From positions 1 to 62,627 of the forward strand of contig PUOX01000070.1 in the NCBI GenBank assembly GCA_003552925.1: a stretch of DNA of 62,627 nucleotides, in the 5' to 3' direction. Positions 1 through 62,627 of this stretch are shown one piece after another. The number at the start of each line of letters is the position of its first letter. Position 1 is the first letter of the stretch. The notes beneath the pieces were generated by a model. The model searched no databases. It was not told where the DNA came from and was given only the letters and a program-made list of their open reading frames with translations. The stretch is from Mollicutes bacterium. GTDB taxonomy: Bacteria; Bacillota_I; Bacilli_A; Izemoplasmatales; Izemoplasmataceae. Made by a program: the position numbers and the translations under genes.

Positions 1-1241
1 ACTACGACGTCGGCGACAAAGTCGTCGAAGGCGAAACCATGGTTGTCATCGAAACCGACAAAGTCAACGCGGAAATCCCCGTCCCCGAAGACGGAATCCT
101 GAAGAAAAAAGGCGCCGAAGTCGGCGACACCATCGAAGTCGGCGAAGTTTTGGCCGTCATCGACGACGGCAGCGGCGATGACGAAGAATCAACGGAAGAC
201 GCCGAAGAACCCAAAGAAGAGAAATCCGAGGAAAAACCGAAAAAGCCCGACGACGACGAAGAATCCGCAAGCGTAGTCGGCGCCGTTGAAACTTCCGACG
301 AAGTCTTGCCGCCGAGCGAAGAAAGCGAGGAGGAAGAAGTTTCCGACCGTCCCGCCCTCGCGACTCCTGTCGCCCGCAAAATGGCCAAAGACATGGGGGT
401 TGACATCAAAAGAATCAAAGGCAGTGGCCCGGAAGGACGCGTCATGAAAGCAGACATCAAGAAAGCCGCCGAGCAACAAGAAACGCCCAAAGATAGCCAA
501 CAAAAACAAGCGGAACGTCCCTCCATGCCCTCCATGCAGGAAAAAAGCACCCGTCGCGAAAAAATCTCGACCTTGCGCAAAAGCGTCGTCAAAGCCATGG
601 ACACTTCCAACACCTTGATTCCCGCCACCACCGTCATGGACGAATTCGACGTCAGCGAACTCGTCAAGTTCCGCCGCGAGCAAAAACCGCTCGCCGAAGA
701 AAAGGGCGCCAAACTCACCTACCTTCCCCTGATCATCAAAGCCGTGATACTCGCGATGAAAGAGTATCCCGTCTTTAACGCAAGCTTCGACCACGAGCGC
801 GAAGAAATCGTCTACAAAAACTATTACAACATCGGCATCGCCGTAGACACCCCCGACGGCCTCATCGTCCCCAACATCAAAGACGCCGACCAAAAGAGCA
901 TCATCGAACTCGCCGGCGAAGTCGAAACGCTTGCCGAAAAAGCGCGCGACCGCAAACTCCAGTTAGAAGACTTGAAAGACACCACCTTTTCCATCACAAA
1001 TTATGGCGCGTTCGGCGCCAAACTCGGCACTCCTGTCATCAACCATCCTGAAGTGGCCATCTTAGGCATGGGCGCCATCACCAAAAAACCCGTCGTGATC
1101 GACGACGAAATCAAAGTCCGCTCCATGTTCCCAGTCTCACTCACCGTCGACCACCGCATAATTGACGGTGGCGACGCAGGCCGTTTCATGGTAAAATTGA
1201 AAGAGTACTTGAGCAACCCGATGTTGCTACTACTTAGTTGA
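1..1241 (+). CDS. pdhC: Dihydrolipoamide acyltransferase, E2 of 2-oxoacid dehydrogenase (5' partial)
   Basis: E2 core of a pyruvate-type dehydrogenase complex; transfers the acyl group from lipoamide to CoA in the cytoplasm. The gene enters from the left edge (open frame from base 3). The visible part begins inside the lipoyl domain; motif ETDKV places the lipoylated lysine at codon 60-62. A long Glu/Asp/Lys-rich linker follows, then an E3/E1-binding domain (ATPVARKMAKDMGVDIKRIKG) and a catalytic domain ending in HRIIDGGDA, which carries the His and Asp of the HxxxD active site. It is followed directly by E3. Substrate specificity (pyruvate versus branched-chain) cannot be settled without the E1 genes, which would lie upstream of the window. 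The linker is unusually acidic. Confidence 0.93.
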   Translation, partial: YDVGDKVVEGETMVVIETDKVNAEIPVPEDGILKKKGAEVGDTIEVGEVLAVIDDGSGDDEESTEDAEEPKEEKSEEKPKKPDDDEESASVVGAVETSDEVLPPSEESEEEEVSDRPALATPVARKMAKDMGVDIKRIKGSGPEGRVMKADIKKAAEQQETPKDSQQKQAERPSMPSMQEKSTRREKISTLRKSVVKAMDTSNTLIPATTVMDEFDVSELVKFRREQKPLAEEKGAKLTYLPLIIKAVILAMKEYPVFNASFDHEREEIVYKNYYNIGIAVDTPDGLIVPNIKDADQKSIIELAGEVETLAEKARDRKLQLEDLKDTTFSITNYGAFGAKLGTPVINHPEVAILGMGAITKKPVVIDDEIKVRSMFPVSLTVDHRIIDGGDAGRFMVKLKEYLSNPMLLLLS

Positions 1242-1252
1242 GGAGTGAGAGA

Positions 1253-2626
1253 GTGAAAGAATACGACATCACCATCATTGGCGGCGGACCCGGAGGCTAT
1301 GTGGCCGCCATCAAGGCGGCGCAAGCCGGAAAAAGCGTCGCACTCATTGAAAAAGAGGCGATCGGCGGCGTGTGTTTGAACTGGGGGTGCATCCCCACCA
1401 AAGCGCTGCTTAAAAGCGCCAAGGTTTATGAGAACTTCAAAAACGCGAAATCCTACGGCTTCAAAGTCGACATGGACAACGTGGAGATCGACTTCAAAAA
1501 AATCATGCAGCGCAAAAACAAAGCCGTCAAGAAACTGACTTCGGGCGTCGGCTACTTGCTCAAGAAGAATAAGGTCGACGTTTACGAAGGCGAAGGCGTC
1601 GCCGAAGACGCCCACACCGTAAAAGTCGGCGAAGAAACCCTGAAGACCAAAAAGCTGATTCTCGCCACCGGCGCTTCGCCCGCGATTCCCCCCATCGACG
1701 GCTTGAAAGAAGGACTGAAAAAAGAATACGTCCTCACCAGCAAAGGCATGCTCGATGTCCAAGAGATTCCCAAAGACTTGGCCATTGTCGGCGGAGGCGT
1801 CATCGGCGTCGAGTTCGCCGCCATTTTTGGCGCCCTCGGCAGCAACGTCACCATCATCGAACGTGAAAAAGACATCCTGCTCGATGTCGACCAAGACATC
1901 AAAAACCAGTTCAAAAAGAAACTCAAAAAAGACAAGATCAAAGTGCTCACCGGCGCAACGCTTTCCAAAGTCGGCGAGAACTCGCTAACCTACGAACAAG
2001 ACGGCGAAGAAAAAATGTTAGACGCCGACAGGGTCCTTTTGAGCGCCGGCATGAAACCGAACACCCAAGGCTTGGACAAATTGGACCTTGAAATGGAAAA
2101 CGGCGGCATCAAGACCGACGAGCTTTTACGCACGAACGTGAAAGACGTCTACGCCATCGGCGACTGCAACGGCAAGTACCTGCTCGCCCACGTCGCCAGC
2201 AAAGAAGGCATCGTCGCGGTCATGGACATTTTGGGCGAACAGCATCCGATGAACTACGACCACATGCCCTCGGGCATCTACACCTTCCCCGAGATCGCCC
2301 AAGTCGGGTTGACCGAGGAAAAAGCCAAAGTCAGAGGCATCGACTACAAGACCAGCACCTTCCCCATCACCGCCAACGGCAAGGCTTTGGCCGAAGGGCA
2401 AAACATCGGCATGGTCAAAATGATCGCCTCCAAGAAATATAACGAAATCATCGGCGTGCACATTTTGGCCGAAGGCGCGACCGAAATGATCAGCGAAAGC
2501 GTCCTCGGCATGGCCCTAGAAGCGACCGCGGCCGATTTCGCCCACGCCGTGCACCCGCATCCGACGTTGTCGGAGATGGTGCATGAAGCCGCACACGGCA
2601 TTTTGGATTCGTTCATACATCTTTAA
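1253..2626 (+). CDS. lpdA: Dihydrolipoyl dehydrogenase (E3)
   Basis: FAD enzyme that reoxidises dihydrolipoamide with NAD+. About 457 residues, the usual length. Seen: FAD-binding GGGPGG (residues 10-15), redox disulfide GGVCLNWGC (Cys41/Cys46), NAD-binding GGGVIGVEFA, the AIGD FAD motif, and HPHPTLSEM near the C terminus with the His/Glu catalytic pair. Start chosen at GTG 1253, because AGGAG at 1241-1245 lies 7 bases upstream; an in-frame TTG at 1238 would overlap the E2 stop and lacks its own site. Same operon as E2 (11-base gap). A strong terminator follows, so the operon ends here. Confidence 0.95.
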   Translation: MKEYDITIIGGGPGGYVAAIKAAQAGKSVALIEKEAIGGVCLNWGCIPTKALLKSAKVYENFKNAKSYGFKVDMDNVEIDFKKIMQRKNKAVKKLTSGVGYLLKKNKVDVYEGEGVAEDAHTVKVGEETLKTKKLILATGASPAIPPIDGLKEGLKKEYVLTSKGMLDVQEIPKDLAIVGGGVIGVEFAAIFGALGSNVTIIEREKDILLDVDQDIKNQFKKKLKKDKIKVLTGATLSKVGENSLTYEQDGEEKMLDADRVLLSAGMKPNTQGLDKLDLEMENGGIKTDELLRTNVKDVYAIGDCNGKYLLAHVASKEGIVAVMDILGEQHPMNYDHMPSGIYTFPEIAQVGLTEEKAKVRGIDYKTSTFPITANGKALAEGQNIGMVKMIASKKYNEIIGVHILAEGATEMISESVLGMALEATAADFAHAVHPHPTLSEMVHEAAHGILDSFIHL

Positions 2627-2660
2627 TACTTAATCGCAACGTTTTCTAAACATCCTTCTA

Positions 2661-2690
2661 AAGAAACGGGGTTTGCCCCGTTTCTTTTTT
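2661..2690 (+). terminator. Rho-independent terminator of E2-E3 operon
   Basis: AAGAAACGGGG / CCCCGTTTCTT stem with a short TTTG-type loop and a T-run, 35 bases after the lpdA stop. Confidence 0.9.
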
Positions 2691-2818
2691 GTTCAAGACC
2701 TTTGTTTGGTCTTTTCAGGGTTCTTTGTAAGACGCAGTGAATCTTGTAAGCGATACCACGTGAAATGGTCAAAACGGCTTAGAAGGGCTTCAATATGCAA
2801 TGAGTTGAAAAAGAATGG

Positions 2819-2847
2819 TTTACTTTTAAAAATTATGTTGTTATAAT
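2819..2847 (+). promoter_or_regulatory. Promoter of Ig-like lipoprotein gene
   Basis: TTTACT at 2819-2824, 17-base spacer, TATAAT at 2842-2847. The remaining 2691-2925 stretch contains only a weak GACC/GGTC hairpin near 2696; I see no known riboswitch in it. Confidence 0.6.
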
Positions 2848-2925
2848 TAGGACAAAGATGTGGTGTCGTTACAATGGACCACATTGCATTAAAAAAATCG
2901 AACAAAAAAGATGGAGGGATTTATT

Positions 2926-5031
2926 TTGAAGAAAGTATTATTGTTCCTGCTTTCACTAAGTGCCGTATTTGTCATCGCAGCATGTAACGGCGATGAAGAT
3001 CCGGCAACGGAAATTGATGCGGTAACAGTCTCACAACAAGAAGTCCATATGATTAACGGTGAAACCTTCGACATCGAAGGCGCTGTTGAACCGGACGACG
3101 CAGAACAAGATCTCGTATGGTCCTCTCGCAACCGCGACATTGCTGAAGTCAGCCAAGAAGGAACCATTTATGCGAGAAGCCCAGGCTCTACCACTATCAA
3201 GGTAGTTTCTGCCGAAGATGCATCAGTATCCAACTACATTACCGTAACCGTGCTTCCCAAGCCCGACTTTGTCGCTGTTACAGAACCATCACCAAGCATG
3301 TATACAGGCGAAACATTGGCAATCGACTGGGAAGTAGCGCTTGAAGACGCCGACCCAGGTTTCACTTGGGGCGTCAGCAAAGTCGAGTTCACCAGCATGA
3401 ACGAAGACGCTCTTACCGTTGATGAATACGGCGTCATGGAAGCGCACGCTCCGGGAACTGTACTAGTTGAAGTTCGCGCAGGCAACCAGTTTACGTACGT
3501 TGAAGTAGCCATTACTTCGACCGAAGCCACCGTCCAAGACGGCATTGACATCCCCGAACTTACGCGCGAAAGCTTCACACCGGCTCGCCGCGTTGTTGTA
3601 GGCGATTGGACATTCTCTCTCAACTGGTCTTCTGACGACACCGACTACATCACTAATGGCGGCGAAGTTACTCGTCCATCCGCTGAAGATGGCGACCAAA
3701 CCGTCACAATGACTGTAACGACCAAAGCCGGACCTCATGAGTTTGAATTTGATTACGAAGTCGTTGTAGAAGCGCCAAAGCTTGACGAAGTTTGGGACTT
3801 GGACCTCGGTGACGAAGTTGCATTCCGCGGCGTAGTCAACGGTATTGCCTGGAACGGCGTTTACATCGAAGACGCTTATGGCAGCACTTTCGTCTTTGAT
3901 TTTGACATTTCTGACGACGTCGAAGTAGGAGATTACGTCCTCTTTGAAGGTGAATGGTCCATTTTCGACGGTCTCTATCAAATCGATTTGGACGACTACG
4001 ATGTGCTTGATAGCGACATCGATCTTAAAGCCGCAACCGATGCCACTCTTGCTGAACTCTTCGAACAAGACGAAGAAGAAGAGTACACTGCCTACAACCG
4101 TCAAGGACAGCGCTTGAACGTCCACAATCTCTTGGTTGAAAGCACAAACATTGACAACTTTGGAAACTTTGAAATTTACTTGATGGACATTCACACACAA
4201 GACATTATCCAACTCCGCTATGACAGCCGCACTCCTGACTTTGACGATGTCGAAGATCTTCTACTCGATGACGATGACGAACTAATCTTCGAACCTGGCG
4301 ACACTGTAAACATTAACGCCGCTATCGTCGGTTGGCACAATGGGCCACAGTTCCATGGATTCACCGGCGAAGAGATTACTCATGTAGAAGAAGAAGATGA
4401 AATCTCCTTGGCCGACTATCTCGAAGCAGTATTCGTCTTTAACGAAGGCGTTACCGAGATTATGGTTGATGAACTCGATTTCTTCGACACGTTCACATTG
4501 CCACACGCCATCGGCGACTGGCCTACAGAGCTAGACGTTGAATGGGCACTTGGCGATGACGACGATATCGATCCTGAAGACTTTGTCGACCTCGAAACCG
4601 GCGAAATCACTCGTCCGCATCCTGGTGAAGACGACGTTGCCATCACGCTTGAAATGACCTTCACCGACGACAATGATTTCGAGCATGAAATGTCGCTTGA
4701 CATCACCATCATGGCGATCACTTACGCAGAAATCGTCGAGTACTACGTCACCGACACTCGTCTTGACCTCGATGAAGAGTATGACTTAGCAGACCTTCCA
4801 TTGACATTGCCTGAAACCATGACCATTGCTGAAGACTACTATCAAGGTTATGTATTCGCAGAGGATTGGGAGTTTGACGTTGAGTGGACTATTGAAGCCG
4901 GCGAATCTGTACAAGGCGAAGCAACAGTCTACACATTGCACGGTACCTTCACCGAAGTAGTCGACAACGATGATGAGCCTATGGTATTTGAAGTACCGCT
5001 CACCATTGAAGTCGAAGCAATGTTTGACTAA
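2926..5031 (+). CDS. Large surface lipoprotein with bacterial Ig-like domains
   Basis: About 701 residues, exported and lipid-anchored: basic N terminus, hydrophobic stretch, and lipobox ending at Cys20 (VIAAC). Two BIG2-like Ig domains follow (about 25-195; motifs WSSRNRDIAEV and GTIYARSPGST), then an atrophied Ig-like unit with a GEVTRP signature (about 205-285), a middle domain resembling extracytoplasmic OB folds (about 286-490), and a second atrophied Ig unit (GEITRP). Very acidic throughout. Start TTG 2926 chosen: GGAGGG at 2913-2918 sits 7 bases upstream, whereas the upstream ATG at 2911 is part of that site. Monocistronic between its own promoter and terminator. Likely adhesion or surface structure; function unknown. 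Codon choice looks somewhat more A/T-ending than its neighbours. Confidence 0.8.
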   Translation: MKKVLLFLLSLSAVFVIAACNGDEDPATEIDAVTVSQQEVHMINGETFDIEGAVEPDDAEQDLVWSSRNRDIAEVSQEGTIYARSPGSTTIKVVSAEDASVSNYITVTVLPKPDFVAVTEPSPSMYTGETLAIDWEVALEDADPGFTWGVSKVEFTSMNEDALTVDEYGVMEAHAPGTVLVEVRAGNQFTYVEVAITSTEATVQDGIDIPELTRESFTPARRVVVGDWTFSLNWSSDDTDYITNGGEVTRPSAEDGDQTVTMTVTTKAGPHEFEFDYEVVVEAPKLDEVWDLDLGDEVAFRGVVNGIAWNGVYIEDAYGSTFVFDFDISDDVEVGDYVLFEGEWSIFDGLYQIDLDDYDVLDSDIDLKAATDATLAELFEQDEEEEYTAYNRQGQRLNVHNLLVESTNIDNFGNFEIYLMDIHTQDIIQLRYDSRTPDFDDVEDLLLDDDDELIFEPGDTVNINAAIVGWHNGPQFHGFTGEEITHVEEEDEISLADYLEAVFVFNEGVTEIMVDELDFFDTFTLPHAIGDWPTELDVEWALGDDDDIDPEDFVDLETGEITRPHPGEDDVAITLEMTFTDDNDFEHEMSLDITIMAITYAEIVEYYVTDTRLDLDEEYDLADLPLTLPETMTIAEDYYQGYVFAEDWEFDVEWTIEAGESVQGEATVYTLHGTFTEVVDNDDEPMVFEVPLTIEVEAMFD

Positions 5032-5049
5032 CATTTACCGTTCATAACA

Positions 5050-5087
5050 AAAAGGGCAACGATGCTTACGCATCGTTGCCCTTTTTT
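5050..5087. terminator. Terminator after lipoprotein (bidirectional)
   Basis: AAAAGGGCAACGATG / CATCGTTGCCCTTTTTT long perfect stem with T-runs on either strand. Confidence 0.92.
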
Positions 5088-5092
5088 CATGC

Positions 5093-5122
5093 AAGAAAAA
5101 AGCCTGCTTGGAAAGCAGGCTT
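5093..5122 (-). terminator. Terminator of lplA
   Basis: Minus-strand hairpin AAGCCTGCTT / AAGCAGGCTT followed by a T-run; it begins at the lplA stop codon. Confidence 0.85.
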
Positions 5123-6110
5123 ATCCGAAAATGCAGTCGATCACATCGTCAAGCGTGATGTTGAAGAAGTATTCATCGAGAGGTTCGGTTTTCAAAGCTT
5201 TGCGGAAAGCCGACTCCTCATAGCGCAAGCCTTGGATTTTCTCTTCAAGTTCGCCGATGTCGCGAGCGCCCAAGAAATCGCCGAAGATTTTCACTTCGTG
5301 GATCTTGCCTTCTTTGACGTTGAAGTGGAACTCGACCTTGCCGCCTTCGTAGCGTCCCGCCTTTTCGATGCTGAAATCGGGGGATTCGCCGTAGTTCCAT
5401 GCCCAGCGCTTGTAGCGCTTGTCCATAAGCTCGTAGATTTTCTCCAAATCCTTTTTGCCGAGTTCGTAGACGTGCTTGGTGATGTCGTCGGTGTCGAGCA
5501 AGTACTCAAGCAGCGTCTTTTTGAATTCCGGCATGGAAATGTCCTCTTTGAGGTAGGGTTTGATGTTCGTCACGCGGGAACGCTTGCTTTTGATGCCTTT
5601 TGAGGCGATTTTGTCCTGTTTGACGTTCAACACTTCGGCAACGGTCGCAAGGTCTGCGTCAAAGAGAATCGTGCCGTGGTGAAGCATGCGGTCTTTGTAG
5701 AAGCTTTGGGCGTTTCCGGAGATTTTCTTGCCGTCGACGACGATGTCGTTGCGGCCGTGAAACTCCGCGGCGACGCCCAGACTGTTGAGCGCTTCAATGA
5801 CCGGCGCGGTGAATTTCTTATAATTGTTGAGGTTGTCTTTGAGCTTGGTGATGAACGAAAAGTTGAGGTTGCCCAAATCGTGGTACACGGCGCCGCCTCC
5901 GGTGATGCGGCGGACGACGTTGACGTCGTGTTCTTTGACGTAGGCCGCGTTGATTTCCTCAACGGTGTTTTGGTTGCGTCCGATGATGACGCTGTTTTCG
6001 TTTTGCCAAAGCAAGATGTAGTCTTCTTTGTCGTCTAAGTACTTGAGCACGTACTCTTCAAGCGCAAGGTTGAAGCGTGGGTCTTTCGAATCGTTCAGGA
6101 TGGTTTTCAT
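5121..6110 (-). CDS. lplA: Lipoate-protein ligase A
   Basis: Activates free lipoate with ATP and attaches it to the lysine of lipoyl domains. 329 residues, full length with C-terminal accessory domain. Seen: RRITGGGAVYHDLGNLNFSF substrate loop and VDGKKISGNAQ, which contains the conserved catalytic lysine. Start ATG at 6110 (minus), preceded by AGAGGTGA; the open frame extends 14 codons further without a site. Placed next to the E2/E3 genes, so its natural target is probably that E2 (inference from context). Suggests lipoate scavenging rather than synthesis, although lipA/lipB could lie elsewhere. Confidence 0.93.
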   Translation of the reverse strand: MKTILNDSKDPRFNLALEEYVLKYLDDKEDYILLWQNENSVIIGRNQNTVEEINAAYVKEHDVNVVRRITGGGAVYHDLGNLNFSFITKLKDNLNNYKKFTAPVIEALNSLGVAAEFHGRNDIVVDGKKISGNAQSFYKDRMLHHGTILFDADLATVAEVLNVKQDKIASKGIKSKRSRVTNIKPYLKEDISMPEFKKTLLEYLLDTDDITKHVYELGKKDLEKIYELMDKRYKRWAWNYGESPDFSIEKAGRYEGGKVEFHFNVKEGKIHEVKIFGDFLGARDIGELEEKIQGLRYEESAFRKALKTEPLDEYFFNITLDDVIDCIFG

Positions 6111-6140
6111 ACGGTCACCTCTTTTGTATTCTCTATGATT

Positions 6141-6169
6141 AGTGTAGCGCAAACCTTTCCGTAAATCAA
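6141..6169 (-). promoter_or_regulatory. Promoter of lplA
   Basis: Minus strand TTGATT (6169-6164), 17-base spacer, TACACT (6146-6141), about 30 bases before the start. Confidence 0.6.
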
Positions 6170-6211
6170 CGAGAGTGCGGAAAAAGCTTATCCTTCAATG
6201 TGCAGGATTTC

Positions 6212-6240
6212 TTACAAACATGCACAAAACATGTTACAAT
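6212..6240 (+). promoter_or_regulatory. Promoter of pncA-pncB
   Basis: TTACAA, 17-base spacer, TACAAT. The palindrome AACATGTT overlaps the spacer end and -10 and could be an operator, but this is only a sequence observation. Confidence 0.5.
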
Positions 6241-6269
6241 AGCCTTGATAAGAAATAGGAGGGAAAACC

Positions 6270-6800
6270 ATGTCCAAAGTCTTGATTGTGGTCGACATGC
6301 AAAACGATTTTATTGATGGCGCGCTAGGTTTTGACGATGCGCACCTTGTCGTCCCAGTTGTTCGAAAAAAAATCCAAGAATACCACGAACAAAAAGACGA
6401 TGTCGTCTACACCTTAGACACCCACGACGACAAGTATTTGAAGACCGAAGAAGGCAAGCATCTCCCCGTCAAACATTGCGTGAAAGGCACAAAAGGTCAC
6501 GCGCTCCATCCGGAGATTGCCGAAGTGAAGAAGGCCGACGAACGCGTGTTCGAAAAGAACACGTTTCCCTCAATGAACCTCGGCGATTATCTTCAAGAAA
6601 AACGTTATGACAACGTCGAGCTTGTCGGCCTCGTTTCCAACATTTGCGTCATTGCCAACGCGGTGATCGCCAAGGCCGCGCTTCCGGACGCTTCGATTGA
6701 AGTCGACGCCCAAGCGACGGCGAGTTTCGACAGCGCCTTGCACCAAAAAGCCCTCGACGTCATGGAAGGCATGCACGTCGTCATTAAGAATAGGAGTTGA
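6270..6800 (+). CDS. pncA: Nicotinamidase
   Basis: Cytoplasmic isochorismatase-fold hydrolase converting nicotinamide to nicotinate, first step of NAD salvage. 176 residues. The catalytic triad is visible: Asp9 (VVDMQNDF), Lys96 (VFEKNTF) and Cys126 (VSNICVIAN), with the metal-site pair Asp50/His52 (LDTH). RBS AGGAGG is 8 bases or so before ATG. Followed after 3 bases by the nicotinate phosphoribosyltransferase gene, an arrangement that fits the pathway order. Confidence 0.95.
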   Translation: MSKVLIVVDMQNDFIDGALGFDDAHLVVPVVRKKIQEYHEQKDDVVYTLDTHDDKYLKTEEGKHLPVKHCVKGTKGHALHPEIAEVKKADERVFEKNTFPSMNLGDYLQEKRYDNVELVGLVSNICVIANAVIAKAALPDASIEVDAQATASFDSALHQKALDVMEGMHVVIKNRS

Positions 6801-6803
6801 CGT

Positions 6804-8246
6804 ATGGACAAACCTACCGAAAGCATGTTGATCGATTTTTACGAGTTCACGATGGCCCACGGTTATTTCGACAGCCCCGACCGTGACCGCATCGTCTATT
6901 TTGACCTCTTTTTCCGCAGCGTCCCCAACGAAGGCGGCTACGCCATCATGGCCGGCCTTGAATCAATCGTCGAATACATCGAGAATTTGCGGTTCACCGA
7001 GAAAGACATCGAATACTTGCGCCAACGCGGCATGTTCAAAGAAGGGTTCTTGGAGTATTTGAGGAACTTTCGCTTCCAAGGTGACTTGTACGCCGTCCCC
7101 GAAGGGACGGTCATTTTCCCCAACGAGCCCATCCTGACTGTGCGCGCCACCGCCGTTGAAGCGCAGCTGCTTGAGACGTTTTTGCTGATGGCGATTAACC
7201 ATCAGTCACTGATTGCGACCAAAGCGTCCCGCATCAAACAAGCCGCCGGCGACCGCATCGTCATCGAAATGGGCGCAAGACGCGCGCATGGCGCATCGAG
7301 CGCCAATCTCGGCGCAAGAGCCGCCTACATCGGCGGCGCCGACAAGACCTCAAACACCTTGTCCGAACGCCTCTACGACATCCCGGCAAGCGGGACGATG
7401 GCGCATTCGTGGATTCAGATGTTTGACAGCGAATACGAAGCGTTCAAACGTTATGCGGAACTCTATCCGACCATGACCACGTTCCTTGTCGACACCTACG
7501 ACACCTTGAGAAGCGGCGTCCCCAACGCCATTAGAGTCATCAAGGAAGTCTTGAAGCCCCGAGGCGTAACGAGTTATGCAATCCGCATCGACTCCGGGGA
7601 CTTGACCTACTTGGCCAAAGAATCGCGAAAGATGCTCGACGAAGCGGGCCTTCCCGAATGCAAAATCGTCGCCAGCAACGCGCTCGATGAATACTTGATC
7701 CGTGCGCTTTTATCGCAGACCGCGCCCATTGACGTCTTCGGCGTCGGCGAACGGCTCATCACCGCCAAAAGCGACCCCGTCTTCGGCGGCGTCTACAAAC
7801 TGACCGCCATTGAAGAAAACGGCGAAATCGTCCCGAAAATCAAAATCAGCGACAACCCCGACAAAATCACGACGCCCCATTTCAAAAAGCTTTACCGCAT
7901 CTACGACAAGAGCGGACACGCTTGCGCGGACCTTTTGACGTTGCACGACGAGACCATCGACGAAAACGAACCGCTCACCCTATTCGACCCGACCCACACC
8001 TGGAAGCGCCAGACATTCCATGAATACACCGTCAAAAACCTTCTGCGCCCCATCTATCAAGACGGCAAGCTCGTCTACGACCTCCCCGACATCGAAACCA
8101 TCCGCCAACACTGCAAACAGGAGATGGAGTCTCTCTGGGAGGAAGTCAAACGCTTCGATTATCCCCATCTTTACTATGTCGACCTCTCCGAAAAGCTTTG
8201 GGACTTGAAACACGAGTTGATCAAGCAACACGCCATGGATAAATAG
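6804..8246 (+). CDS. pncB: Nicotinate phosphoribosyltransferase
   Basis: Second step of the Preiss-Handler pathway: nicotinate plus PRPP gives nicotinate mononucleotide, with ATP use. 480 residues, typical of the long Gram-positive form. Seen: N-terminal YEFTMAHGYF, GARRAHGASSAN with the conserved catalytic-site His, SGTMAHSWIQMF, YAIRIDSGDL and a C-terminal domain. Co-transcribed with pncA (AGGAG between the genes). A terminator follows at once. Confidence 0.95.
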   Translation: MDKPTESMLIDFYEFTMAHGYFDSPDRDRIVYFDLFFRSVPNEGGYAIMAGLESIVEYIENLRFTEKDIEYLRQRGMFKEGFLEYLRNFRFQGDLYAVPEGTVIFPNEPILTVRATAVEAQLLETFLLMAINHQSLIATKASRIKQAAGDRIVIEMGARRAHGASSANLGARAAYIGGADKTSNTLSERLYDIPASGTMAHSWIQMFDSEYEAFKRYAELYPTMTTFLVDTYDTLRSGVPNAIRVIKEVLKPRGVTSYAIRIDSGDLTYLAKESRKMLDEAGLPECKIVASNALDEYLIRALLSQTAPIDVFGVGERLITAKSDPVFGGVYKLTAIEENGEIVPKIKISDNPDKITTPHFKKLYRIYDKSGHACADLLTLHDETIDENEPLTLFDPTHTWKRQTFHEYTVKNLLRPIYQDGKLVYDLPDIETIRQHCKQEMESLWEEVKRFDYPHLYYVDLSEKLWDLKHELIKQHAMDK

Positions 8247-8268
8247 CCGTTTCAAAAACGGCTTTTTT
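8243..8268 (+). terminator. Terminator of pncA-pncB
   Basis: AGCCGTTT-CAA-AAACGGCT stem plus six T. Confidence 0.88.
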
Positions 8269-8301
8269 CATGCATTATGCGGGCCAAAGCTTGTTTTGCC
8301 A

Positions 8302-8310
8302 TGCTATACT
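8302..8310 (+). promoter_or_regulatory. Extended -10 promoter of tpx
   Basis: TGCTATACT with no clear -35; 30 bases before the tpx start. Confidence 0.55.
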
Positions 8311-8339
8311 GAAGATAGATAAAAGAAGGAGTGATGCAC

Positions 8340-8840
8340 ATGCCCACAACCGCAGGAGGTCAAAAAGTCACCGTCAAAGGCGAACGTAAAAAAATCGGCG
8401 ATGTAGCCCCCGATTTTCACGCGATCGACCGTGACATGAACGAAAAAAGGCTCAAGGATTTTGAGGATAAGTACTTGGTGTTAAGCGTCGTGCCCTCCAT
8501 CGACACGGGAGTGTGCGACTTTCAAACCAAGAAGTTCAACCAGGCGCTTGAAGCGTTTGACGACGTCAAAGTCATCACCATCTCCAACGATTTGCCGTTT
8601 GCGCAAAAACGCTGGTGCGCCGGCGCCGGGATGGAACACGTCGTGACCCTTTCCGACCATAGAGACTTGGATTTTGCGATGAAGTACGGAACCTTGATCA
8701 GCGAAACCCGGTTGCAGGCCCGTTCTGTGTTCATCCTTGATGAAGATCGCAAGATTGTCTACCTCGAGTACGTGGAGGAAATCTCCAACCATCCCGATTA
8801 CGACGCCGTCATCGATTACTTGAAACGCGCTACCGCTTAA
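8340..8840 (+). CDS. tpx: Thiol peroxidase (atypical 2-Cys peroxiredoxin)
   Basis: Reduces H2O2 and alkyl peroxides in the cytoplasm using thioredoxin. 166 residues. The peroxidatic cysteine is Cys59 in PSIDTGVC, and the resolving cysteine is Cys93 (KRWCAGAG), matching Cys61/Cys95 of the E. coli enzyme. Of three possible starts (GTG 8331, ATG 8334, ATG 8340), ATG 8340 is best spaced (8 bases) from AAGGAG. Single-gene unit with its own promoter and terminator. Confidence 0.95.
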   Translation: MPTTAGGQKVTVKGERKKIGDVAPDFHAIDRDMNEKRLKDFEDKYLVLSVVPSIDTGVCDFQTKKFNQALEAFDDVKVITISNDLPFAQKRWCAGAGMEHVVTLSDHRDLDFAMKYGTLISETRLQARSVFILDEDRKIVYLEYVEEISNHPDYDAVIDYLKRATA

Positions 8841-8845
8841 GAATT

Positions 8846-8880
8846 GAGAACCGCCAAAACCGGCGGTTCTCTTTTGTTTT
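8846..8880 (+). terminator. Terminator of tpx
   Basis: GAGAACCGCC / GGCGGTTCTC stem with a T-rich tail. Confidence 0.9.
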
Positions 8881-8898
8881 AGCACTCGTACGCTTCGC

Positions 8899-8927
8899 TT
8901 GACAAAAGTGTGAAAACCCTCTAAAAT
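8899..8927 (+). promoter_or_regulatory. Promoter of htpG
   Basis: Consensus TTGACA at 8899-8904, 17-base spacer, TAAAAT at 8922-8927. No CIRCE-type (TTAGCACTC-N9-GAGTGCTAA) repeat; only a lone AGCACTC at 8881. Confidence 0.8.
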
Positions 8928-8950
8928 CATATTGGATTGGAGGGAATACT

Positions 8951-10861
8951 ATGGCAAAAACCAAAGAATTTCAAACCGAATCGAAAAAACTGTTAGACTT
9001 GATGGTCAACTCGATCTACACCCACAAGGACATCTTTTTGCGCGAGTTGATCTCCAACGCCTCAGACGCCATCGACAAGCGTCACCATTACTCTTTGACG
9101 GAAGACGAAGTCCCTTCCGCGGACGAATACGAAATCTTCATCGAAGCCGACAAGGAAAACCGCACGCTCACCATTTCCGACAACGGCATCGGCTTGACCG
9201 AAAAAGGCTTGATTGAGGAACTCGGCACCATTGCCGAAAGCGGCTCCAAGGCGTTTTTGGAAAAACTCGAAAAGAAGGACTTGGACATCATCGGTCAATT
9301 CGGCGTAGGGTTTTACAGCGCCTTCATGGTCGCGAAGGAAGTGGTGTTCCGCACCCGCTCGCCTTTTTCAAAGACGGGCTACGAATGGAGAAGCGCCGGC
9401 GAGGCGACCTATACGATTGAAGAGATCGACAAGGAAGAAATCGGCACCGAAATCGTCTTGCATCTGCGCGAAGACGACGAAGAAAACGAAGAGCACTACA
9501 GCGAGTATCTAGAAGAACACACCATTCGCAACCTCGTCAAAAAATACAGCGATTACATCCGCTATCCGATTAAGACCGAAGTTGAAAAGACCCGCAAAAA
9601 GGATGAAAAGGACGAGGACAGCGAGATTGAAACCTACTACGAAATCGAAACCCTGAACTCGATGATCCCCATTTGGAAAAAGCCGAAAAGCGAAATCGAA
9701 GACGAAGAACTCAACGATTTTTACAAGCGCCAATACAACGATTTCGAAGACCCCCTGAAAGTCATCCACACCAACGTCGAAGGGCGTATCACCTACACCG
9801 CGCTCTTGTTCATCCCTAAAAAGCCCCCTTACGACTTTTACACCGACAAGTTCGAAAAAGGGTTGCAGCTTTATTCCAAAGGCGTCTTCATCGAAGACAA
9901 AAACAAAGAACTCGTCCCCGAGCATTTCCGTTTCCTGCGCGGGCTCGTCGATTCGGCGGATTTGTCCTTGAACATCTCAAGAGAGATGTTGCAACACAAC
10001 CGCCAACTGAAAAAAATCGCCGCGCATCTAGAAAAGAAAGTCAAAAACGAACTTGAAAAGATGCTCGAAAACGACCGTGAGGCTTACGTCGAGTTCTACG
10101 AGGCCTACGGCACCAACTTGAAATACGGCATCTACGACCAATTCGGCGCGCATAAAGAGAAATTGCAGGATTTGATCATGTTCAAAACGTCGAAAAGCGA
10201 CGACTACATCACGCTCAAAGAATACGTCGAGCGCATGGGCGAAGACCAAAAGGCCATCTACTACGCCACCGGCAAAAACAAGCACCAAATCATGAACCGC
10301 CCGCAAATGGACACGCTCAAGGAAAAGGACTACGAAGTGCTCTTCTTCACCGACGACGTCGACGAGTTCATGGTGCAAATTTTGAACGAATACGACGAAA
10401 AGCCGTTCAAATCCATCCAGCAAGGCGAATCCGACCTGCTCGACGACGAGCAAAAAGACGCGTTGAAAGAAAAGGAAAAAGAACACGAGAAGCTGTTGAA
10501 AACGCTCAAGAAAAACCTGAAAGACAAAGTCAAAGACGTTCGCCTCTCCGGACGCCTGAAAGAATCGCCGGTCTGCCTTGTCAGCGGCGAAGGCTTGAGC
10601 CTTGAAATGGAGAAAGTGCTCAAGCAAATGCCCAACCAGTCCGGCATGCAAGCAGAGAAAATCTTGGAGATCAACCCCGACCACGAACTTTTCCAAGCGC
10701 TTGCAAGCGTGCATGAATCCGACAAGAAGCGGGTCAAGGACTACGCGAACTTGCTTTATAACCAAGCGCTCCTCATCGAGGGTTATCCCATCGAAAATCC
10801 CCGCGAAGTGAGCGATCTCATGGTGAAACTCATGGTCGAGGCGACCAAATCGTCAAAATAA
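8951..10861 (+). CDS. htpG: Chaperone HtpG (bacterial Hsp90)
   Basis: ATP-dependent dimeric chaperone. 636 residues, full length. The GHKL ATPase domain shows RELISNASDAIDK (Mg-binding Asn), DNGIGL, the lid GTIAESGS and GQFGVGFYSAF. The middle domain carries SREMLQHNRQLKKI with the ATPase Arg. The C-terminal dimerisation region is complete (NQALLIEGYPIENP). The GGAGGG RBS is well placed. Monocistronic. The half-site AGCACTC in the upstream region resembles half of a CIRCE element, but no partner is present, so HrcA control is not supported. Confidence 0.96.
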   Translation: MAKTKEFQTESKKLLDLMVNSIYTHKDIFLRELISNASDAIDKRHHYSLTEDEVPSADEYEIFIEADKENRTLTISDNGIGLTEKGLIEELGTIAESGSKAFLEKLEKKDLDIIGQFGVGFYSAFMVAKEVVFRTRSPFSKTGYEWRSAGEATYTIEEIDKEEIGTEIVLHLREDDEENEEHYSEYLEEHTIRNLVKKYSDYIRYPIKTEVEKTRKKDEKDEDSEIETYYEIETLNSMIPIWKKPKSEIEDEELNDFYKRQYNDFEDPLKVIHTNVEGRITYTALLFIPKKPPYDFYTDKFEKGLQLYSKGVFIEDKNKELVPEHFRFLRGLVDSADLSLNISREMLQHNRQLKKIAAHLEKKVKNELEKMLENDREAYVEFYEAYGTNLKYGIYDQFGAHKEKLQDLIMFKTSKSDDYITLKEYVERMGEDQKAIYYATGKNKHQIMNRPQMDTLKEKDYEVLFFTDDVDEFMVQILNEYDEKPFKSIQQGESDLLDDEQKDALKEKEKEHEKLLKTLKKNLKDKVKDVRLSGRLKESPVCLVSGEGLSLEMEKVLKQMPNQSGMQAEKILEINPDHELFQALASVHESDKKRVKDYANLLYNQALLIEGYPIENPREVSDLMVKLMVEATKSSK

Positions 10862-10862
10862 T

Positions 10863-10890
10863 TGCCAGCGGCTTATCCGCTGGCTTTTTC
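10863..10890 (+). terminator. Terminator of htpG
   Basis: GCCAGCGG-CTTAT-CCGCTGGC stem and T-run. Confidence 0.88.
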
Positions 10891-10925
10891 ATGCAAGTGT
10901 CCCAAACGCTCAAAGGCTCAATGTA

Positions 10926-10934
10926 TGCTATAAT
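10926..10934 (+). promoter_or_regulatory. Extended -10 promoter of amidohydrolase gene
   Basis: TGCTATAAT, 25 bases before the chosen start; no convincing -35. Confidence 0.65.
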
Positions 10935-10959
10935 GGGAAAGAAAGAGAGGTCGATGCGT

Positions 10960-12534
10960 ATGAAAACCGCTTATATCCACGCCAACATCTTCGGCCAAAG
11001 AAACGATGCGTTCATCGTTGAAAACGGCCGTTTTTACAAAGTCGGAAAGGCGCGTGACATCCTGAAACAGCCTATCGATAAAATCATCGATTTAAAAGAG
11101 CGCACGGTTTTTCCGGGCTTTCATGACGCTCATATGCATCTTTTGGGCATGGGCTGGATGATGGAAATGTTCGACGCCGGCAAGCCTAAAAGCATCGCGG
11201 CCCTGATCGAGGCCGCCCGAAAGGAAAAAGGGGACCATGTCCTCGGTCGCGGCTTCCATGAAGAGAATTTCTCCGAAAAACGAAGTCTTGTGAAAGACGA
11301 CTTGAACGAAATCGCAACCGATCGGCCCGTGTTGATGTATCGAACCTGCGGACATCTCATTGTCGCCAATCAAAACGCCATCGACAAAGCGTTGCAGCTC
11401 CATGGAGACTACCCCGAGGATGCCTCCACCTATGACTTGGACCAGGGTTTTTTCAAAGAGGATGCCCGCGATTGGATCACCGAAGTTTTGGGCAAGCCGA
11501 GTATTGCCGACTTGAAAAGAATGCTTCTCGCCGCGCAAGATAAGTTGCTGCAAGAAGGCGTGACGGCTGTGCAAAGCGACGATTTGGCCACTACGAAAGC
11601 GGAGTATGAAACGGTCATAGATGCCTTCGCCGAGCTTGCTCAAGAAAGCCGGCTCAAGATACGAGTGTACGAACAGGCAAACCTGCAGACATTGTCGCGG
11701 CTTGAAGACTTCCTCCGCAAAGGCTTCCAAAACCAAAATTTCGGTCGTTTCAGGATGGGCCCTTTGAAGTTGCTCGTCGATGGTTCTTTGGGCGCCCATA
11801 CCGCCTATTTGAGGGAGCCCTACGCCGACCGTCCGGAGGAAAAGGGACTGCTTTTATACAGTGAAGAAGAACTCAAAACACTTTTTGAAACCACCGAACG
11901 CGCCGGAATGGACTGGGCCGTCCACGCAATCGGCGACGGCGCGCTGGAAACGATACTAAACGCAAGCGAAAGCGTGCTTCCCCATGCCAAACATTCACAG
12001 CGGAACGCCATCGTCCACGCCCAGCTCGCCGACCGCGCCCAAATCGAGCGCATGCGTGCGCTCAATATCGGCGCCATGGTGCAGCCCATATTCTTGCGTT
12101 CGGATTATGCCATCATCGCCGAACGCCTTGGCGACCGCCAAGAAGAGACCTACTTGTTCAACACGATGGCACAACGAACGCCCACGGCGCTTTCCACCGA
12201 CACGCCGATCGAGCCGAGCGACCCTTTCAAGAATCTGTTCACGACTACGACGCGCAAGACGCTATTGGACCTCAGGAAGCAGCCGTTTTTGAAAGAAGAG
12301 GCGATGACGCTTGAGAATGCGATCAAGGCGTATACGGAAACCTCCGCTTATTTTGCTAGGAGCGAACACGAACTTGGAAGCGTCAAAAAAGGCCACCGAG
12401 CCGACTTCGTCGTCGCCGGAGGTTTTGACGGAACTCCCGAGAGCTTGTTGAAGGCGGAAGTCGAAGAAACTTACATCGACGGCGAACGGGTTTTTTCCGC
12501 GCGCTCTTTTGCAAACGACGGATCTGTGCTATAA
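10960..12534 (+). CDS. Amidohydrolase family 3 protein (YtcJ-like)
   Basis: Metal-dependent hydrolase of the Amidohydro_3 group, about 525 residues, cytoplasmic; substrate unknown. Seen: FPGFHDAHMHLLGMG (HxH metal ligands), VHAIGDGA and IVHAQLADR (later His ligands), STDTPIEPSDPF (metal/catalytic Asp) and a C-terminal composite beta-sandwich (KKGHRADFVVAGG). Start ATG 10960 chosen because AGAGAGGT is 8 bases upstream; ATG 10954 is too close. The promoter of the next gene overlaps its stop codon. Confidence 0.85.
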   Translation: MKTAYIHANIFGQRNDAFIVENGRFYKVGKARDILKQPIDKIIDLKERTVFPGFHDAHMHLLGMGWMMEMFDAGKPKSIAALIEAARKEKGDHVLGRGFHEENFSEKRSLVKDDLNEIATDRPVLMYRTCGHLIVANQNAIDKALQLHGDYPEDASTYDLDQGFFKEDARDWITEVLGKPSIADLKRMLLAAQDKLLQEGVTAVQSDDLATTKAEYETVIDAFAELAQESRLKIRVYEQANLQTLSRLEDFLRKGFQNQNFGRFRMGPLKLLVDGSLGAHTAYLREPYADRPEEKGLLLYSEEELKTLFETTERAGMDWAVHAIGDGALETILNASESVLPHAKHSQRNAIVHAQLADRAQIERMRALNIGAMVQPIFLRSDYAIIAERLGDRQEETYLFNTMAQRTPTALSTDTPIEPSDPFKNLFTTTTRKTLLDLRKQPFLKEEAMTLENAIKAYTETSAYFARSEHELGSVKKGHRADFVVAGGFDGTPESLLKAEVEETYIDGERVFSARSFANDGSVL

Positions 12535-12535
12535 T
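12527..12535 (+). promoter_or_regulatory. Extended -10 promoter of DUF624 gene
   Basis: TGCTATAAT overlapping the preceding stop codon, with TTTTGC 17 bases upstream of the hexamer. Confidence 0.6.
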
Positions 12536-12565
12536 TCTCATGACCACCGATGAAAGAGTGATAGC

Positions 12566-13243
12566 ATGAGCGAAGAACGAAGCATTTCCGTACTTGATTT
12601 GATTTTGGATACGTTCATTTTGAGCGTCATTTGGTTTTTGGCGACTATTTTCACATTGGGCATCGGCATCGGGCCGGCCACCAGCGCCGTCTACAAGGTG
12701 CTTTTCCGGACGATGCGCTACGAAAAGAGCCCCGATTCGCTCTTTGAACAGTTCAAGGAAGATTTCAAGTCCACCTTGCCCAACAGCATTTTCATGCCCT
12801 TGATTTTGCTCGTCTTGCTTGGGGGGGCGCTGTATTTGACGACGCGGACCGAGGATATCTCGTTGCTCATTCCGCTTTATGTCGTAGCGTTTGAATCGCT
12901 TATCGTGCTATTGTACGTGTTCCCCGCCTTGGCGGTGTTCAAGTTCGAGAACATGAAGCACGCGTTCAAAACCACGCTGTTGATGGCGAATTTCCATGCA
13001 CTGACGACCTTCCCCGCGCTTGGGCTTTTGGTCGCGCTTGTGGCGGCGGTGTATTTCGTCCCATATATTTGGATTGTACCGTTGGTGGCTTATTTCATCC
13101 TCTCGGCCAAAGTTTTCCATAAACGTTTCATGGTGTATGTGCGCAGAATTGAACGAGCCGATGCCGAAGAGGAACGTCAAGCTCTTGAAGAGAAGGAAAC
13201 GCAAGAAGAGCCTAAAGATCGAGACACAAATTCCACCGAATGA
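12566..13243 (+). CDS. YesL/DUF624-like membrane protein
   Basis: 225 residues with about five or six hydrophobic segments (for example LDTFILSVIWFLATIFTLG, then three more pairs) and a charged C-terminal tail rich in Glu/Lys/Arg facing the cytoplasm. The opening TFILSVIWFLATIFTLGIGIGPATSAVYKV fold and the GPATSA turn match the YesL/DUF624 family, whose role is not established but which often accompanies sugar transport genes. No such genes are adjacent here. Own promoter; shares a bidirectional terminator with the convergent HD-GYP gene. Confidence 0.7.
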   Translation: MSEERSISVLDLILDTFILSVIWFLATIFTLGIGIGPATSAVYKVLFRTMRYEKSPDSLFEQFKEDFKSTLPNSIFMPLILLVLLGGALYLTTRTEDISLLIPLYVVAFESLIVLLYVFPALAVFKFENMKHAFKTTLLMANFHALTTFPALGLLVALVAAVYFVPYIWIVPLVAYFILSAKVFHKRFMVYVRRIERADAEEERQALEEKETQEEPKDRDTNSTE

Positions 13244-13257
13244 ATCCATAGGCATAC

Positions 13258-13322
13258 AAAAACTCCCCGCGGAATTGTCGTGGAAACTTAAGGGTTTCCG
13301 GCAACTCACGGGGAGTTTTTTT
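13258..13322. terminator. Bidirectional terminator, DUF624 / HD-GYP
   Basis: Outer stem AAAACTCCCCG / CGGGGAGTTTT enclosing an inner GGAAAC/GTTTCC hairpin, with T-runs on both strands between convergent genes. Confidence 0.8.
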
Positions 13323-15333
13323 ATAGGTCTTTGAACTCAGTGTCGTTTTCCAAGACGTAAACGATTGCATCGACGGCGAGGGGAGAAAACTGTGTGCCCT
13401 TGTAGCGTTGCAACTCCTCGATGATTTCTTCCTTCGAACGTCTTTTTTGATAAGGTCGGTCGGTCGCCATCGTCGCCACCGCGTCGGCCGCGGCGAGTAT
13501 TTGTCCGCCGGTTGAAATGTCATCGCCTTTGAGTCCTTGCGGATAGCCTTGACCGTTCCACCATTCATGGTGGTGGCGAATCATCGTCGCGATAGGTCTC
13601 ATACCCTTGAAGTTTTTCAAGATTTCAAAGCCGTGGTCAACGTGTTGCTTGACGGTTCGATACTCCTCTTGGTCCAGTTTGTCTTCCTTGTTGAGGATGT
13701 CGTAAGGCACGCCCAATTTGCCGATGTCGTGCAACAACCCGGCAAAGTACATGTTTTTGCGCGCATCCCCGCTCAAGTTCAAATGTTCCGCCACACTTTG
13801 TGAGAGCTTTGCGACATCTTCGCTATGTCCTTTGGTGTAACGGTCGTATAAATCAAGCGCTCGCACGAAAGTAAGGATGGTGTCGTCTTTCAACTCCAAA
13901 GCGTAGGATGTGGCGTAGTTCTTTTCAAACAGTTTGTTCAGAATCTTGGTGAAATCGTCCATTCGGCGCATTTCGGATTCGTCAAGCGTCTTTTCGGTAT
14001 AATCCAAGCCGATGACATAGAATACTTGCGGCGTGAACGAAAACACCATATAAGCGCGTGAAAACGTTGAAAGACCATTGGCATGGCTTGAGGCGAACTC
14101 TTCACCGTAGCGGTTTTTCAGGTCTTTATGGACATCGTCATGAAAAATGGTGTCTTCTTTGCGGATGCGGTTTGCGTCGTGCAAGTCGTAGAGGAAGGGA
14201 ATGTTTTTGATGGGATAGTTTCGCGCTTTGACCATGGAGAGTATGCCTTCGTTGTCGAAATAGGAGAAGAAGTGGTCGGCATCAAAAAGCAGCGTGGCGA
14301 TTTCGAAGGTGCGCCGGGCAAAAACGTCACGGCTCTTATTTTGCGTCAAGATGTCTTTGGAAAGCGACAAGAATCCGCGCAAATATTCAAGCATATTGTC
14401 CAGCGCTTCGGTGGTTTCTTTCAGCTCCAGTGTTTGCGAGAAGCGAAGATCCTTGAAGCGTTTCAGCAAGATTGTCGTGATGGTGGAAATATAGACAAAG
14501 GAAAGCAGCGTGATGGACGTGAACAAAAAACTCTCAGCGGTGGTCGCCATCACGTATTGCCACCTAAGCATGACAACGACGACCAACGTCAAAAAGACAA
14601 TCGCTTTATAGGAAAAAAGCAACGCCGCCGTCAAAAAGAACAAGATGAACAAGTATAGATTGCGTGTCAACACCACGGGCACATCCAACAACGAAAACGC
14701 CACAATACCCATCAAAATCAGGCCATAAAACACGCCGTAAAGGAGCATTTTCTTTTGAGGCGCATAATCATCCGGCGTCTTCTCGCGCACAAACACGAGT
14801 TCCGTTAACGGAGCGACGATGATCACCCCGAAAAAATCGCCCACGGACAAAAATGAAAACGGATACTCCTCGGCCAACGCCTCCGGCAGAATCCACAAGG
14901 TCCCCGCATAACGCACAAGTCCGCCCAAAAGCGCCATTAGTGCCGCTAACGTTAAAAGCGAAGCGTTTGCACGGAACAGGTTTTTAATCCCGAAAGAATG
15001 AAGGCCAAGCTTAGAGACGGCATAGTGCAAAACCAAAAGCTGGGCCGAAAAGAGGGCGGTGTAGAGGAAAACGAGCGCCATGCCCGCTGCGGGGTTCGTT
15101 TCGGTGAAAAAAGCCTGGACGAAGGTCGACCCTAAAAAATCCCCCACAAGCAACGAGTAAAAGACCCGCCTGTTGTACACCAGCATTAAGCCGGTTCCAA
15201 ACCCGAGCGCGGGGTTGAATAAGCCAAAGGGCGAGTTTTCATAGGCGAACGTGAAAGAAAGTACGACCATGAAAAAGGTTGTGCAAGCAATCAAGAACGC
15301 TTTCCATTCCCATAGCCAATATCGCTTGTCCAC
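13321..15333 (-). CDS. MASE1-HD-GYP membrane protein (cyclic-di-GMP phosphodiesterase candidate)
   Basis: About 670 residues. The N-terminal half has roughly eight membrane helices in MASE1-like arrangement. A linker of about 180 residues follows, then a full HD-GYP domain: GHSEDVA, LLHDIGKLGVP, KQHVDHGFEIL, RHHHEWWNGQGYPQGL, and AAADAVATMATDRPY. All metal-binding His/Asp positions expected for an active phosphodiesterase are present. Start GTG 15333 chosen because GGGGTG lies 5 bases upstream; ATG 15351 would sit right at the expected transcription start with no leader. No GGDEF cyclase is in the window, so the nucleotide partner is unproven. A second member lies at 28231-30252. Confidence 0.85.
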   Translation of the reverse strand: MDKRYWLWEWKAFLIACTTFFMVVLSFTFAYENSPFGLFNPALGFGTGLMLVYNRRVFYSLLVGDFLGSTFVQAFFTETNPAAGMALVFLYTALFSAQLLVLHYAVSKLGLHSFGIKNLFRANASLLTLAALMALLGGLVRYAGTLWILPEALAEEYPFSFLSVGDFFGVIIVAPLTELVFVREKTPDDYAPQKKMLLYGVFYGLILMGIVAFSLLDVPVVLTRNLYLFILFFLTAALLFSYKAIVFLTLVVVVMLRWQYVMATTAESFLFTSITLLSFVYISTITTILLKRFKDLRFSQTLELKETTEALDNMLEYLRGFLSLSKDILTQNKSRDVFARRTFEIATLLFDADHFFSYFDNEGILSMVKARNYPIKNIPFLYDLHDANRIRKEDTIFHDDVHKDLKNRYGEEFASSHANGLSTFSRAYMVFSFTPQVFYVIGLDYTEKTLDESEMRRMDDFTKILNKLFEKNYATSYALELKDDTILTFVRALDLYDRYTKGHSEDVAKLSQSVAEHLNLSGDARKNMYFAGLLHDIGKLGVPYDILNKEDKLDQEEYRTVKQHVDHGFEILKNFKGMRPIATMIRHHHEWWNGQGYPQGLKGDDISTGGQILAAADAVATMATDRPYQKRRSKEEIIEELQRYKGTQFSPLAVDAIVYVLENDTEFKDL

Positions 15334-15356
15334 AAAGACACCCCATTTCATTTCAT

Positions 15357-15365
15357 ATTATAGCA
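15357..15365 (-). promoter_or_regulatory. Extended -10 promoter of first HD-GYP gene
   Basis: Minus-strand TGCTATAAT; transcription would begin about 15350, just upstream of the GTG start. Confidence 0.6.
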
Positions 15366-15474
15366 CAGACGCGTTCACGTTGAAAAATCTTCTCACAAAG
15401 GTTCGTTGTGCTTTCATTCTTGGTTTGATTGCGCTATACTTTGAGTAAGAAGCCATTCTGAGCGGGGGGATGTT

Positions 15475-16305
15475 ATGCGCATACATCGCTTGCGAGCTTT
15501 CAGCGAACACGGACGTGGTGGAAACCCCGCCGGCGTTGTCTTCTCCGAAAGGCCCATGACGCCAAACGCTATGCAAGACATCGCCAAAGAGGTCGGGTTT
15601 TCGGAGACCGCGTTCTTTTTGCCCGCACAAAACGCCCCCTATCGCCTCAGGTTTTTCACCCCTACGGTCGAAGTGCCGCTTTGCGGCCATGCGAGTGTCG
15701 CGGCGTTCAATCTGCTTCGCGACCTGGGAAAAATCGACCCGCAAACCACTCGCTTTGAAACCGGTGCCGGTATTTTGGAAATGCGCATCACAGACAACAA
15801 GGCGTTTTTGGAGCTTGCACCGCCGCAAGTTTTTGACACTCCGTCAATTGAGGACATCGCCGAAATGTTGCGCATCGCTCCGAAACACATCGTCCATCCA
15901 CCGCGCATCGTCTCGACCGGAATCAAAGAACTCTTCGTCGGCGTCGACTCCTTGACGACTTTGGCCCGCCTCGCCCCAAGCAGACTAGCTTTGATTGAAG
16001 CGAGTGAACGTTTGGACATCAAAGGCGTGTACGTTTTCACAGAAGAAACCTTGCATCAAGAAAGCGACGCCCAGGGTCGGAATTTCCTGCCCGCCCTCGG
16101 CATCGACGAAGAAAGCGCGACCGGAACGGCCGCCGGCGCGCTGGCGTACTACTTTTATCGTTTTCTAGAACGAAAAACGTCTTACCGCTTTGAACAAGGC
16201 CATACTATGGACTGTCCATCCGCTTTGCATGTGCTCATTGAAAATAGCCGCGGCCTGCGCATTTTTGTCGGCGGCGAAGCGGACGAGATGGAAGAGGACC
16301 GTTGA
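15475..16305 (+). CDS. PhzF family isomerase-like protein
   Basis: 276 residues, two-lobed PhzF/diaminopimelate-epimerase-like fold. Seen: GGNPAGVVF near the N terminus, EVGFSETAFF with the conserved catalytic Glu, VPLCGHASVAA, and in the second lobe SATGTAAGALAYY. These cover the family's signature positions. Substrate is unknown; no phenazine genes are near, so this is one of the many housekeeping-type PhzF proteins. TATACT at 15435-15440 and GGGGG before ATG serve it. Confidence 0.85.
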   Translation: MRIHRLRAFSEHGRGGNPAGVVFSERPMTPNAMQDIAKEVGFSETAFFLPAQNAPYRLRFFTPTVEVPLCGHASVAAFNLLRDLGKIDPQTTRFETGAGILEMRITDNKAFLELAPPQVFDTPSIEDIAEMLRIAPKHIVHPPRIVSTGIKELFVGVDSLTTLARLAPSRLALIEASERLDIKGVYVFTEETLHQESDAQGRNFLPALGIDEESATGTAAGALAYYFYRFLERKTSYRFEQGHTMDCPSALHVLIENSRGLRIFVGGEADEMEEDR

Positions 16306-16370
16306 AAGACCGAAACGCTTTCTAAGATTTTCACAAAATCCACGAAAATATGGTTGTCAATCGCAAAAAA

Positions 16371-16379
16371 TGCTAAAAT
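16371..16379 (+). promoter_or_regulatory. Extended -10 promoter of coiled-coil gene
   Basis: TGCTAAAAT, 20 bases before ATG 16400; no clear -35. Confidence 0.5.
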
Positions 16380-16399
16380 ACACTCAAGGGGGGAATATC

Positions 16400-19108
16400 A
16401 TGGCTAAAGAAGAGGACAAGCTTCAAGAATTGTTGAACAAGCATTACCGGCCCATTGTGGAAGACCATTTTAAGACGCTCGGCATATTGGACGAAAAATA
16501 TCGCCTATTTCAAAGCAACTACCAAAAGGTTGACGCGTCAATCAAAAAGAACTTGAAGCGGCACCACGAAAACCAAGAGACCTTCGACAAAGAACACGAG
16601 GATGCGGTTCAAAAACTCGACGAACAATACAACATCAACAAGAAAATGCTGGAAAAAGAGAAGAAGGACGCCCAGCAAAAACATGACAAGCGCGTCGAGG
16701 AAATTGACGAATCGCTTGAAAACAAGCGTTCGCTCAACAAGCTCAAACTGCAGAAGGTAAAAGCCAACTACGACTATGCCGTCAAAGAGGCCAACAAAAA
16801 TGTCCTTCAAACCGAAGCCGCGGCCGATCAAAACATTGACGCCGCCACCAGCCGACACAACGAGCATATGGACGAACTTTTAAAAGAGACCAACATCAAA
16901 CATTCGGTCAACGAAAACACCTTGAATCACGCCCGTATAAAATACGATGTCGTGCACGACGAAATCAAAAATACCTACGCAAACAAACGAAAAGAAACCA
17001 AAGAGGAAATGCGAACGTTCGAAAACACGTTCCAAAACGAACTGACCGATTTGGAAAACGAGTACAACGAAGCGCTAAAGCCCATCGATCAAGCGATTGA
17101 CAAGCTGAAATCGGCGCAAGAAAAAGAACTGAAGAGTTTGCGGGACAAACACCAAAAAGCCCTCAACAAATTGGAAAACTACAAAAAAGAAGCGCAAAAA
17201 ATCAACGATAACGCCACCGTCTCCCAACAAGACAAGAAAATCAAAGAGCAAAAAAAGCTCCAAAAAAACGAAATCGAATCGATGCAACAACAGCATCGAC
17301 AAGACCTTCGCGCCAAAGAAGACGAAAAACAAACGACCATCGATGCGTTCGCCGAACGCATGAGCCAGCACAAAGCTCGCGGCATCTCCACGCTGCAACG
17401 GTTCCTGGAAACGATAGAGGAACACCGCATGCAAGAGTCGATCGGAATCGAAGAGCAAAACAACATCTTCAACCAAACCTTCGCCCGCTTCCAAAAAGAC
17501 AAGAAATCGATTCGGCTCGACTATGATTTGCAAAACGTCAACTTCAACCGCGCCCTTGATGAAGCGAAGGCGGAAAACGAACATATGAAAGCCGTCTCCC
17601 AACCCGAAAGCGACCTCAAAGAAAACGAAGCGAAATTTCACATGAACGCGGAAACGAACGAACTGAACAAAGCGCTCAAAGTCGCCCAAGCCAAGCACAA
17701 ACGCGATGTGGACCTTGCCGAAAATGACTTAGCGCTGACGATGAAGACGTTTGACAAAAAGGCGAAAACCTTACAATACCAACTCGAACACGACTGCGAA
17801 AACGAAGAAATTGAAAGAGCGCTCAAGTATTATCACCTCGATTACGAAACGGAATCGATGATATTGGACCATCACATCGTGCACAGCAAAAACTACGCCG
17901 CGCTCAAAAACGACGAATTCAAGACCGTCAAACCCGATTTCATCCATGAAATCGACAAGCGCGCCGAGTTGAAAATCTCTTCCTACGAAGAAATGCTTGA
18001 AGACGCCAAGCGCGACCATGACAACATCGTGGAAAAAATCTATTCGACTTACGACAAAGAACGGTCGATTTACGTCAAAAACCATCGCGAACTGCTCGAC
18101 GAACATCGCAAGACCCTCTCCAAACTCAAACAAAAACAAGACGCCGAGCGCAAACGCTACGAAGAAAAAATCGACACTTTGGACGCCAAAAAAGACCGAA
18201 AAACCATCGAGCAAATGGAACGCGAACTCGAGCAAAAACAAAACGAACACACCGAGGCGTACCGGGCCAAGGAAGAAGAACTCGAAAAAAGGCGTTCGAT
18301 CTACAAGCGCATCTTAGACACCGTCGAAGCGAAATGCAACCAGTCGATCGAAGAGGCGGAAACGTTGCTTTACCATATCACCGACCAGTTGAACGGCGCC
18401 ATCAAAGAGACCCAAGAGCGCGCCGAAACCGAAAAGCAGATGCTTGCGGATATGAGTTCGGAAATCGGACTCCGCACCTCCTTGTTTTGGTCTTTTCAAG
18501 AAGACCGCCAGACCTCGACGCTCGACGAGGCGAAAAACTATCTAAACACGCGCATCCATCGCATCAAGACCCGCAAGACCAAGAATGAAAACACGCTCTC
18601 CGATCGTTTGGAAGCCTTGAACACCGAATACACCGCGTTCAAGAAAAACTATGAAAGCAAACACGAAACCATCAATCATGACTACGAAAAAGAGCTGACC
18701 TCCATCGAACGCGAGAAGGAAGAGATGTACAACGAGCACCATCGTACCTATCAAGAGGAAAAACGCAATTTGGATCTCTACATCCTCAAACTGAAAAAGC
18801 GCCATAGCGAAACGATGGAATCTTTCAAAGCCAAAGCCCAGGAAGCGGAGAGACAGTATTTCTCCGAAAAAGAACGCAATGAAGAATTGTATCAATCCGA
18901 ACTCGATCGCCTTCAAAAGCAACTCGAAGAAGAGAAGGCGAACAAGCGAAAACGATTCGAAAAAACCAAAGAATCCTACGACGACCGCGCCGGAATGCTT
19001 TCCAACGTCATGCGGAAAGACCCCATCGAAAGACTGCGTCCGCAGGATGTGGCCAAAATCGCCAGGATTCTTACCGGCGATGAGGATGTCGAAAGCGTCG
19101 TCCGCTAA
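16400..19108 (+). CDS. Giant headless coiled-coil protein, unknown function
   Basis: 902 residues, almost entirely Lys/Glu/Gln/Asn-rich alpha-helical coiled coil. No Walker motif, hinge, signal peptide or membrane segment is seen, so it is neither SMC nor RecN nor SbcC. A break in helical character occurs near residues 465-515 (YYHLDYETESMILDHHIVHS region), with the two halves of similar length, and a small possibly globular C terminus follows (RLRPQDVAKIARILTGDED). Two cysteines only. Start ATG 16400 has GGGGGGAA 6 bases upstream; a longer frame to 16190 runs over phzF and is rejected. Only 28 bases separate it from cardiolipin synthase, so the two are probably co-transcribed. A structural (cytoskeletal or membrane-scaffold) role is inference only. 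Confidence 0.8.
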   Translation: MAKEEDKLQELLNKHYRPIVEDHFKTLGILDEKYRLFQSNYQKVDASIKKNLKRHHENQETFDKEHEDAVQKLDEQYNINKKMLEKEKKDAQQKHDKRVEEIDESLENKRSLNKLKLQKVKANYDYAVKEANKNVLQTEAAADQNIDAATSRHNEHMDELLKETNIKHSVNENTLNHARIKYDVVHDEIKNTYANKRKETKEEMRTFENTFQNELTDLENEYNEALKPIDQAIDKLKSAQEKELKSLRDKHQKALNKLENYKKEAQKINDNATVSQQDKKIKEQKKLQKNEIESMQQQHRQDLRAKEDEKQTTIDAFAERMSQHKARGISTLQRFLETIEEHRMQESIGIEEQNNIFNQTFARFQKDKKSIRLDYDLQNVNFNRALDEAKAENEHMKAVSQPESDLKENEAKFHMNAETNELNKALKVAQAKHKRDVDLAENDLALTMKTFDKKAKTLQYQLEHDCENEEIERALKYYHLDYETESMILDHHIVHSKNYAALKNDEFKTVKPDFIHEIDKRAELKISSYEEMLEDAKRDHDNIVEKIYSTYDKERSIYVKNHRELLDEHRKTLSKLKQKQDAERKRYEEKIDTLDAKKDRKTIEQMERELEQKQNEHTEAYRAKEEELEKRRSIYKRILDTVEAKCNQSIEEAETLLYHITDQLNGAIKETQERAETEKQMLADMSSEIGLRTSLFWSFQEDRQTSTLDEAKNYLNTRIHRIKTRKTKNENTLSDRLEALNTEYTAFKKNYESKHETINHDYEKELTSIEREKEEMYNEHHRTYQEEKRNLDLYILKLKKRHSETMESFKAKAQEAERQYFSEKERNEELYQSELDRLQKQLEEEKANKRKRFEKTKESYDDRAGMLSNVMRKDPIERLRPQDVAKIARILTGDEDVESVVR

Positions 19109-19136
19109 TCGAAATTCAAAGTAAAAGGACGGTTTC

Positions 19137-20681
19137 ATGGAAAAGAACATACGCAAAATCCTAATGATTGTACTCGTTATCGCAATCGCGGTTTCACTGC
19201 GTTTTGCGCTTGAATTCACATTTACCCTTATCTGGGATTTTTTCGACCTCTCCACAGCACTCGGTTACATCGTGCGTACGTTTTTTGTCGCCTTGTTCGT
19301 ATTGATTTGGCTATCAATCACGCTTCGAAGCGAAAACCCCCATCAAAAACTGCCCTGGCTTTTGCTGCTTACGTTTGAGCCGGTGGTCGGCATTACCCTG
19401 TTTTTGACGTTCGGCCGAAACTTCAAAAACAGTTTTCGCTACCGCAACCGCCCCTTGATGCACTCCGACGGCTACATCACCCGCGAGAAAAGGCCCCATG
19501 AAGTGGAGTTCAAGTTGTTCGGCTACGACGACAACACCCAAGAGCTCTTCCATGTCGCCCACCATCTTTCCCATCATCAACCGTTTTTGAACAACACGTC
19601 CATCGACGTGTTGAAAAACGGTGAAACGTTTTACCCGGATTTGAAAAGCGCTTTGAAACGCGCCGAAAAGTTCATTCTTTTCGAGTTTTTCATCGTACGC
19701 GCCGATCGGCGTGGTCGGGAAATCGTCGACATTTTAATGCGCAAAGCGGAAGAAGGCGTCGACGTCAAAATGATCATCGACGGACTTGGCAGCGCTCGAT
19801 TGAGCCGCTCCTACCTCCGGAAAATCCGCAACTCCAAGATTGATTTCATCGTGAACGACAAAATCTATTTCCCCTTGTTCAACACCCGCATCAACTATCG
19901 AAACCACCGAAAAATCGTGGTTGTCGACGGGCACACTGCCTATACGGGCGGTATGAACATCGCCAACGAATACGACAACACCATCGACCATCCCAACTAT
20001 TTCCGCGACACACAGCTCAAACTCCGCGGAAAAGCCGTGATGTCGCTCACGGCCCTCTTTTTCAAAGACTACTATTACAATACGAACGATTTTCTGGACG
20101 ATATTTTTTACTATCCCGAGTACAATGCGAAAAGCAACAACGTCGTGCAGGTGTTGCAGTCGGGGCCGGACTCCGATGCGGCGACCATCCGCAATTTGTA
20201 TTTGAAAATGATATTGATGGCGAAACGATCCATCAAAATCATGACCCCCTACATGGCCCTTGACCAAGAAACCCTCACCGCGCTTTCCATCGCCGCTCAA
20301 TCGGGTATCGACGTCGAAATCATCATCCCCGGCGAACCCGACAAATACCTCGTCTACAAAGTTACGAAATCCTTTGTGAGCAACCTGTTGAACCACAACA
20401 TAAAAATCTATCAGTACCAAAAAGGGTTTTGCCACGCCAAAGTCTTCATCGTCGACGACAAAATCGCCTCGGTCGGCAGCTACAATCTCGACAACCGTAG
20501 TGCCGTGATTGATTTCGAGGTGACGATGCTTATGGCCGGCGACCCTTTGCCGCGGCTGGTCGACGATTTTGAACAGGACAAGAAGGATTCTACGCTGATC
20601 GACCCGGAAGAATGGGCCAATAGGCCGCTCATTATCCGTTTGGTCGAAGGCGTTATGAGCATCTTCTCACCCATTATTTAA
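19137..20681 (+). CDS. cls: Cardiolipin synthase
   Basis: Phospholipase-D superfamily enzyme that joins two phosphatidylglycerols into cardiolipin at the membrane. 514 residues. Three hydrophobic N-terminal segments are followed by two PLD catalytic motifs: NHRKIVVVDG...GGMN and CHAKVFIVDDKIASVGSYN, with both HKD sites intact. RBS AAAGGACGG precedes ATG. Follows the coiled-coil gene by 28 bases and abuts the ABC transporter genes, whose AGGAGG starts at the final base of its stop codon. Confidence 0.93.
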   Translation: MEKNIRKILMIVLVIAIAVSLRFALEFTFTLIWDFFDLSTALGYIVRTFFVALFVLIWLSITLRSENPHQKLPWLLLLTFEPVVGITLFLTFGRNFKNSFRYRNRPLMHSDGYITREKRPHEVEFKLFGYDDNTQELFHVAHHLSHHQPFLNNTSIDVLKNGETFYPDLKSALKRAEKFILFEFFIVRADRRGREIVDILMRKAEEGVDVKMIIDGLGSARLSRSYLRKIRNSKIDFIVNDKIYFPLFNTRINYRNHRKIVVVDGHTAYTGGMNIANEYDNTIDHPNYFRDTQLKLRGKAVMSLTALFFKDYYYNTNDFLDDIFYYPEYNAKSNNVVQVLQSGPDSDAATIRNLYLKMILMAKRSIKIMTPYMALDQETLTALSIAAQSGIDVEIIIPGEPDKYLVYKVTKSFVSNLLNHNIKIYQYQKGFCHAKVFIVDDKIASVGSYNLDNRSAVIDFEVTMLMAGDPLPRLVDDFEQDKKDSTLIDPEEWANRPLIIRLVEGVMSIFSPII

Positions 20682-20692
20682 GGAGGATGGCC

Positions 20693-21613
20693 ATGATCAG
20701 TGTGAAAGGATTGACCAAAGATTACGAGAAAACGCGAGCGCTTGACGGGATTGATTTTCAGGTCAGCGAAGGCGCGTTTTTTGCGCTTCTCGGCCCCAAC
20801 GGCGCCGGGAAGAGCACCACGATTGAAATCATCTCGACGCTCAAAGGCAAGAGTGCGGGCGACGTCGCCATCAACGGTTCAGTGCTCGGCAAAGACGACG
20901 ACGCCATCCGCAAGGCGATTGGCGTGGTGTTTCAATATTCGACGCTCGACGAAGACCTCACCGCTTATGAGAATCTCATGTTGCGCGGACTTTTTTATAC
21001 CGACGACAAGGCCGCCATCCAAAAACGCATTGAAACTTTGCAGGAGTTTTTGGGATTTGAAAGCTATGTGAACCGCCGCATCAAAACGCTTTCCGGCGGG
21101 CAAAAGCGCAAAATCGACATCGCCAGGGCGCTGTTGCATGAGCCGAGAATCCTTTTGCTTGATGAACCGACGACCGGATTGGACCCGCAAAGCCGTGAAA
21201 ATATATGGGAACTTGTGCTTGAACTCAAACGAAAAACCAACATGACCATCGTGCTGACGACGCATTACATGGAAGAAGTCTCCGATTGCGACCAGGTCAT
21301 CATATTGCATGAAGGGAAAATCCGCGCCGAAGATTCGGCCGAAGCGTTGCGCGCGAAACACGCCACCGACAAGCTGCGGGCGCTGCCCAAGGACAATCGG
21401 TTGAAAGAAGCCCTGTCTCGTGAGAACATCAAGTTCTCCACCGTGCAAAACACGCTGCACATCCCTTTGAAGGATTCGTTCGAAGGGGTTCAATACGTAG
21501 AACGCTTCAAAGATTTGATCGAAACCTTTGAAATCGTCAAGGGTACCATGGACGACGTGTTCTTAAACATCACCGGAAGAAAGTTGAGTGATTACGATGA
21601 GCGCCTTAATTAA
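20693..21613 (+). CDS. ABC-2 type exporter, ATP-binding protein
   Basis: 306 residues. Walker A GPNGAGKST, signature LSGGQKRK, Walker B ILLLDEPTTGLDP and the switch His (TTHYMEE) are all present, followed by a C-terminal extension typical of DrrA/CcmA-like drug or lipid exporters. Start ATG 20693 is 6 bases after AGGAGG; ATG 20687 abuts it. Its permease overlaps the 3' end. Substrate unknown; the link with cardiolipin synthase suggests a lipid or a membrane-active compound (inference). Confidence 0.92.
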   Translation: MISVKGLTKDYEKTRALDGIDFQVSEGAFFALLGPNGAGKSTTIEIISTLKGKSAGDVAINGSVLGKDDDAIRKAIGVVFQYSTLDEDLTAYENLMLRGLFYTDDKAAIQKRIETLQEFLGFESYVNRRIKTLSGGQKRKIDIARALLHEPRILLLDEPTTGLDPQSRENIWELVLELKRKTNMTIVLTTHYMEEVSDCDQVIILHEGKIRAEDSAEALRAKHATDKLRALPKDNRLKEALSRENIKFSTVQNTLHIPLKDSFEGVQYVERFKDLIETFEIVKGTMDDVFLNITGRKLSDYDERLN

Positions 21614-22460
21614 ACGGCACATCCTTTGTTTCCTCAGGGACAGGTGGTCGGTGTTCTTCTCGTTTTTGAGCGTATTGATCATTTTGATGCTGTTTGCGTT
21701 TTTCCTCGGCGCCATGCACGAAACCACCGTTCCCGAAGCGTTGCGGGGCACGGACGAGGGTAACCATCTTGTCTACAGCTGGCTTTTCTCCGGTGTGCTC
21801 ATGGTGTCGACGGTGACGGTGCCTTTGGGCTTTTTGCACTTCATGGTGAAAGACCGCGCCACGCAAAGCATCAACGACTTTTACGTCACGCCTCTCTCGC
21901 GCACGAAAATAGTCTTCAGCTACCTAGTGGCCGCGATTCTTGTCTCGACGGCGCTGGGTGTTGTGAACTTGCTGTTGGGCCAGGTCATCGTGTATCTGAA
22001 CGCCAGCACGTTTTTGCCTCTGGCTTCGTTCCTTCAAGTGCTCGGCTTGATTGTTCTATCTTCGACGCTTTTTTCGTCGCTCTTTTACTTTGTGGTCAGC
22101 TATCTCAAATCCTTGAACGCCCACGGAACCCTTTCGACGCTAGTGGGGACGCTGATCGGTTTTGTGACCGGAGTGTATGTTCCGGTTGCGAACCTTGGCA
22201 ACACCCTGACCAACATCCTGGCCGCCTTTCCGCCTTTGCAGATGGCCGGACTCTTCCGCAGGGTGTATATGGACAAGGCGCTCCACGATGTGTTTGCCGG
22301 CGCCCCGGATGCCATGACGCGCTATATGGAGAACTTTGGCGTCGACGTCGTGTTTGCGGGCCGTACGTTTTCAACGTTTGAACTTCTCGTGTTTTCCGCG
22401 TTTTGGATCGTGTTGTTCGTTTTGCTTTCTGTTTTGCGTTTGCGTCGTTTCAAAGTCTGA
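21597..22460 (+). CDS. ABC-2 type exporter, permease
   Basis: About 287 residues with six hydrophobic segments in ABC2_membrane layout; partner of the upstream ATPase, with which it overlaps by 17 bases (translational coupling). Contains the family feature of a long amphipathic N terminus (LIKRHILCFLRDRW) before the first membrane helix. The start could also be GTG 21588; ATG 21597 is chosen because the GGAAGAAAG stretch is better spaced. The operon from the coiled-coil gene probably ends here; the next gene has its own promoter. Confidence 0.85.
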   Translation: MSALIKRHILCFLRDRWSVFFSFLSVLIILMLFAFFLGAMHETTVPEALRGTDEGNHLVYSWLFSGVLMVSTVTVPLGFLHFMVKDRATQSINDFYVTPLSRTKIVFSYLVAAILVSTALGVVNLLLGQVIVYLNASTFLPLASFLQVLGLIVLSSTLFSSLFYFVVSYLKSLNAHGTLSTLVGTLIGFVTGVYVPVANLGNTLTNILAAFPPLQMAGLFRRVYMDKALHDVFAGAPDAMTRYMENFGVDVVFAGRTFSTFELLVFSAFWIVLFVLLSVLRLRRFKV

Positions 22461-22476
22461 AAAGATTCGCTTGGGC

Positions 22477-22505
22477 TTTTGCTTCCAAACGCAGCGTGCT
22501 ATAAT
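22477..22505 (+). promoter_or_regulatory. Promoter of adenosyltransferase gene
   Basis: TTTTGC, 17-base spacer ending in TGC, TATAAT at 22500-22505 (extended -10). Confidence 0.65.
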
Positions 22506-22529
22506 AAACAAGAAGGAGTGTGATGGATT

Positions 22530-23060
22530 GTGGGCATAAAACATTTGCGGCACATATCGACCACTAAGGGAGACGAAGGACGCTCCCGCAATTATTCGAA
22601 CGAAGAGTTGCCGAAAGACGACGTACTCTTTGAAACGCTTGGCACCGTTGACGAACTGAGCGCTTTTTTGGGGTTGACGTTTCACCACACCAAGTACGAA
22701 CACATCAAGATAATTCAAGACACGCTGCAAGCGATTAACTCGCTGATTGCCACCAACCCGAAGCGTGAAAATTACGCGAAGCTCCGCCAAATCGACGAAC
22801 GCGACATCGAGTTCATCGAAGACCAGGAAGAAAAGCTGCTTACAAACGCGGACATTGAGAACCGCTTTTATCTTCCGGGCAGCGAAACCACGCTCCCAAA
22901 CGCGTATTTCGACTACGCCCGCACCATTTGCCGGCGTGCTGAAAGGGCTATGGTTCGCTTTATCAACGAACGCGACCGCAACGACCTCTCTTGCGCTCGG
23001 AAGTTCATGAACCGCCTGAGCGATCTTTTGTTCATTCTTGCGAGGAATTATGCGCAATAA
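22530..23060 (+). CDS. Cob(I)alamin adenosyltransferase, PduO type
   Basis: Transfers the adenosyl group of ATP to reduced B12, giving adenosylcobalamin. 176 residues. Matches family order: TKGDEGRSRNYSN near the N terminus (P-loop-like ATP site), GTVDELSAFLGL, then CRRAERAMVRF (conserved RxxER) and FMNRLSDLLFILAR. Starts at GTG 22530, with AAGGAG 11 bases upstream. Followed by degV after 36 bases. No adenosylcobalamin-dependent enzyme is in this window, but a cobamide-type Fe-S reductase homologue is at 40506. Confidence 0.85.
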   Translation: MGIKHLRHISTTKGDEGRSRNYSNEELPKDDVLFETLGTVDELSAFLGLTFHHTKYEHIKIIQDTLQAINSLIATNPKRENYAKLRQIDERDIEFIEDQEEKLLTNADIENRFYLPGSETTLPNAYFDYARTICRRAERAMVRFINERDRNDLSCARKFMNRLSDLLFILARNYAQ

Positions 23061-23096
23061 ACCCACCTGTTCACCATAGAAAGGAGTTATGCATAC

Positions 23097-23951
23097 ATGA
23101 AGAAAATAGGTGTTGTCGCTTGCACCAACGCTTGTCTGGATTATTTTGACCATGATTACGACATTCGCATTTTACGCTCCATCATCCATTTGGGAGAAGA
23201 AGAATACTTGGACCATGTCGAGTTGAAAGCCGAAGAGTTCTACCGGCGTTTGCGCAGCGATTCCAAACTCTTCCCGAGAACGTCGCAGCCGCCGACGGCG
23301 GAAATGATCAAAACGTACGAAGAGATGTTGGCCGTAGGCTACACCGACGTCATCGTCGTCACCATATCGTCGCATATGAGCGGAATTTATAGCGCTGCCC
23401 AAATCGCGGCGAAAAGTGTGCCCGATTTGAACGTGCACGTCTTCGATTCGAAATCCGTCGCCTACCCGCAAGCCAAGATGGCGCTGCTGGCCGCAGAAAT
23501 GGCTAAGAAAGGCGAAGACGTCAAGGCCATTCTTGAAGCGTTAGAGGACATCCGAAGCCACAACCACATTTATTTTGCGGTCGACACTTTGGCGTATTTG
23601 GTCAAAAACGGACGGCTCTCCAACGCGCAGGGATTCATGGGCAGCATGTTGAAGATCAAACCGCTGCTTCATATTTCCAAAGAAGGCAAAGTCGAGAACA
23701 TCGAAAAGATTCGCACTTTCAAAAAAGCGGTGAAACGCGTGGTGGACATGTATCTTGAAGAAACGAAGGGCAAGGATGTTTCTCCGTTCATCTGCCACGC
23801 CCACAATAAAGAAGTGCGCGATGAAATCGAAGCGGCGTTGAAAGAGGCCGACCCGAACTTGAAAGAAGTTTTCAGCATGCCGCTGACACCGGCCGTGGGC
23901 GCTCACGCGGGGCCCGGGGCCATCGGTCTCGGCTACATTCAAAACCGTTAA
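23097..23951 (+). CDS. DegV family fatty-acid-binding protein 1
   Basis: 284 residues. DegV/FakB proteins hold a fatty acid for phosphorylation by FakA. Seen: the lipid-pocket region SQPPTAEMIKTYEEM, TISSHMSGIY, LVKNGRLSNAQGFMGSMLKIKPLL, and the C-terminal PAVGAHAGPGAIGLGY, all family hallmarks. The N terminus is unusual: instead of the usual TDSxxD it reads ACTNACLDYFDHDYDI. Two paralogues occur at 42203 and 44332. No fakA is in the window. A terminator follows, then the PadR-HAAS unit. Confidence 0.85.
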   Translation: MKKIGVVACTNACLDYFDHDYDIRILRSIIHLGEEEYLDHVELKAEEFYRRLRSDSKLFPRTSQPPTAEMIKTYEEMLAVGYTDVIVVTISSHMSGIYSAAQIAAKSVPDLNVHVFDSKSVAYPQAKMALLAAEMAKKGEDVKAILEALEDIRSHNHIYFAVDTLAYLVKNGRLSNAQGFMGSMLKIKPLLHISKEGKVENIEKIRTFKKAVKRVVDMYLEETKGKDVSPFICHAHNKEVRDEIEAALKEADPNLKEVFSMPLTPAVGAHAGPGAIGLGYIQNR

Positions 23952-23952
23952 C

Positions 23953-23983
23953 AGAGCATCCTTCAAAGGGTGCTCTTTTTCTT
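23953..23983 (+). terminator. Terminator of degV-1
   Basis: AGAGCATCC / GGGTGCTCT stem (one G-T pair) with a five-T run. Confidence 0.8.
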
Positions 23984-23991
23984 CAAATTTA

Positions 23992-24038
23992 TTGTGTTTC
24001 ACACAGTTTCATGATATACTATTTGTGTAATGCACAAA
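23992..24038 (+). promoter_or_regulatory. Promoter with two dyad operators before padR
   Basis: TTGTGT (23992-23997), 17-base spacer, TGA-TATACT (-10 at 24015-24020). Two GTG/CAC dyads flank it: TGTGT-TTC-ACACA at 23993-24005 covering the -35, and TTTGTG-TAATG-CACAAA at 24022-24038 covering the expected start site. The placement fits autorepression by the PadR protein encoded next (inference). Confidence 0.65.
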
Positions 24039-24051
24039 AAGGAGGTGGCGT

Positions 24052-24372
24052 ATGAACGCCCAGTTCAAAAGAGGCATTGTCGAACTGCTTGTGTTGAAAA
24101 CGGTCGAGAAGCGGCCCCGTTCCAGTTTCGAAGTCATAGAAGCATTGAGCGAAGCCGTGGACGTCAACGAAAACACCATATATCCAATCCTAAGACGACT
24201 CAGCAAACAAGGGTATTTCGACATCGAAAAAGACAGAAGCGACATCGGCGCCCCGAGGAAAATCTACACCATCACGAAAGCCGGGCAAGAACGGTTGATT
24301 GAATTTGAAAAAGAATGGGAATCCTTTTTGGAAAACGTGTTGAAAATTTTAGGAGGCGAAGAGGATGCGTAA
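24052..24372 (+). CDS. PadR family transcriptional regulator 1
   Basis: 106 residues; winged-helix DNA-binding protein. Seen: FKRGIVELLVLKTV opening helix, then ENTIYPILRRLSKQGYF recognition helix, wing (IGAPRKIYTITKAGQERL) and a C-terminal dimerisation helix. AGGAGGTG is 6-7 bases before ATG. It overlaps the following HAAS gene by 8 bases, a pairing common in Bacillota where PadR controls a membrane partner. Confidence 0.92.
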   Translation: MNAQFKRGIVELLVLKTVEKRPRSSFEVIEALSEAVDVNENTIYPILRRLSKQGYFDIEKDRSDIGAPRKIYTITKAGQERLIEFEKEWESFLENVLKILGGEEDA

Positions 24373-25462
24373 AGAATTTCTAACGTCGTTGCGGAAAAAG
24401 CTGGATGAGTTTGAAATGCGCGAAGAGGAGAAAGAAGATATCCTTTCTGATTATGAACAGATGATTCAAGACGGGCTGAGCAAAGGAAAGAGTGAAGAAG
24501 AGGTGCTTGAGATGCTGGGCGCGCCGGAGCGGATTGTCGAGTCGCTCAGCCACGAATACAAAAGAAAAAAGCGCATGCCGGCTTCTGAAAAAGTCGTGGC
24601 CTTAACGCCGATTGTGTGCACCATCGCGTATATCATCATGGGCGTCGCCGCCAATTTGTGGCACCCCGGATGGCTGGTGTTTTTGCTGGTGCCGGTCATG
24701 GCGATTGTCGCCGACACGATGAACGACGGAGAAAAGCATATCATGACGGCCATCAGTCCGTTTTTGGCTTTTATCGTCTTTTTCCTTCTCGGGTTTTCGC
24801 AAGGGTTGTGGCATCCCGGATGGTTGGTCTTTTTCATCATCCCTGTTTTTGCGATCGTAAACTCTCGACGTTCCATGAAGTGTCTGGCGTTTTTGACGGC
24901 GATGTCGCCTTTTGTGACCCTTGCCGCCTTTTTCCTCATCGGTCATCAAACAGGCGTTTACCATCCGACGTGGATGGTGTTGCTGTTGGTGGTTCTGTTA
25001 AGCATTTTGCATGAAAAAAAGGCGCTCGAACGATATGTCTTGGCCGCAACGTTGATCGTTTCGTCGGGGCTTTATTTGACCGTCGGGTACGTTTACGACG
25101 ATTGGCTGCTCGCGTCTGCTTCATTTTTGATTTTCGCCGTAGGTTTGCTGATGACCGGCAACCGCATCATAAACTTCGATTTTTTGGACACTCCTTTTGA
25201 AAAAGCGGTTGGCGTTTTGAGTTTGCTGCTGTTTGCGCTTGTCGGCTATGTTTTTGACCTTTTTGCCGTAAGCTGGCTGTTTTTGCTGATGACGCCCGTC
25301 GTTTCGATTTTGCGAAAAGAAAAGAGCAAGAAGTTCACCGCAATCAGCCCTTTCCTTGCGTTGACGGCTTTTGTGATTATGGGCTATTTCGGTGGTTACT
25401 GGCACCCCGGTTGGTTGGTGTTCCTGATCGTTCCGATCGTGGCCATAGTTGAAGACGCATGA
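24365..25462 (+). CDS. HAAS-domain membrane protein with six 50-residue repeats
   Basis: 365 residues. Residues 1-70 form a HAAS/DUF1700-like helical domain (LRKKLDEFEMREEEKEDIL, LGAPERIVESL). The rest is about twelve hydrophobic segments built from a repeat whose core is WHPGWLVF. The His of the core falls at residues 100, 150 and 200 (exact 50-residue period), with degenerate copies at Trp247 and Trp304 and a perfect one at 347-350; several repeats begin with ISPFLA. Encoded with padR and likely controlled by it. No transporter or enzyme motif is evident; it is possibly a membrane-state sensor or stress membrane protein (inference). Confidence 0.8.
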   Translation: MRKEFLTSLRKKLDEFEMREEEKEDILSDYEQMIQDGLSKGKSEEEVLEMLGAPERIVESLSHEYKRKKRMPASEKVVALTPIVCTIAYIIMGVAANLWHPGWLVFLLVPVMAIVADTMNDGEKHIMTAISPFLAFIVFFLLGFSQGLWHPGWLVFFIIPVFAIVNSRRSMKCLAFLTAMSPFVTLAAFFLIGHQTGVYHPTWMVLLLVVLLSILHEKKALERYVLAATLIVSSGLYLTVGYVYDDWLLASASFLIFAVGLLMTGNRIINFDFLDTPFEKAVGVLSLLLFALVGYVFDLFAVSWLFLLMTPVVSILRKEKSKKFTAISPFLALTAFVIMGYFGGYWHPGWLVFLIVPIVAIVEDA

Positions 25463-25496
25463 TGTTAAAGACGCATCCATGAAAGGGGAGGACGGT

Positions 25497-25832
25497 ATGC
25501 TTGATCCGAAAACGTATTTGAAACATGAAATCATCTTGGTGCTTGCGACCATGAACCATTTGTTGATTGTGACGTTCATGGTCGAGCCTTCGGTGTTGTC
25601 GACCATCTTGGGCTTCTTGCTTGGCATTGTCAACCTGGCGTTTTTGATCCATTATTTTACCTTGGCCATTCGGATGTACAGTCATTATCGCGCCCAGGAG
25701 GAATACCGCAATCATCCGATGTTGCTTTTGAACTTGATCTTCGGGGTTTTGTTCAACGGCGCGTTTATGTATTTGCTGTTTGTGCTGCTTTTCAACTATA
25801 TTCTTTCGTTCGGAGGATTGTTCACCGGATGA
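25497..25832 (+). CDS. Small membrane protein, unknown
   Basis: 111 residues with three membrane helices (IILVLATMNHLLIVTFMV; TILGFLLGIVNLAFLIHYF; LLLNLIFGVLFNGAFMYLLFV) and a short cytoplasmic segment. ATG 25497 is chosen because GGGGAG lies 6 bases upstream; the frame stays open to 25449 without a site. It is 34 bases after the HAAS gene with no terminator between, so it is probably the third gene of that operon. I do not recognise a family. Confidence 0.7.
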   Translation: MLDPKTYLKHEIILVLATMNHLLIVTFMVEPSVLSTILGFLLGIVNLAFLIHYFTLAIRMYSHYRAQEEYRNHPMLLLNLIFGVLFNGAFMYLLFVLLFNYILSFGGLFTG

Positions 25833-25861
25833 TTTTCTTTGTATTCGTTTTATTGTGCGCA

Positions 25862-25870
25862 TGATATAAT
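25862..25870 (+). promoter_or_regulatory. Extended -10 promoter of gpx
   Basis: TGATATAAT, about 20 bases before the start. Confidence 0.55.
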
Positions 25871-25890
25871 AATAAGGAGGAGGCGATGTG

Positions 25891-26370
25891 ATGAATCTTT
25901 ACGACATTGAAGTGCAAAGCATTGACGGAAAACCCTACACACTCAAGCGCTATGAAGGGAACGTTTTGTTGATTGTCAATACCGCAAGCAAATGCGGCTA
26001 CACCAAACAGTTTGAAACTTTGGAAAAGCTTTACCGGAAGTTCAAAGACGACGGATTGGTGGTGCTCGGCTTTCCTTGCAACCAGTTTCTGCATCAGGAG
26101 CCGCTTTCCAATGAGGAAATCGTCGAATTTTGCACGTTGCACTACGGCGTATCTTTCCCGATGCATGCAAAAATCGACGTCAAGAAGAAAAACATCCATC
26201 CTCTTTACAAGCATTTGACGGAAAACGCCCCGGAAGGCCAAAAGGGAACCGTCAAATGGAACTTCGAAAAATTCCTGATCGGCAAGGACGGAGCCATTCT
26301 CAAACGTTACCGTTCGAAAGTCGACCCGATGGACTTTGAAGAGGATGTACGAAAAGCTTTGGAGGCATGA
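25891..26370 (+). CDS. Glutathione peroxidase family thiol peroxidase
   Basis: 159 residues. Catalytic Cys35 in NTASKCGYT, second motif VLGFPCNQF (Gln of the catalytic tetrad and probable resolving Cys), and Trp in KWNFEKFLI. As a Cys-type bacterial member it most likely uses thioredoxin rather than glutathione (family knowledge). Start ATG 25891, 7 bases after AAGGAGGAGG. Followed 2 bases later by a small gene of unknown role. Confidence 0.92.
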   Translation: MNLYDIEVQSIDGKPYTLKRYEGNVLLIVNTASKCGYTKQFETLEKLYRKFKDDGLVVLGFPCNQFLHQEPLSNEEIVEFCTLHYGVSFPMHAKIDVKKKNIHPLYKHLTENAPEGQKGTVKWNFEKFLIGKDGAILKRYRSKVDPMDFEEDVRKALEA

Positions 26371-26372
26371 TG

Positions 26373-26684
26373 ATGAATTGGCGCGAAAGAGCGAAACAAG
26401 CGCGAAAACTCGTCGAGAGCGGTCGGTTCGAACGTAAGACCACCAACGATTTTTCCCGTTTTTCCAAACCGCCGCTGAACGATTCGTTTTCGCATGAAGG
26501 CCAGAAATTCAACCTCCTTTACGACCGCGAAGAAGACGCGTTCGTGTATGGAAGGGTTGAAAAGGGGGAAACCCACAAGGTCTTGCATTATTTGTCGTTT
26601 TTGCAATACGACCGAACGTACGGAATAGACGACGATTATGTTTGGTATGATGCCCATCAATACGGGTTTGACGATTTGGATTGA
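26373..26684 (+). CDS. Small soluble protein, unknown
   Basis: 103 residues, no membrane segments. N terminus basic (NWRERAKQARKLVESGRFERK), C-terminal half rich in Asp/Tyr (DRTYGIDDDYVWYDAHQYGFDDLD). Three ATGs in a row at 26367, 26370 and 26373; the last is 7 bases after GGAGG. Directly follows the peroxidase gene, so probably co-transcribed. No family recognised. Confidence 0.65.
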   Translation: MNWRERAKQARKLVESGRFERKTTNDFSRFSKPPLNDSFSHEGQKFNLLYDREEDAFVYGRVEKGETHKVLHYLSFLQYDRTYGIDDDYVWYDAHQYGFDDLD

Positions 26685-26714
26685 CCATAAAAACAGTTTG
26701 AAAAGGAGTGTCGA

Positions 26715-28181
26715 ATGAAGAAAATAGTTGGCGTCGCCATGATGGTGATCATGGTGCTGGTTTTGACGGCTTGCGGAGTTTTTGGTTCTAGAGCCGGAGA
26801 AGACCCTGTCGATGATTTGATCGACACGTTTGATGGAAGTTTGAAACATTTGCAACCTTTGAGCGAGAGTGTTGCGGACAGTGACGATTACACCATGTCA
26901 TTCTCTTTTGCGACGCTTTTCGAGAATCCGATGGACCCGGACGCGCCGCGGACGCTCAACGTTTCGTATTATGAAAGTTTTTCTCGCAGCGTCGATGGGC
27001 ATATCACCGAGACGCAGGTAATCGTCGAAGTGGACGGCGAAACCTTCGAAATGCACACGATCACGGTTTGGGATCAAGAGAAGACCACGTATTATTTTCT
27101 TGCCGACAGGCTTTTGGACGAGCTGCAAAAAGAGTTGGATTTGGAAGACCCCACCGGTGATTTGCGTGAAATGTTCGCCATCGAGCACGACATGGTGAAA
27201 CTGTCGATCGACCACGACATGGTGGAAGCCTACGGCGACCTTGTCGGTGAGCGTGTGGACAATATGCTCGCGCTTTTCGGCTTCAACCTTGAAGAAATAG
27301 AAGACACTCTGGCCAACACTCAGCGCTTCAACAAATACGCAAGCATCGGCTATTACGACGAGCACGAGCATGTGGAGGTGGATGTCGAGCGCATCGACGA
27401 CACCACCGCCGCCACCGTCATGACGTTGAACGCGGCGATGCTTCAGGATTTAATCGACGATTTCCTTGACGATATGATCGCCTTGATGCAAGAGATGGAT
27501 ATGCCCGATGCGCCCGCGTCGAAAGAAGAACTTTTGGATTACGATTCGATGATGGACGACGTTGCCGCCTCGGACCCCCTTGAACTTCGCATCCTCCATG
27601 ATCCCGGCGACCCATCGTGGATGTCTTTCGAGTTTGACTTTTTGCCGATATTGGATGTTACGGGCATGAAGGAGCTTTATTCCATCGAAGCGTTCACCGC
27701 CGAGGTGTTCATGTCGTTGACCTCCGAGATTGACTTGCCCACCGATTACACCGACGCGAACGACGCCATTGACGAGTACATCAAGCTTTTGTTGGTGCAA
27801 ATCGCCCATGAGGACGTATTGACCGTCGCCGCCGAGTATGTTGTCGCCGGAGTTCTTGACGAAGGCACATACACTTTGAACCAAGCGAAGACAGAGGCCG
27901 CCGCCCACGGAAGCCACATGTTTTTGCCGCCGATTTTCGCCAAAAACAAAAGCACTCTCACCATAAGTGCGTTTGCGGTTTCTGGTGATTTCTACTACAT
28001 TGACGAAACCCCGGTCTTCAACGATTCCTTGACGCTTGACGCACTGAATGCGTTGATGGCGACCGACGTCATGGACAGGGATTGGTTGCTTGATATCACG
28101 GCTTTGGTCGATGCGCAAAGCTACGACTACAAGTATTTTCTGATCGTCTTCATGGACGAACTCGATCCAACCTCTCCGTAA
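26715..28181 (+). CDS. Exported lipoprotein, unknown
   Basis: 488 residues. Lipobox VLTAC with Cys20. The mature part is acidic, mixed alpha/beta by eye, with no repeated unit and no catalytic motif I can name; Met is frequent. AAAAGGAGTG precedes ATG. It lies 30 bases after the preceding small gene and may belong to the gpx unit. A bidirectional terminator separates it from the convergent HD-GYP gene. Confidence 0.75.
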   Translation: MKKIVGVAMMVIMVLVLTACGVFGSRAGEDPVDDLIDTFDGSLKHLQPLSESVADSDDYTMSFSFATLFENPMDPDAPRTLNVSYYESFSRSVDGHITETQVIVEVDGETFEMHTITVWDQEKTTYYFLADRLLDELQKELDLEDPTGDLREMFAIEHDMVKLSIDHDMVEAYGDLVGERVDNMLALFGFNLEEIEDTLANTQRFNKYASIGYYDEHEHVEVDVERIDDTTAATVMTLNAAMLQDLIDDFLDDMIALMQEMDMPDAPASKEELLDYDSMMDDVAASDPLELRILHDPGDPSWMSFEFDFLPILDVTGMKELYSIEAFTAEVFMSLTSEIDLPTDYTDANDAIDEYIKLLLVQIAHEDVLTVAAEYVVAGVLDEGTYTLNQAKTEAAAHGSHMFLPPIFAKNKSTLTISAFAVSGDFYYIDETPVFNDSLTLDALNALMATDVMDRDWLLDITALVDAQSYDYKYFLIVFMDELDPTSP

Positions 28182-28189
28182 TCTTGCCA

Positions 28190-28229
28190 AAAAAAGAGCG
28201 TGCAGTTCATTCAAACTGCACGCTTTTGT
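28190..28229. terminator. Bidirectional terminator, lipoprotein / HD-GYP
   Basis: AGCGTGCAGTT / AACTGCACGCT stem with A-run before and T-run after, between convergent genes. Confidence 0.9.
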
Positions 28230-28230
28230 T

Positions 28231-30252
28231 TTATTCGTAGAGAAAATCGATGACGCCCTCTTCAATGCAGCGTATGGCCGCATCGGCGCATTTCGGGTCG
28301 AACTGCGCCCCTTTTTCTTGGTAAAGCTCATCGATGATCTCTTCTTTGGTCATCTTTGGAGCGTAAGACTGCTTCCTACCCATGGAGGCGATGGCTTCGG
28401 CAATGGCCAAAATGTACGCTTCATCGGGTATTTCTTCCTTGGCAAGCCCTTCGGGGTAGCCTTGACCGTCGTAGCGCTCATGATGGCATTTGACGTAGAA
28501 AGCGATGTCGTTTAGGGCTCTTGATTGCTTCAAGAGATCGCTGCCGAGCTGCGCATGGTTTTTCATCTTCTCAAATTCGCTGACGCTGTAGCGTCCGCGT
28601 TTTCGAACAATCTCTCCGTCCACGCCGATTTTCCCGATGTCATGAGCGATGCCCGCCCAGTAGAGCTCGTTGATGGTTTCTTGGTCCAAAAACATTGCGG
28701 TGGCGATTTCGCTGGCGATGTAGGCGACGTCTTCGCTGTGTCTTTTGATGCTTTCGTCGAACAAGCCGATGGTGGTCAAAAGACTGGAAACCATGCTCCG
28801 CTTGAGTTCGTTGTGCTTTTGGATGGACGACTCGGCTTCAAAGAAACTGTTCATCATCAAGTTGAGCGTCTGAAAATAGTCGAGAATGTATGCATCGAAC
28901 GTGTATTCGCTTCCTTCGCGAATGTCAAAAGACATTTCACAGACTATGTCCGGAGCGATTCTGACGCTCATCATCACGCTTTCTTTGATGGCGGGGTTGT
29001 GTTGTCTGTATTCATCGTAGCGTTCGCCCATGGAACGTCTCAAGCGGTTTTCCATGTCGGTCAAGTGCTGGGGTTTTTCCAAGTTCGCTTCCCAGTCGTC
29101 GATGTTGAAGTGCAGCGAATTCAAGTAGTCGAGATCGTGACCGATGGTGTCGATATAATGGACTTGGTCGTTTTCAAGCATCATGCAGCTTCCGTAATCG
29201 ATGCGGTTAAAGAGGCGGAAAATCATCCGAAAAATGCGCGAAGCGACGGCGTCGACCGAATCGGAATCTTTGACGGACGTGCTTTCGGCAAAGGAAAAGA
29301 GGCTTTCGGTCGAAGCGACAAGTTGTTCCAAGCGTTCTCGCCTCAACTCCAAATCGCGCTGTTCTTGGTTTAGCGAGAAGAGAATGTAGCGTATGGAGAG
29401 GAAGACAAAGGTAATGACGGTCAAAAAGACGTTGATTTCAAGAAAGTATTCGATGTATCGCGCTTCCTGCAAAAACGGGGGAAACGCGGTCATGACCGAA
29501 AGGAAAATCAAAGAGCCGATGACAAGCGAGCGATAAGGGAAGTAAAACGCGGCCAAAATGGCTAAGGGGAAGAACAAGAACTTATGCGTCCCATAGCCAA
29601 TTAGCGGAATGCGGTGGTTGAAGAAAAGAATTGTGAACAAAACAAGCACAAAATAGAAAAGCAATTCCTCTTTGAACGTACGGGTTGCATATTCCTTGCC
29701 GTCAAGATACAACGCCAGCGCAAAAGGCACGCCAAAATACACAAGTCCGAAAAAGTCGCCTCCGGCCCACACAAACACGCTGTTCCAAAACGCTTCCGTT
29801 TCCAAAGCGCTTAAGAGCATTATGGAAATATTGCCGGCCAAAGACGCCAAAATCGAAATCCCGATAAACACGCTCAAAAAGAGGGTCGTATCACGAGGGG
29901 TGAAGCGCCAACTCACATTCAACCGAAGCAAGCCCCACGTCGCAATCCAAAGGATGAGAGAGGTTGACGCCGCGGAGACAAGCGACTGCGCAAAGATGCG
30001 AAAGCCCGTGGTGGGCTGAATGAACGCATGAGAGAGCAAGTACCCGAAAAATAGACCAAGAAAGACGCTTCCCAAAACACGCCTTTCATGGTAGACGATC
30101 AAAAACGCAAACGCAAATCCAATCGCCGGCCAAACCAAACTTGCGTCGAATTCGCTGATGGTGAACGCGTGACCGAGCGGTATCGTCATTCCGCATAGAA
30201 AAAACGCAAGCAACTCTTTTGAGTATGTTTCAATCCATTTCGGCAAACGCAT
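28231..30252 (-). CDS. MASE1-HD-GYP membrane protein 2, altered second half
   Basis: 673 residues, same layout as the protein at 13321-15333: about eight helices, a long linker and an HD-GYP domain. Retained: RHSEDVA, IAHDIGKIGV, KNHAQLGSDLL and CHHERYDGQGYPEGL. Altered: where active HD-GYP proteins usually have ADAxD...RPY, this one reads AIAEAIASMGRKQSYA, losing the Asp and the Arg-Pro pair. It may therefore have reduced or different phosphodiesterase activity, or act as a sensor (inference). AGGTGG precedes the ATG on the minus strand. The pair suggests gene duplication. Confidence 0.83.
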   Translation of the reverse strand: MRLPKWIETYSKELLAFFLCGMTIPLGHAFTISEFDASLVWPAIGFAFAFLIVYHERRVLGSVFLGLFFGYLLSHAFIQPTTGFRIFAQSLVSAASTSLILWIATWGLLRLNVSWRFTPRDTTLFLSVFIGISILASLAGNISIMLLSALETEAFWNSVFVWAGGDFFGLVYFGVPFALALYLDGKEYATRTFKEELLFYFVLVLFTILFFNHRIPLIGYGTHKFLFFPLAILAAFYFPYRSLVIGSLIFLSVMTAFPPFLQEARYIEYFLEINVFLTVITFVFLSIRYILFSLNQEQRDLELRRERLEQLVASTESLFSFAESTSVKDSDSVDAVASRIFRMIFRLFNRIDYGSCMMLENDQVHYIDTIGHDLDYLNSLHFNIDDWEANLEKPQHLTDMENRLRRSMGERYDEYRQHNPAIKESVMMSVRIAPDIVCEMSFDIREGSEYTFDAYILDYFQTLNLMMNSFFEAESSIQKHNELKRSMVSSLLTTIGLFDESIKRHSEDVAYIASEIATAMFLDQETINELYWAGIAHDIGKIGVDGEIVRKRGRYSVSEFEKMKNHAQLGSDLLKQSRALNDIAFYVKCHHERYDGQGYPEGLAKEEIPDEAYILAIAEAIASMGRKQSYAPKMTKEEIIDELYQEKGAQFDPKCADAAIRCIEEGVIDFLYE

Positions 30253-30279
30253 GCAACCACCTACTTCGTTGATACTCCC

Positions 30280-30288
30280 ATTCTATCA
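30280..30288 (-). promoter_or_regulatory. Extended -10 promoter of second HD-GYP gene
   Basis: Minus-strand TGATAGAAT, with TTCACA 18 bases upstream. Confidence 0.45.
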
Positions 30289-30333
30289 CATTTTGCACTT
30301 TCCTGTGAATTTCAACAAAAACACAAGGCTTTG

Positions 30334-30342
30334 TGGTATAAT
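30334..30342 (+). promoter_or_regulatory. Extended -10 promoter of YgjV-like gene
   Basis: TGGTATAAT, 29 bases before ATG. Confidence 0.6.
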
Positions 30343-30370
30343 GTATAAGACTTCAAAGGAGGTTTTTTTT

Positions 30371-30997
30371 ATGGATTTTGTTGAATGGATTGGCTACATC
30401 GCGTCCTTCATCATATTGGTGTCGCTATTGATGCGATCCCTCAAGCGTTTGCGTATCATCAATTTGGTGGGCGCGTTGATTTTTGCGGTGTATGGATTCC
30501 TGATTTCCGCGCCTCCGGTGATGGTCATGAACTTGGGCATCGTTGTCGTCAACATTTATTATTTGCGGCAAATCTACACTTCCAAAGAGTATTTTGACAT
30601 CATCTCTTTGTCTTTGGTGGGCGAATACGTCCGGTCGTTGATCGAGTTTCATCGGAAGGATCTTGAAAAATTCATGACATATTCTGAAGAAAGATTTGAA
30701 GAAAGCACGTTTCGTTTCCTCATCGTCCGCAACATGGTTCCGGCCGGCATCTTCGCCGCGAAACCCTACGACGACAACACCCTCGAGGTCACCCTTGATT
30801 ACGCCATGCGCCCCTATCAGGATTTCAAAACCGGAGAATACATATACAAACGCCAACGCAACCGTTTCGCATCCGCGGGTTATGAGAAATTGATCGCCTT
30901 CGTCCATTCGGACGTGCACGAAAAATACCTCAAACGTATGGGGTTTTCCGAAACAACCCTTCACGACGGTCGCGCCGCCTATATTAAGAAAGTCTGA
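30371..30997 (+). CDS. YgjV-like membrane protein with acetyltransferase-like tail
   Basis: 208 residues. The first 80 carry three membrane helices (IGYIASFIILVSLLMRSL, INLVGALIFAVYGFLI, MVMNLGIVVVNIYYL) matching the YgjV/uptake-type inner membrane family. The C-terminal 120 residues are soluble and read like the latter part of a GNAT domain: LIVRNMVPAGIFAAK, LDYAMRPYQDFKTGEY, then YLKRMGFSET. No canonical acetyl-CoA loop is visible, so catalysis is doubtful. ATG 30371 has AAGGAGG upstream; the longer frame to 30251 is rejected. Confidence 0.7.
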   Translation: MDFVEWIGYIASFIILVSLLMRSLKRLRIINLVGALIFAVYGFLISAPPVMVMNLGIVVVNIYYLRQIYTSKEYFDIISLSLVGEYVRSLIEFHRKDLEKFMTYSEERFEESTFRFLIVRNMVPAGIFAAKPYDDNTLEVTLDYAMRPYQDFKTGEYIYKRQRNRFASAGYEKLIAFVHSDVHEKYLKRMGFSETTLHDGRAAYIKKV

Positions 30998-31028
30998 ATA
31001 CGGAAAATATTCCGTATTTTTTCTTTTT
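30997..31028 (+). terminator. Terminator of YgjV-like gene
   Basis: AATACGGAA / TTCCGTATT hairpin with T-rich tail. Confidence 0.88.
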
Positions 31029-31042
31029 ATCCCCCCCACAGG

Positions 31043-31051
31043 TGGTATAAT
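31043..31051 (+). promoter_or_regulatory. Extended -10 promoter of fused ABC exporters
   Basis: TGGTATAAT, 30 bases before ATG 31082. Confidence 0.6.
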
Positions 31052-31081
31052 GAAGTATCGAAAACGTTCGGAAGTGATGCT

Positions 31082-33316
31082 ATGATTCGTTTGGAAAATG
31101 TTTCGAAATACTACCACCAAAACGGTGGCGTCACAAGGGCTTTGGACCGCATAAACGCGTCCTTTCGCCGTGGCGAGTTCATCGTCGTCACCGGTGAGAG
31201 CGGCAGCGGGAAAAGCACATTTTTGAATGTCGTAAGCGGTCTTGACCGCTATGAATCCGGCGAAATGTACATCGACGGGAAGGAAACGTCGTATTACTCG
31301 GAATCCGACTTTGAAGACTACCGGCGCGACAACGTTGCGTTCATTTTTCAAGACTACAACATCATCGACGCCTACACCGTCTATGAAAATGTCGACGTCG
31401 CGCTAATGATTGGCGGAGTGGCGAAAAAAGACCGCCGCAAACGCATCAAGAGCATCATCGACCGTGTCGGGCTCACCCCGCAAACCCATCAAAAAACGTC
31501 GAAACTCTCCGGCGGTGAAAAACAGCGCGTCGCCATTGCAAGGGCCCTGGCCAAGGACGCTCCTTTGATTGTGGCCGACGAACCCACGGGAAATTTGGAC
31601 AAAAACACGAGCGAGAAAATCTTGAAACTGCTCAAGGAGTTGAGCGAAGACAAACTCGTCTTGCTTGTCTCGCACAGCTATGAGGTCGCCAAAAATTACG
31701 CAAGCCGCCATATCCGGCTGTTTGACGGAAAAATCATCGAAGACAAAACCTTTGAAGAGTTGCCGACGCACGAAAAACTCGGCCGCAAAACATCGGACCA
31801 TGCCTTCTTAACGCCCAAATCGCTTGTGACGATTGCGGGGCACAACCTGAAAGCGATGCCCAAGCGGACGCTGTTTGTGTTGGCGTTGAGTCTGCTCATC
31901 GTTTTGTCGTTCGCGTTCACCTACGGGTCTTACGTCGAACAGACACACGCCCGCGCCCCGGGCGGGCATCCCCATTTCCGCAATGTAAGTGAAGGAAGGA
32001 TTGTGGTGAACAAGGCCAGCAACACCCCTATGGACGCAAGCGAATTAGAAACCTTAGGAAACCTACGTGGCGTGCAGGCGGTGTTGCCTTATGACACCAT
32101 CTTGGATCAGCAATTTAGCATCCACGTGGACAACGGCGGTTATGGCGGACCCATGCGGGGGTACTTCCGCACAACCAACGTGAACCACGCCGCCATGCTT
32201 AGAAGCCGCGACCTCATCGACGGGCGGTTGCCGGAAAATGCGAACGAAGTCGTGGTCAACGAGGCGGTTCAACGCTTTGCCGACAACGACGCCCTTGAAA
32301 CGATTCAATTGAATTTCGAAGTGCGGTTTCAATATATGGAGTATCTCGATTTGGAAACGTTCGATGTAGTCGGCACCGTATCAAGCGACAGGACGGCCGC
32401 GTATTTTAACGAGGTCTATTTTCATGAAGACTTTTTCGCCCGCGACCGCGTCAAAACCGCCGCAATGAAACCCTATCATGACATTCGTCTGACCTATGAT
32501 GGAACGGAACGTTTTCTGTATCAGTTCGACATGATGATGGAAAGCGGCGTTTCCGAAGGCAAAGTCGAAGTCAGCCCATATTTTGTGAACGAGCTTCTTC
32601 CGGATTTTGATGAAGAGGATGTTGTGGGCACCGTTTTTACCCTGAAAACCAACGACGTCATCACGGGAGAGGCCTATAGCATCGATGTTGAAGTGGCCAA
32701 GGTCTATGAATTTGAAGAACAAACCGGCAGAGCGCTGATAAGCATCCACCCCGATACGCTTTATGAACTGTATGCGGATATCGACATCCACCAGGTTTCG
32801 CTCATTGTCCACGACCGCTTCACCGCGCACAGCGTCATCGACAGCATCGACGACGATGCCTACGGCGTCGTCTATCCGGCCGAATACGAAGACAGTTTCA
32901 ACCGCATTTTCCGCATCATTGGACAAATCATGCAAGGCGTCGCCTCCGTTGCGCTCTTGGTCGTCTTGTATTTCTTGGCGTTTTTGGCGCTCCGCAACGT
33001 CATGCAGGCCCGCACGAAAGATTTTGTCATCTTGCGAAGCCTCGGCGCCAAACAAAAAGACATCCACCGCATCAGCGTGCTCGAGATGTGCGCGGTCATG
33101 GCCCTTTCTTTGCTGATTGTGTTTGTGCTGATGCTCATCAATAGCGCCTACCGCACTCCCATCCCCGATTACATCCCGTATTTGCGCTTTTCCAACTACG
33201 TGCTCATGGTTATCGTGCTGCTCACGCTTTCGGTGTTGCTGGCGCTTCGGTTCAACCAAAAAATCTATGCGGTCAGCGTGAACAAGGCCTTCAAGGAAGG
33301 GGGCGAAATCCAATGA
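31082..33316 (+). CDS. Fused ABC ATPase-permease, MacB/FtsX type 1
   Basis: 744 residues. Residues 1-220 are an ATPase: Walker A GESGSGKST, signature LSGGEKQR, Walker [14 protein letters not shown] first membrane helix is near 260-282, a large extracytoplasmic domain covers about 283-615, and three C-terminal helices complete the MacB/FtsX topology. This class is mechanotransmissive and moves lipoproteins, peptides or drives envelope enzymes, not classical drug flux. It overlaps the next fused half by 4 bases, so the two probably form a heterodimer. Confidence 0.88.
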   Translation: MIRLENVSKYYHQNGGVTRALDRINASFRRGEFIVVTGESGSGKSTFLNVVSGLDRYESGEMYIDGKETSYYSESDFEDYRRDNVAFIFQDYNIIDAYTVYENVDVALMIGGVAKKDRRKRIKSIIDRVGLTPQTHQKTSKLSGGEKQRVAIARALAKDAPLIVADEPTGNLDKNTSEKILKLLKELSEDKLVLLVSHSYEVAKNYASRHIRLFDGKIIEDKTFEELPTHEKLGRKTSDHAFLTPKSLVTIAGHNLKAMPKRTLFVLALSLLIVLSFAFTYGSYVEQTHARAPGGHPHFRNVSEGRIVVNKASNTPMDASELETLGNLRGVQAVLPYDTILDQQFSIHVDNGGYGGPMRGYFRTTNVNHAAMLRSRDLIDGRLPENANEVVVNEAVQRFADNDALETIQLNFEVRFQYMEYLDLETFDVVGTVSSDRTAAYFNEVYFHEDFFARDRVKTAAMKPYHDIRLTYDGTERFLYQFDMMMESGVSEGKVEVSPYFVNELLPDFDEEDVVGTVFTLKTNDVITGEAYSIDVEVAKVYEFEEQTGRALISIHPDTLYELYADIDIHQVSLIVHDRFTAHSVIDSIDDDAYGVVYPAEYEDSFNRIFRIIGQIMQGVASVALLVVLYFLAFLALRNVMQARTKDFVILRSLGAKQKDIHRISVLEMCAVMALSLLIVFVLMLINSAYRTPIPDYIPYLRFSNYVLMVIVLLTLSVLLALRFNQKIYAVSVNKAFKEGGEIQ

Positions 33317-35769
33317 TTTCCGTCAAAAACCTTCGCAAAACCTACAACAGGCGCAAGCGCAACGAACGGCGCGTCTTAGACGACGTCACCCTTGCGTTCC
33401 CCCGAAAGGGCCTGGTGATGATTCTTGGCGATTCCGGCAGCGGTAAGACCACACTCCTAAACGTAATGGGCGGCCTTGACGCCGCCGATGCGGGCGGGGT
33501 GGAAATCGGCGAGCGGACGTTCACCCGCTATTCGCCCTCGCGCATCGACTCGATTCGCAACGAATCCATCGGCACCGTTTTCCAGCATTATTATTTGCTG
33601 CCGCACGAAACCGTCTACCAAAACATCCGCTTGACGCTGCATATGATTGGCCTAAGCGACGAACAAGAAATCAACGCCCGCATCAACTATTTGCTGGATT
33701 TGGTGAACATGCGCCATTACAAGATGCGCCGCGCGAATTTGCTTTCCGGCGGCCAACAGCAGCGCATCGCCATCGTACGGGCGCTCGCGAAAGACCCGGA
33801 TGTGATTTTGGCCGACGAACCGACCGGAAACTTGGACAGCCGCAACACGATTGAAATCATGAAAATTCTCAAAACCATCTCGAAAGACCGGCTTGTCGTC
33901 ATGGTCACCCACGAACACACCCTTGCGAAACACTACGCCGATTCGATTGTTGAAATCGAGGATGGGAAAATTCTCCGACACACCCATAACGGGGAGACGG
34001 CGAAAATTGACGAACGCTTCGAACACGACATCTATCTCGGCGACATGGAAAAAATTGACGAAAGCCAGACCGAGAAGACCGCCTTTGAAGCCTACGCCGA
34101 TGACTCCTTAAAAAGTCCTTTGAAAGTGCGGCTGATTGTCAAAAACAACACGTTGTACATCGATTACGACAAGACGGTCTTCCAAAACGTCCACCATTTG
34201 AGCGAGCAATCCGAAGTCCGCGTGCTTGAAGGACGCCGAGAAGAAGACCGCAGCGAAAAAGAGGAGCGCACGTTCGACTATTCAAACCGCTTCCCCCTTT
34301 CCGAAAAAAGAAGCCGCTCGGTGTTCCGTTTCCGCCATCTCTTCGCCCGGGCGTTTTCCAAAATCCGCACCAGCTCGAAACTTTCCAAACTGCTTTACGC
34401 CGGCTTCGCCTTCGGCGCGGCCATGTTCGCTTTTGCGCTTTATGTGCTTGGAAACATCGCCATCATCGACGATTCCGAGTTTTTGCGGGAGCCCAAAACC
34501 ACATTCACCGTAAGAGACGGCGCCTTTGAAAGTTATGACGCGTTTTTAAACGCTTACGACCATCCATCCATCGAAGGACACAGCCTCCTAGGCAGCCATC
34601 GCGTGCGGCTTGTTCTGCCGACCTTTTACCAAACACCACGCACGGCGGAGTTCAACCGCCATGTGGCGCCTTTGGATTTGGTCGACGAGCGCGACGTGCT
34701 TCACGGCACCTTTCCGCAAGAAGCCGGCGAGATGCTCATGAGTCGCACCTTGGCCGATGAAATCCTGCAAAACGAAAGGTATCGGGCAATGGGACTCACA
34801 TCGTACGCTCGTCTGGCGAACATCCCCTACCGCACGAACATCCGCCTCGCCGGCGACGTGCCGGGGTGGGATGACGCTCCGCCGGCGTTTGCCGAGGAGC
34901 TGCCGTTCAATTTCCGCATCGTCGGCATCGTCGACGACAAGGCTTCGGTCTTTTATGCGGACGGCCGCATGATCGGGTTTTTGCTGTCGGATTCTTTGGC
35001 GCCGGCGTCGTTCTTTGACGATGTTGACGACTTTGAAATCGTCCAAGGAAGAAACCCCGACGCTTCCGACGAACTGTTGATTCCCTATCAAGAAGGCGTC
35101 GACCCTGTCGGCGAAACCCAAACGGTGCACGAGCGTGACTTCAGCGTCGTGGGCACCTATCGAATCGAAGGCGTCGACATCGACCGTTTGATCATGAGCG
35201 ATATGGGTTTGCTTGCGCACCATTACGAACGAACGCACAGTGTCACCGCCGAACGGTATCTCTACACCGAGAACCCTTCGCAGCTTTCGTCGTATTTGAC
35301 CCAAGAAGGAATCAGCCACACCGACCTCTACGAAGAAGCGCGCTCCGAGATTCGCGCGGAACGCATGGCGGCGATGAGCGGCTTGTTGGTGTTTTCCTTG
35401 ATCGTCCTTTCCGCGACCGCCGTCAGCTTTTACTTCATCATCCGTTCGTCCATGATGAAACGCATCTACGAAATCGGCGTGTACCGTTCGCTCGGCGTGA
35501 AACGAAGCGATGTGCTGAAACTCTTCGCCGTGGAAACGTTCTTGTTGACGACGCTTAGTTCGCTGCTGGGCTTTTCGGCGATGACGTATGCGCTTTTCCG
35601 CATCCAAAGGGAAGCGGCCACCGTCATTGAACTTTTCGACGTCAGCGCACCGATGGTGCTCTTGGGCATATTCGCCATTTACGCCATCAACTTGTTCTTC
35701 GGATTGTTGCCTTTAGCGATGGTCTTGCGCAAGACGCCGGCGCAGATCATGACCGCCTACGACCTATAA
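33313..35769 (+). CDS. Fused ABC ATPase-permease, MacB/FtsX type 2
   Basis: 818 residues. ATPase: Walker [10 protein letters not shown], signature LSGGQQQR, Walker [13 protein letters not shown]. It differs from its partner in an added soluble linker of about 130 residues between the ATPase and first helix (rich in Glu/Arg; [16 protein letters not shown]). Then the outer domain and three terminal helices (for example [21 protein letters not shown]). Start ATGA overlap with the upstream gene. Substrate unknown; the absence of an HlyD-like partner and of a two-component system nearby leaves antibiotic-peptide defence as only one possibility. Confidence 0.87.
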
Positions 35770-35793
35770 AAAATGCCGCGGAACGCGGCATTA
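35766..35793 (-). terminator. Terminator of photolyase gene
   Basis: Minus-strand AATGCCGCG / CGCGGCATT stem followed by six T, at the photolyase stop. Confidence 0.8.
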
Positions 35794-37158
35794 GAGGTGG
35801 TTGGTGTAGGCGATGTATTTGTCCATGTCGAACTTCCGTTTCAAGCCGCTTTGGGTGAGCGGGCGGAGCTTGCCCAAAACTTCGCGTTCTTGAAAGGCGC
35901 GGTCGTGCCGGCCGAAACACCAGGCCACCCCGGCGTAGGAGTTGGGGTCGCGACCGTCGAGGAAGTATTTGTTGTTGAGATAGAGGATGGTTTTGTACGC
36001 CTCTTCGTAATCGCGGCTCCATAAAATGATTTGCTTGCCCCAATACATGCGCATGTAGTTGTGCATGTGCCCCGTTTCAATCATTTCCCGCATGGCGGCG
36101 TTGAAGTAGGGGTCGTGGGTATTTGCTTTTTCGTAATCCTCGATGGTGTAAAGCGTTTCACGCCGGTCGCCTTCATGCACTTCCATCGTCTCATACGCCC
36201 AAGGGTGCGTCATCGCTTCAAAGCGGTCGTAGCCTTCTAGGTGGGTGACGAAATTGAACGAAAGGGTGCGGCGGATGAGAAGTTGTTCCAAAAACGCCTC
36301 CGCCGCGTGCATCGGCACTTCGTTCGCTGCGATTTTCTCTTCGACGCGCTTGTAGATGGAAATGGGGGAAATGTGTCCGAAATGCAAATACGGCGAGAGT
36401 TTGCTGTTGGCGTGTTTGGTCGGGTCGTTGCTTTCGTGGTACTTTTCCAGCTTTTCTTCCACAAATCTTTCAAGTTGCTTTTTGGCTTCCTTTTCGCCGC
36501 CGTGGAAATAATGGCTCTTGCGCACGCTTTGGTCGATGTCCAAGCGTTTGACGACGTCTTCAAAAGGCGCTTCGACAATTTTGGGCTTGTGGTTCGTGCG
36601 AATTTTCAAAGGCCGTATCAGCGCGTCATGCAAAAACTCGTCCACCCGTTTGATGATTTTCGGGCGGATGGTGCGGGCGGCGTATTCGAGTTTGTCGCTG
36701 ATGGCCTCAAGCGGCACAATCAGTTCGGAATCGATCTCCACGGTGAAGAGGTTTTGTTTTTTGGCCTCTTCGGCCATGAAGGTTCGCAAAACGCGTAGAT
36801 GTTTCAGGTAGGCTCTATCCATGATGAACGCCGCGGCATTGGTCAAATGCCGGCCGACGACTTCGCGAAAATTGCCGATTTCGACTTGAAAGTCGATACC
36901 CATGCGCATGAAAGACCCCGCAAGGGATTTCAGCCCTTCAAACATGAACGCGTAATGGCGTTCGTTGGCGTCTTCAAACGATTTGGCGATGCAAAAGACA
37001 ACCCGCAGGGGCTTGTTGGTGGCGTTCGCCGCCTCGATGGCGTAAGCCAGCGCGAAGTTGTTCTCGATGCGCTGCGTGCTTTGCATCCAATAGAGGATGT
37101 ATTTGCCGTCTTGTTGAAAGGGTTGCTTGTTGTGGTATTTGATGCGGGCTTCGTTCAT
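35791..37158 (-). CDS. phr: Class II CPD photolyase
   Basis: Repairs cyclobutane pyrimidine dimers with FAD and light. 455 residues. The N terminus YILYWMQSTQRIENNFALAY is diagnostic of class II enzymes. FAD-binding region: SKLSPYLHFGHISP, HDPYFNAAMREM, HMHNYMRMYWGKQIILW and NSYAGVAWCFGRHDRAF (late conserved Trp/Arg positions). AAGGAGAG precedes ATG. Divergent from the OLD-like gene with only 27 bases between the start codons, so its promoter must lie inside that gene. Implies light exposure in the habitat or an ancestral one. Confidence 0.92.
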   Translation of the reverse strand: MNEARIKYHNKQPFQQDGKYILYWMQSTQRIENNFALAYAIEAANATNKPLRVVFCIAKSFEDANERHYAFMFEGLKSLAGSFMRMGIDFQVEIGNFREVVGRHLTNAAAFIMDRAYLKHLRVLRTFMAEEAKKQNLFTVEIDSELIVPLEAISDKLEYAARTIRPKIIKRVDEFLHDALIRPLKIRTNHKPKIVEAPFEDVVKRLDIDQSVRKSHYFHGGEKEAKKQLERFVEEKLEKYHESNDPTKHANSKLSPYLHFGHISPISIYKRVEEKIAANEVPMHAAEAFLEQLLIRRTLSFNFVTHLEGYDRFEAMTHPWAYETMEVHEGDRRETLYTIEDYEKANTHDPYFNAAMREMIETGHMHNYMRMYWGKQIILWSRDYEEAYKTILYLNNKYFLDGRDPNSYAGVAWCFGRHDRAFQEREVLGKLRPLTQSGLKRKFDMDKYIAYTNHL

Positions 37159-37185
37159 GGCAATCTCTCCTTAAGGGGTGGTTCG

Positions 37186-38376
37186 ATGATCGACAGTGTC
37201 ACGATCGAAAACTTTAAAGCGTTTAAAGAAGAAACACTGGTTTTGGGGAACCATACGCTTTTTATCGGAACGAACAAAAGCGGGAAGACGACGTTTTTGG
37301 AAGCGCTCGATGCGTTTTTCAACCATCGAATCGAGCTTCAGGATGTCCGCAACAAGCAGCGCCCCGTCGTTGTCGAATGCCTGATCGATGAAAAGCGCTA
37401 CAAGAAAGTGTTCACACCGCCGCATTATCATTTCAACGTCAACGCTTCCAAAGGCGATTTCGAAGATTTGCTGGCGATACAGTATTTGTATTTGCCCAAA
37501 AAGCCCGTGTCACTCGAACATTTTTTCAACCAATGCTTCGCCCTTCATTATAAGGCACAAAACGAAACGAATGCAAACGGGATTTTCAAAGATTTGTCTT
37601 TTTTCGAAACAACGCCGCGCCTGATTCACAAAAATCTGTCGTTTGCGTTTGATCTGCGCTTTCGAAACATTCATAGCGAACAAGACCGCAAGCAATTTCG
37701 GGCGCATTTGCTTAAAACGTCAACGGCCAACCGCAAAGTGTATCTCGGCATTGACGAAATCGAACATTCCCTGCCATTTTCACACTACCGAACCATCGTC
37801 GATCAAAGCGAACAAACCTTCATCGTCTCCAAACAGAAGCGGTTCATCAACGATTTTCCCTACACCTTCCACCCGCTTTACAAAACCAACATCCAAAAAG
37901 AATTCCGAACCGTCACCGGCCCTTTGCACAAAACGAAGAAAAAACCTTTCCTCTTGGTGGAGGGCAAATACGACGTGCCCTGGTTCGAAAGCGCTTTGGT
38001 GCATCTTGGAAAGTTTGAAGACTATCGTGTCCTTCCTTGCGGCGGTACCGGGAACATCCAGTTTGTGGAGAGACAGTTGAAAAAAGCTGATTACAAAACC
38101 ATCGCCGTCACCGACGGCGACAGCGATGTGTCCGATTTTCGCTTGAAAAGGGAAATCATCGAACTTTACGCCGACTACGGGTTTGTCAACGTGAAGTTCC
38201 GCACCGACTTCACTAGGCAGCCGAAAACGAAACGCGAACTGTTCAAAGCCATCAACGCCCATGAAGACGAAGTGAAAAACGTCCTCGCAAGCTATCCGAC
38301 GCACCACCTTTACAAAAGCCACCCCTTTGTGCAAGAAGTGTCGTCGATTCTAAAGCGCGCCGAAAAAGAACGTTAA
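37186..38376 (+). CDS. Compact OLD-like ATPase with TOPRIM domain
   Basis: 396 residues. N terminus IENFKAFKEETLVLGNHTLF followed by Walker A GTNKSGKTT (28-36), as in RecF/OLD ATPases. A Walker-B-like VYLGIDEIEHSL near 220 is followed by IVSKQ, then a TOPRIM fold: LLVEGKYDVPWFESAL, CGGTGNIQ and VTDGDSDVSDF (conserved Glu and Asp-x-Asp). It is much shorter than typical OLD nucleases (about 580-600 residues), and the usual ABC signature between the Walker motifs is not obvious. GGGGTGG is 5 bases before ATG; a longer frame to 36799 is antisense to phr and rejected. Could be a nuclease in DNA repair or phage defence (inference). Confidence 0.75.
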   Translation: MIDSVTIENFKAFKEETLVLGNHTLFIGTNKSGKTTFLEALDAFFNHRIELQDVRNKQRPVVVECLIDEKRYKKVFTPPHYHFNVNASKGDFEDLLAIQYLYLPKKPVSLEHFFNQCFALHYKAQNETNANGIFKDLSFFETTPRLIHKNLSFAFDLRFRNIHSEQDRKQFRAHLLKTSTANRKVYLGIDEIEHSLPFSHYRTIVDQSEQTFIVSKQKRFINDFPYTFHPLYKTNIQKEFRTVTGPLHKTKKKPFLLVEGKYDVPWFESALVHLGKFEDYRVLPCGGTGNIQFVERQLKKADYKTIAVTDGDSDVSDFRLKREIIELYADYGFVNVKFRTDFTRQPKTKRELFKAINAHEDEVKNVLASYPTHHLYKSHPFVQEVSSILKRAEKER

Positions 38377-38378
38377 CC

Positions 38379-38407
38379 TTTATAAAAGGGCGAAAATCCT
38401 GTATAAT
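38379..38407 (+). promoter_or_regulatory. Promoter of LOR-MTase-dehydrogenase operon
   Basis: TTTATA, 17-base spacer, TATAAT at 38402-38407. Confidence 0.6.
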
Positions 38408-38441
38408 GTCCATAACACCCGTTTCGAAGGAGGTGAGGGGT

Positions 38442-38936
38442 GTGAAATTTTACATTAGTCCCACCCATTTCGCATCGCAACGTGAATTCATCATACGCGA
38501 CGAAGACCAAAACAAACTCTTCCGCGTCAAAGGGCGCTTTTTGCTCAGCCTGCGCTGGCTGAAAATGCGTGATATGAACGATTCGTTCATCTACGGCGTC
38601 CGCAAGCATTTCACCGTAGGGTTCATCCGCCGCTACCAGATTACCGACGACGAGCGCAAAACAGTCGCGACCATCAAACGGGCCTACGGTTTTTTCCGGC
38701 CCAAATTCACTTTGACCATCGCCGACGAAACGTACAGTGTCGAAGGATCACTATACCAGCACCGCTTTGAGATTCAAAAGGACGGCGAAACCTACGCCAA
38801 AATTTCCAAAAGCGTCTTTATGTTCGGAGACGCTTTTGAAATCGAAGTGTTGCACGAACGCAACCCGTTGCTTTTTTTGTTTTTGATTGTGACGATCGAT
38901 CAGTTCCTGCATGAACGCAAAAAATTCTTCAAGTAA
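38442..38936 (+). CDS. LURP-one-related / YxjI-like protein
   Basis: 164 residues; beta-rich Tubby-C-like fold as in YxjI. Motifs: FASQREFIIRDEDQNKLFRVKG, KRAYGFFRPKFTLTIADETYSVEG, FEIQKDGETYAKISK-type strand repeats. Ends in a hydrophobic stretch (LLFLFLIVTIDQF) that may touch the membrane, as YxjI relatives do. GTG 38442 is used: AAGGAGG ends 7-8 bases upstream. First gene of a compact operon reaching 42121; role in that operon unknown. Confidence 0.75.
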   Translation: MKFYISPTHFASQREFIIRDEDQNKLFRVKGRFLLSLRWLKMRDMNDSFIYGVRKHFTVGFIRRYQITDDERKTVATIKRAYGFFRPKFTLTIADETYSVEGSLYQHRFEIQKDGETYAKISKSVFMFGDAFEIEVLHERNPLLFLFLIVTIDQFLHERKKFFK

Positions 38937-39582
38937 GTGCATCGTTTGCAACGGGACGACGCGAACACTTCATGATGACCAAATAGACGCCGTTTACCAC
39001 GCATGCAACCATTGCGGGTTCACCCGCAAACGCCCTAGCGACCATCCCGGGTATGAAGAGGAAAAAGCGCTTTACGACAACCACGAAAACACTATCGACA
39101 ATGCCGGGTATGTGCGCATGTTCGAAGACTTTTTGCAAGCCGCCGTCTTTCCGTTCGTACAAGGAGGGTCGGCGCTTGATTTTGGCAGCGGCCCCGGCCC
39201 CGTTTTGCAAGAGCTTCTTCGTCGCCACGGCTTTAAGACTGATTGTTACGACCCCTTTTTCGCTCCGGATGGGGCGGTGTTTCAAAAACGCTTCGACCTC
39301 ATCACGTCGACGGAAGTGTTCGAGCATCTTACCGATCCGATTTTTGAAATCGAAAGGCTTTCGAAGATGTTGAAAGAAGGCGGCATCCTTTCCGTCATGA
39401 CGTCGCTGCGCCCCGAGGAAGACGAAGAGTTCTTGACGTGGTGGTATCGCCGCGACAAGACCCACATCGCCTTTTTCACGGAAAAAGCCATGCAGGCGTT
39501 GATTGAAACGCTCCCCTTGACCATCGTTTATACGGATTCCAAAAAATACACGGTTTTCCAAAAGGAACGTGACCCTTCATGA
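38911..39582 (+). CDS. SAM-dependent methyltransferase with zinc-ribbon
   Basis: 223 residues. N terminus has CIVC and CNHC pairs forming a zinc ribbon. The Rossmann methyltransferase domain shows ALDFGSGPGPVLQ (motif I), FDLITSTEVFEHL (motif IV) and ILSVMTSLRP. Its first codons overlap the preceding gene by 26 bases, and it ends 4 bases into the next gene, so all are coupled. No strong Shine-Dalgarno site before ATG 38911, in keeping with coupled translation. Substrate not identifiable; similar zinc-ribbon methyltransferases act on small molecules or peptidyl groups. Confidence 0.8.
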   Translation: MNAKNSSSKCIVCNGTTRTLHDDQIDAVYHACNHCGFTRKRPSDHPGYEEEKALYDNHENTIDNAGYVRMFEDFLQAAVFPFVQGGSALDFGSGPGPVLQELLRRHGFKTDCYDPFFAPDGAVFQKRFDLITSTEVFEHLTDPIFEIERLSKMLKEGGILSVMTSLRPEEDEEFLTWWYRRDKTHIAFFTEKAMQALIETLPLTIVYTDSKKYTVFQKERDPS

Positions 39583-40493
39583 AAGTTTACACTCCTTATA
39601 TCGAACACGCCCGCTTTTTGAAAGAGCATTTGCCCGAATCGATATCGCTCACCGACGAAAAAACCGACGCCGACGTTTTCGTCACCGGGAAGTTTACCGC
39701 CGATGAGTATCACGAACGCCTCAAAGCGATTGTCATCCCTTTCACTGCCCACAACAACATCGACCTTCAAACGGTGCGCCGCCATTCGCTCAAGCTTTTC
39801 AACACCGCGGTGCACGCGCCTTACGTGGCCGAACGGGCCATGCAACTCACGCTGTCCCTCATGGGACGAATGGTCGAGTTTCATAGACGCCTCGCCGCCG
39901 GCGATTGGATCCATCGGAATTCTTTGAAACGGCTGCACTGGACCTCTTTGTACAAAAAACGCGTCGGCCTTTATGGGTATGGACGCATAGGAAAGGCGTA
40001 CCGCAAGCTGCTTGCGCCTTTTGATGTGGAGATTGTCGTCATCGACCGCGGCAAGGACTATGAAGGTGCGAAAACGGTAAGCTCGCTTGAAAAACTCATC
40101 GAGGCAAGCGATGTAATCCTCATCGCCGCGCCCCTCACCGAAGAAACGAAAGGCGCTTTCGACGACGAGGCGCTTTCGCGCATGCACGACAAGTTCTTAA
40201 TCAACGTCGCCCGGGGCAAAATTGTCGAAGAAGAGGCTCTTTACAAAGCCTTGAGAAATAAGACGCTCGGAGGCTACGCGAGCGACGTGTGGTACCGCTA
40301 TCCGAAAGAGGACGAACGCATCACCCCGTCCAACTATCCGATTGAAGAATTTGATAACGTCGTGCTCTCGCCGCATTGCGGAAGTTTCACCCCCGAGTCG
40401 CGACGAAGCATGCAAGAACATGTCTTGAACATCTTAGAAAACATCGAACGCGGCGACACCTCAGCCGCGCTGAATCTTGAAACCCTTCGCTAA
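39579..40493 (+). CDS. D-isomer 2-hydroxyacid dehydrogenase
   Basis: 304 residues, NAD-dependent. Dinucleotide fold GLYGYGRIGKAY near residue 130; catalytic Arg in NVARGKIVEE, Glu further on, and the catalytic His in LSPHCGSFTPES. N-terminal catalytic-domain portion is shorter than in classic members and lacks the usual substrate-loop glycine run, so the substrate is uncertain (glycerate, erythronate-phosphate and 2-keto acids are options). ATGA overlap upstream; 12 bases to the Fe-S protein. Confidence 0.88.
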   Translation: MKVYTPYIEHARFLKEHLPESISLTDEKTDADVFVTGKFTADEYHERLKAIVIPFTAHNNIDLQTVRRHSLKLFNTAVHAPYVAERAMQLTLSLMGRMVEFHRRLAAGDWIHRNSLKRLHWTSLYKKRVGLYGYGRIGKAYRKLLAPFDVEIVVIDRGKDYEGAKTVSSLEKLIEASDVILIAAPLTEETKGAFDDEALSRMHDKFLINVARGKIVEEEALYKALRNKTLGGYASDVWYRYPKEDERITPSNYPIEEFDNVVLSPHCGSFTPESRRSMQEHVLNILENIERGDTSAALNLETLR

Positions 40494-40505
40494 AGGAGTT
40501 TTCTC

Positions 40506-41600
40506 ATGAAAACGCGCTACAACCAGCGAAACACCATCTTTTCGCGGATGCGGCTCAAGCCGTCGACGCCTGCTTACCAAGCGTATTATGCGAACCATCC
40601 CTCAATGAAAGAACCCGACGATGCGCTCAGGGGCATGGACATTCTTGCCAACCTCCGCGTAAGCCCGGAAGAAAAAGCAGACATCCAACACCGACTCGAT
40701 GCGTGCGATAAAGACGTGCGAACCCTTTACGAGCGCTTCGCGGCCATCCCCAAAAACAACACCAAAGAGCCCATCTCCAAAGAAGACGCTTTGAAGACGC
40801 TTCAAGAAGAAGGGGCGATTGCCGCCGGCGTCGTACGTTTGAACGAAACGGACTATTACGCCGCCTACGGCGGCACCGGCGAAAATCTCGGACGCGAGGA
40901 CTACGGGCAAAAACCGGACAAGCAGTATACCCACGCTGTAGTGTTCGCCGTGCCGATGGCGCTTGACGGTGTGCTTTCCGCGCCCAAAGCGCCTTCGCTG
41001 CTCGCCACGAAGACCGCGTACTTGCGCATGGCCGAGGCCGGCTATGCGCTTGCGAAGACCTTGAAAGAACGCGGCTATGAAACGGTGTTTGCCAGCGAAG
41101 ATTTCTATCCCGCGCCGCTCGTGCCGCTTGCCTACGACGCAGGAATCGGCGAAATCGGCATGGCCAACCACATCGTGCATCCGGTCTATGGCAACCGCAT
41201 TCGTTTGGGCGCCGTGTTCACCACCCATCCTTTTCAAGAAGACGCTCCCGAAGACTACGGCATTGAAGATTTCTGCAAGCGCTGCGCCCTGTGCCTGATG
41301 AACTGCCCCTCGCAAGCGATCAAGCATAAAAGGCGCATCGTCAACGGCCGGCCGTTTTTCCAGTTTGACGAACACGCTTGTTTCAAGATGTTCAAACGCT
41401 TTGGCACCGACTGTTCCATTTGCCTAAACAGTTGTCCTTTCACCCACGGTATCAACGATTGGGTTCGAAAACGCATGCACAAAAACCGTCCGAACATGGA
41501 CTTGGTCGTCAAAGAGCACATCCGCCAACGCGGTCGAAAACCGAAAGAACACCGTGAACTTTTCATCAAAAAGGAGTGGTTCGATGGAAATCACCGTTGA
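40506..41600 (+). CDS. Reductive-dehalogenase/QueG-like double [4Fe-4S] protein
   Basis: 364 residues, cytoplasmic (no Tat signal). Two 4Fe-4S sites: CKRCALCLMNCP (CxxCxxCxxxCP) and HACFKMF...DCSICLNSCPF, the pattern of RdhA and epoxyqueuosine reductase. The region before it, AGIGEIGMANHIVHPVYGN, is the corrinoid-binding-type segment of that superfamily. Opening NTIFSRMRLKPSTPAYQAYY with HP(S/E)xxEPDD resembles cytosolic reductive-dehalogenase-like proteins, not the DUF1730 start of QueG. A B12 enzyme is therefore likely (family knowledge), which fits the adenosyltransferase at 22530. AAAGGAG before ATG. It overlaps the following Smr gene by 17 bases. Confidence 0.8.
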   Translation: MKTRYNQRNTIFSRMRLKPSTPAYQAYYANHPSMKEPDDALRGMDILANLRVSPEEKADIQHRLDACDKDVRTLYERFAAIPKNNTKEPISKEDALKTLQEEGAIAAGVVRLNETDYYAAYGGTGENLGREDYGQKPDKQYTHAVVFAVPMALDGVLSAPKAPSLLATKTAYLRMAEAGYALAKTLKERGYETVFASEDFYPAPLVPLAYDAGIGEIGMANHIVHPVYGNRIRLGAVFTTHPFQEDAPEDYGIEDFCKRCALCLMNCPSQAIKHKRRIVNGRPFFQFDEHACFKMFKRFGTDCSICLNSCPFTHGINDWVRKRMHKNRPNMDLVVKEHIRQRGRKPKEHRELFIKKEWFDGNHR

Positions 41601-41817
41601 CATCCACGGCATGAGCGAATACGACGCCATCAAGCATCTTGAGGACGTCCTTCGCAATGCGGACAGCGAGACCCGGACAATCCGCGTCATTCACGGGTAC
41701 TCCCGCGGCGACACGTTGAAGGACATGTTGAGCGACCCGAACAAACTGCGCAGCCGCCGCATCAAAAGAAGAAGGTACACCAAAAACCGCGGCGAAACGC
41801 TGCTGGAGCTTTATTGA
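41584..41817 (+). CDS. Small stand-alone Smr domain protein
   Basis: 77 residues, essentially only an Smr domain: VDIHGMSEYDAIKHLE and VIHGYSRGDTLKDML (variant of HGxGxG). C terminus is highly basic (RSRRIKRRRYTKNRG), consistent with nucleic-acid contact. Smr domains nick branched DNA or, in SmrB/MutS2-like settings, RNA at stalled ribosomes; this one has no partner domain. ATG 41584 follows AAGGAG by 7 bases. Confidence 0.85.
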   Translation: MEITVDIHGMSEYDAIKHLEDVLRNADSETRTIRVIHGYSRGDTLKDMLSDPNKLRSRRIKRRRYTKNRGETLLELY

Positions 41818-41818
41818 C

Positions 41819-42121
41819 ATGTTGAATAGCGCCCCGGCGCGGTGGGTCTTCCTTGTGGGCCTCCTTCTCGGGCTTTCGTTCATGGGGGCGGCGTTTTTTG
41901 CCGACCGCTACAATGTCTTTTTGTTCACCATCGGCCTTTTCGTTTTTGTGACCGCCTTTTTCACGGCCCATCTTATACGGGCGCTTTTGGAGATTCGCGA
42001 AGAGGAACTGCGCCGCAAACGGAACATGGAGCCTTGCGAAAACTGCGAAGCGTTGCTCTACCCCGAAGAAACGTCATGTCCCTATTGCAAGACACGACGT
42101 CCACAAAGCCCTTCACAATGA
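41819..42121 (+). CDS. Two-helix membrane protein with zinc-ribbon tail
   Basis: 100 residues: two membrane helices (WVFLVGLLLGLSFMGAAFF; VFLFTIGLFVFVTAFF) and a cytoplasmic CENCEALLYPEETSCPYC zinc ribbon. One base after the Smr stop. No family name; similar short zinc-ribbon membrane proteins are common next to membrane-stress genes. Last gene of the operon started at 38442. Confidence 0.7.
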   Translation: MLNSAPARWVFLVGLLLGLSFMGAAFFADRYNVFLFTIGLFVFVTAFFTAHLIRALLEIREEELRRKRNMEPCENCEALLYPEETSCPYCKTRRPQSPSQ

Positions 42122-42128
42122 TTTTTCG

Positions 42129-42157
42129 TTGACATATTGCCGTATTCTTGGTACACT
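42129..42157 (+). promoter_or_regulatory. Promoter of degV-2
   Basis: TTGACA, 17-base spacer, TACACT at 42152-42157. Confidence 0.75.
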
Positions 42158-42202
42158 TTTCACAAATAAACTTTGAATATCAAAACATTTGTGGAGGAAA
42201 AC

Positions 42203-43060
42203 ATGAAGAAGATTGGTTTTGTAGTATGCGGCAACTCCGGCATCGATTATTTGGACCATGACTACGACATTCGCGTCATTCGTTCCACCTTGCTTTTCGA
42301 CGACAAAGAATACACCGACTTCGTCGACATCAAAGCGGAAGACTTTTACAAACAACTCAAAGAAAACCCGAGTTTGCACCCGACCACCGCGCAAACGGCG
42401 ACCGGGGTAATCTTGGAGACGTACGAAGATTTGAAAAAAGACGGCTACACCGACATCATCGTCGTCACCATCTCTTCAAAACTGAGCGGCACCTACGAAG
42501 GCGCAAAAATGGCCGCAAGCATGATTGAGGGCGTCAACGTTCACGTTTTCGATTCGCTTTCGCTTTCGTACAACGAAGCGTATATGATTTTGCGCGCTGC
42601 AGAACTGGCGAAAGAAGGCAAGGACATTCCTGAAATCATAGACGAGCTCACTTGGATTCGCGAACATCAAGGCCTTTACGTTTCAGTCGACACGCTCAAG
42701 TTTTTGGTCAAAAACGGACGTTTGAGCGGCGCAAGCGGCATGATCGGCTCGTTTTTGAAAATCAAGCCGATGCTGCAACTTACACGCGAGGGCCGCATTG
42801 AGCCGGTTGAAAAGATTCGCACACGCAAAAAGGCCATCGAGCGCATGATCGAGAAATTCCTAGACGATTTTGAAGACACGAAGAACATGGAAGTCTTTGT
42901 CATTCACTCCAACGCCCACGACGTCGTCGACTACGTCAAAGGACGATTGAGGAAAGAAAGATCCGATTTCGGCGATATCAAGGATTATCCGTTAACCCCT
43001 GTTGTGGGGGCGCACGCCGGCCCCGGCGCGCTCGCCATCGGATGGATTTTGAAAAGATAA
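42203..43060 (+). CDS. DegV family fatty-acid-binding protein 2
   Basis: 285 residues. Motifs: TTAQTATGVILETYEDL, TISSKLSGTYEGAKMA, LVKNGRLSGASGMIGSFLKIKPML, and PVVGAHAGPGALAIGW. As in paralogue 1 the N terminus reads VVCGNSGIDYLDHDYDIRVI rather than the common TDSxxD start. ATG 42203 has GGAGGA upstream. Followed by a MarR-PadR-HAAS-DegV set; more similar by eye to DegV-1 than to DegV-3. Confidence 0.87.
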   Translation: MKKIGFVVCGNSGIDYLDHDYDIRVIRSTLLFDDKEYTDFVDIKAEDFYKQLKENPSLHPTTAQTATGVILETYEDLKKDGYTDIIVVTISSKLSGTYEGAKMAASMIEGVNVHVFDSLSLSYNEAYMILRAAELAKEGKDIPEIIDELTWIREHQGLYVSVDTLKFLVKNGRLSGASGMIGSFLKIKPMLQLTREGRIEPVEKIRTRKKAIERMIEKFLDDFEDTKNMEVFVIHSNAHDVVDYVKGRLRKERSDFGDIKDYPLTPVVGAHAGPGALAIGWILKR

Positions 43061-43112
43061 TGCATATTGCGTCGATTTTCGCTATAATGGTAAGTAAGGA
43101 GGGTGGTATGTG

Positions 43113-43559
43113 ATGAAGAGTTCGGAGAAAGCGAAGGAAGTCATCAACGAATTGCTCGTAGAAGTGTTCAACCATATCCTGAGCATCGAACAAGAACACC
43201 TTCGCAAACAAGGCGTGCCACTTTCTATGAACGAGATTCATGTGTTAGAAGCGATCAAAAAAAGCGACGAAGCGACGATGTCGAACGTCGCCAAGCGCTT
43301 GCGCGTGACGGTTGGAACCTTGACCACGTCGATTAACCGCCTTGTGGACAAAGGCTATTGCGAACGTTATTCGCAGCCGGGAGACCGCCGCAAGGTCTTT
43401 CTTCGTTTGACAGAAAAAGCGGAAGAAGTACTCCGTATCCACGACGCTTTTCATGAAGAAATGATTACCGCCACGCTTGAAGACTTGAAACTTGAAGACA
43501 ACACCGTGCTGATCGATTCGCTTGAAAAGCTCAGCGCATACTTTAAAGAGAAGTACTAG
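43113..43559 (+). CDS. MarR family regulator
   Basis: 148 residues. Winged helix with recognition helix SNVAKRLRVTVGTLTTSINRLVDKGY and wing RYSQPGDRRKVFLRLT, flanked by dimerisation helices. MarR-family FabT regulates fatty-acid genes in streptococci; context beside DegV proteins makes a lipid signal plausible (inference). The exact start is uncertain: GTG 43110 or ATG 43113, 7 or 10 bases from AGGAGG. TATAAT at 43083-43088 likely serves as its -10. Confidence 0.87.
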   Translation: MKSSEKAKEVINELLVEVFNHILSIEQEHLRKQGVPLSMNEIHVLEAIKKSDEATMSNVAKRLRVTVGTLTTSINRLVDKGYCERYSQPGDRRKVFLRLTEKAEEVLRIHDAFHEEMITATLEDLKLEDNTVLIDSLEKLSAYFKEKY

Positions 43560-43571
43560 GAGGAGAAGTTT

Positions 43572-43904
43572 TTGTTAATCAGTTCTGACGTGTTGCGCGG
43601 TCATCTTGAAAGCATCATTTTGATCTTGATTCAGGAAAAGGACCGTTACGGCTACGAAATCGCCAGCGAAATCCGCAAGCGTACCGGGGAAACGTTTGAA
43701 ATGAAAGAGGCTACGCTCTATTCCATGGTGCAGCGACTTGAACGAAAAAATCTCATCACTTCCTACGTTGGTGAAAAAAGCCACGGCGGCAAGCGCAGAT
43801 ATTACCGCATCACCGCTCTTGGCAAAGCGTACCTGCAAGAAAAACGTGCAGAATGGGCCGCGCTGCAATCGGTGATGAACGTGTTTTTGGAGGGACAATC
43901 ATGA
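43572..43904 (+). CDS. PadR family transcriptional regulator 2
   Basis: 110 residues. TTG start 43572, with AGGAGGAG spaced 6-7 bases upstream. Winged-helix: SIILILIQEKDRYGYEIASEI, EATLYSMVQRLERKNLI, and wing GGKRRYYRITALGKAYL. It overlaps the HAAS gene by 4 bases. No separate promoter was seen, so it is read from the MarR promoter. Second PadR-HAAS pair of the window. Confidence 0.9.
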   Translation: MLISSDVLRGHLESIILILIQEKDRYGYEIASEIRKRTGETFEMKEATLYSMVQRLERKNLITSYVGEKSHGGKRRYYRITALGKAYLQEKRAEWAALQSVMNVFLEGQS

Positions 43905-44335
43905 AAAGCATCGAACAATTCATAAAACGCGTCTTCAAGCACAATCCCCCGAAAGACCAAAGCATCGAACAACTGGTGGAGATGCTTGAAGAAAAAGTCG
44001 AAGACTTGAAAGAAGAAGGGTACGACGAAGAGGACGCCATCGACAAAACCATCAAAGAATTCGGCGACTTAGAGGATTACGACCTGCCCGACATGGAAAA
44101 GGAAAAAAGGCGGCACATGCGCATCAAGACGATCAAGCACCATCGAAACACGCTGCTTTTTTCCGGGATTTCCTCGGCGTTGATCATCGCCTTGTCGCTC
44201 TTTTTGAATTTCGTGCTGTTTCGCGACCTCGGCGTATTGTCCGAGCCTTGGTCGCCGGTTGTCGCCATCGGCGTGCTTTTTTGGCCGCTTAGCCTATTAT
44301 ACAAACTATTAAATAAAAAGGGAGATATGTCATGA
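43901..44335 (+). CDS. HAAS-domain membrane protein 2 (short)
   Basis: 144 residues. Residues 1-70 are a helical HAAS/DUF1700-type domain (VEMLEEKVEDLKEEGYDEEDAI, IKEFGDLEDYDLPD), followed by two or three membrane helices (TLLFSGISSALIIALSLFL; WSPVVAIGVLFWPLSLLYKLL). ATG 43901 inside the PadR stop (ATGA), GGAGGG upstream; the frame extends to 43853 but lacks a site. Overlaps DegV-3 by 4 bases, so the protein is in translational lockstep with both neighbours. Confidence 0.8.
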   Translation: MKSIEQFIKRVFKHNPPKDQSIEQLVEMLEEKVEDLKEEGYDEEDAIDKTIKEFGDLEDYDLPDMEKEKRRHMRIKTIKHHRNTLLFSGISSALIIALSLFLNFVLFRDLGVLSEPWSPVVAIGVLFWPLSLLYKLLNKKGDMS

Positions 44336-45204
44336 AAAAAACCGCAGTCATCGCTGTCAGCACAGGATGCTTGGATTATCTTGACATCAAGCACGACAAC
44401 CTCTTCATCATCCGTTGCAAGATCATCATGGGGGACAAGACCTACAACGATTACGTAGACCTAAACGCCGATACCTTTTACGACACTATCAAAAACGACT
44501 CCAGCGTCATCCCGACTTCTTCGATGCCCTCGCTTGGGGAAATCACCGAAACGTTCGAGGAGATTGAAAAGGCCGGGTACGAAGAGGTCATCGTCAACAC
44601 CATCTCCAGCGCGCTAAGCGGCACGTTCCAAACTTGCCAAATGGCGAAAAACTCTTACGAAGGAAAGCTGGACATCCACCTTGTGGACACGAAAAACGCC
44701 GCGATCAGCGAAGGGTTCATCTCGATTGAGGCCTTGAGGCTGATCGAAGAAGGCAAGACCGCCAAAGAGATTGTGCCCTACCTTGAGAAGCTCTCGCTTT
44801 GCCGTACGCAGTATTTCATGGTCGACAATTTGCGCCTTTTGGTCAAAAACGGACGTTTGAGTGGCGCGAGCGGATTGCTTGGCCGCATGTTTAAAATCAA
44901 GCCGATTTTGGAAGTCAACGACGAAGGCAAAATCGTGCCATTTGAAAAAGTGCGCACCCAAAAAAAGTCGCTCGAACGCATGGCGGACCATATCGTTGAG
45001 CAACTGAAGAGCCTCGACAACTTCGTCATCACCTACAACACCAGCGACAACACCGAAGGTTTCGATTACGTCAAAAAGCGCATCGAAGCGCTTTACCCCA
45101 AAGTCAAATCCTACGCCGCGCCGATTACGCCTGTCATTGGCGCCCACACCGGACACGGCACGGTCGGTATCGCTTATTTCGACTTAGACAAAGCTAAAGC
45201 GTGA
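44332..45204 (+). CDS. DegV family fatty-acid-binding protein 3
   Basis: 290 residues; the most diverged of the three. TSSMPSLGEITETFEEI, TISSALSGTFQTC, LVKNGRLSGASGLLGRMFKIKPIL and PVIGAHTGHGTVGIAYF. N terminus IAVSTGCLDYLDIKHDNLFII lacks the common TDSxxD, and its Cys content is higher. ATGA-coupled to the HAAS gene. Probably presents a fatty acid of different length or saturation from paralogues 1 and 2 (inference). A terminator follows. Confidence 0.87.
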   Translation: MKKTAVIAVSTGCLDYLDIKHDNLFIIRCKIIMGDKTYNDYVDLNADTFYDTIKNDSSVIPTSSMPSLGEITETFEEIEKAGYEEVIVNTISSALSGTFQTCQMAKNSYEGKLDIHLVDTKNAAISEGFISIEALRLIEEGKTAKEIVPYLEKLSLCRTQYFMVDNLRLLVKNGRLSGASGLLGRMFKIKPILEVNDEGKIVPFEKVRTQKKSLERMADHIVEQLKSLDNFVITYNTSDNTEGFDYVKKRIEALYPKVKSYAAPITPVIGAHTGHGTVGIAYFDLDKAKA

Positions 45205-45225
45205 GGCAACACGAATTTTTATGGA

Positions 45226-45258
45226 AGATGCGCTTGCGCAAAGCGCATCTTTTTCTTT
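45226..45258 (+). terminator. Terminator of DegV/MarR/PadR operon
   Basis: AGATGCGCTT-GCGCA-AAGCGCATCT stem followed by T-rich tail. Confidence 0.9.
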
Positions 45259-45285
45259 GCAATTTCACCGGGAATCGGTTATACT
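45257..45285 (+). promoter_or_regulatory. Promoter of Gx transporter gene
   Basis: TTGCAA, 17-base spacer, TATACT at 45280-45285; overlaps the T tail of the preceding terminator. Confidence 0.65.
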
Positions 45286-45331
45286 AAAACGCGCAAATTC
45301 CGCCACGCGAGCGTGGACGATAGGTGGTTTC

Positions 45332-45847
45332 ATGAACACGAAACGATTGGTATTTCTCGCGATTATGCTAACTGTGAGCATCGCGCTCAACATCATAGAA
45401 CGTCTCGTCCTGATGGGGTTCACGGGTTTGCCCATGGTTCGCTTGGGTCTTGCGAACGTCGTGATTCTCATTTTGCTTTACGTCTATTCTTTTCGCGACG
45501 CCTTTGCGGTGCTATTGCTGAGGGTTTTCATCGTCGGTTTGCTTGCGCCGGGCGCTACGATTTTCTCTTTCGCGCTTTCGCTTTCCGGTGGCCTCTTGGC
45601 GATTGCGATGATGGCGCTTTTCAAAAAGCTTCCTTCCTTCAGCATCATCGGCGTGAGCGTCATAGGCGCCGCGGGGCACGCCATCGGACAAGTGTTCATG
45701 GCGGTGTTCATCTTCTCCACCGAAGAAGTCGTCTTCATTTTGCCGCTCTTTTTGACCTTGAGCATCCCAACGGGAATCTTCACCGGGCTTGTGGCCAAAC
45801 GGATGATTCTCCTGTTGAAACAAAAAGTCACCACTTACGAATACTAA
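45332..45847 (+). CDS. Gx transporter family (heptaprenyl-diphosphate-synthase component I-like)
   Basis: 171 residues with five membrane helices; motif GLPMVRLGLANVVILILLYVYSFRDA and repeated AxSLSGGLLAI glycine helices mark the Gx-transporter (Hpre_diP_synt_I) family, which is ECF-substrate-component-like. Members occur with NusG-II and flavin-binding proteins in extracellular electron-transfer loci (as I recall, EetB of Listeria is of this type). Start ATG 45332 follows TAGGTGG; the frame extends to 45221 through the terminator and is rejected there. Convergent with apbE. Confidence 0.82.
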   Translation: MNTKRLVFLAIMLTVSIALNIIERLVLMGFTGLPMVRLGLANVVILILLYVYSFRDAFAVLLLRVFIVGLLAPGATIFSFALSLSGGLLAIAMMALFKKLPSFSIIGVSVIGAAGHAIGQVFMAVFIFSTEEVVFILPLFLTLSIPTGIFTGLVAKRMILLLKQKVTTYEY

Positions 45848-45881
45848 AAAAATCTCGCCGATTCTCCGGCGAGATTTTTAT
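45847..45881. terminator. Bidirectional terminator, Gx transporter / apbE
   Basis: AATCTCGCCG-ATTCTC-CGGCGAGATT stem, A-run before and T-run after. Confidence 0.9.
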
Positions 45882-47194
45882 TGGGTTTCCGTGGTTTTTT
45901 CAGAATCCGCGTTCGTTTTCTTTTTGCGAATCCGCAAATAAAGAAGCGTTCCGAGTCCTCCGGCAATCAAGGTGCCGCCGATCACCACAAGCGGCAATAC
46001 GCAAGGGGGTCGGTCTTCGGGGGCGCTCCATTCGTGACCGTGCAGCAGTTCGCCCTCAAAACCTCCCGTTTTGAAGATGCGGCCATCGGCGCCATAAAAC
46101 ACGCCTTCGGTGTTCTCGAGGTTTTCGACATAATCAAGCGCATCTTCAATGGGCATCAAATAAGCGGCGGTGACCAAAATGTCGCCGATCAGCGGGTCGT
46201 CGGTCACAAGCCATACGCCTTGGAAATGGTCTTGGGCCGTGCGGCAGAGCATGGCGTTTCGGAAACGTTCGAACGCGGTCATGTCTTCTTCAAGCGAGCC
46301 GCTCGGATACAGGGTGTAGGGGTTGATGAGGTGATGGTAGCGGACGCCGTCGACTTCGAAATAGCGTTCGTAGTTTCCGCTGCCGACGATGCTTGTGCCG
46401 GCGGGGATGTAAATCTCGGCGAACACTTCGCGGTCGCCGCGGATGATTGACCAGATGTCGGGCTCGAACGCCGGGTCGACAAACTCGATTTTCCAGCGGC
46501 CGCCTTCTCGTTCGGGATGGTCGCCGTAAACTTCGATGTTGGAAGTCCCCGCGTTTAGGATGAACGCTTCAACCTCGTCGAAGGATTTGAGATAATCGGC
46601 GGCGATTTTCGCGCCGTATCCCTTGGCGATGCCGCCGAGGTCAAGCTTCATGCCTTCCTCGATGCGGACCGTCCGGTTTTCTTCATCGAGCGTGATGCCT
46701 TCGATGTCGGTATAGAGATCGGCCTCTTGCAATTCCTCTTCACTCGGCAAGTCTTCCCTGTCGAGTTCGCACATCAAGCCGGTGCACATGTCGAGACGCT
46801 CTTGCCAGATGGAGATGACCGGTCCGAGGGCGATGTTGAAATAGCCGTCGGTCTTTTCGTAATACTCTTTGCCGAGTTGAATCATCTCAAAAAGATGCGC
46901 GTCGACTTCATGGTCTACGCCGGGGTTCTCATTGATGGTGCGAACGTTCGTGAGATCGTCATACTCATCAAATATGGTCGCCAGGCGGTGAATGTCACGC
47001 AATATGTCTTCAAAGCCGGAGAGGATTCCCTCAGTGTCGGCGCCGGGAGCGGCATACATGGCCACATCGATGGTGGTGTCGAAATATTGTGTGAACGTGC
47101 GCTCGGTGCGTTCCGGGCTTTCCGTTTGCGCCATCAAAGGCGTAAGGCCCCCGAGGCTGAAGGCGCCCAGGAGGATGAACAAGAGTTTCCGCAT
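45878..47194 (-). CDS. apbE: FAD:protein FMN transferase ApbE
   Basis: Extracytoplasmic enzyme that covalently attaches FMN (from FAD) to Thr/Ser of flavoproteins. 438 residues. N-terminal signal peptide (MRKLLFILLGAFSLGGLTPLMAQ), then the ApbE domain: TRIDLGGIAKGYGAKIAADYL-type GGxAKGyg, LNAGTSNIEVYG, and HHLINPYTLYPSGSLEEDM. A C-terminal membrane anchor (VLPLVVIGGTLIAGGLGTLLYLRI) with a charged tail is unusual and would tether it outside. Start ATG 47194 with AAAGGAA upstream. Runs in the same direction as the flavoprotein gene. Confidence 0.9.
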   Translation of the reverse strand: MRKLLFILLGAFSLGGLTPLMAQTESPERTERTFTQYFDTTIDVAMYAAPGADTEGILSGFEDILRDIHRLATIFDEYDDLTNVRTINENPGVDHEVDAHLFEMIQLGKEYYEKTDGYFNIALGPVISIWQERLDMCTGLMCELDREDLPSEEELQEADLYTDIEGITLDEENRTVRIEEGMKLDLGGIAKGYGAKIAADYLKSFDEVEAFILNAGTSNIEVYGDHPEREGGRWKIEFVDPAFEPDIWSIIRGDREVFAEIYIPAGTSIVGSGNYERYFEVDGVRYHHLINPYTLYPSGSLEEDMTAFERFRNAMLCRTAQDHFQGVWLVTDDPLIGDILVTAAYLMPIEDALDYVENLENTEGVFYGADGRIFKTGGFEGELLHGHEWSAPEDRPPCVLPLVVIGGTLIAGGLGTLLYLRIRKKKTNADSEKTTETQ

Positions 47195-47221
47195 AAGAAT
47201 CGTTCCTTTCAATCGCTGACA

Positions 47222-47230
47222 ATTATACCA
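47222..47230 (-). promoter_or_regulatory. Extended -10 promoter of apbE
   Basis: Minus-strand TGGTATAAT, about 28 bases before the start; apbE thus has its own promoter besides any read-through from the flavoprotein gene. Confidence 0.6.
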
Positions 47231-47261
47231 TGCGAAGGTGAAAAGAAAAACATAAGCGCAA

Positions 47262-47291
47262 AAAAAATGCGCTTCCGCGGAAGCGCATTTC
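47262..47291 (-). terminator. Terminator of PplA-like gene
   Basis: Perfect stem AAATGCGCTTCC / GGAAGCGCATTT with a T-run on the minus strand. Confidence 0.88.
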
Positions 47292-47293
47292 AA

Positions 47294-48184
47294 CTAGTCC
47301 CAATCCAAAGCGTTGCGAATGGCGCTCAAGTAGCCGTCGATGCTGATGGTCACACCGATAACGGCGTCGGCGGGATCGTCTTCAAGATCGCTTTCGATGG
47401 CTTGCGCCTCGACAATGGCTTCTGCAAGCATGTCGACTTGTTCGACCCACAGATACTCGTTGTCCGGTTGCATGATGTAGTCGTAGCCGTAATCGAGCGA
47501 TCGCTTGGTGGTGGCTACTTCATTCTCGTCTTCGTCGGAGTTAGTGTAGACACTGTCGATTTTAATGTGCTCGATGAAGCCGTCTTCGTTCACCGCGATG
47601 TAGGCATGGTCGTTACGGTGTCCTTCGGTATATCCGTGGTGGATGCCGGCTTCAAGGTCCGAGGTGCCTTCCCCGTTTGCAACCTCGAAGTCGTGGGGGC
47701 TTTCTCCGTCTTCAAGACGCGCGCGTTCAAGCGCATTGCCCACGGCTTCCATGTACCCGTCTACGGAGATGGTGACGCCGGCAAGGGCGTCGCTTGGGTC
47801 GACAAGGTCACCATCTTCATCCACTTCGTCCTCAAGTTCACCTTGGTTGTCGATCAGCGCTTGCGCAAGTGCGTTCACTTGCTCGACCCAGAGCATGTCC
47901 TCGTTGCCCGTCATGGTGTAGTCGTAGCCTCCGTCCAAAGTGCGCTTGGTAATGGCGATGTCGTTGTCGTCATCGTCTGTGGTCGTGTAGACGCTGTCGA
48001 TGAAGATGTCCTTGATGAATCCGTCACGGTCGACGTAGACATAAGCGACATCGTTACGGTGTCCTTCGGTGTACCCGAGGTGCAAACCGGGACGATATTC
48101 GCCAAGGTCTTCGCCTTCGCCGTTGCAAGCCGCAAGCAATGTGACACTAAAGATTGCGGTCAATGCAATTAACAATTTTTTCAT
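47294..48184 (-). CDS. PplA-like lipoprotein, tandem FMN-binding domains
   Basis: 296 residues, lipobox LLAAC (Cys20). Two similar domains, at about 33-155 and 180-293: LHLGYTEGHRNDVAYVYVD versus IHHGYTEGHRNDHAYIAVN, each ending in a flavinylation-type motif, DALAGVTIS (Thr138) and DAVIGVTIS (Thr279). Canonical FMN_bind attachment is (S/T)GA(T/S); here it reads GVT, but the terminal Thr remains. Listeria PplA is also a lipoprotein with two FMN sites. Neighbours ApbE, NusG-II and Gx transporter support this. Asp/Glu-rich. ATG 48184 chosen (AGGAGG upstream); the longer frame is rejected. Confidence 0.83.
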   Translation of the reverse strand: MKKLLIALTAIFSVTLLAACNGEGEDLGEYRPGLHLGYTEGHRNDVAYVYVDRDGFIKDIFIDSVYTTTDDDDNDIAITKRTLDGGYDYTMTGNEDMLWVEQVNALAQALIDNQGELEDEVDEDGDLVDPSDALAGVTISVDGYMEAVGNALERARLEDGESPHDFEVANGEGTSDLEAGIHHGYTEGHRNDHAYIAVNEDGFIEHIKIDSVYTNSDEDENEVATTKRSLDYGYDYIMQPDNEYLWVEQVDMLAEAIVEAQAIESDLEDDPADAVIGVTISIDGYLSAIRNALDWD

Positions 48185-48215
48185 AGTTGTCCTCCTTAAA
48201 TTGGTTTCCTTTTGC

Positions 48216-48244
48216 ATTATAGGAAAGCCATTGAAGAAGGTCAA
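48216..48244 (-). promoter_or_regulatory. Strong promoter of PplA-like gene
   Basis: Minus-strand TTGACC (48244-48239), 17-base spacer, TATAAT (48221-48216). Confidence 0.8.
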
Positions 48245-48300
48245 CTCATTTGCTTTGTCTTTTAAATAAGCGGTCAAATTTATAAAGAAGGTCCTTCGGC

Positions 48301-48330
48301 TTGCATGCGGTGGGGTTTTTCAAGTATACT
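48301..48330 (+). promoter_or_regulatory. Promoter of NusG-II gene
   Basis: TTGCAT, 18-base spacer, TATACT at 48325-48330; divergent from the PplA-like promoter across about 60 bases. Confidence 0.6.
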
Positions 48331-48366
48331 ATGCATGTAATCAAGGCAAGTGTTGAGGCGAAAGAT

Positions 48367-48780
48367 ATGAAACGTAACGATATAGTATTGATAGTGCTTT
48401 TATTGATGGTCAGCGCAGGCGCGCTTTTGGGCGTACGCCACCTTCAAAACCTTACGGCTTCCGAAGATGGAACCGCAAGGGTTTTTTACCAAGGCGAGCT
48501 TGTGCTGGAAATCGAACTCAAAGACGGGAGCGCCACCGCACACCATGAAGATGTGATCATCGATATGGATGAACATATCTACATCGTGCCCGGAAACTTG
48601 GGCGATGTGACCATCCGCTACCGGGACCATCAAGTCGAAGTGATCGACGAAACCAGCCCCCGCAACATCTGCCAGCACCAAGGCAGGACCAACTCGCCCT
48701 ACAAGCCCTTGACATGCCTGCCCAACGACGTCGTGATTCGCATCCAGCGGGCCACCGACAGCGACGGCATCGTGCAATAA
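48367..48780 (+). CDS. NusG domain II membrane-anchored protein (EetA-like)
   Basis: 137 residues: one N-terminal helix (IVLIVLLLMVSAGALLG) and an exported beta domain with the NusG-II signature NICQHQG...LTCLPNDVVI, whose Cys102 and Cys117 form the expected pair. This family accompanies Gx transporters and flavinylated proteins; EetA in the Listeria electron-transfer locus is the recalled example. Its outward position suits an electron-transfer partner of the PplA-like lipoprotein. ATG 48367 with GAGGCGAAAG before it; the frame to 48301 covers the promoter. Confidence 0.82.
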   Translation: MKRNDIVLIVLLLMVSAGALLGVRHLQNLTASEDGTARVFYQGELVLEIELKDGSATAHHEDVIIDMDEHIYIVPGNLGDVTIRYRDHQVEVIDETSPRNICQHQGRTNSPYKPLTCLPNDVVIRIQRATDSDGIVQ

Positions 48781-48793
48781 AAGGAGGAAGACC

Positions 48794-49015
48794 ATGAATC
48801 AAGCGACAATGGACATTTTTGAGGCTCTGCTGTTTTTCATCATCTTGGCCGTGACGTTCAAAGCCATCGTCAAAATCGACATCACCAAGCATTTTGAAAA
48901 GGGCGCCATCTGGCAAATGCAAATCACGTACGTGTTTTTGTCCATCGGCCTCAGCTACTTGGTGTTAAAAGCAATTATGAACCTTGTGGAAATCAGCCGA
49001 CGACTCTTCACCTGA
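48794..49015 (+). CDS. DUF1146-like small membrane protein
   Basis: 73 residues with two membrane helices, in the YwzB/DUF1146 pattern: LLFFIILAVTFKAI, a short loop with FEKGAIWQMQITYVFLSIGLSYLV (the Q-x-x-L/I-Y-hydrophobic run of the family) and a charged end. AAAGGAGGA before ATG. 13 bases after the NusG-II stop, hence an operon pair. Function is unknown in the family. Confidence 0.75.
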   Translation: MNQATMDIFEALLFFIILAVTFKAIVKIDITKHFEKGAIWQMQITYVFLSIGLSYLVLKAIMNLVEISRRLFT

Positions 49016-49630
49016 TCAGACGAACACCGTATAGCTTTTCAAGGGAGTGAGTGCGAACGCTCCCTTTGTTTTTTCCCGCAATTGTTCAAGAAAGGCTTCA
49101 TAGGCCTTCTCATCGATGCGCAGTGTCAAAGACATCTTTTCGTTTCCGTAGTGGCGGTCCAAGATTTTCGCTTCTTGCCGCAAAAACGTTTCGATTTTCC
49201 CGCCGGTTGCGAAATCCAGCTCGATGTTGAACTCCTTCAACGTTTTCTTTGTGGTCCGCTCCGCTTTTTGCACCGCGTTGCTGGCGCCTTTTTTGTAGGC
49301 GCGTATCAGTCCGCCGGCGCCGAGCTTGACGCCGCCGTAGTAGCGAACGACGACGCACAAGACGTTGGTCAGATTGTTTTTCTTGAGCACCTGCAGTATC
49401 GGCATGCCCGCCGTTTGCGAGGGCTCCCCGTCGTCGTCGAAGCGTTCAAGTTCGCCTTCCATGCCGATTACGGCCCCAAAGCAGTGGTGGGACGCGTCGG
49501 AGTAGGTTTGGCGCACGTCGTCTAAAACTTCCCGCATCGCTTGTTCGTCTTCTACGGTACGGAGTTCGGTGATGAACGTCGAACGTTTGATTTCAAAACG
49601 GTCGGTGACCGGTTTTTTTATACTTTCCAA
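49016..49630 (-). CDS. yigZ: YigZ/IMPACT family protein
   Basis: 204 residues. Signature segments SDASHHCFGAVIG, RFDDDGEPSQTAGMPILQVL and VVRYYGGVKLGAGGLIRAY are all present, with the C-terminal ferredoxin-like (DUF1949-type) domain. IMPACT proteins bind translation factors or ribosomes, and their bacterial role is poorly understood. TTG start at 49630 chosen: GGGGAGG lies 9 bases upstream on the minus strand; the frame runs back to 49765 across the cca start and is rejected. Convergent with the DUF1146 gene, with no space for a separate terminator. Confidence 0.88.
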   Translation of the reverse strand: MESIKKPVTDRFEIKRSTFITELRTVEDEQAMREVLDDVRQTYSDASHHCFGAVIGMEGELERFDDDGEPSQTAGMPILQVLKKNNLTNVLCVVVRYYGGVKLGAGGLIRAYKKGASNAVQKAERTTKKTLKEFNIELDFATGGKIETFLRQEAKILDRHYGNEKMSLTLRIDEKAYEAFLEQLREKTKGAFALTPLKSYTVFV

Positions 49631-49687
49631 GGGTATCGACCTCCCCTTCCCATCATAGCATTTTTTTCGACAAAACCATTGGATTAA

Positions 49688-49716
49688 TGGAAAAAAGCCC
49701 CCATATATAGTATAAT
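49688..49716 (+). promoter_or_regulatory. Promoter of cca
   Basis: TGGAAA, 17-base spacer, TATAAT at 49711-49716. Confidence 0.55.
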
Positions 49717-49733
49717 TCAACGTGGTGATTCCA

Positions 49734-50921
49734 ATGAAAAAGTCCCATCGCCTCGGTCTTGACATCCTGAAAACATTGAACGACGCCGGCTACGAAGCGT
49801 ACTTTGTCGGCGGTTTTGTGCGCGACTTTCTTTTGTGCGGCGAGACCGGCGACATCGACATCACGACCAACGCCCGCCCGGAAGATATCGAAAGGCTCTT
49901 TGACAAAGTCGTGGCGACCGGCAGGTCGTTCGGGACGATGACCATCGTCAAAGACGGCTTGCATTTCGAAGTGACGACTTACCGCAAGGAGACCACCTAC
50001 GACAACCATCGCCATCCCGACGCCATCCGTTTCGCCGACACGCTGGAAGAAGACCTCTCACGCCGCGATTTCACCGTCAATCAACTCGTCATGGACAAAG
50101 ACGGAAACGTCAAGGATTTCTACGGCGGAAAAGAGGACTTGAAGCGGCGAAGCCTGCGCACCATCGGCGAAGCGTCCGAACGTTTTTCGGAAGACGCGCT
50201 AAGGATGCTGCGGGCGTTTCGTTTCATGGCCAAGCTCAACTTTACGCTTGAAGAAAATACACGCAAGGCCATTACAAACCATAAGGACTTGATCCGCAAA
50301 ATCTCAATCGAGCGCGTTCAAGACGAGCTTTTCAAGCTCTTTGAAGCCCCCTATAAACAAGATGCGCTTCAAGCGATGGTCGAAACCGGCTTCGCCGGCG
50401 CTTTGTACGGCTATGAAAAAGGTTTTGACCGCCTAGCGGGAAGCGCGCACGATTATGGCGCGCTTGAAGCGTTTGCGGTGTTGCACATTGTCGACGGGCT
50501 CGACGAGGAACTTTGGCGTCTCCCGAACAAGTTTCTAGAAGCCGTCAAACAAATCGAAAGCCTCCATATGCAAACGGATAAGGCCCAGTTTACCCCCGAG
50601 GCTCTCTTTCATTTCGGCGTAAAACGCTGTCTGCAAGCCGACAAGGTCAACCGAATCATGGGGCGCGAAACCCAGCAAGCCCGCATCGAAAAGCTGGAAA
50701 AGACGCTGCCGATCCGCGGGGTGCACGATTTGCCCTACCGCGGCGCCGACATCGCCAAAATCGTGCCGAAAGAAAAACCGCACTACATACGCATCATTTT
50801 GGACACTTTGCTGAAAAGGGTGCTGAACGAAGAGGTCGAAAATGAACGCGAGGCATTGAAAGAAGAAGCGTATCGCATTTTACATTCTTTAGAGGAAAGT
50901 GAAAACAATGGTCAACTTTGA
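49734..50921 (+). CDS. cca: CCA tRNA nucleotidyltransferase
   Basis: Adds or repairs the 3' CCA of tRNAs. 395 residues. Palm: FVGGFVRDFLL and GDIDITTNA (Asp-x-Asp metal site); motif RRDFTVNQL; base-selection region EDALRMLRAFRFMAKLNF and ISIERVQDELFK. A C-terminal tail of moderate length belongs to the bacterial class II type. Overlaps the pullulanase gene by 14 bases. Confidence 0.95.
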   Translation: MKKSHRLGLDILKTLNDAGYEAYFVGGFVRDFLLCGETGDIDITTNARPEDIERLFDKVVATGRSFGTMTIVKDGLHFEVTTYRKETTYDNHRHPDAIRFADTLEEDLSRRDFTVNQLVMDKDGNVKDFYGGKEDLKRRSLRTIGEASERFSEDALRMLRAFRFMAKLNFTLEENTRKAITNHKDLIRKISIERVQDELFKLFEAPYKQDALQAMVETGFAGALYGYEKGFDRLAGSAHDYGALEAFAVLHIVDGLDEELWRLPNKFLEAVKQIESLHMQTDKAQFTPEALFHFGVKRCLQADKVNRIMGRETQQARIEKLEKTLPIRGVHDLPYRGADIAKIVPKEKPHYIRIILDTLLKRVLNEEVENEREALKEEAYRILHSLEESENNGQL

Positions 50922-52992
50922 AGCGTTTCATGAAGATTTCCGCACCATCAGTTTGCTCGTGCCCGAAACACGCGGTGAACCCACCCGATTTGAAGTGTCT
51001 TCTTCGGAAGAGACGCTGCCGCTTGAAATCCGCAAGAAAGTCAACATTGAAGGCGGGTACAAATACACCCTCACCTACGAAGGCTTCATTTTTTTAAACC
51101 GCATTTACAAAGTCACCGACGACCTCGGACACGAATGCGAGCTTAGAAGCGGCGAAATCGTCCGCACCGAGATGTTCGACAGCCTGTATTATTACGACGG
51201 CGACGATTTGGGCGTCACGTATTCCAAGTCCTCCACGACGTTCAAGTTGTGGACCCCGGTCGCCAAAGAAGTCAACCTCGTATGGAAAAAGAACGGAGCG
51301 TTTACAAAGACGCCGCTTCGCTACGAAAACCAAGGGGTTTGGAGTTTGACCCTGCAAGGGGACTTGGAAAAGACCCCCTATTACTACGAAGCGTATGTGA
51401 ACGGCGAGACCCGTTCGTTTTTGGACCCCTACGCCGTCGCTTCGGCCGCCAACGGAAAATACAACTACGTCATCGATTACACCAAGACCCATACCATGCA
51501 TAACGAGCGCATCGGCGTTTCCGGCACTGACGCCATCGTGTATGAAGCGAGTATTCGCGACCTCACGCGGGACCCTGCCCTCAACGCGCAAAACCCTTCG
51601 ACCTACTCCGCTTTTTCAACAAGCGGCCTGAAAACGCCCGGTGGACATCCTGCGGGGTTTGACTATCTTCGTTCTTTGGGCGTCAGCCACATCCAAATCC
51701 TCCCCTTTTATGATTTCGAGGGCGTGGATGAGACCAAGCCCTTCAAACACTACAACTGGGGCTACAACCCCTCGCAATACAACGTGCCGGAAGGGTCGTA
51801 TTCGACCGACCCGGACGATCCCTACCGCCGCATCGACGAACTGAAAGAAACCATTGACAAACTGCACAAAGCCGGACTCGGCGTCGTGATGGACGTTGTC
51901 TACAACCACGTCTACAAAGTCGAGACCTTTCCCTTTGCGAACATGGTCCCGGGCTATTTCTACCGCGTCGACAAGCACGGCTATTTAAGCGATGCGAGCG
52001 GATGCGGCAACGACTTGGCCACCGAACGGAGGATGGTCCGCAAGTTCATCGTCGATTCGGTGATGCATTGGGCGAAAGAGTTCGCCATAGACGGGTTCCG
52101 CTTCGATATCATGGGCATCATCGATTTGGAAACCATGCACTTCGTCCGCCAAAAACTCGAACGTTTGGATGAAAACATCATGGTCTACGGCGAAGGCTGG
52201 AAAATTCCTTCTCCCTTGCCTTTTGAAAAGTTGGCCCACATGCACAACGACAACGCTCTTTACAACATCGGCTTCTTTAACGATCTCGCCAGAGAAAACA
52301 TCAAGGGCTCCACGTTCAACCTCAAAGACAAAGGGTACGCGCTCGGCCACAAGGGCAGAGGCGAAACCTTGAAAGCGATCATGCGGGGCAGCACGTTCGT
52401 CCACGGCGGCATCAAATACCCCGCGCAATCGATCAACTACGTCGAATGCCACGACGACCACACCTTCTACGACAAAGCCAAGGCCGCCTTGCCCAAGACC
52501 CCGAAAAAAGACCGTCTGAAGATGCAAAAGCTCGCCACGAGCATGGTCTTGCTTGCGCAAGGGGTGCCGTTCATCCACGCCGGACAGGAATTCTACCGCA
52601 GCAAAAAAGGCGTGAAGAATTCCTACAAAAGCCCCGACAGCGTCAACATGATCCACTGGCGCGATGTGGACGAACACGCCCAAGACATCGACGACTTCCG
52701 CCGCCTAGTGAAATTGCGCAAAAACCACAAACTTTTCCGCCTGCAAAACGCAGGCTACATACGCACGCACACCCGCATCCACATCAACCAAACCGGCACG
52801 ATGCTTTACGAGCTCTTTGACGAACAAGAGCACCTGCTGTGCGTGTTCAAAAACTGCAAGCAAAAAGAAGCCCTTCCCCTAGAAGCCGACTACGAGCTGC
52901 TTTACCATTCGCTTGAAGAACCCCCACTCCAAGAACGAACGCTTCACTTGCGGGATATCGGCACCACGGTACTTAGAAAGCAGAAAGGATGA
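50908..52992 (+). CDS. pulA: Type I pullulanase (glycogen/alpha-glucan debranching)
   Basis: 694 residues, cytoplasmic, no signal peptide. N-terminal carbohydrate-binding fold (about 1-180), then GH13: YNWGYNPSQYNVPEG (diagnostic pullulanase motif), VMDVVYNHV, GFRFDIMGII (catalytic nucleophile Asp), VYGEGW (acid Glu) and ECHDDHTFYD (transition-state Asp). Hydrolyses alpha-1,6 branches of glycogen or pullulan. ATG 50908 preferred; GTG 50899 is an alternative too near AGAGGA. Neighbouring genes are not carbohydrate genes. Confidence 0.95.
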   Translation: MVNFEAFHEDFRTISLLVPETRGEPTRFEVSSSEETLPLEIRKKVNIEGGYKYTLTYEGFIFLNRIYKVTDDLGHECELRSGEIVRTEMFDSLYYYDGDDLGVTYSKSSTTFKLWTPVAKEVNLVWKKNGAFTKTPLRYENQGVWSLTLQGDLEKTPYYYEAYVNGETRSFLDPYAVASAANGKYNYVIDYTKTHTMHNERIGVSGTDAIVYEASIRDLTRDPALNAQNPSTYSAFSTSGLKTPGGHPAGFDYLRSLGVSHIQILPFYDFEGVDETKPFKHYNWGYNPSQYNVPEGSYSTDPDDPYRRIDELKETIDKLHKAGLGVVMDVVYNHVYKVETFPFANMVPGYFYRVDKHGYLSDASGCGNDLATERRMVRKFIVDSVMHWAKEFAIDGFRFDIMGIIDLETMHFVRQKLERLDENIMVYGEGWKIPSPLPFEKLAHMHNDNALYNIGFFNDLARENIKGSTFNLKDKGYALGHKGRGETLKAIMRGSTFVHGGIKYPAQSINYVECHDDHTFYDKAKAALPKTPKKDRLKMQKLATSMVLLAQGVPFIHAGQEFYRSKKGVKNSYKSPDSVNMIHWRDVDEHAQDIDDFRRLVKLRKNHKLFRLQNAGYIRTHTRIHINQTGTMLYELFDEQEHLLCVFKNCKQKEALPLEADYELLYHSLEEPPLQERTLHLRDIGTTVLRKQKG

Positions 52993-52997
52993 AACCC

Positions 52998-53915
52998 GTG
53001 AAAAAATTCTACGCCAAAATCGACAGCTACAACCAAACCACCTATGAAACCAACACGCTCTCGGTCCTTTTAGCCGATGAGACGCGGCTGACGCTTCGCA
53101 TCGACGAAAGTGAAACCGTCAAAGAAGAGGAAGTCTATTATTTCGAGGCGAAGCCGATCGAGTTCAAAGGACGCGAGCAATACCTTGTCGAAACGTATCG
53201 CCATATTTCCGCCTGCGACATCGGCCTAGAAGAAAAAATCCGCATCATGCGGGAGTTCTACCGGTTCGCCCCGGTCGATGTGAGCCGCTCGAAACAAACC
53301 GTCGAACGCTACTTGGCGGCGATTGAGAATCCTGTCGTCAAAACCATCACCGACAATCTCTACGAACAGTACAAAGAGGCCTTTTACCTCTATCCCGCCG
53401 CGACCCGCTTCCACCATGCCTATATCGGCGGCGTCGCCCACCACACGGCCACCATGCTCACCTTGAGCGACGGCCTGGTGAAGACGTATCCGTTTTTGGA
53501 CCACGACCTTTTGATCTCCGGAATCCTGTTGCACGATCTTTTCAAAACCGTCGAACTCTCCAACTACTACGCCCCTGAATACACCAAAGAGGGCCGCTTG
53601 CTCGGCCATATCGTCATGGGCAGCGAAGCGATCGGCGAAACCGCCCGCAAGCACGGCCTCTACGAGGAAGAAGAACGGACCCTCCTGCAGCATATGCTGC
53701 TGTCGCACCATTACTACGGCAACTTCGGGTCTCCGAAAAAGCCCAACATTCCCGAAGCGCTCGCCTTGCACTTCATCGACAACATCGATTCGAAATTCGC
53801 CGTTTTAGGCGAAGCTCTTGAAGAAATCGAACCCGGCGAATTCACCTCCCCCCTCGGGGTTTTGGACCGGGAGCGCTATTACAAGGCCAAACGAACCAAA
53901 CACAGAAAAAAATAG
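52998..53915 (+). CDS. yhaM: YhaM-like 3'-5' exoribonuclease, OB-HD
   Basis: 305 residues: an OB-like N-terminal part (about 1-100), then an HD domain with HHAYIGGVAHHTATML, ISGILLHDLFK (HD pair), LLGHIVMGSEAI and LSHHYYGNFGSP, the YhaM pattern. YhaM trims RNA and single-stranded DNA ends with metal. GTG 52998 selected: AAAGGA is 8 bases upstream; ATG 52989 overlaps that site. Overlapping or touching the pullulanase stop, so co-transcribed with cca and pulA. Confidence 0.9.
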   Translation: MKKFYAKIDSYNQTTYETNTLSVLLADETRLTLRIDESETVKEEEVYYFEAKPIEFKGREQYLVETYRHISACDIGLEEKIRIMREFYRFAPVDVSRSKQTVERYLAAIENPVVKTITDNLYEQYKEAFYLYPAATRFHHAYIGGVAHHTATMLTLSDGLVKTYPFLDHDLLISGILLHDLFKTVELSNYYAPEYTKEGRLLGHIVMGSEAIGETARKHGLYEEEERTLLQHMLLSHHYYGNFGSPKKPNIPEALALHFIDNIDSKFAVLGEALEEIEPGEFTSPLGVLDRERYYKAKRTKHRKK

Positions 53916-53941
53916 ACAAACGGTGTTCTCTGTGTTATACT
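53913..53941 (+). promoter_or_regulatory. Promoter of L25/Ctc gene
   Basis: TAGACA (overlaps yhaM stop), 17-base spacer, TATACT at 53936-53941. Confidence 0.65.
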
Positions 53942-53993
53942 CGTTAAGTGACAAATTGCGAAAGACGCCAGCGAAAGATAGAGGAGTGAAAGC

Positions 53994-54638
53994 ATGAAAC
54001 TGGAAAAACGTACGGAGAAACTCAAAAAGGTTCGCGAACAAAAGCTTGTTCCCGGAATCGTATACGGCAAAGACATCGAAAGCACCCCGGTGCAAACAGC
54101 GTTCAAAGATTTTGCCGATGCGTATTCGGAGTATGGTATGAGTATGACCTTCAAGGCCAAACTCGGCCGCAAGACCCACCAAGTGTATTTCAAGGAAGTA
54201 CAAGTGGACCCCTTGCGCCAAAACCACGTACTGCATTTCGACCTGCAAAAAGTCAGCGCGACGGACAAAATCAGCGCCGAAATCCCCGTCGAGCTTATCA
54301 ATAAAGACGAAGTCGAAGAACGTGGCCTCGTTGTCGAGCTCATCGCCTCGACCATCGAAACCGAGTTCCCCGCCGGCGAAGGTATCAGCAACTTTGAACT
54401 CGACGTCTCCGGACTTGAAGGAAACGACGCTTTATACGTAAGCGACCTCGACCTTCCCGAAGGCTTCAAAGTGTTGGCTCCCGAAGACAAGATCATCGTC
54501 AGCATCTCTTATCCGCAAGAGGAAGAAGAGATTGAAGAAGAAGTCGACGAAGACGAAGAACTTGAAGTCGAAGCCATCAAGCAAAAAGACGAAGACGAAG
54601 AAGAATCCGACGAAGATTCCGAAGAAAAAGAAGAGTAA
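53994..54638 (+). CDS. rplY: Ribosomal protein bL25, Ctc-type
   Basis: 214 residues: N-terminal L25 domain that binds 5S rRNA (VPGIVYGKDIEST; FKEVQVDPLRQNHVLHFDL) and a C-terminal beta domain (LVVELIASTIETEF; FELDVSGLEGNDALYVSDL). Ctc-type length is about 200. The last 40 residues are nearly all Glu/Asp, an unusually long acidic tail. GAGGAG-type site before ATG. Confidence 0.93.
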   Translation: MKLEKRTEKLKKVREQKLVPGIVYGKDIESTPVQTAFKDFADAYSEYGMSMTFKAKLGRKTHQVYFKEVQVDPLRQNHVLHFDLQKVSATDKISAEIPVELINKDEVEERGLVVELIASTIETEFPAGEGISNFELDVSGLEGNDALYVSDLDLPEGFKVLAPEDKIIVSISYPQEEEEIEEEVDEDEELEVEAIKQKDEDEEESDEDSEEKEE

Positions 54639-54643
54639 TTCTT

Positions 54644-54668
54644 GCCCCGCCTTACGGCGGGGTTTTTC
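54644..54668 (+). terminator. Terminator of L25/Ctc gene
   Basis: CCCCGCC-TTAC-GGCGGGG stem and T-run. Confidence 0.9.
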
Positions 54669-54672
54669 TTTG

Positions 54673-54703
54673 GCAAAAAAAAGAGCCTCGTCGGAGGCTC
54701 TTT
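54673..54703 (-). terminator. Terminator of foldase-like gene
   Basis: AAAGAGCCTC / GAGGCTCTTT hairpin with T-run on minus strand, 3 bases after the stop. Confidence 0.85.
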
Positions 54704-54706
54704 CAA

Positions 54707-57166
54707 TCAATCGAGTTTGGGGAACTGCGTGCGGTGGAACAAATCCCGCACGGTTTCGAACATGTTGAGGTGGTGCTCCTCGTTTTCGGCGAACGTGAAC
54801 TCGCCTTCAAGGATTTCGTCGATCAACAAGATGGAGAAGTTGATGTTGCTGTAGAAACGGCCGTACATGGTTTTGAAATACGCTTCGATTGCTTCTTCCA
54901 CATGGTCGGGAAGTTTGACGTCGCTCTCGCCGTCACGGCGGTCTTCGACGCGCATCCGGGCGTAAAGCTCGAGTTGTGCAAGGTTGGGCATGCTGTCGGC
55001 GTTTTCTAAGCCTTCGGTATAGTCGCCTTCGCCGTCGAATTCGGCGGAGGGTTTTTCAAACTCCGGGCCTTTTTCGGCGCGGACGAAATAGTATTGGTGC
55101 TGGGTCTTGGCCAAACGTCTGCCGATGAATTCGTCTTCGTCGATGTTTTCATCTCGTTGGTACGCTTCGTAGATGTCTTGGTACAGTTCCAAGAGCGCCG
55201 CGTCCAAGTCTTTGGCCTTTTCGTAATCCATATCGCCTTTGTTTTCATGGGCGATGCGGATGCCGGCGTTTTTGAAGCGGGCCCAGCGGCTGTAATCGTC
55301 GTCGTTTTCGTCTTCACCGCGCAAGGCGCGTTGGTATTCGGTGGCGATTTCGCTTAGGGTTTTGTCTTCCGCGGCCTGTTTCAGTTCTTCTTCAAGATGG
55401 ACCAGAAGGGTTTCGAAGTCGCTGCGCTCCGCGGCGTCAAGACTGTCGAGGTACGCCTCGATGTCGTCTTCCATGAAGTCGTCGTTCATGTCGATGTAGA
55501 TGCGGATATGGCGAATCTTGAGCGAGAAGTAGTTGTCGTAGTAATCCTCGACATAAGGCAAGGCGTCTTCTAAGTCGACACGGTCGAGCAAATAGTCGCC
55601 CCGGAGGTGTTCGGCCAAACGCTTCGTCAAATAGCTTTCTTCGGTCGCGATGCCGTATTGGAGTTCGAAGAACACGCGCCAATCGATGCCGAACTGTACG
55701 GCTTGTTGTTTTTCTTGGCTCAACTCTCGGCGCCAGTCGCGGAAGAGCTGGCTGCGGTTTTCAAAGACGTTGCGGTTGTCGCCGAAATGATTGGAGAAGT
55801 AATCGCTGTGCAGCAAATACTGCTCTTTGATGAGTTCGGTGGAATAAAGCGCGCCGATTCTTTTGGCAAGATAGTCGAAGAACTCATCCACCGTCACGTT
55901 GAAATCGTCAAGCGATGCGATGTGTTTGCCGTCGTAGTCCTCGGAATAGAGTTCGCGGCGGGTTTGGAATTGCTGCTGGTAGCTCATGGCGATGCCTTCG
56001 TCGTAAATGGTGAGGCCTTTTTCTTCATGGAGATGCTTGAACGCTTCGACGATTTGACTGTCACCAACGAGGTTTTCGATGTAGCGTTCACGAAGCGCGG
56101 TGATTTCTTCGGTTTCGACTTCTTCAAACGCAGGAACCTCTTCGCGGTCAAAGACAAAGAAGAGGAAACGGTCGCCGCCTAAAGATTTGGATTCTCTCGA
56201 ATAAGGCTTGTCTTCATCTTCGTCTTCAACGTTCAAGGTGTTGAAAAGGTAGTCCGCCATGTTCGCATACGCAGTGTTGTCGCGTTCTGCGGCAAGTTCT
56301 TGCAGTTCGCGCTGGTTGTAGCGGAAATGCTCGTGTTCAAGGGCAATCAAGTCTTCGATGGAACTGTTTTCGTCAATGGTGCCGCGATAGGGATTTAAGT
56401 AGTTGTACATCTTCAAGTAGTATTCCAGCACTTGATCGTCGTCTAGGGCTTCGGTGTTGTCCTCGTCGAAATCGTCGACGTCTCCGATCGGCTCTTCGCC
56501 GGTGTAAAGGCCCCACCCGCCTTCAAAGTCTTCAACGAGGTTGAAGTGCTTCAAGACGTTGCGGTATTCCGTTGCGCTGTTGAAGCGCAAGGGGATGGCG
56601 TGCAAATCGCCCATCTCGTAGTCGTAGTAGTATTCGGAAAGGTCTTGGGTGGAAATGTAGAAAATGGAATCCACATCGTCGGTGGTCTCGTAAAGCTCGA
56701 CGGTATAGGCTTCTTTTGCGAGACGAAGACGGATGAACGTCTTTTCGCTTTCTTCGTCGTCGGGGTCGTAGCCGGCCATGACGACAAGGTCTCTATAGTC
56801 TTGTTCCATTTGTTCTTTTTCCGCTTCGGTGAGGTGTTCGATTTCAACCGGGTCGGTGGTTTCATACGTCAAGTACTTGATCTCCTCGTCGATTTCCTCG
56901 TCGGTAATGTTGTCCATATACTCGGCAAGAAGTTTCTCGTCGATGAGGTTTGCAAGCTGCATCATGCCGTCCGCCGCTTTCATGCGGGTATAGAGATCGC
57001 CGTTGGTGATCTCGATGCCGTTATACGTCATGAAAACTTCGTCGGGATTGGAAACCATCGGTCTCTCATCGTCGCCGATTAAGAAATTGCAGGCCACGGC
57101 GGAACCGATGATGGCCAACAACAAGGTCAACACGATGAGTCCGCGTTTGATGATTAAGCTGTCCAT
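54707..57166 (-). CDS. Large exported SurA/PrsA-like foldase candidate
   Basis: 819 residues. One N-terminal membrane segment (IVLTLLLAIIGSAVACNFL); the Cys26 is not in a perfect lipobox, so anchoring may be by the helix. Residues 40-150 resemble the SurA/PrsA N-terminal chaperone (YNGIEITNGDLYTRMK, LANLIDEKLLAEYM). A middle section (about 555-640) has IRHIRIYIDMNDDFME, similar to a degenerate PPIase start. The rest is helical, Glu/Asp/Tyr-rich and without name. At 819 residues it is far longer than PrsA (about 290), so it may be a tethered periplasm-like holdase. AGGAGTG precedes ATG. Confidence 0.68.
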   Translation of the reverse strand: MDSLIIKRGLIVLTLLLAIIGSAVACNFLIGDDERPMVSNPDEVFMTYNGIEITNGDLYTRMKAADGMMQLANLIDEKLLAEYMDNITDEEIDEEIKYLTYETTDPVEIEHLTEAEKEQMEQDYRDLVVMAGYDPDDEESEKTFIRLRLAKEAYTVELYETTDDVDSIFYISTQDLSEYYYDYEMGDLHAIPLRFNSATEYRNVLKHFNLVEDFEGGWGLYTGEEPIGDVDDFDEDNTEALDDDQVLEYYLKMYNYLNPYRGTIDENSSIEDLIALEHEHFRYNQRELQELAAERDNTAYANMADYLFNTLNVEDEDEDKPYSRESKSLGGDRFLFFVFDREEVPAFEEVETEEITALRERYIENLVGDSQIVEAFKHLHEEKGLTIYDEGIAMSYQQQFQTRRELYSEDYDGKHIASLDDFNVTVDEFFDYLAKRIGALYSTELIKEQYLLHSDYFSNHFGDNRNVFENRSQLFRDWRRELSQEKQQAVQFGIDWRVFFELQYGIATEESYLTKRLAEHLRGDYLLDRVDLEDALPYVEDYYDNYFSLKIRHIRIYIDMNDDFMEDDIEAYLDSLDAAERSDFETLLVHLEEELKQAAEDKTLSEIATEYQRALRGEDENDDDYSRWARFKNAGIRIAHENKGDMDYEKAKDLDAALLELYQDIYEAYQRDENIDEDEFIGRRLAKTQHQYYFVRAEKGPEFEKPSAEFDGEGDYTEGLENADSMPNLAQLELYARMRVEDRRDGESDVKLPDHVEEAIEAYFKTMYGRFYSNINFSILLIDEILEGEFTFAENEEHHLNMFETVRDLFHRTQFPKLD

Positions 57167-57213
57167 GTGTAATCACTCCTAATTATTATACGCAAAAAAA
57201 ATACGCAGTATAT

Positions 57214-57242
57214 ATATTATCATTTATCACGCTATAAGACAA
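57214..57242 (-). promoter_or_regulatory. Promoter of foldase-like gene
   Basis: Minus-strand TTGTCT (57242-57237), 17-base spacer, TAATAT (57219-57214). A nearer TATAAT at 57190-57185 would leave too short a leader. Confidence 0.45.
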
Positions 57243-57296
57243 CTGAAAATGCGCAAAATTCAATGAACGACATTCGCTTGCATTAAGCAACTTTCG

Positions 57297-57324
57297 TTGC
57301 ATTTGTCGAAGCTTCGTGTATAAT
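57297..57324 (+). promoter_or_regulatory. Promoter of metallo-beta-lactamase-fold gene
   Basis: TTGCAT, 16-base spacer, TATAAT at 57319-57324; a GCAAC/GTTGC dyad at 57287-57300 overlaps the -35. Confidence 0.6.
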
Positions 57325-57348
57325 GTTTTTAGAAACGGAGGAAATGTC

Positions 57349-58128
57349 ATGGAAGCTATCGTCCTTGCCAGCGGTTCCAAAGGCAACGCCACCTATCTGA
57401 AAAAAGGCGACACCGCTCTTTTGATCGACGCCGGGATTACGCACAAAGCGTTCAAAGAACGGCTCGCGTTTCGCGAAGTCGGCTTTGAGGGTCTTGACGG
57501 ACTGCTTTTGACCCATGCCCACACCGACCACACCCGTGGCGTGAAAAGCCTGTTGAACAAAATCCCGACGACCCTTTACGCCACAGAAAGCACCTATGCG
57601 GCCGTTGCGAAAAAACTCCCCGAAAATATCCTGCATGAAGAAATCGCTCCGGATCAGCCTTTCACCGTAGGCGAGTTTTCGATTACGCCGCTCTTGCTTT
57701 CCCACGACAGCAAAACCACGCTCGGTTTTGTCATCGAAGCCGGCGGAAAACGCCTGGTATACATCACGGACACAGGCTTCATCCCCGAACTTGACTACCC
57801 CTTGATCGGCAATGCCGACATGTACATCTTCGAAGCGAACTACGATGTCGCGATGCTGTTTGAAAGCGACCGTCCCCATTATCTCAAACGCCGCATCGAC
57901 TCGGTCAAAGGCCACCTTTCTAACTCCGACAGCGCCTATTACCTCACCCAACTTGTCGGCGAAAGGACCAAAACGCTTGTTTTGGCCCACCCTTCAGAAG
58001 AATGCAACACCAAAGAACACGCCCTTGAGACGTTTGCCTCGGTGTTTGAAAGCTACGAGCTTTCGCTTGACGACTTCGACGTTGAAATCGCCGAACAAAA
58101 ACGTCCGACGAAATTGTTCAAACTATAA
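57349..58128 (+). CDS. Metallo-beta-lactamase-fold protein, YycJ/WalJ-like
   Basis: 259 residues, cytoplasmic. ASGSKGNATYL opening and THAHTDHTRGV (HxHxDH) metal site, LLLSHDSKTTLGF, YITDTGF (bridging Asp), and C-terminal VLAHPSEE(C). Closest to the YycJ/WalJ group linked to DNA processing, whose nuclease activity is described but specific role is open. ATG 57349 after GGAGG. Confidence 0.87.
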   Translation: MEAIVLASGSKGNATYLKKGDTALLIDAGITHKAFKERLAFREVGFEGLDGLLLTHAHTDHTRGVKSLLNKIPTTLYATESTYAAVAKKLPENILHEEIAPDQPFTVGEFSITPLLLSHDSKTTLGFVIEAGGKRLVYITDTGFIPELDYPLIGNADMYIFEANYDVAMLFESDRPHYLKRRIDSVKGHLSNSDSAYYLTQLVGERTKTLVLAHPSEECNTKEHALETFASVFESYELSLDDFDVEIAEQKRPTKLFKL

Positions 58129-58143
58129 TAAAGGAGTTTCTCT

Positions 58144-59016
58144 ATGACCCATGAACAGCAAATTCAAAAGACTTGCGCACGCATCTTCCAAACCGACCCC
58201 AAGAACGTGAAGCTTGTGCAGCGTTTGATGGGCGGCATGTCGAACTTCACTTACATCGTCGAAGCCGACGGCAAGAAATACACCTACCGCATCACCGGTA
58301 AAAACGCCGACAACTTCGTCGACCGCGACGTCGAAGAGTATCATCTGAAGCTGATTGAACCGCTCACGATCAACAACAACACCGTCCATTTCGACCGCCA
58401 AAACGGCGTGAAGATCGCCGAGTACGTCGAAGGCGTGCCCCTGCACGAAAAAGACCCCTACGATTACTTAGAACAAGCCGCTTCCGTGTTGAGAAAGGTT
58501 CATCATAGCGGCGAGCCGTCCATTCACGATTACGCTCCTTTTGACCGATTGAAGCAGTACGAAGACTATTTGAAAGACATGGGGCACACCCACGATGCGC
58601 GATATTGGGAATACAAAAAGGCGCTTGAAAGCCACCGTGCGTTTTTGGACCAAGGCGAGAAGACCTTGGTGCACGGCGATTCGCAAATCAGCAACTTCAT
58701 CGTCACCGCCGGCGGCCTCAAGCTCACCGATTGGGAGTTCACCGGCAACGCCGACCCCTTCCACGACATCGCCTGCTTTGGCAACAACAACTTCGACCAC
58801 GCCATCGCGCTTTTGCCTATTTATTTGCAAAGGACGCCGACCGGCGACGATTACAAACGCCTCTATCTCCGCCGCGTTTTCCAGTGCTTGCAGTGGCACA
58901 ACGTCGCCCTTTACAAAGACAAAATCGGCTTGAGCGAAGATTTGAAGGTAGACTTCGATTACGTCGGAGGGCTTTACCTAGACAAAGCCGAGGCGTTGCT
59001 TTCCAAATTGAAATAA
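58144..59016 (+). CDS. Choline/ethanolamine-kinase-like phosphotransferase (LicA family)
   Basis: 290 residues. APH/choline-kinase fold: GGMSNFTYIVEADGKKYTYRI (ATP loop and Lys equivalent), LVHGDSQISNFIV (catalytic Asp and Asn) and LTDWEFTGNADPFHDIA (metal Asp). Phosphorylates choline, ethanolamine or another hydroxyl compound; specificity unproven. AAAGGAG before ATG. Sixteen bases after the MBL-fold stop, thus likely a two-gene operon. A hairpin follows. Confidence 0.87.
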   Translation: MTHEQQIQKTCARIFQTDPKNVKLVQRLMGGMSNFTYIVEADGKKYTYRITGKNADNFVDRDVEEYHLKLIEPLTINNNTVHFDRQNGVKIAEYVEGVPLHEKDPYDYLEQAASVLRKVHHSGEPSIHDYAPFDRLKQYEDYLKDMGHTHDARYWEYKKALESHRAFLDQGEKTLVHGDSQISNFIVTAGGLKLTDWEFTGNADPFHDIACFGNNNFDHAIALLPIYLQRTPTGDDYKRLYLRRVFQCLQWHNVALYKDKIGLSEDLKVDFDYVGGLYLDKAEALLSKLK

Positions 59017-59041
59017 GCCAAAGATTTTCTAAACAGCCGGG

Positions 59042-59070
59042 AAACACTTATTATGTAAGTGTTTTCTTTT
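59042..59070 (+). terminator. Terminator of LicA-like gene
   Basis: AAACACTTA-TTATG-TAAGTGTTT stem and T-run. Confidence 0.85.
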
Positions 59071-59091
59071 ATGAAATCCTCCCATTCCCCG

Positions 59092-59120
59092 TTGTCTCTC
59101 AATGCTTCATGTTGTATAAT
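59092..59120 (+). promoter_or_regulatory. Promoter of nifJ
   Basis: TTGTCT, 17-base spacer, TATAAT at 59115-59120. Confidence 0.75.
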
Positions 59121-59167
59121 AATGCTGTATGACAAGATAGCAAAATTTTAATATGGAGGTAGTTGCA

Positions 59168-62100
59168 ATGGCGACTAAGAAAAAAGTGTTTCAGTCCATG
59201 GACGGGAACCAAGCGGCTGCACATGCGGCGTACGCGTTCACCGAAGTAGCGGGTATTTATCCGATCACGCCTTCTTCACCTATGGCTGAACATACGGATC
59301 TTTGGGCTTCTCAAGGCAAGAAAAATTTGTTTGGGATGCCGGTCAAAGTTGTCGAAATGCAATCGGAGGCGGGAGCCGCCGGTGTGGTTCACGGCTCACT
59401 GCAGTCAGGCGCTTTGACGACCACGTACACAGCATCACAGGGCTTACTTCTCAAATTGCCCAACATGTATAAAATAGCGGGTGAGCTCCTTCCCGGAGTC
59501 ATCCACATTGCTGCAAGAAGCATCGCCGTGCAGGCGCTCTCGATTTTTGGCGACCACCAGGACGCCATGGCCGCACGCCCGACCGGATTCGCGATGCTCG
59601 CAACCGGTTCCGTGCAGCAAACGATGGACCTCGCCGGGGTCGCGCACCTATCGGCGATCAAGTCGAGCATACCGTTTTTGCATTTCTTCGACGGCTTCCG
59701 CACTTCAAACGAAGTCAACAAGATCGAAGTCATGGATTACGAAGTCTACGACCGTCTCTTGGACAGAGACGCCGTCCGTCGCTTCAAAAAGCGCGCGTTG
59801 AACAGCGAGAACCCCGTGACCCGCGGTTCTGCGCAAAACGACGACGTCTACATGCAAGCGCGTGAAATCCAGGAAAAATATTACAAGGACATCCCCGACG
59901 TTGTCGCCGAGTACATGAAAGAAATTTCCAAAGAAACCGGTCGCGATTATGCACCGTTCACCTATTACGGCGACGAAAACGCCGAAGACGTCATAATCGC
60001 GATGGGTTCCGTCACCGAAACCATTCGTGAGACCGTCGATTACTTACGCAAACAAGAAGGGCGCAAAGTCGGTCTGTTGACCGTGCACCTGTATCGTCCC
60101 TTCAGCGCGAAATACTTCCTAGACGCGCTGCCCAAGTCCGTCAAGCGCATCGCCGTTTTGGACCGCACGAAAGAAAACGGATCCATCGGCGAACCGCTTT
60201 ACCTTGACGTACGCAGCGTCTTCTACGGCGAAAAAGACGCGCCTCTCGTCGTCGGCGGACGTTACGGACTCTCAAGCAAAGACACCACCCCCGCACAAAT
60301 CAAGGCCGTCTACGACAACCTCGTCAACGAGCAGAAGAACCGTTTCACCATCGGCATCGAAGACGACGTCAACTACACATCGCTTGACGTGCCCGAAGAA
60401 ATCAGCGCGATCGACGAAACCACCACGGAGCTTCTGTTTTACGGCTTCGGCAGCGACGGCACCGTCGGCGCTTCCAAAAACACCATCAAGATCATCGGCG
60501 AAAACACCGACATGTACGGTCAAGCCTTCTCCAGCTACGATTCCAAAAAATCGGGCGGCATCACCCGCATGCATCTTCGCTTCAGCGAAAACCCAATCCG
60601 CTCGACCTACCTTGTCAGCCACCCCCACTTCGTAAGCTGTTCGAAAGACTCTTATCTGTTCAAATACGACATGCTCGCCGGCATGCGCAAAGGCGGAACC
60701 TTCCTCTTAAACACCATCAAGTCGAAAGACGAAGTCGAAGCGTTCCTCCCGAACAAAGTCAAGCGCCAGCTTGCCGAAAAAGACGCCAAGCTCTACATCA
60801 TCAACGCCGTCAAACTGGCCGAAGACATCGGCCTCGGCGGCATGATCAACACCATCATGCAATCCGCGTTCTTCGCGCTCAACGAACACATCATGCCTTA
60901 TGAGCGCGCCCAAAAGCTGATGAAAGAATACGCCGAAAAAGAATACGGGCGCAAAGGCAAGGAAATTGTCGAGAAGAACTTCAAAGCCATCGACAGCGGC
61001 AAAGAAGGCCTTGTTGAGGTGCCTGTCAAAGACGAGTGGAAGAACCTTGAAGAAGACGCGAAGCCGAAAGAAGCGGCGAAACCTAAATACGTCGCCGAAA
61101 TCGCCGAACCCGTCAACGCCATCGAAGGCTACGACCTCCCCGTCAGCGCCTTTGAAGACTATGCGGACGGCACCATGGAACAAGGTTCGACCGCTTATGA
61201 AAAACGCGGCATCGCCAATTACATCCCCAAATGGATCAAAGACAACTGCATCCAATGCAACCAGTGCGCCTTCGCCTGCCCCCACGCGGTCATTCGTCCT
61301 TTCCTCTTGACCGAGGAAGAGATGAAAAACGCCCCCGAGGGCATCGAAACGATGGACGCCAGAGGCAAAGGCATCGACGAGATGCAATACAAGATTCAAA
61401 TTTCGACGCTCGATTGCACCGGCTGCGGCGTCTGCGTCTCCGTTTGCCCGGCCAAAGAAAAAGCGCTTGAAATGAGCCCGATCGGCGACGAAATCGAAAA
61501 AGGCGAAGTCGAAAACGCCAAATACCTTTTCAACGAAGTCACGCCGAAAGACAACCTGGTCAAAAAGACCAACGCGAAGAACTCCCAGTTCGCGCAACCC
61601 CTCTTCGAATTCAGCGGCGCTTGCGCAGGCTGCGGCGAAACGCCTTACGTCAAGCTCGTCACCCAACTCTTCGGCGAGCGCATGCAAATCGCCAACGCCA
61701 CGGGCTGTTCGTCCATTTATGGCGGCTCCTTCCCGGCCACGCCCTATACGAAGAACCTAGAAGGACGCGGACCGGCTTGGGCCAACTCTCTCTTTGAAGA
61801 CAACGCCGAGTTCGGCTACGGCATGTACCTCGGCAACGAAACCATGCGCGACCGCATCCAAAACCTCGTCGTCAACAACAAAGGCAAGCTCCCCAAAGAG
61901 ATGAACGAACTCTTCGAGGAATGGATCGAAAACCGCAACGACGGCGACAAGACGCTTGAAATTTACAAGAAGCTCCGTCCGATGATCGACAAGCTCGAAG
62001 GCGATTTGGGCGATGAGCTCCGCGAACTCTCCCACTACATCGTCAAACAATCCAACTGGATCATCGGCGGCGACGGCTGGGCGTACGACATCGGCTACGG

Positions 62101-62627
62101 CGGATTGGACCACGTCATCTCAACCAACGACGACGTCAACATCCTCGTGCTTGATACGCAAGTGTATTCCAACACTGGCGGACAATCGTCCAAAGCGGCG
62201 CCCACCGGATCCATCGCGGCCTTCACGGCGGCCGGAAAAGACGGACAGCGCAAAGACCTCGCCGCGCTCGCGATGAGCTACGGGCATGTCTACGTCGCGC
62301 AAGTCTCCCACGGCGCCAGCCAACAACAGCTCGTCCGCGCCATCCGCGAAGCTGAAGCGCATCCCGGCCCCTCAGTTGTGGTGGCCTACAGCCCCTGCAT
62401 CGCGCACAAAATCAAAGGCGGCCTCACCCGCTCGGCCGAACAGGCGAAACTGGCCACGGAAGTCGGCTACTGGCCAACCTTCCGTTTCGACCCGAAACTG
62501 GCCGACCAAGGCAAGAACCCCTTCAAAATCGACTCCAAGGACCCCAAATGGGACAAATATCAGGATTTCTTGTTGAGCGAAGCGCGCTACGCACAACTCC
62601 ACGACATCAACCCCGACAAGGCGGAAT
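59168..62627 (+). CDS. nifJ: Pyruvate:ferredoxin (flavodoxin) oxidoreductase, 3' truncated by window
   Basis: Oxidises pyruvate to acetyl-CoA with ferredoxin or flavodoxin. Open from ATG 59168 (GGAGGT 8-9 bases upstream) to the edge, 1153 codons, so only the last few dozen residues are missing. Domain I: YPITPSSPMAEHTD (TPP-binding, pyruvate-binding). Domain II follows about 260-400 (GLLTVHLYRPFSAKY), then the gamma part. Two 4Fe-4S sites: CIQCNQCAFACPHA and CTGCGVCVSVCPAK. C-terminal TPP domain: GACAGCGETPY, ATGCSSIYGG, GGDGWAYDIG, LVLDTQVYSNTGGQSSK and YSPCIAHKIKGG. All key cysteines are present. Its own promoter suggests strong expression. It coexists with a lipoamide-type complex (1-2626). 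Confidence 0.97.
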   Translation, partial: MATKKKVFQSMDGNQAAAHAAYAFTEVAGIYPITPSSPMAEHTDLWASQGKKNLFGMPVKVVEMQSEAGAAGVVHGSLQSGALTTTYTASQGLLLKLPNMYKIAGELLPGVIHIAARSIAVQALSIFGDHQDAMAARPTGFAMLATGSVQQTMDLAGVAHLSAIKSSIPFLHFFDGFRTSNEVNKIEVMDYEVYDRLLDRDAVRRFKKRALNSENPVTRGSAQNDDVYMQAREIQEKYYKDIPDVVAEYMKEISKETGRDYAPFTYYGDENAEDVIIAMGSVTETIRETVDYLRKQEGRKVGLLTVHLYRPFSAKYFLDALPKSVKRIAVLDRTKENGSIGEPLYLDVRSVFYGEKDAPLVVGGRYGLSSKDTTPAQIKAVYDNLVNEQKNRFTIGIEDDVNYTSLDVPEEISAIDETTTELLFYGFGSDGTVGASKNTIKIIGENTDMYGQAFSSYDSKKSGGITRMHLRFSENPIRSTYLVSHPHFVSCSKDSYLFKYDMLAGMRKGGTFLLNTIKSKDEVEAFLPNKVKRQLAEKDAKLYIINAVKLAEDIGLGGMINTIMQSAFFALNEHIMPYERAQKLMKEYAEKEYGRKGKEIVEKNFKAIDSGKEGLVEVPVKDEWKNLEEDAKPKEAAKPKYVAEIAEPVNAIEGYDLPVSAFEDYADGTMEQGSTAYEKRGIANYIPKWIKDNCIQCNQCAFACPHAVIRPFLLTEEEMKNAPEGIETMDARGKGIDEMQYKIQISTLDCTGCGVCVSVCPAKEKALEMSPIGDEIEKGEVENAKYLFNEVTPKDNLVKKTNAKNSQFAQPLFEFSGACAGCGETPYVKLVTQLFGERMQIANATGCSSIYGGSFPATPYTKNLEGRGPAWANSLFEDNAEFGYGMYLGNETMRDRIQNLVVNNKGKLPKEMNELFEEWIENRNDGDKTLEIYKKLRPMIDKLEGDLGDELRELSHYIVKQSNWIIGGDGWAYDIGYGGLDHVISTNDDVNILVLDTQVYSNTGGQSSKAAPTGSIAAFTAAGKDGQRKDLAALAMSYGHVYVAQVSHGASQQQLVRAIREAEAHPGPSVVVAYSPCIAHKIKGGLTRSAEQAKLATEVGYWPTFRFDPKLADQGKNPFKIDSKDPKWDKYQDFLLSEARYAQLHDINPDKAE

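Follow-up and report, generated by a model that had tools for sequence, protein, structure and literature searches.

A Conserved Straight-Helix Rod Protein Encoded beside Cardiolipin Synthase in Wall-Less Bacilli, a Candidate Cytoskeletal or Membrane-Scaffold Element

A 902-residue protein encoded directly upstream of a cardiolipin synthase gene (cls) in a Mollicutes bacterium is a conserved protein outside any known family, and we conclude with high confidence that it is a straight, hendecad-type amphipathic helix and not a heptad coiled coil. The best explanation, which is held tentatively, is that this protein (the rod) forms a soluble, cytoplasmic, antiparallel structure that provides cells lacking a wall with a cytoskeleton or a scaffold for the membrane. 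The DNA analyzed (the window) comprises 62,627 nucleotides of contig PUOX01000070.1 (assembly GCA_003552925.1).

The Rod Gene and Its Product

The gene extends on the forward strand from the ATG at 16400 to the stop codon ending at 19108, so that the coordinates and length given in the original prediction are exact. A strong ribosome-binding site, AAGGGGGG (16386–16393, +), lies 6 bases before the ATG; the reading frame has no stop back to 16190, and the homologs share the Met at 16400 as their start. In the comparison with the homolog of G004, a genome of the same genus (77% identity), the differences fall 161/97/401 on the three codon positions. Because substitutions are concentrated on third positions, with dN of 0.15 versus dS of 1.95 (dN/dS about 0.08), the rod is a constrained protein, and its ORF is a genuine protein gene under purifying selection. 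The product (pI 6.1, charge about −15, GRAVY −1.33, 7 glycines) has no signal or membrane helix, its best 19-residue hydropathy being 0.55.

No family was matched in Pfam, NCBIfam, PHROGs, or PADLOC, in agreement with the earlier statement that the family was not recognized. The absence of ATPase heads and hinge, also claimed there, agrees with the lack of a Walker A motif in the sequence, of a Pfam SMC/RecN match, and of any hinge or hook domain in domain searches or in the all-helical AlphaFold2 model. Clear SMC/RecN homology, which the original prediction had named as grounds for abandoning it, was not found, and an SMC, RecN, or Rad50 protein with an overlooked head is rejected, as no head domain with Walker A/B and signature motifs is present. 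Searches for a phage tail or defense protein gave nothing convincing, and this identity was rejected as well. An RNA element search of the rod region found none.

Distribution of the Rod

With 1.28 Mb at 73% completeness, the window's genome falls within the Izemoplasma group, whose members are wall-less (PMC8397711, PMC10868615). A profile search located the rod in 40 of the 49 genomes of its own family, the Izemoplasmataceae-type wall-less bacteria, and in no genome from the other two families sampled in the same order. Across about 296 sampled genomes of the class, no full-length homolog occurs outside the family, and the class-wide scan gave only short coil-like matches there, in two families (f9 and f21). 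The first, narrower search had returned 20 of 61 genomes and missed diverged versions in several genera; these versions (13–16% identity, 877–884 aa) were spotted in initially negative genera by their position before cls. A single-sequence scan of GTDB contigs for a rod homolog found none, and a cls scan of GTDB contigs found a rod beside cls in 5 of 80, all of them Izimaplasma-type loci.

The homologs measure 877–907 aa overall and form two sets, of 897–907 and 877–884 aa. They are collinear, with identities from 77% down to 13% and almost no internal gaps; MAFFT may favor ungapped alignment of coils, and the total lengths of the two sets agree with the gap-poor picture. The reduced genomes G009, G024, and G036 have neither rod nor cls, and the presence of the two genes is associated (Fisher p 1e-4, a value inflated by their shared position and by gaps in the MAGs).

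Gene Neighborhood

The cls gene (19137–20681, +) encodes a 514 aa protein that passes the TIGR04265 cut-off and starts 28 bases after the rod stop codon, with no terminator-like site in this gap. The proposed co-transcription of the two genes is further supported by their linkage, since cls is directly downstream of the rod on the same strand in 32 of the 37 determinable genomes, a count that leaves out three rod-bearing genomes with the locus at contig ends. The gaps are mostly −1 to 95 bases, with one of 152. The five exceptions are G017 and G084 (incomplete MAGs in which cls was not found), G083 and G031 (two genes inserted), and G015 (rod elsewhere).

Most genera without MreB share the gene order htpG, amidohydrolase, HD-GYP (on the other strand), phzF, rod, cls, ABC ATPase, ABC permease, pduO-like, and degV. 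The window accordingly contains an HD-GYP-type (HD_5) membrane protein as the conserved divergent neighbor (13321–15351, −), a PhzF-like enzyme, the upstream neighbor in most MreB-less relatives (15475–16305, +), and the ABC transporter ATPase (20687–21613, +) and ABC-2-type permease (21588–22460, +) of the conserved block. Three DegV-like proteins (23097–23951, 42173–43060, and 44332–45204) were recognized in the window by eye and by mutual similarity, and the one at 23097–23951 belongs to the conserved rod-cls block. The ORF at 28231–30252 (−) looks like another multi-pass membrane protein, similar in size to the HD_5 protein.

Other members of the family encode MreB, and in seven genomes (G011, G013, G015, G027, G033, G082, and G083) three mreB genes, an EAL gene, and the rod are contiguous; the MreB assignments have Pfam MreB_Mbl E values of 1e-108 and below and the EAL assignment one of 4e-43. 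Through this arrangement the rod is adjacent to known cytoskeletal genes, and in G015 it stays with mreB though it is away from cls. The mreB-EAL-rod order is consistent across contig ends in G031 and G089, the mreB cluster is elsewhere and unlinked to the rod in G021 and G035, and no call was made for G016 and G085. The operon of mreB paralogs and an EAL-domain phosphodiesterase was observed at L095:161–3671, L119:1924–6517, L120:1929–6490, and L122:6688–11289, with three mreB genes where the stretch is complete. The HD_5 membrane protein of the window and the EAL proteins of its relatives suggest c-di-GMP signaling in wall-less bacteria.

MreB was not detected in the window's genome, in its genus, or in several other genera, and most rod-bearing genomes are without it. 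MreB is accordingly not an obligatory partner of the rod. The neighborhood of cls and mreB makes the rod a plausible candidate for a cytoskeletal or membrane-scaffold role, while gene neighborhood is weak evidence of mechanism.

Predicted Structure and Helical Periodicity

AlphaFold2, run on a six-sequence alignment, predicts the rod as essentially all helix (mean pLDDT 79.5, pTM 0.36), with breaks at residues 140–156, 268–270, 399, 593–599, and 874–880. A fragment model adds breaks at 400–405 and 497–504 and gives residues 406–496 as one helix. The pTM values of the models (0.36 and 0.27) mean that the arrangement of the helices is not fixed by the prediction.

The sequence has two strongly periodic arms: the N-terminal one (residues about 1–330; 16400–17389, +) peaks at 3.63 with a power of 32 versus 8.4 for the 99th percentile of shuffles, and the C-terminal one (residues 505–873; 17912–19018, +) peaks at 3.64 with a power of 40. 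The helical middle (residues about 340–500; 17417–17899, +), which includes P402, is not periodic, and the apolar stripe vanishes there. A conserved NYxALK motif (residues 497–504; 17888–17911, +) coincides with the break of the fragment model, and the best conserved motif, S-x-E-E-x-x-T-L-L-x-H-x-x-D, spans residues 649–663 (18344–18388, +). The C-terminal tail (residues 874–902; 19019–19105, +) is present in g1-type orthologs and missing in the diverged set. The original prediction of two helical halves separated by a break at residues 465–515 thus holds for the two arms, and the break at 497–504 falls inside that interval, though in the fragment model only; the non-periodic middle is wider and begins earlier.

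The hydrophobic period of the window's rod is 3.65, and values of 3.61–3.65, most of them 3.64–3.65, were found in 26 of 26 homologs, with low power at 3.5. Alignment profiles reach a power of 27–50, whereas the 99th percentile of shuffles is about 9. One turn takes 3.63 residues in an undistorted helix and 3.67 in hendecads (PMC9858780), and comparison with these values indicates that the arms are nearly straight. The period stays, over long stretches, in the range of about 3.63–3.67 that marks hendecad-type straight helices. The protein is consequently a coiled coil, as had been proposed, only in the wide sense of the term, and the classical heptad form with its period of 3.5 is rejected. 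A superperiod of 51 residues is a feature of Scy and FilP. It was not recovered in the rod, whose autocorrelation tops at 29, then 11 and 18. These values are only mildly above the simulated expectation, and no superperiod is claimed.

The apolar stripe covers about 100 degrees of the helix, and the rest of the surface is evenly mixed in charge. Aromatic residues, His, and Asn/Gln occupy the center of the stripe, Ala is scarce, and the edges are not enriched in lysine. It looks like a stripe for packing and not like a lipid face.

Mirror Symmetry and Chain Pairing

The breaks at residues 268–270 (17201–17209, +; D270 is invariant in the widest alignment) and 594–599 (18179–18196, +) are accompanied by phase slips and are mirror partners about an axis near residue 433. 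Slips of the same sign occur near 270 and 600 in both rod sets. For the arms only, the mirror match of amphipathic strength gave r 0.70 (p 0.019), and r 0.70 (p 0.024) in the diverged set, two values that are not independent, as the sets are homologous; the first test, with the middle included, had given p 0.16 and <0.001. By this indirect test, interruptions are matched at positions i and const−i, as in antiparallel rods. The mirrored interruptions favor antiparallel pairing, and it is inferred from the sequences, with moderate confidence, that the chains pair in this manner.

The rod would then be a soluble, cytoplasmic, fully helical protein with two long arms around a non-periodic helical middle. 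Most simply, two chains would form an antiparallel homodimer with a length of up to about 130 nm, or such dimers would be bundled, and in an extended pair each phase slip would face its partner slip. Since the prediction places no turn at the axis, this dimer is favored over an intramolecular hairpin, which would be less likely. The assembly would most likely provide a structural scaffold whose length is fixed, a cytoskeleton that resembles intermediate filaments and is located at the membrane. It would be produced along with cardiolipin synthase and, where relatives have MreB, also with the three MreB paralogs and the EAL-domain phosphodiesterase.

Longer Rod Proteins in Relatives

A second giant rod of about 1160–1180 aa is encoded divergently from ruvB-queA in relatives (L210:3682–7170, L211:2365–5904, L212:3035–6538, L214:2444–5923, L129:3812–7351, and L100:2493–6005). 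Its period is 3.62 (power 63), and its two arms flank a middle without periodicity; the interruptions, at 309 and 766, mirror each other (p 0.0025). The rod profile matches it with E values of 6e-21 to 1e-9, scores that coil composition can inflate, and it is probably a paralog of the window's rod. A search of the window's own genome did not find it, an absence that carries no weight in a genome 73% complete. One longer rod (L211:2443–5901) has a weak PADLOC match (E 1.4e-5) to the tail portion of ZorA models, which probably reflects shared periodicity rather than homology.

A third conserved coil protein of about 945–963 aa, with less regular periodicity, adjoins the second rod (L210:767–3658, L211:5920–8799, L212:148–3018, L213:2985–5873, L214:5969–8851, and L129:961–3798); the L211 protein had no NCBIfam match.

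Alternative Explanations

Three other readings were weighed against the antiparallel scaffold. The rod shares an 11-residue-type periodicity with membrane-lying amphipathic helices and is in an operon with cls, and its profile weakly matches apolipoproteins A-IV, A-I, and E (E 4.5e-5; Pfam Apolipoprotein, E 0.005, for one family member). It might hence be an apolipoprotein-, perilipin-, or synuclein-like protein whose stripe lies on, coats, or shapes a cardiolipin-rich membrane. However, shared periodicity alone could yield these matches, and neither the wide apolar face nor the interface lysines of apolipoproteins A-I, A-IV, and E were found in this acidic, very hydrophilic, bacterial cytoplasmic protein, whose narrow stripe is centered on His and Asn/Gln. 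This reading is judged quite improbable. As for the roles in the original prediction (filament, membrane scaffold, or cytoskeletal element), the mreB-mreB-mreB-EAL-rod order in seven genomes lends the proposal independent support; the helical wheel does not resemble that of a lipid-lying helix. The arms could instead fold back within one chain as a headless SMC-like hairpin, a DNA- or chromosome-associated spacer. SMC-type proteins (MukB, condensin, and Wadjet JetC) also have long helical arms with paired interruptions and are the best Foldseek matches of the rod model, and the mirror symmetry and a probable paralog adjoining ruvB point the same way; yet the TM-scores are 0.08–0.15, and we take such model matches to mean "long helices" and no more. 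The axis at about 433 has no turn, Gly, or Pro and falls within the predicted single helix, head and hinge domains and Pfam matches are missing, and the arms of SMC proteins are heptad-based, with a period of 3.5 versus 3.64 here, all of which makes the hairpin unlikely.

A parallel dimer that assembles end to end, as in FilP, Scy, or crescentin, would be the third possibility. The Streptomyces proteins FilP and Scy are, like the rod, long, cytoplasmic, hendecad-rich, and without catalytic domains, and FilP forms filaments (PMC9858780, PMC6599971). They are DivIVA-like, whereas no DivIVA-like N-terminal domain was detected among 20 rod members searched, and no bacterial intermediate-filament-like protein occurs among the PDB matches listed for the rod profile. 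The cores of these hendecad dimers are Ala-rich (PMC9858780), in contrast to the aromatic/His, Ala-poor center of the rod stripe, and two arms with mirrored interruptions would not be expected in a parallel dimer. FilP and Scy occur in Actinobacteria, the rod in wall-less Bacilli, with links to cls and mreB. We consider this reading about as improbable as the membrane-lying helix.

The antiparallel scaffold may be extended to the longer proteins, although this is more doubtful: the giant straight-helix antiparallel rods (about 880–900, 1170, and perhaps about 960 aa) would form a new superfamily acting as an internal skeleton of the wall-less family, with ties to cardiolipin domains and, in the ancestral state, to a system of three MreBs lost in some lineages that kept the rod.

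Significance

With the rod, the packing of straight, hendecad-type helices would gain a long natural example. We know of no counterpart of it in Spiroplasma. Like the Izemoplasma relatives, Spiroplasma is wall-less with several MreB paralogs (PMC10279915), whereas here most rod-bearing genomes are without MreB. Outside Spiroplasma and Mycoplasma, the size, shape, and membrane stability of free-living wall-less bacteria are largely unexplained. Xianfuyuplasma zrk13 is a cultured member of the group suitable for study (PMC8397711), and a family-wide orphan rod of fixed length, with genetic links to MreB and the synthesis of cardiolipin, offers a concrete candidate for the keeping of size, shape, and a stable membrane in these bacteria.
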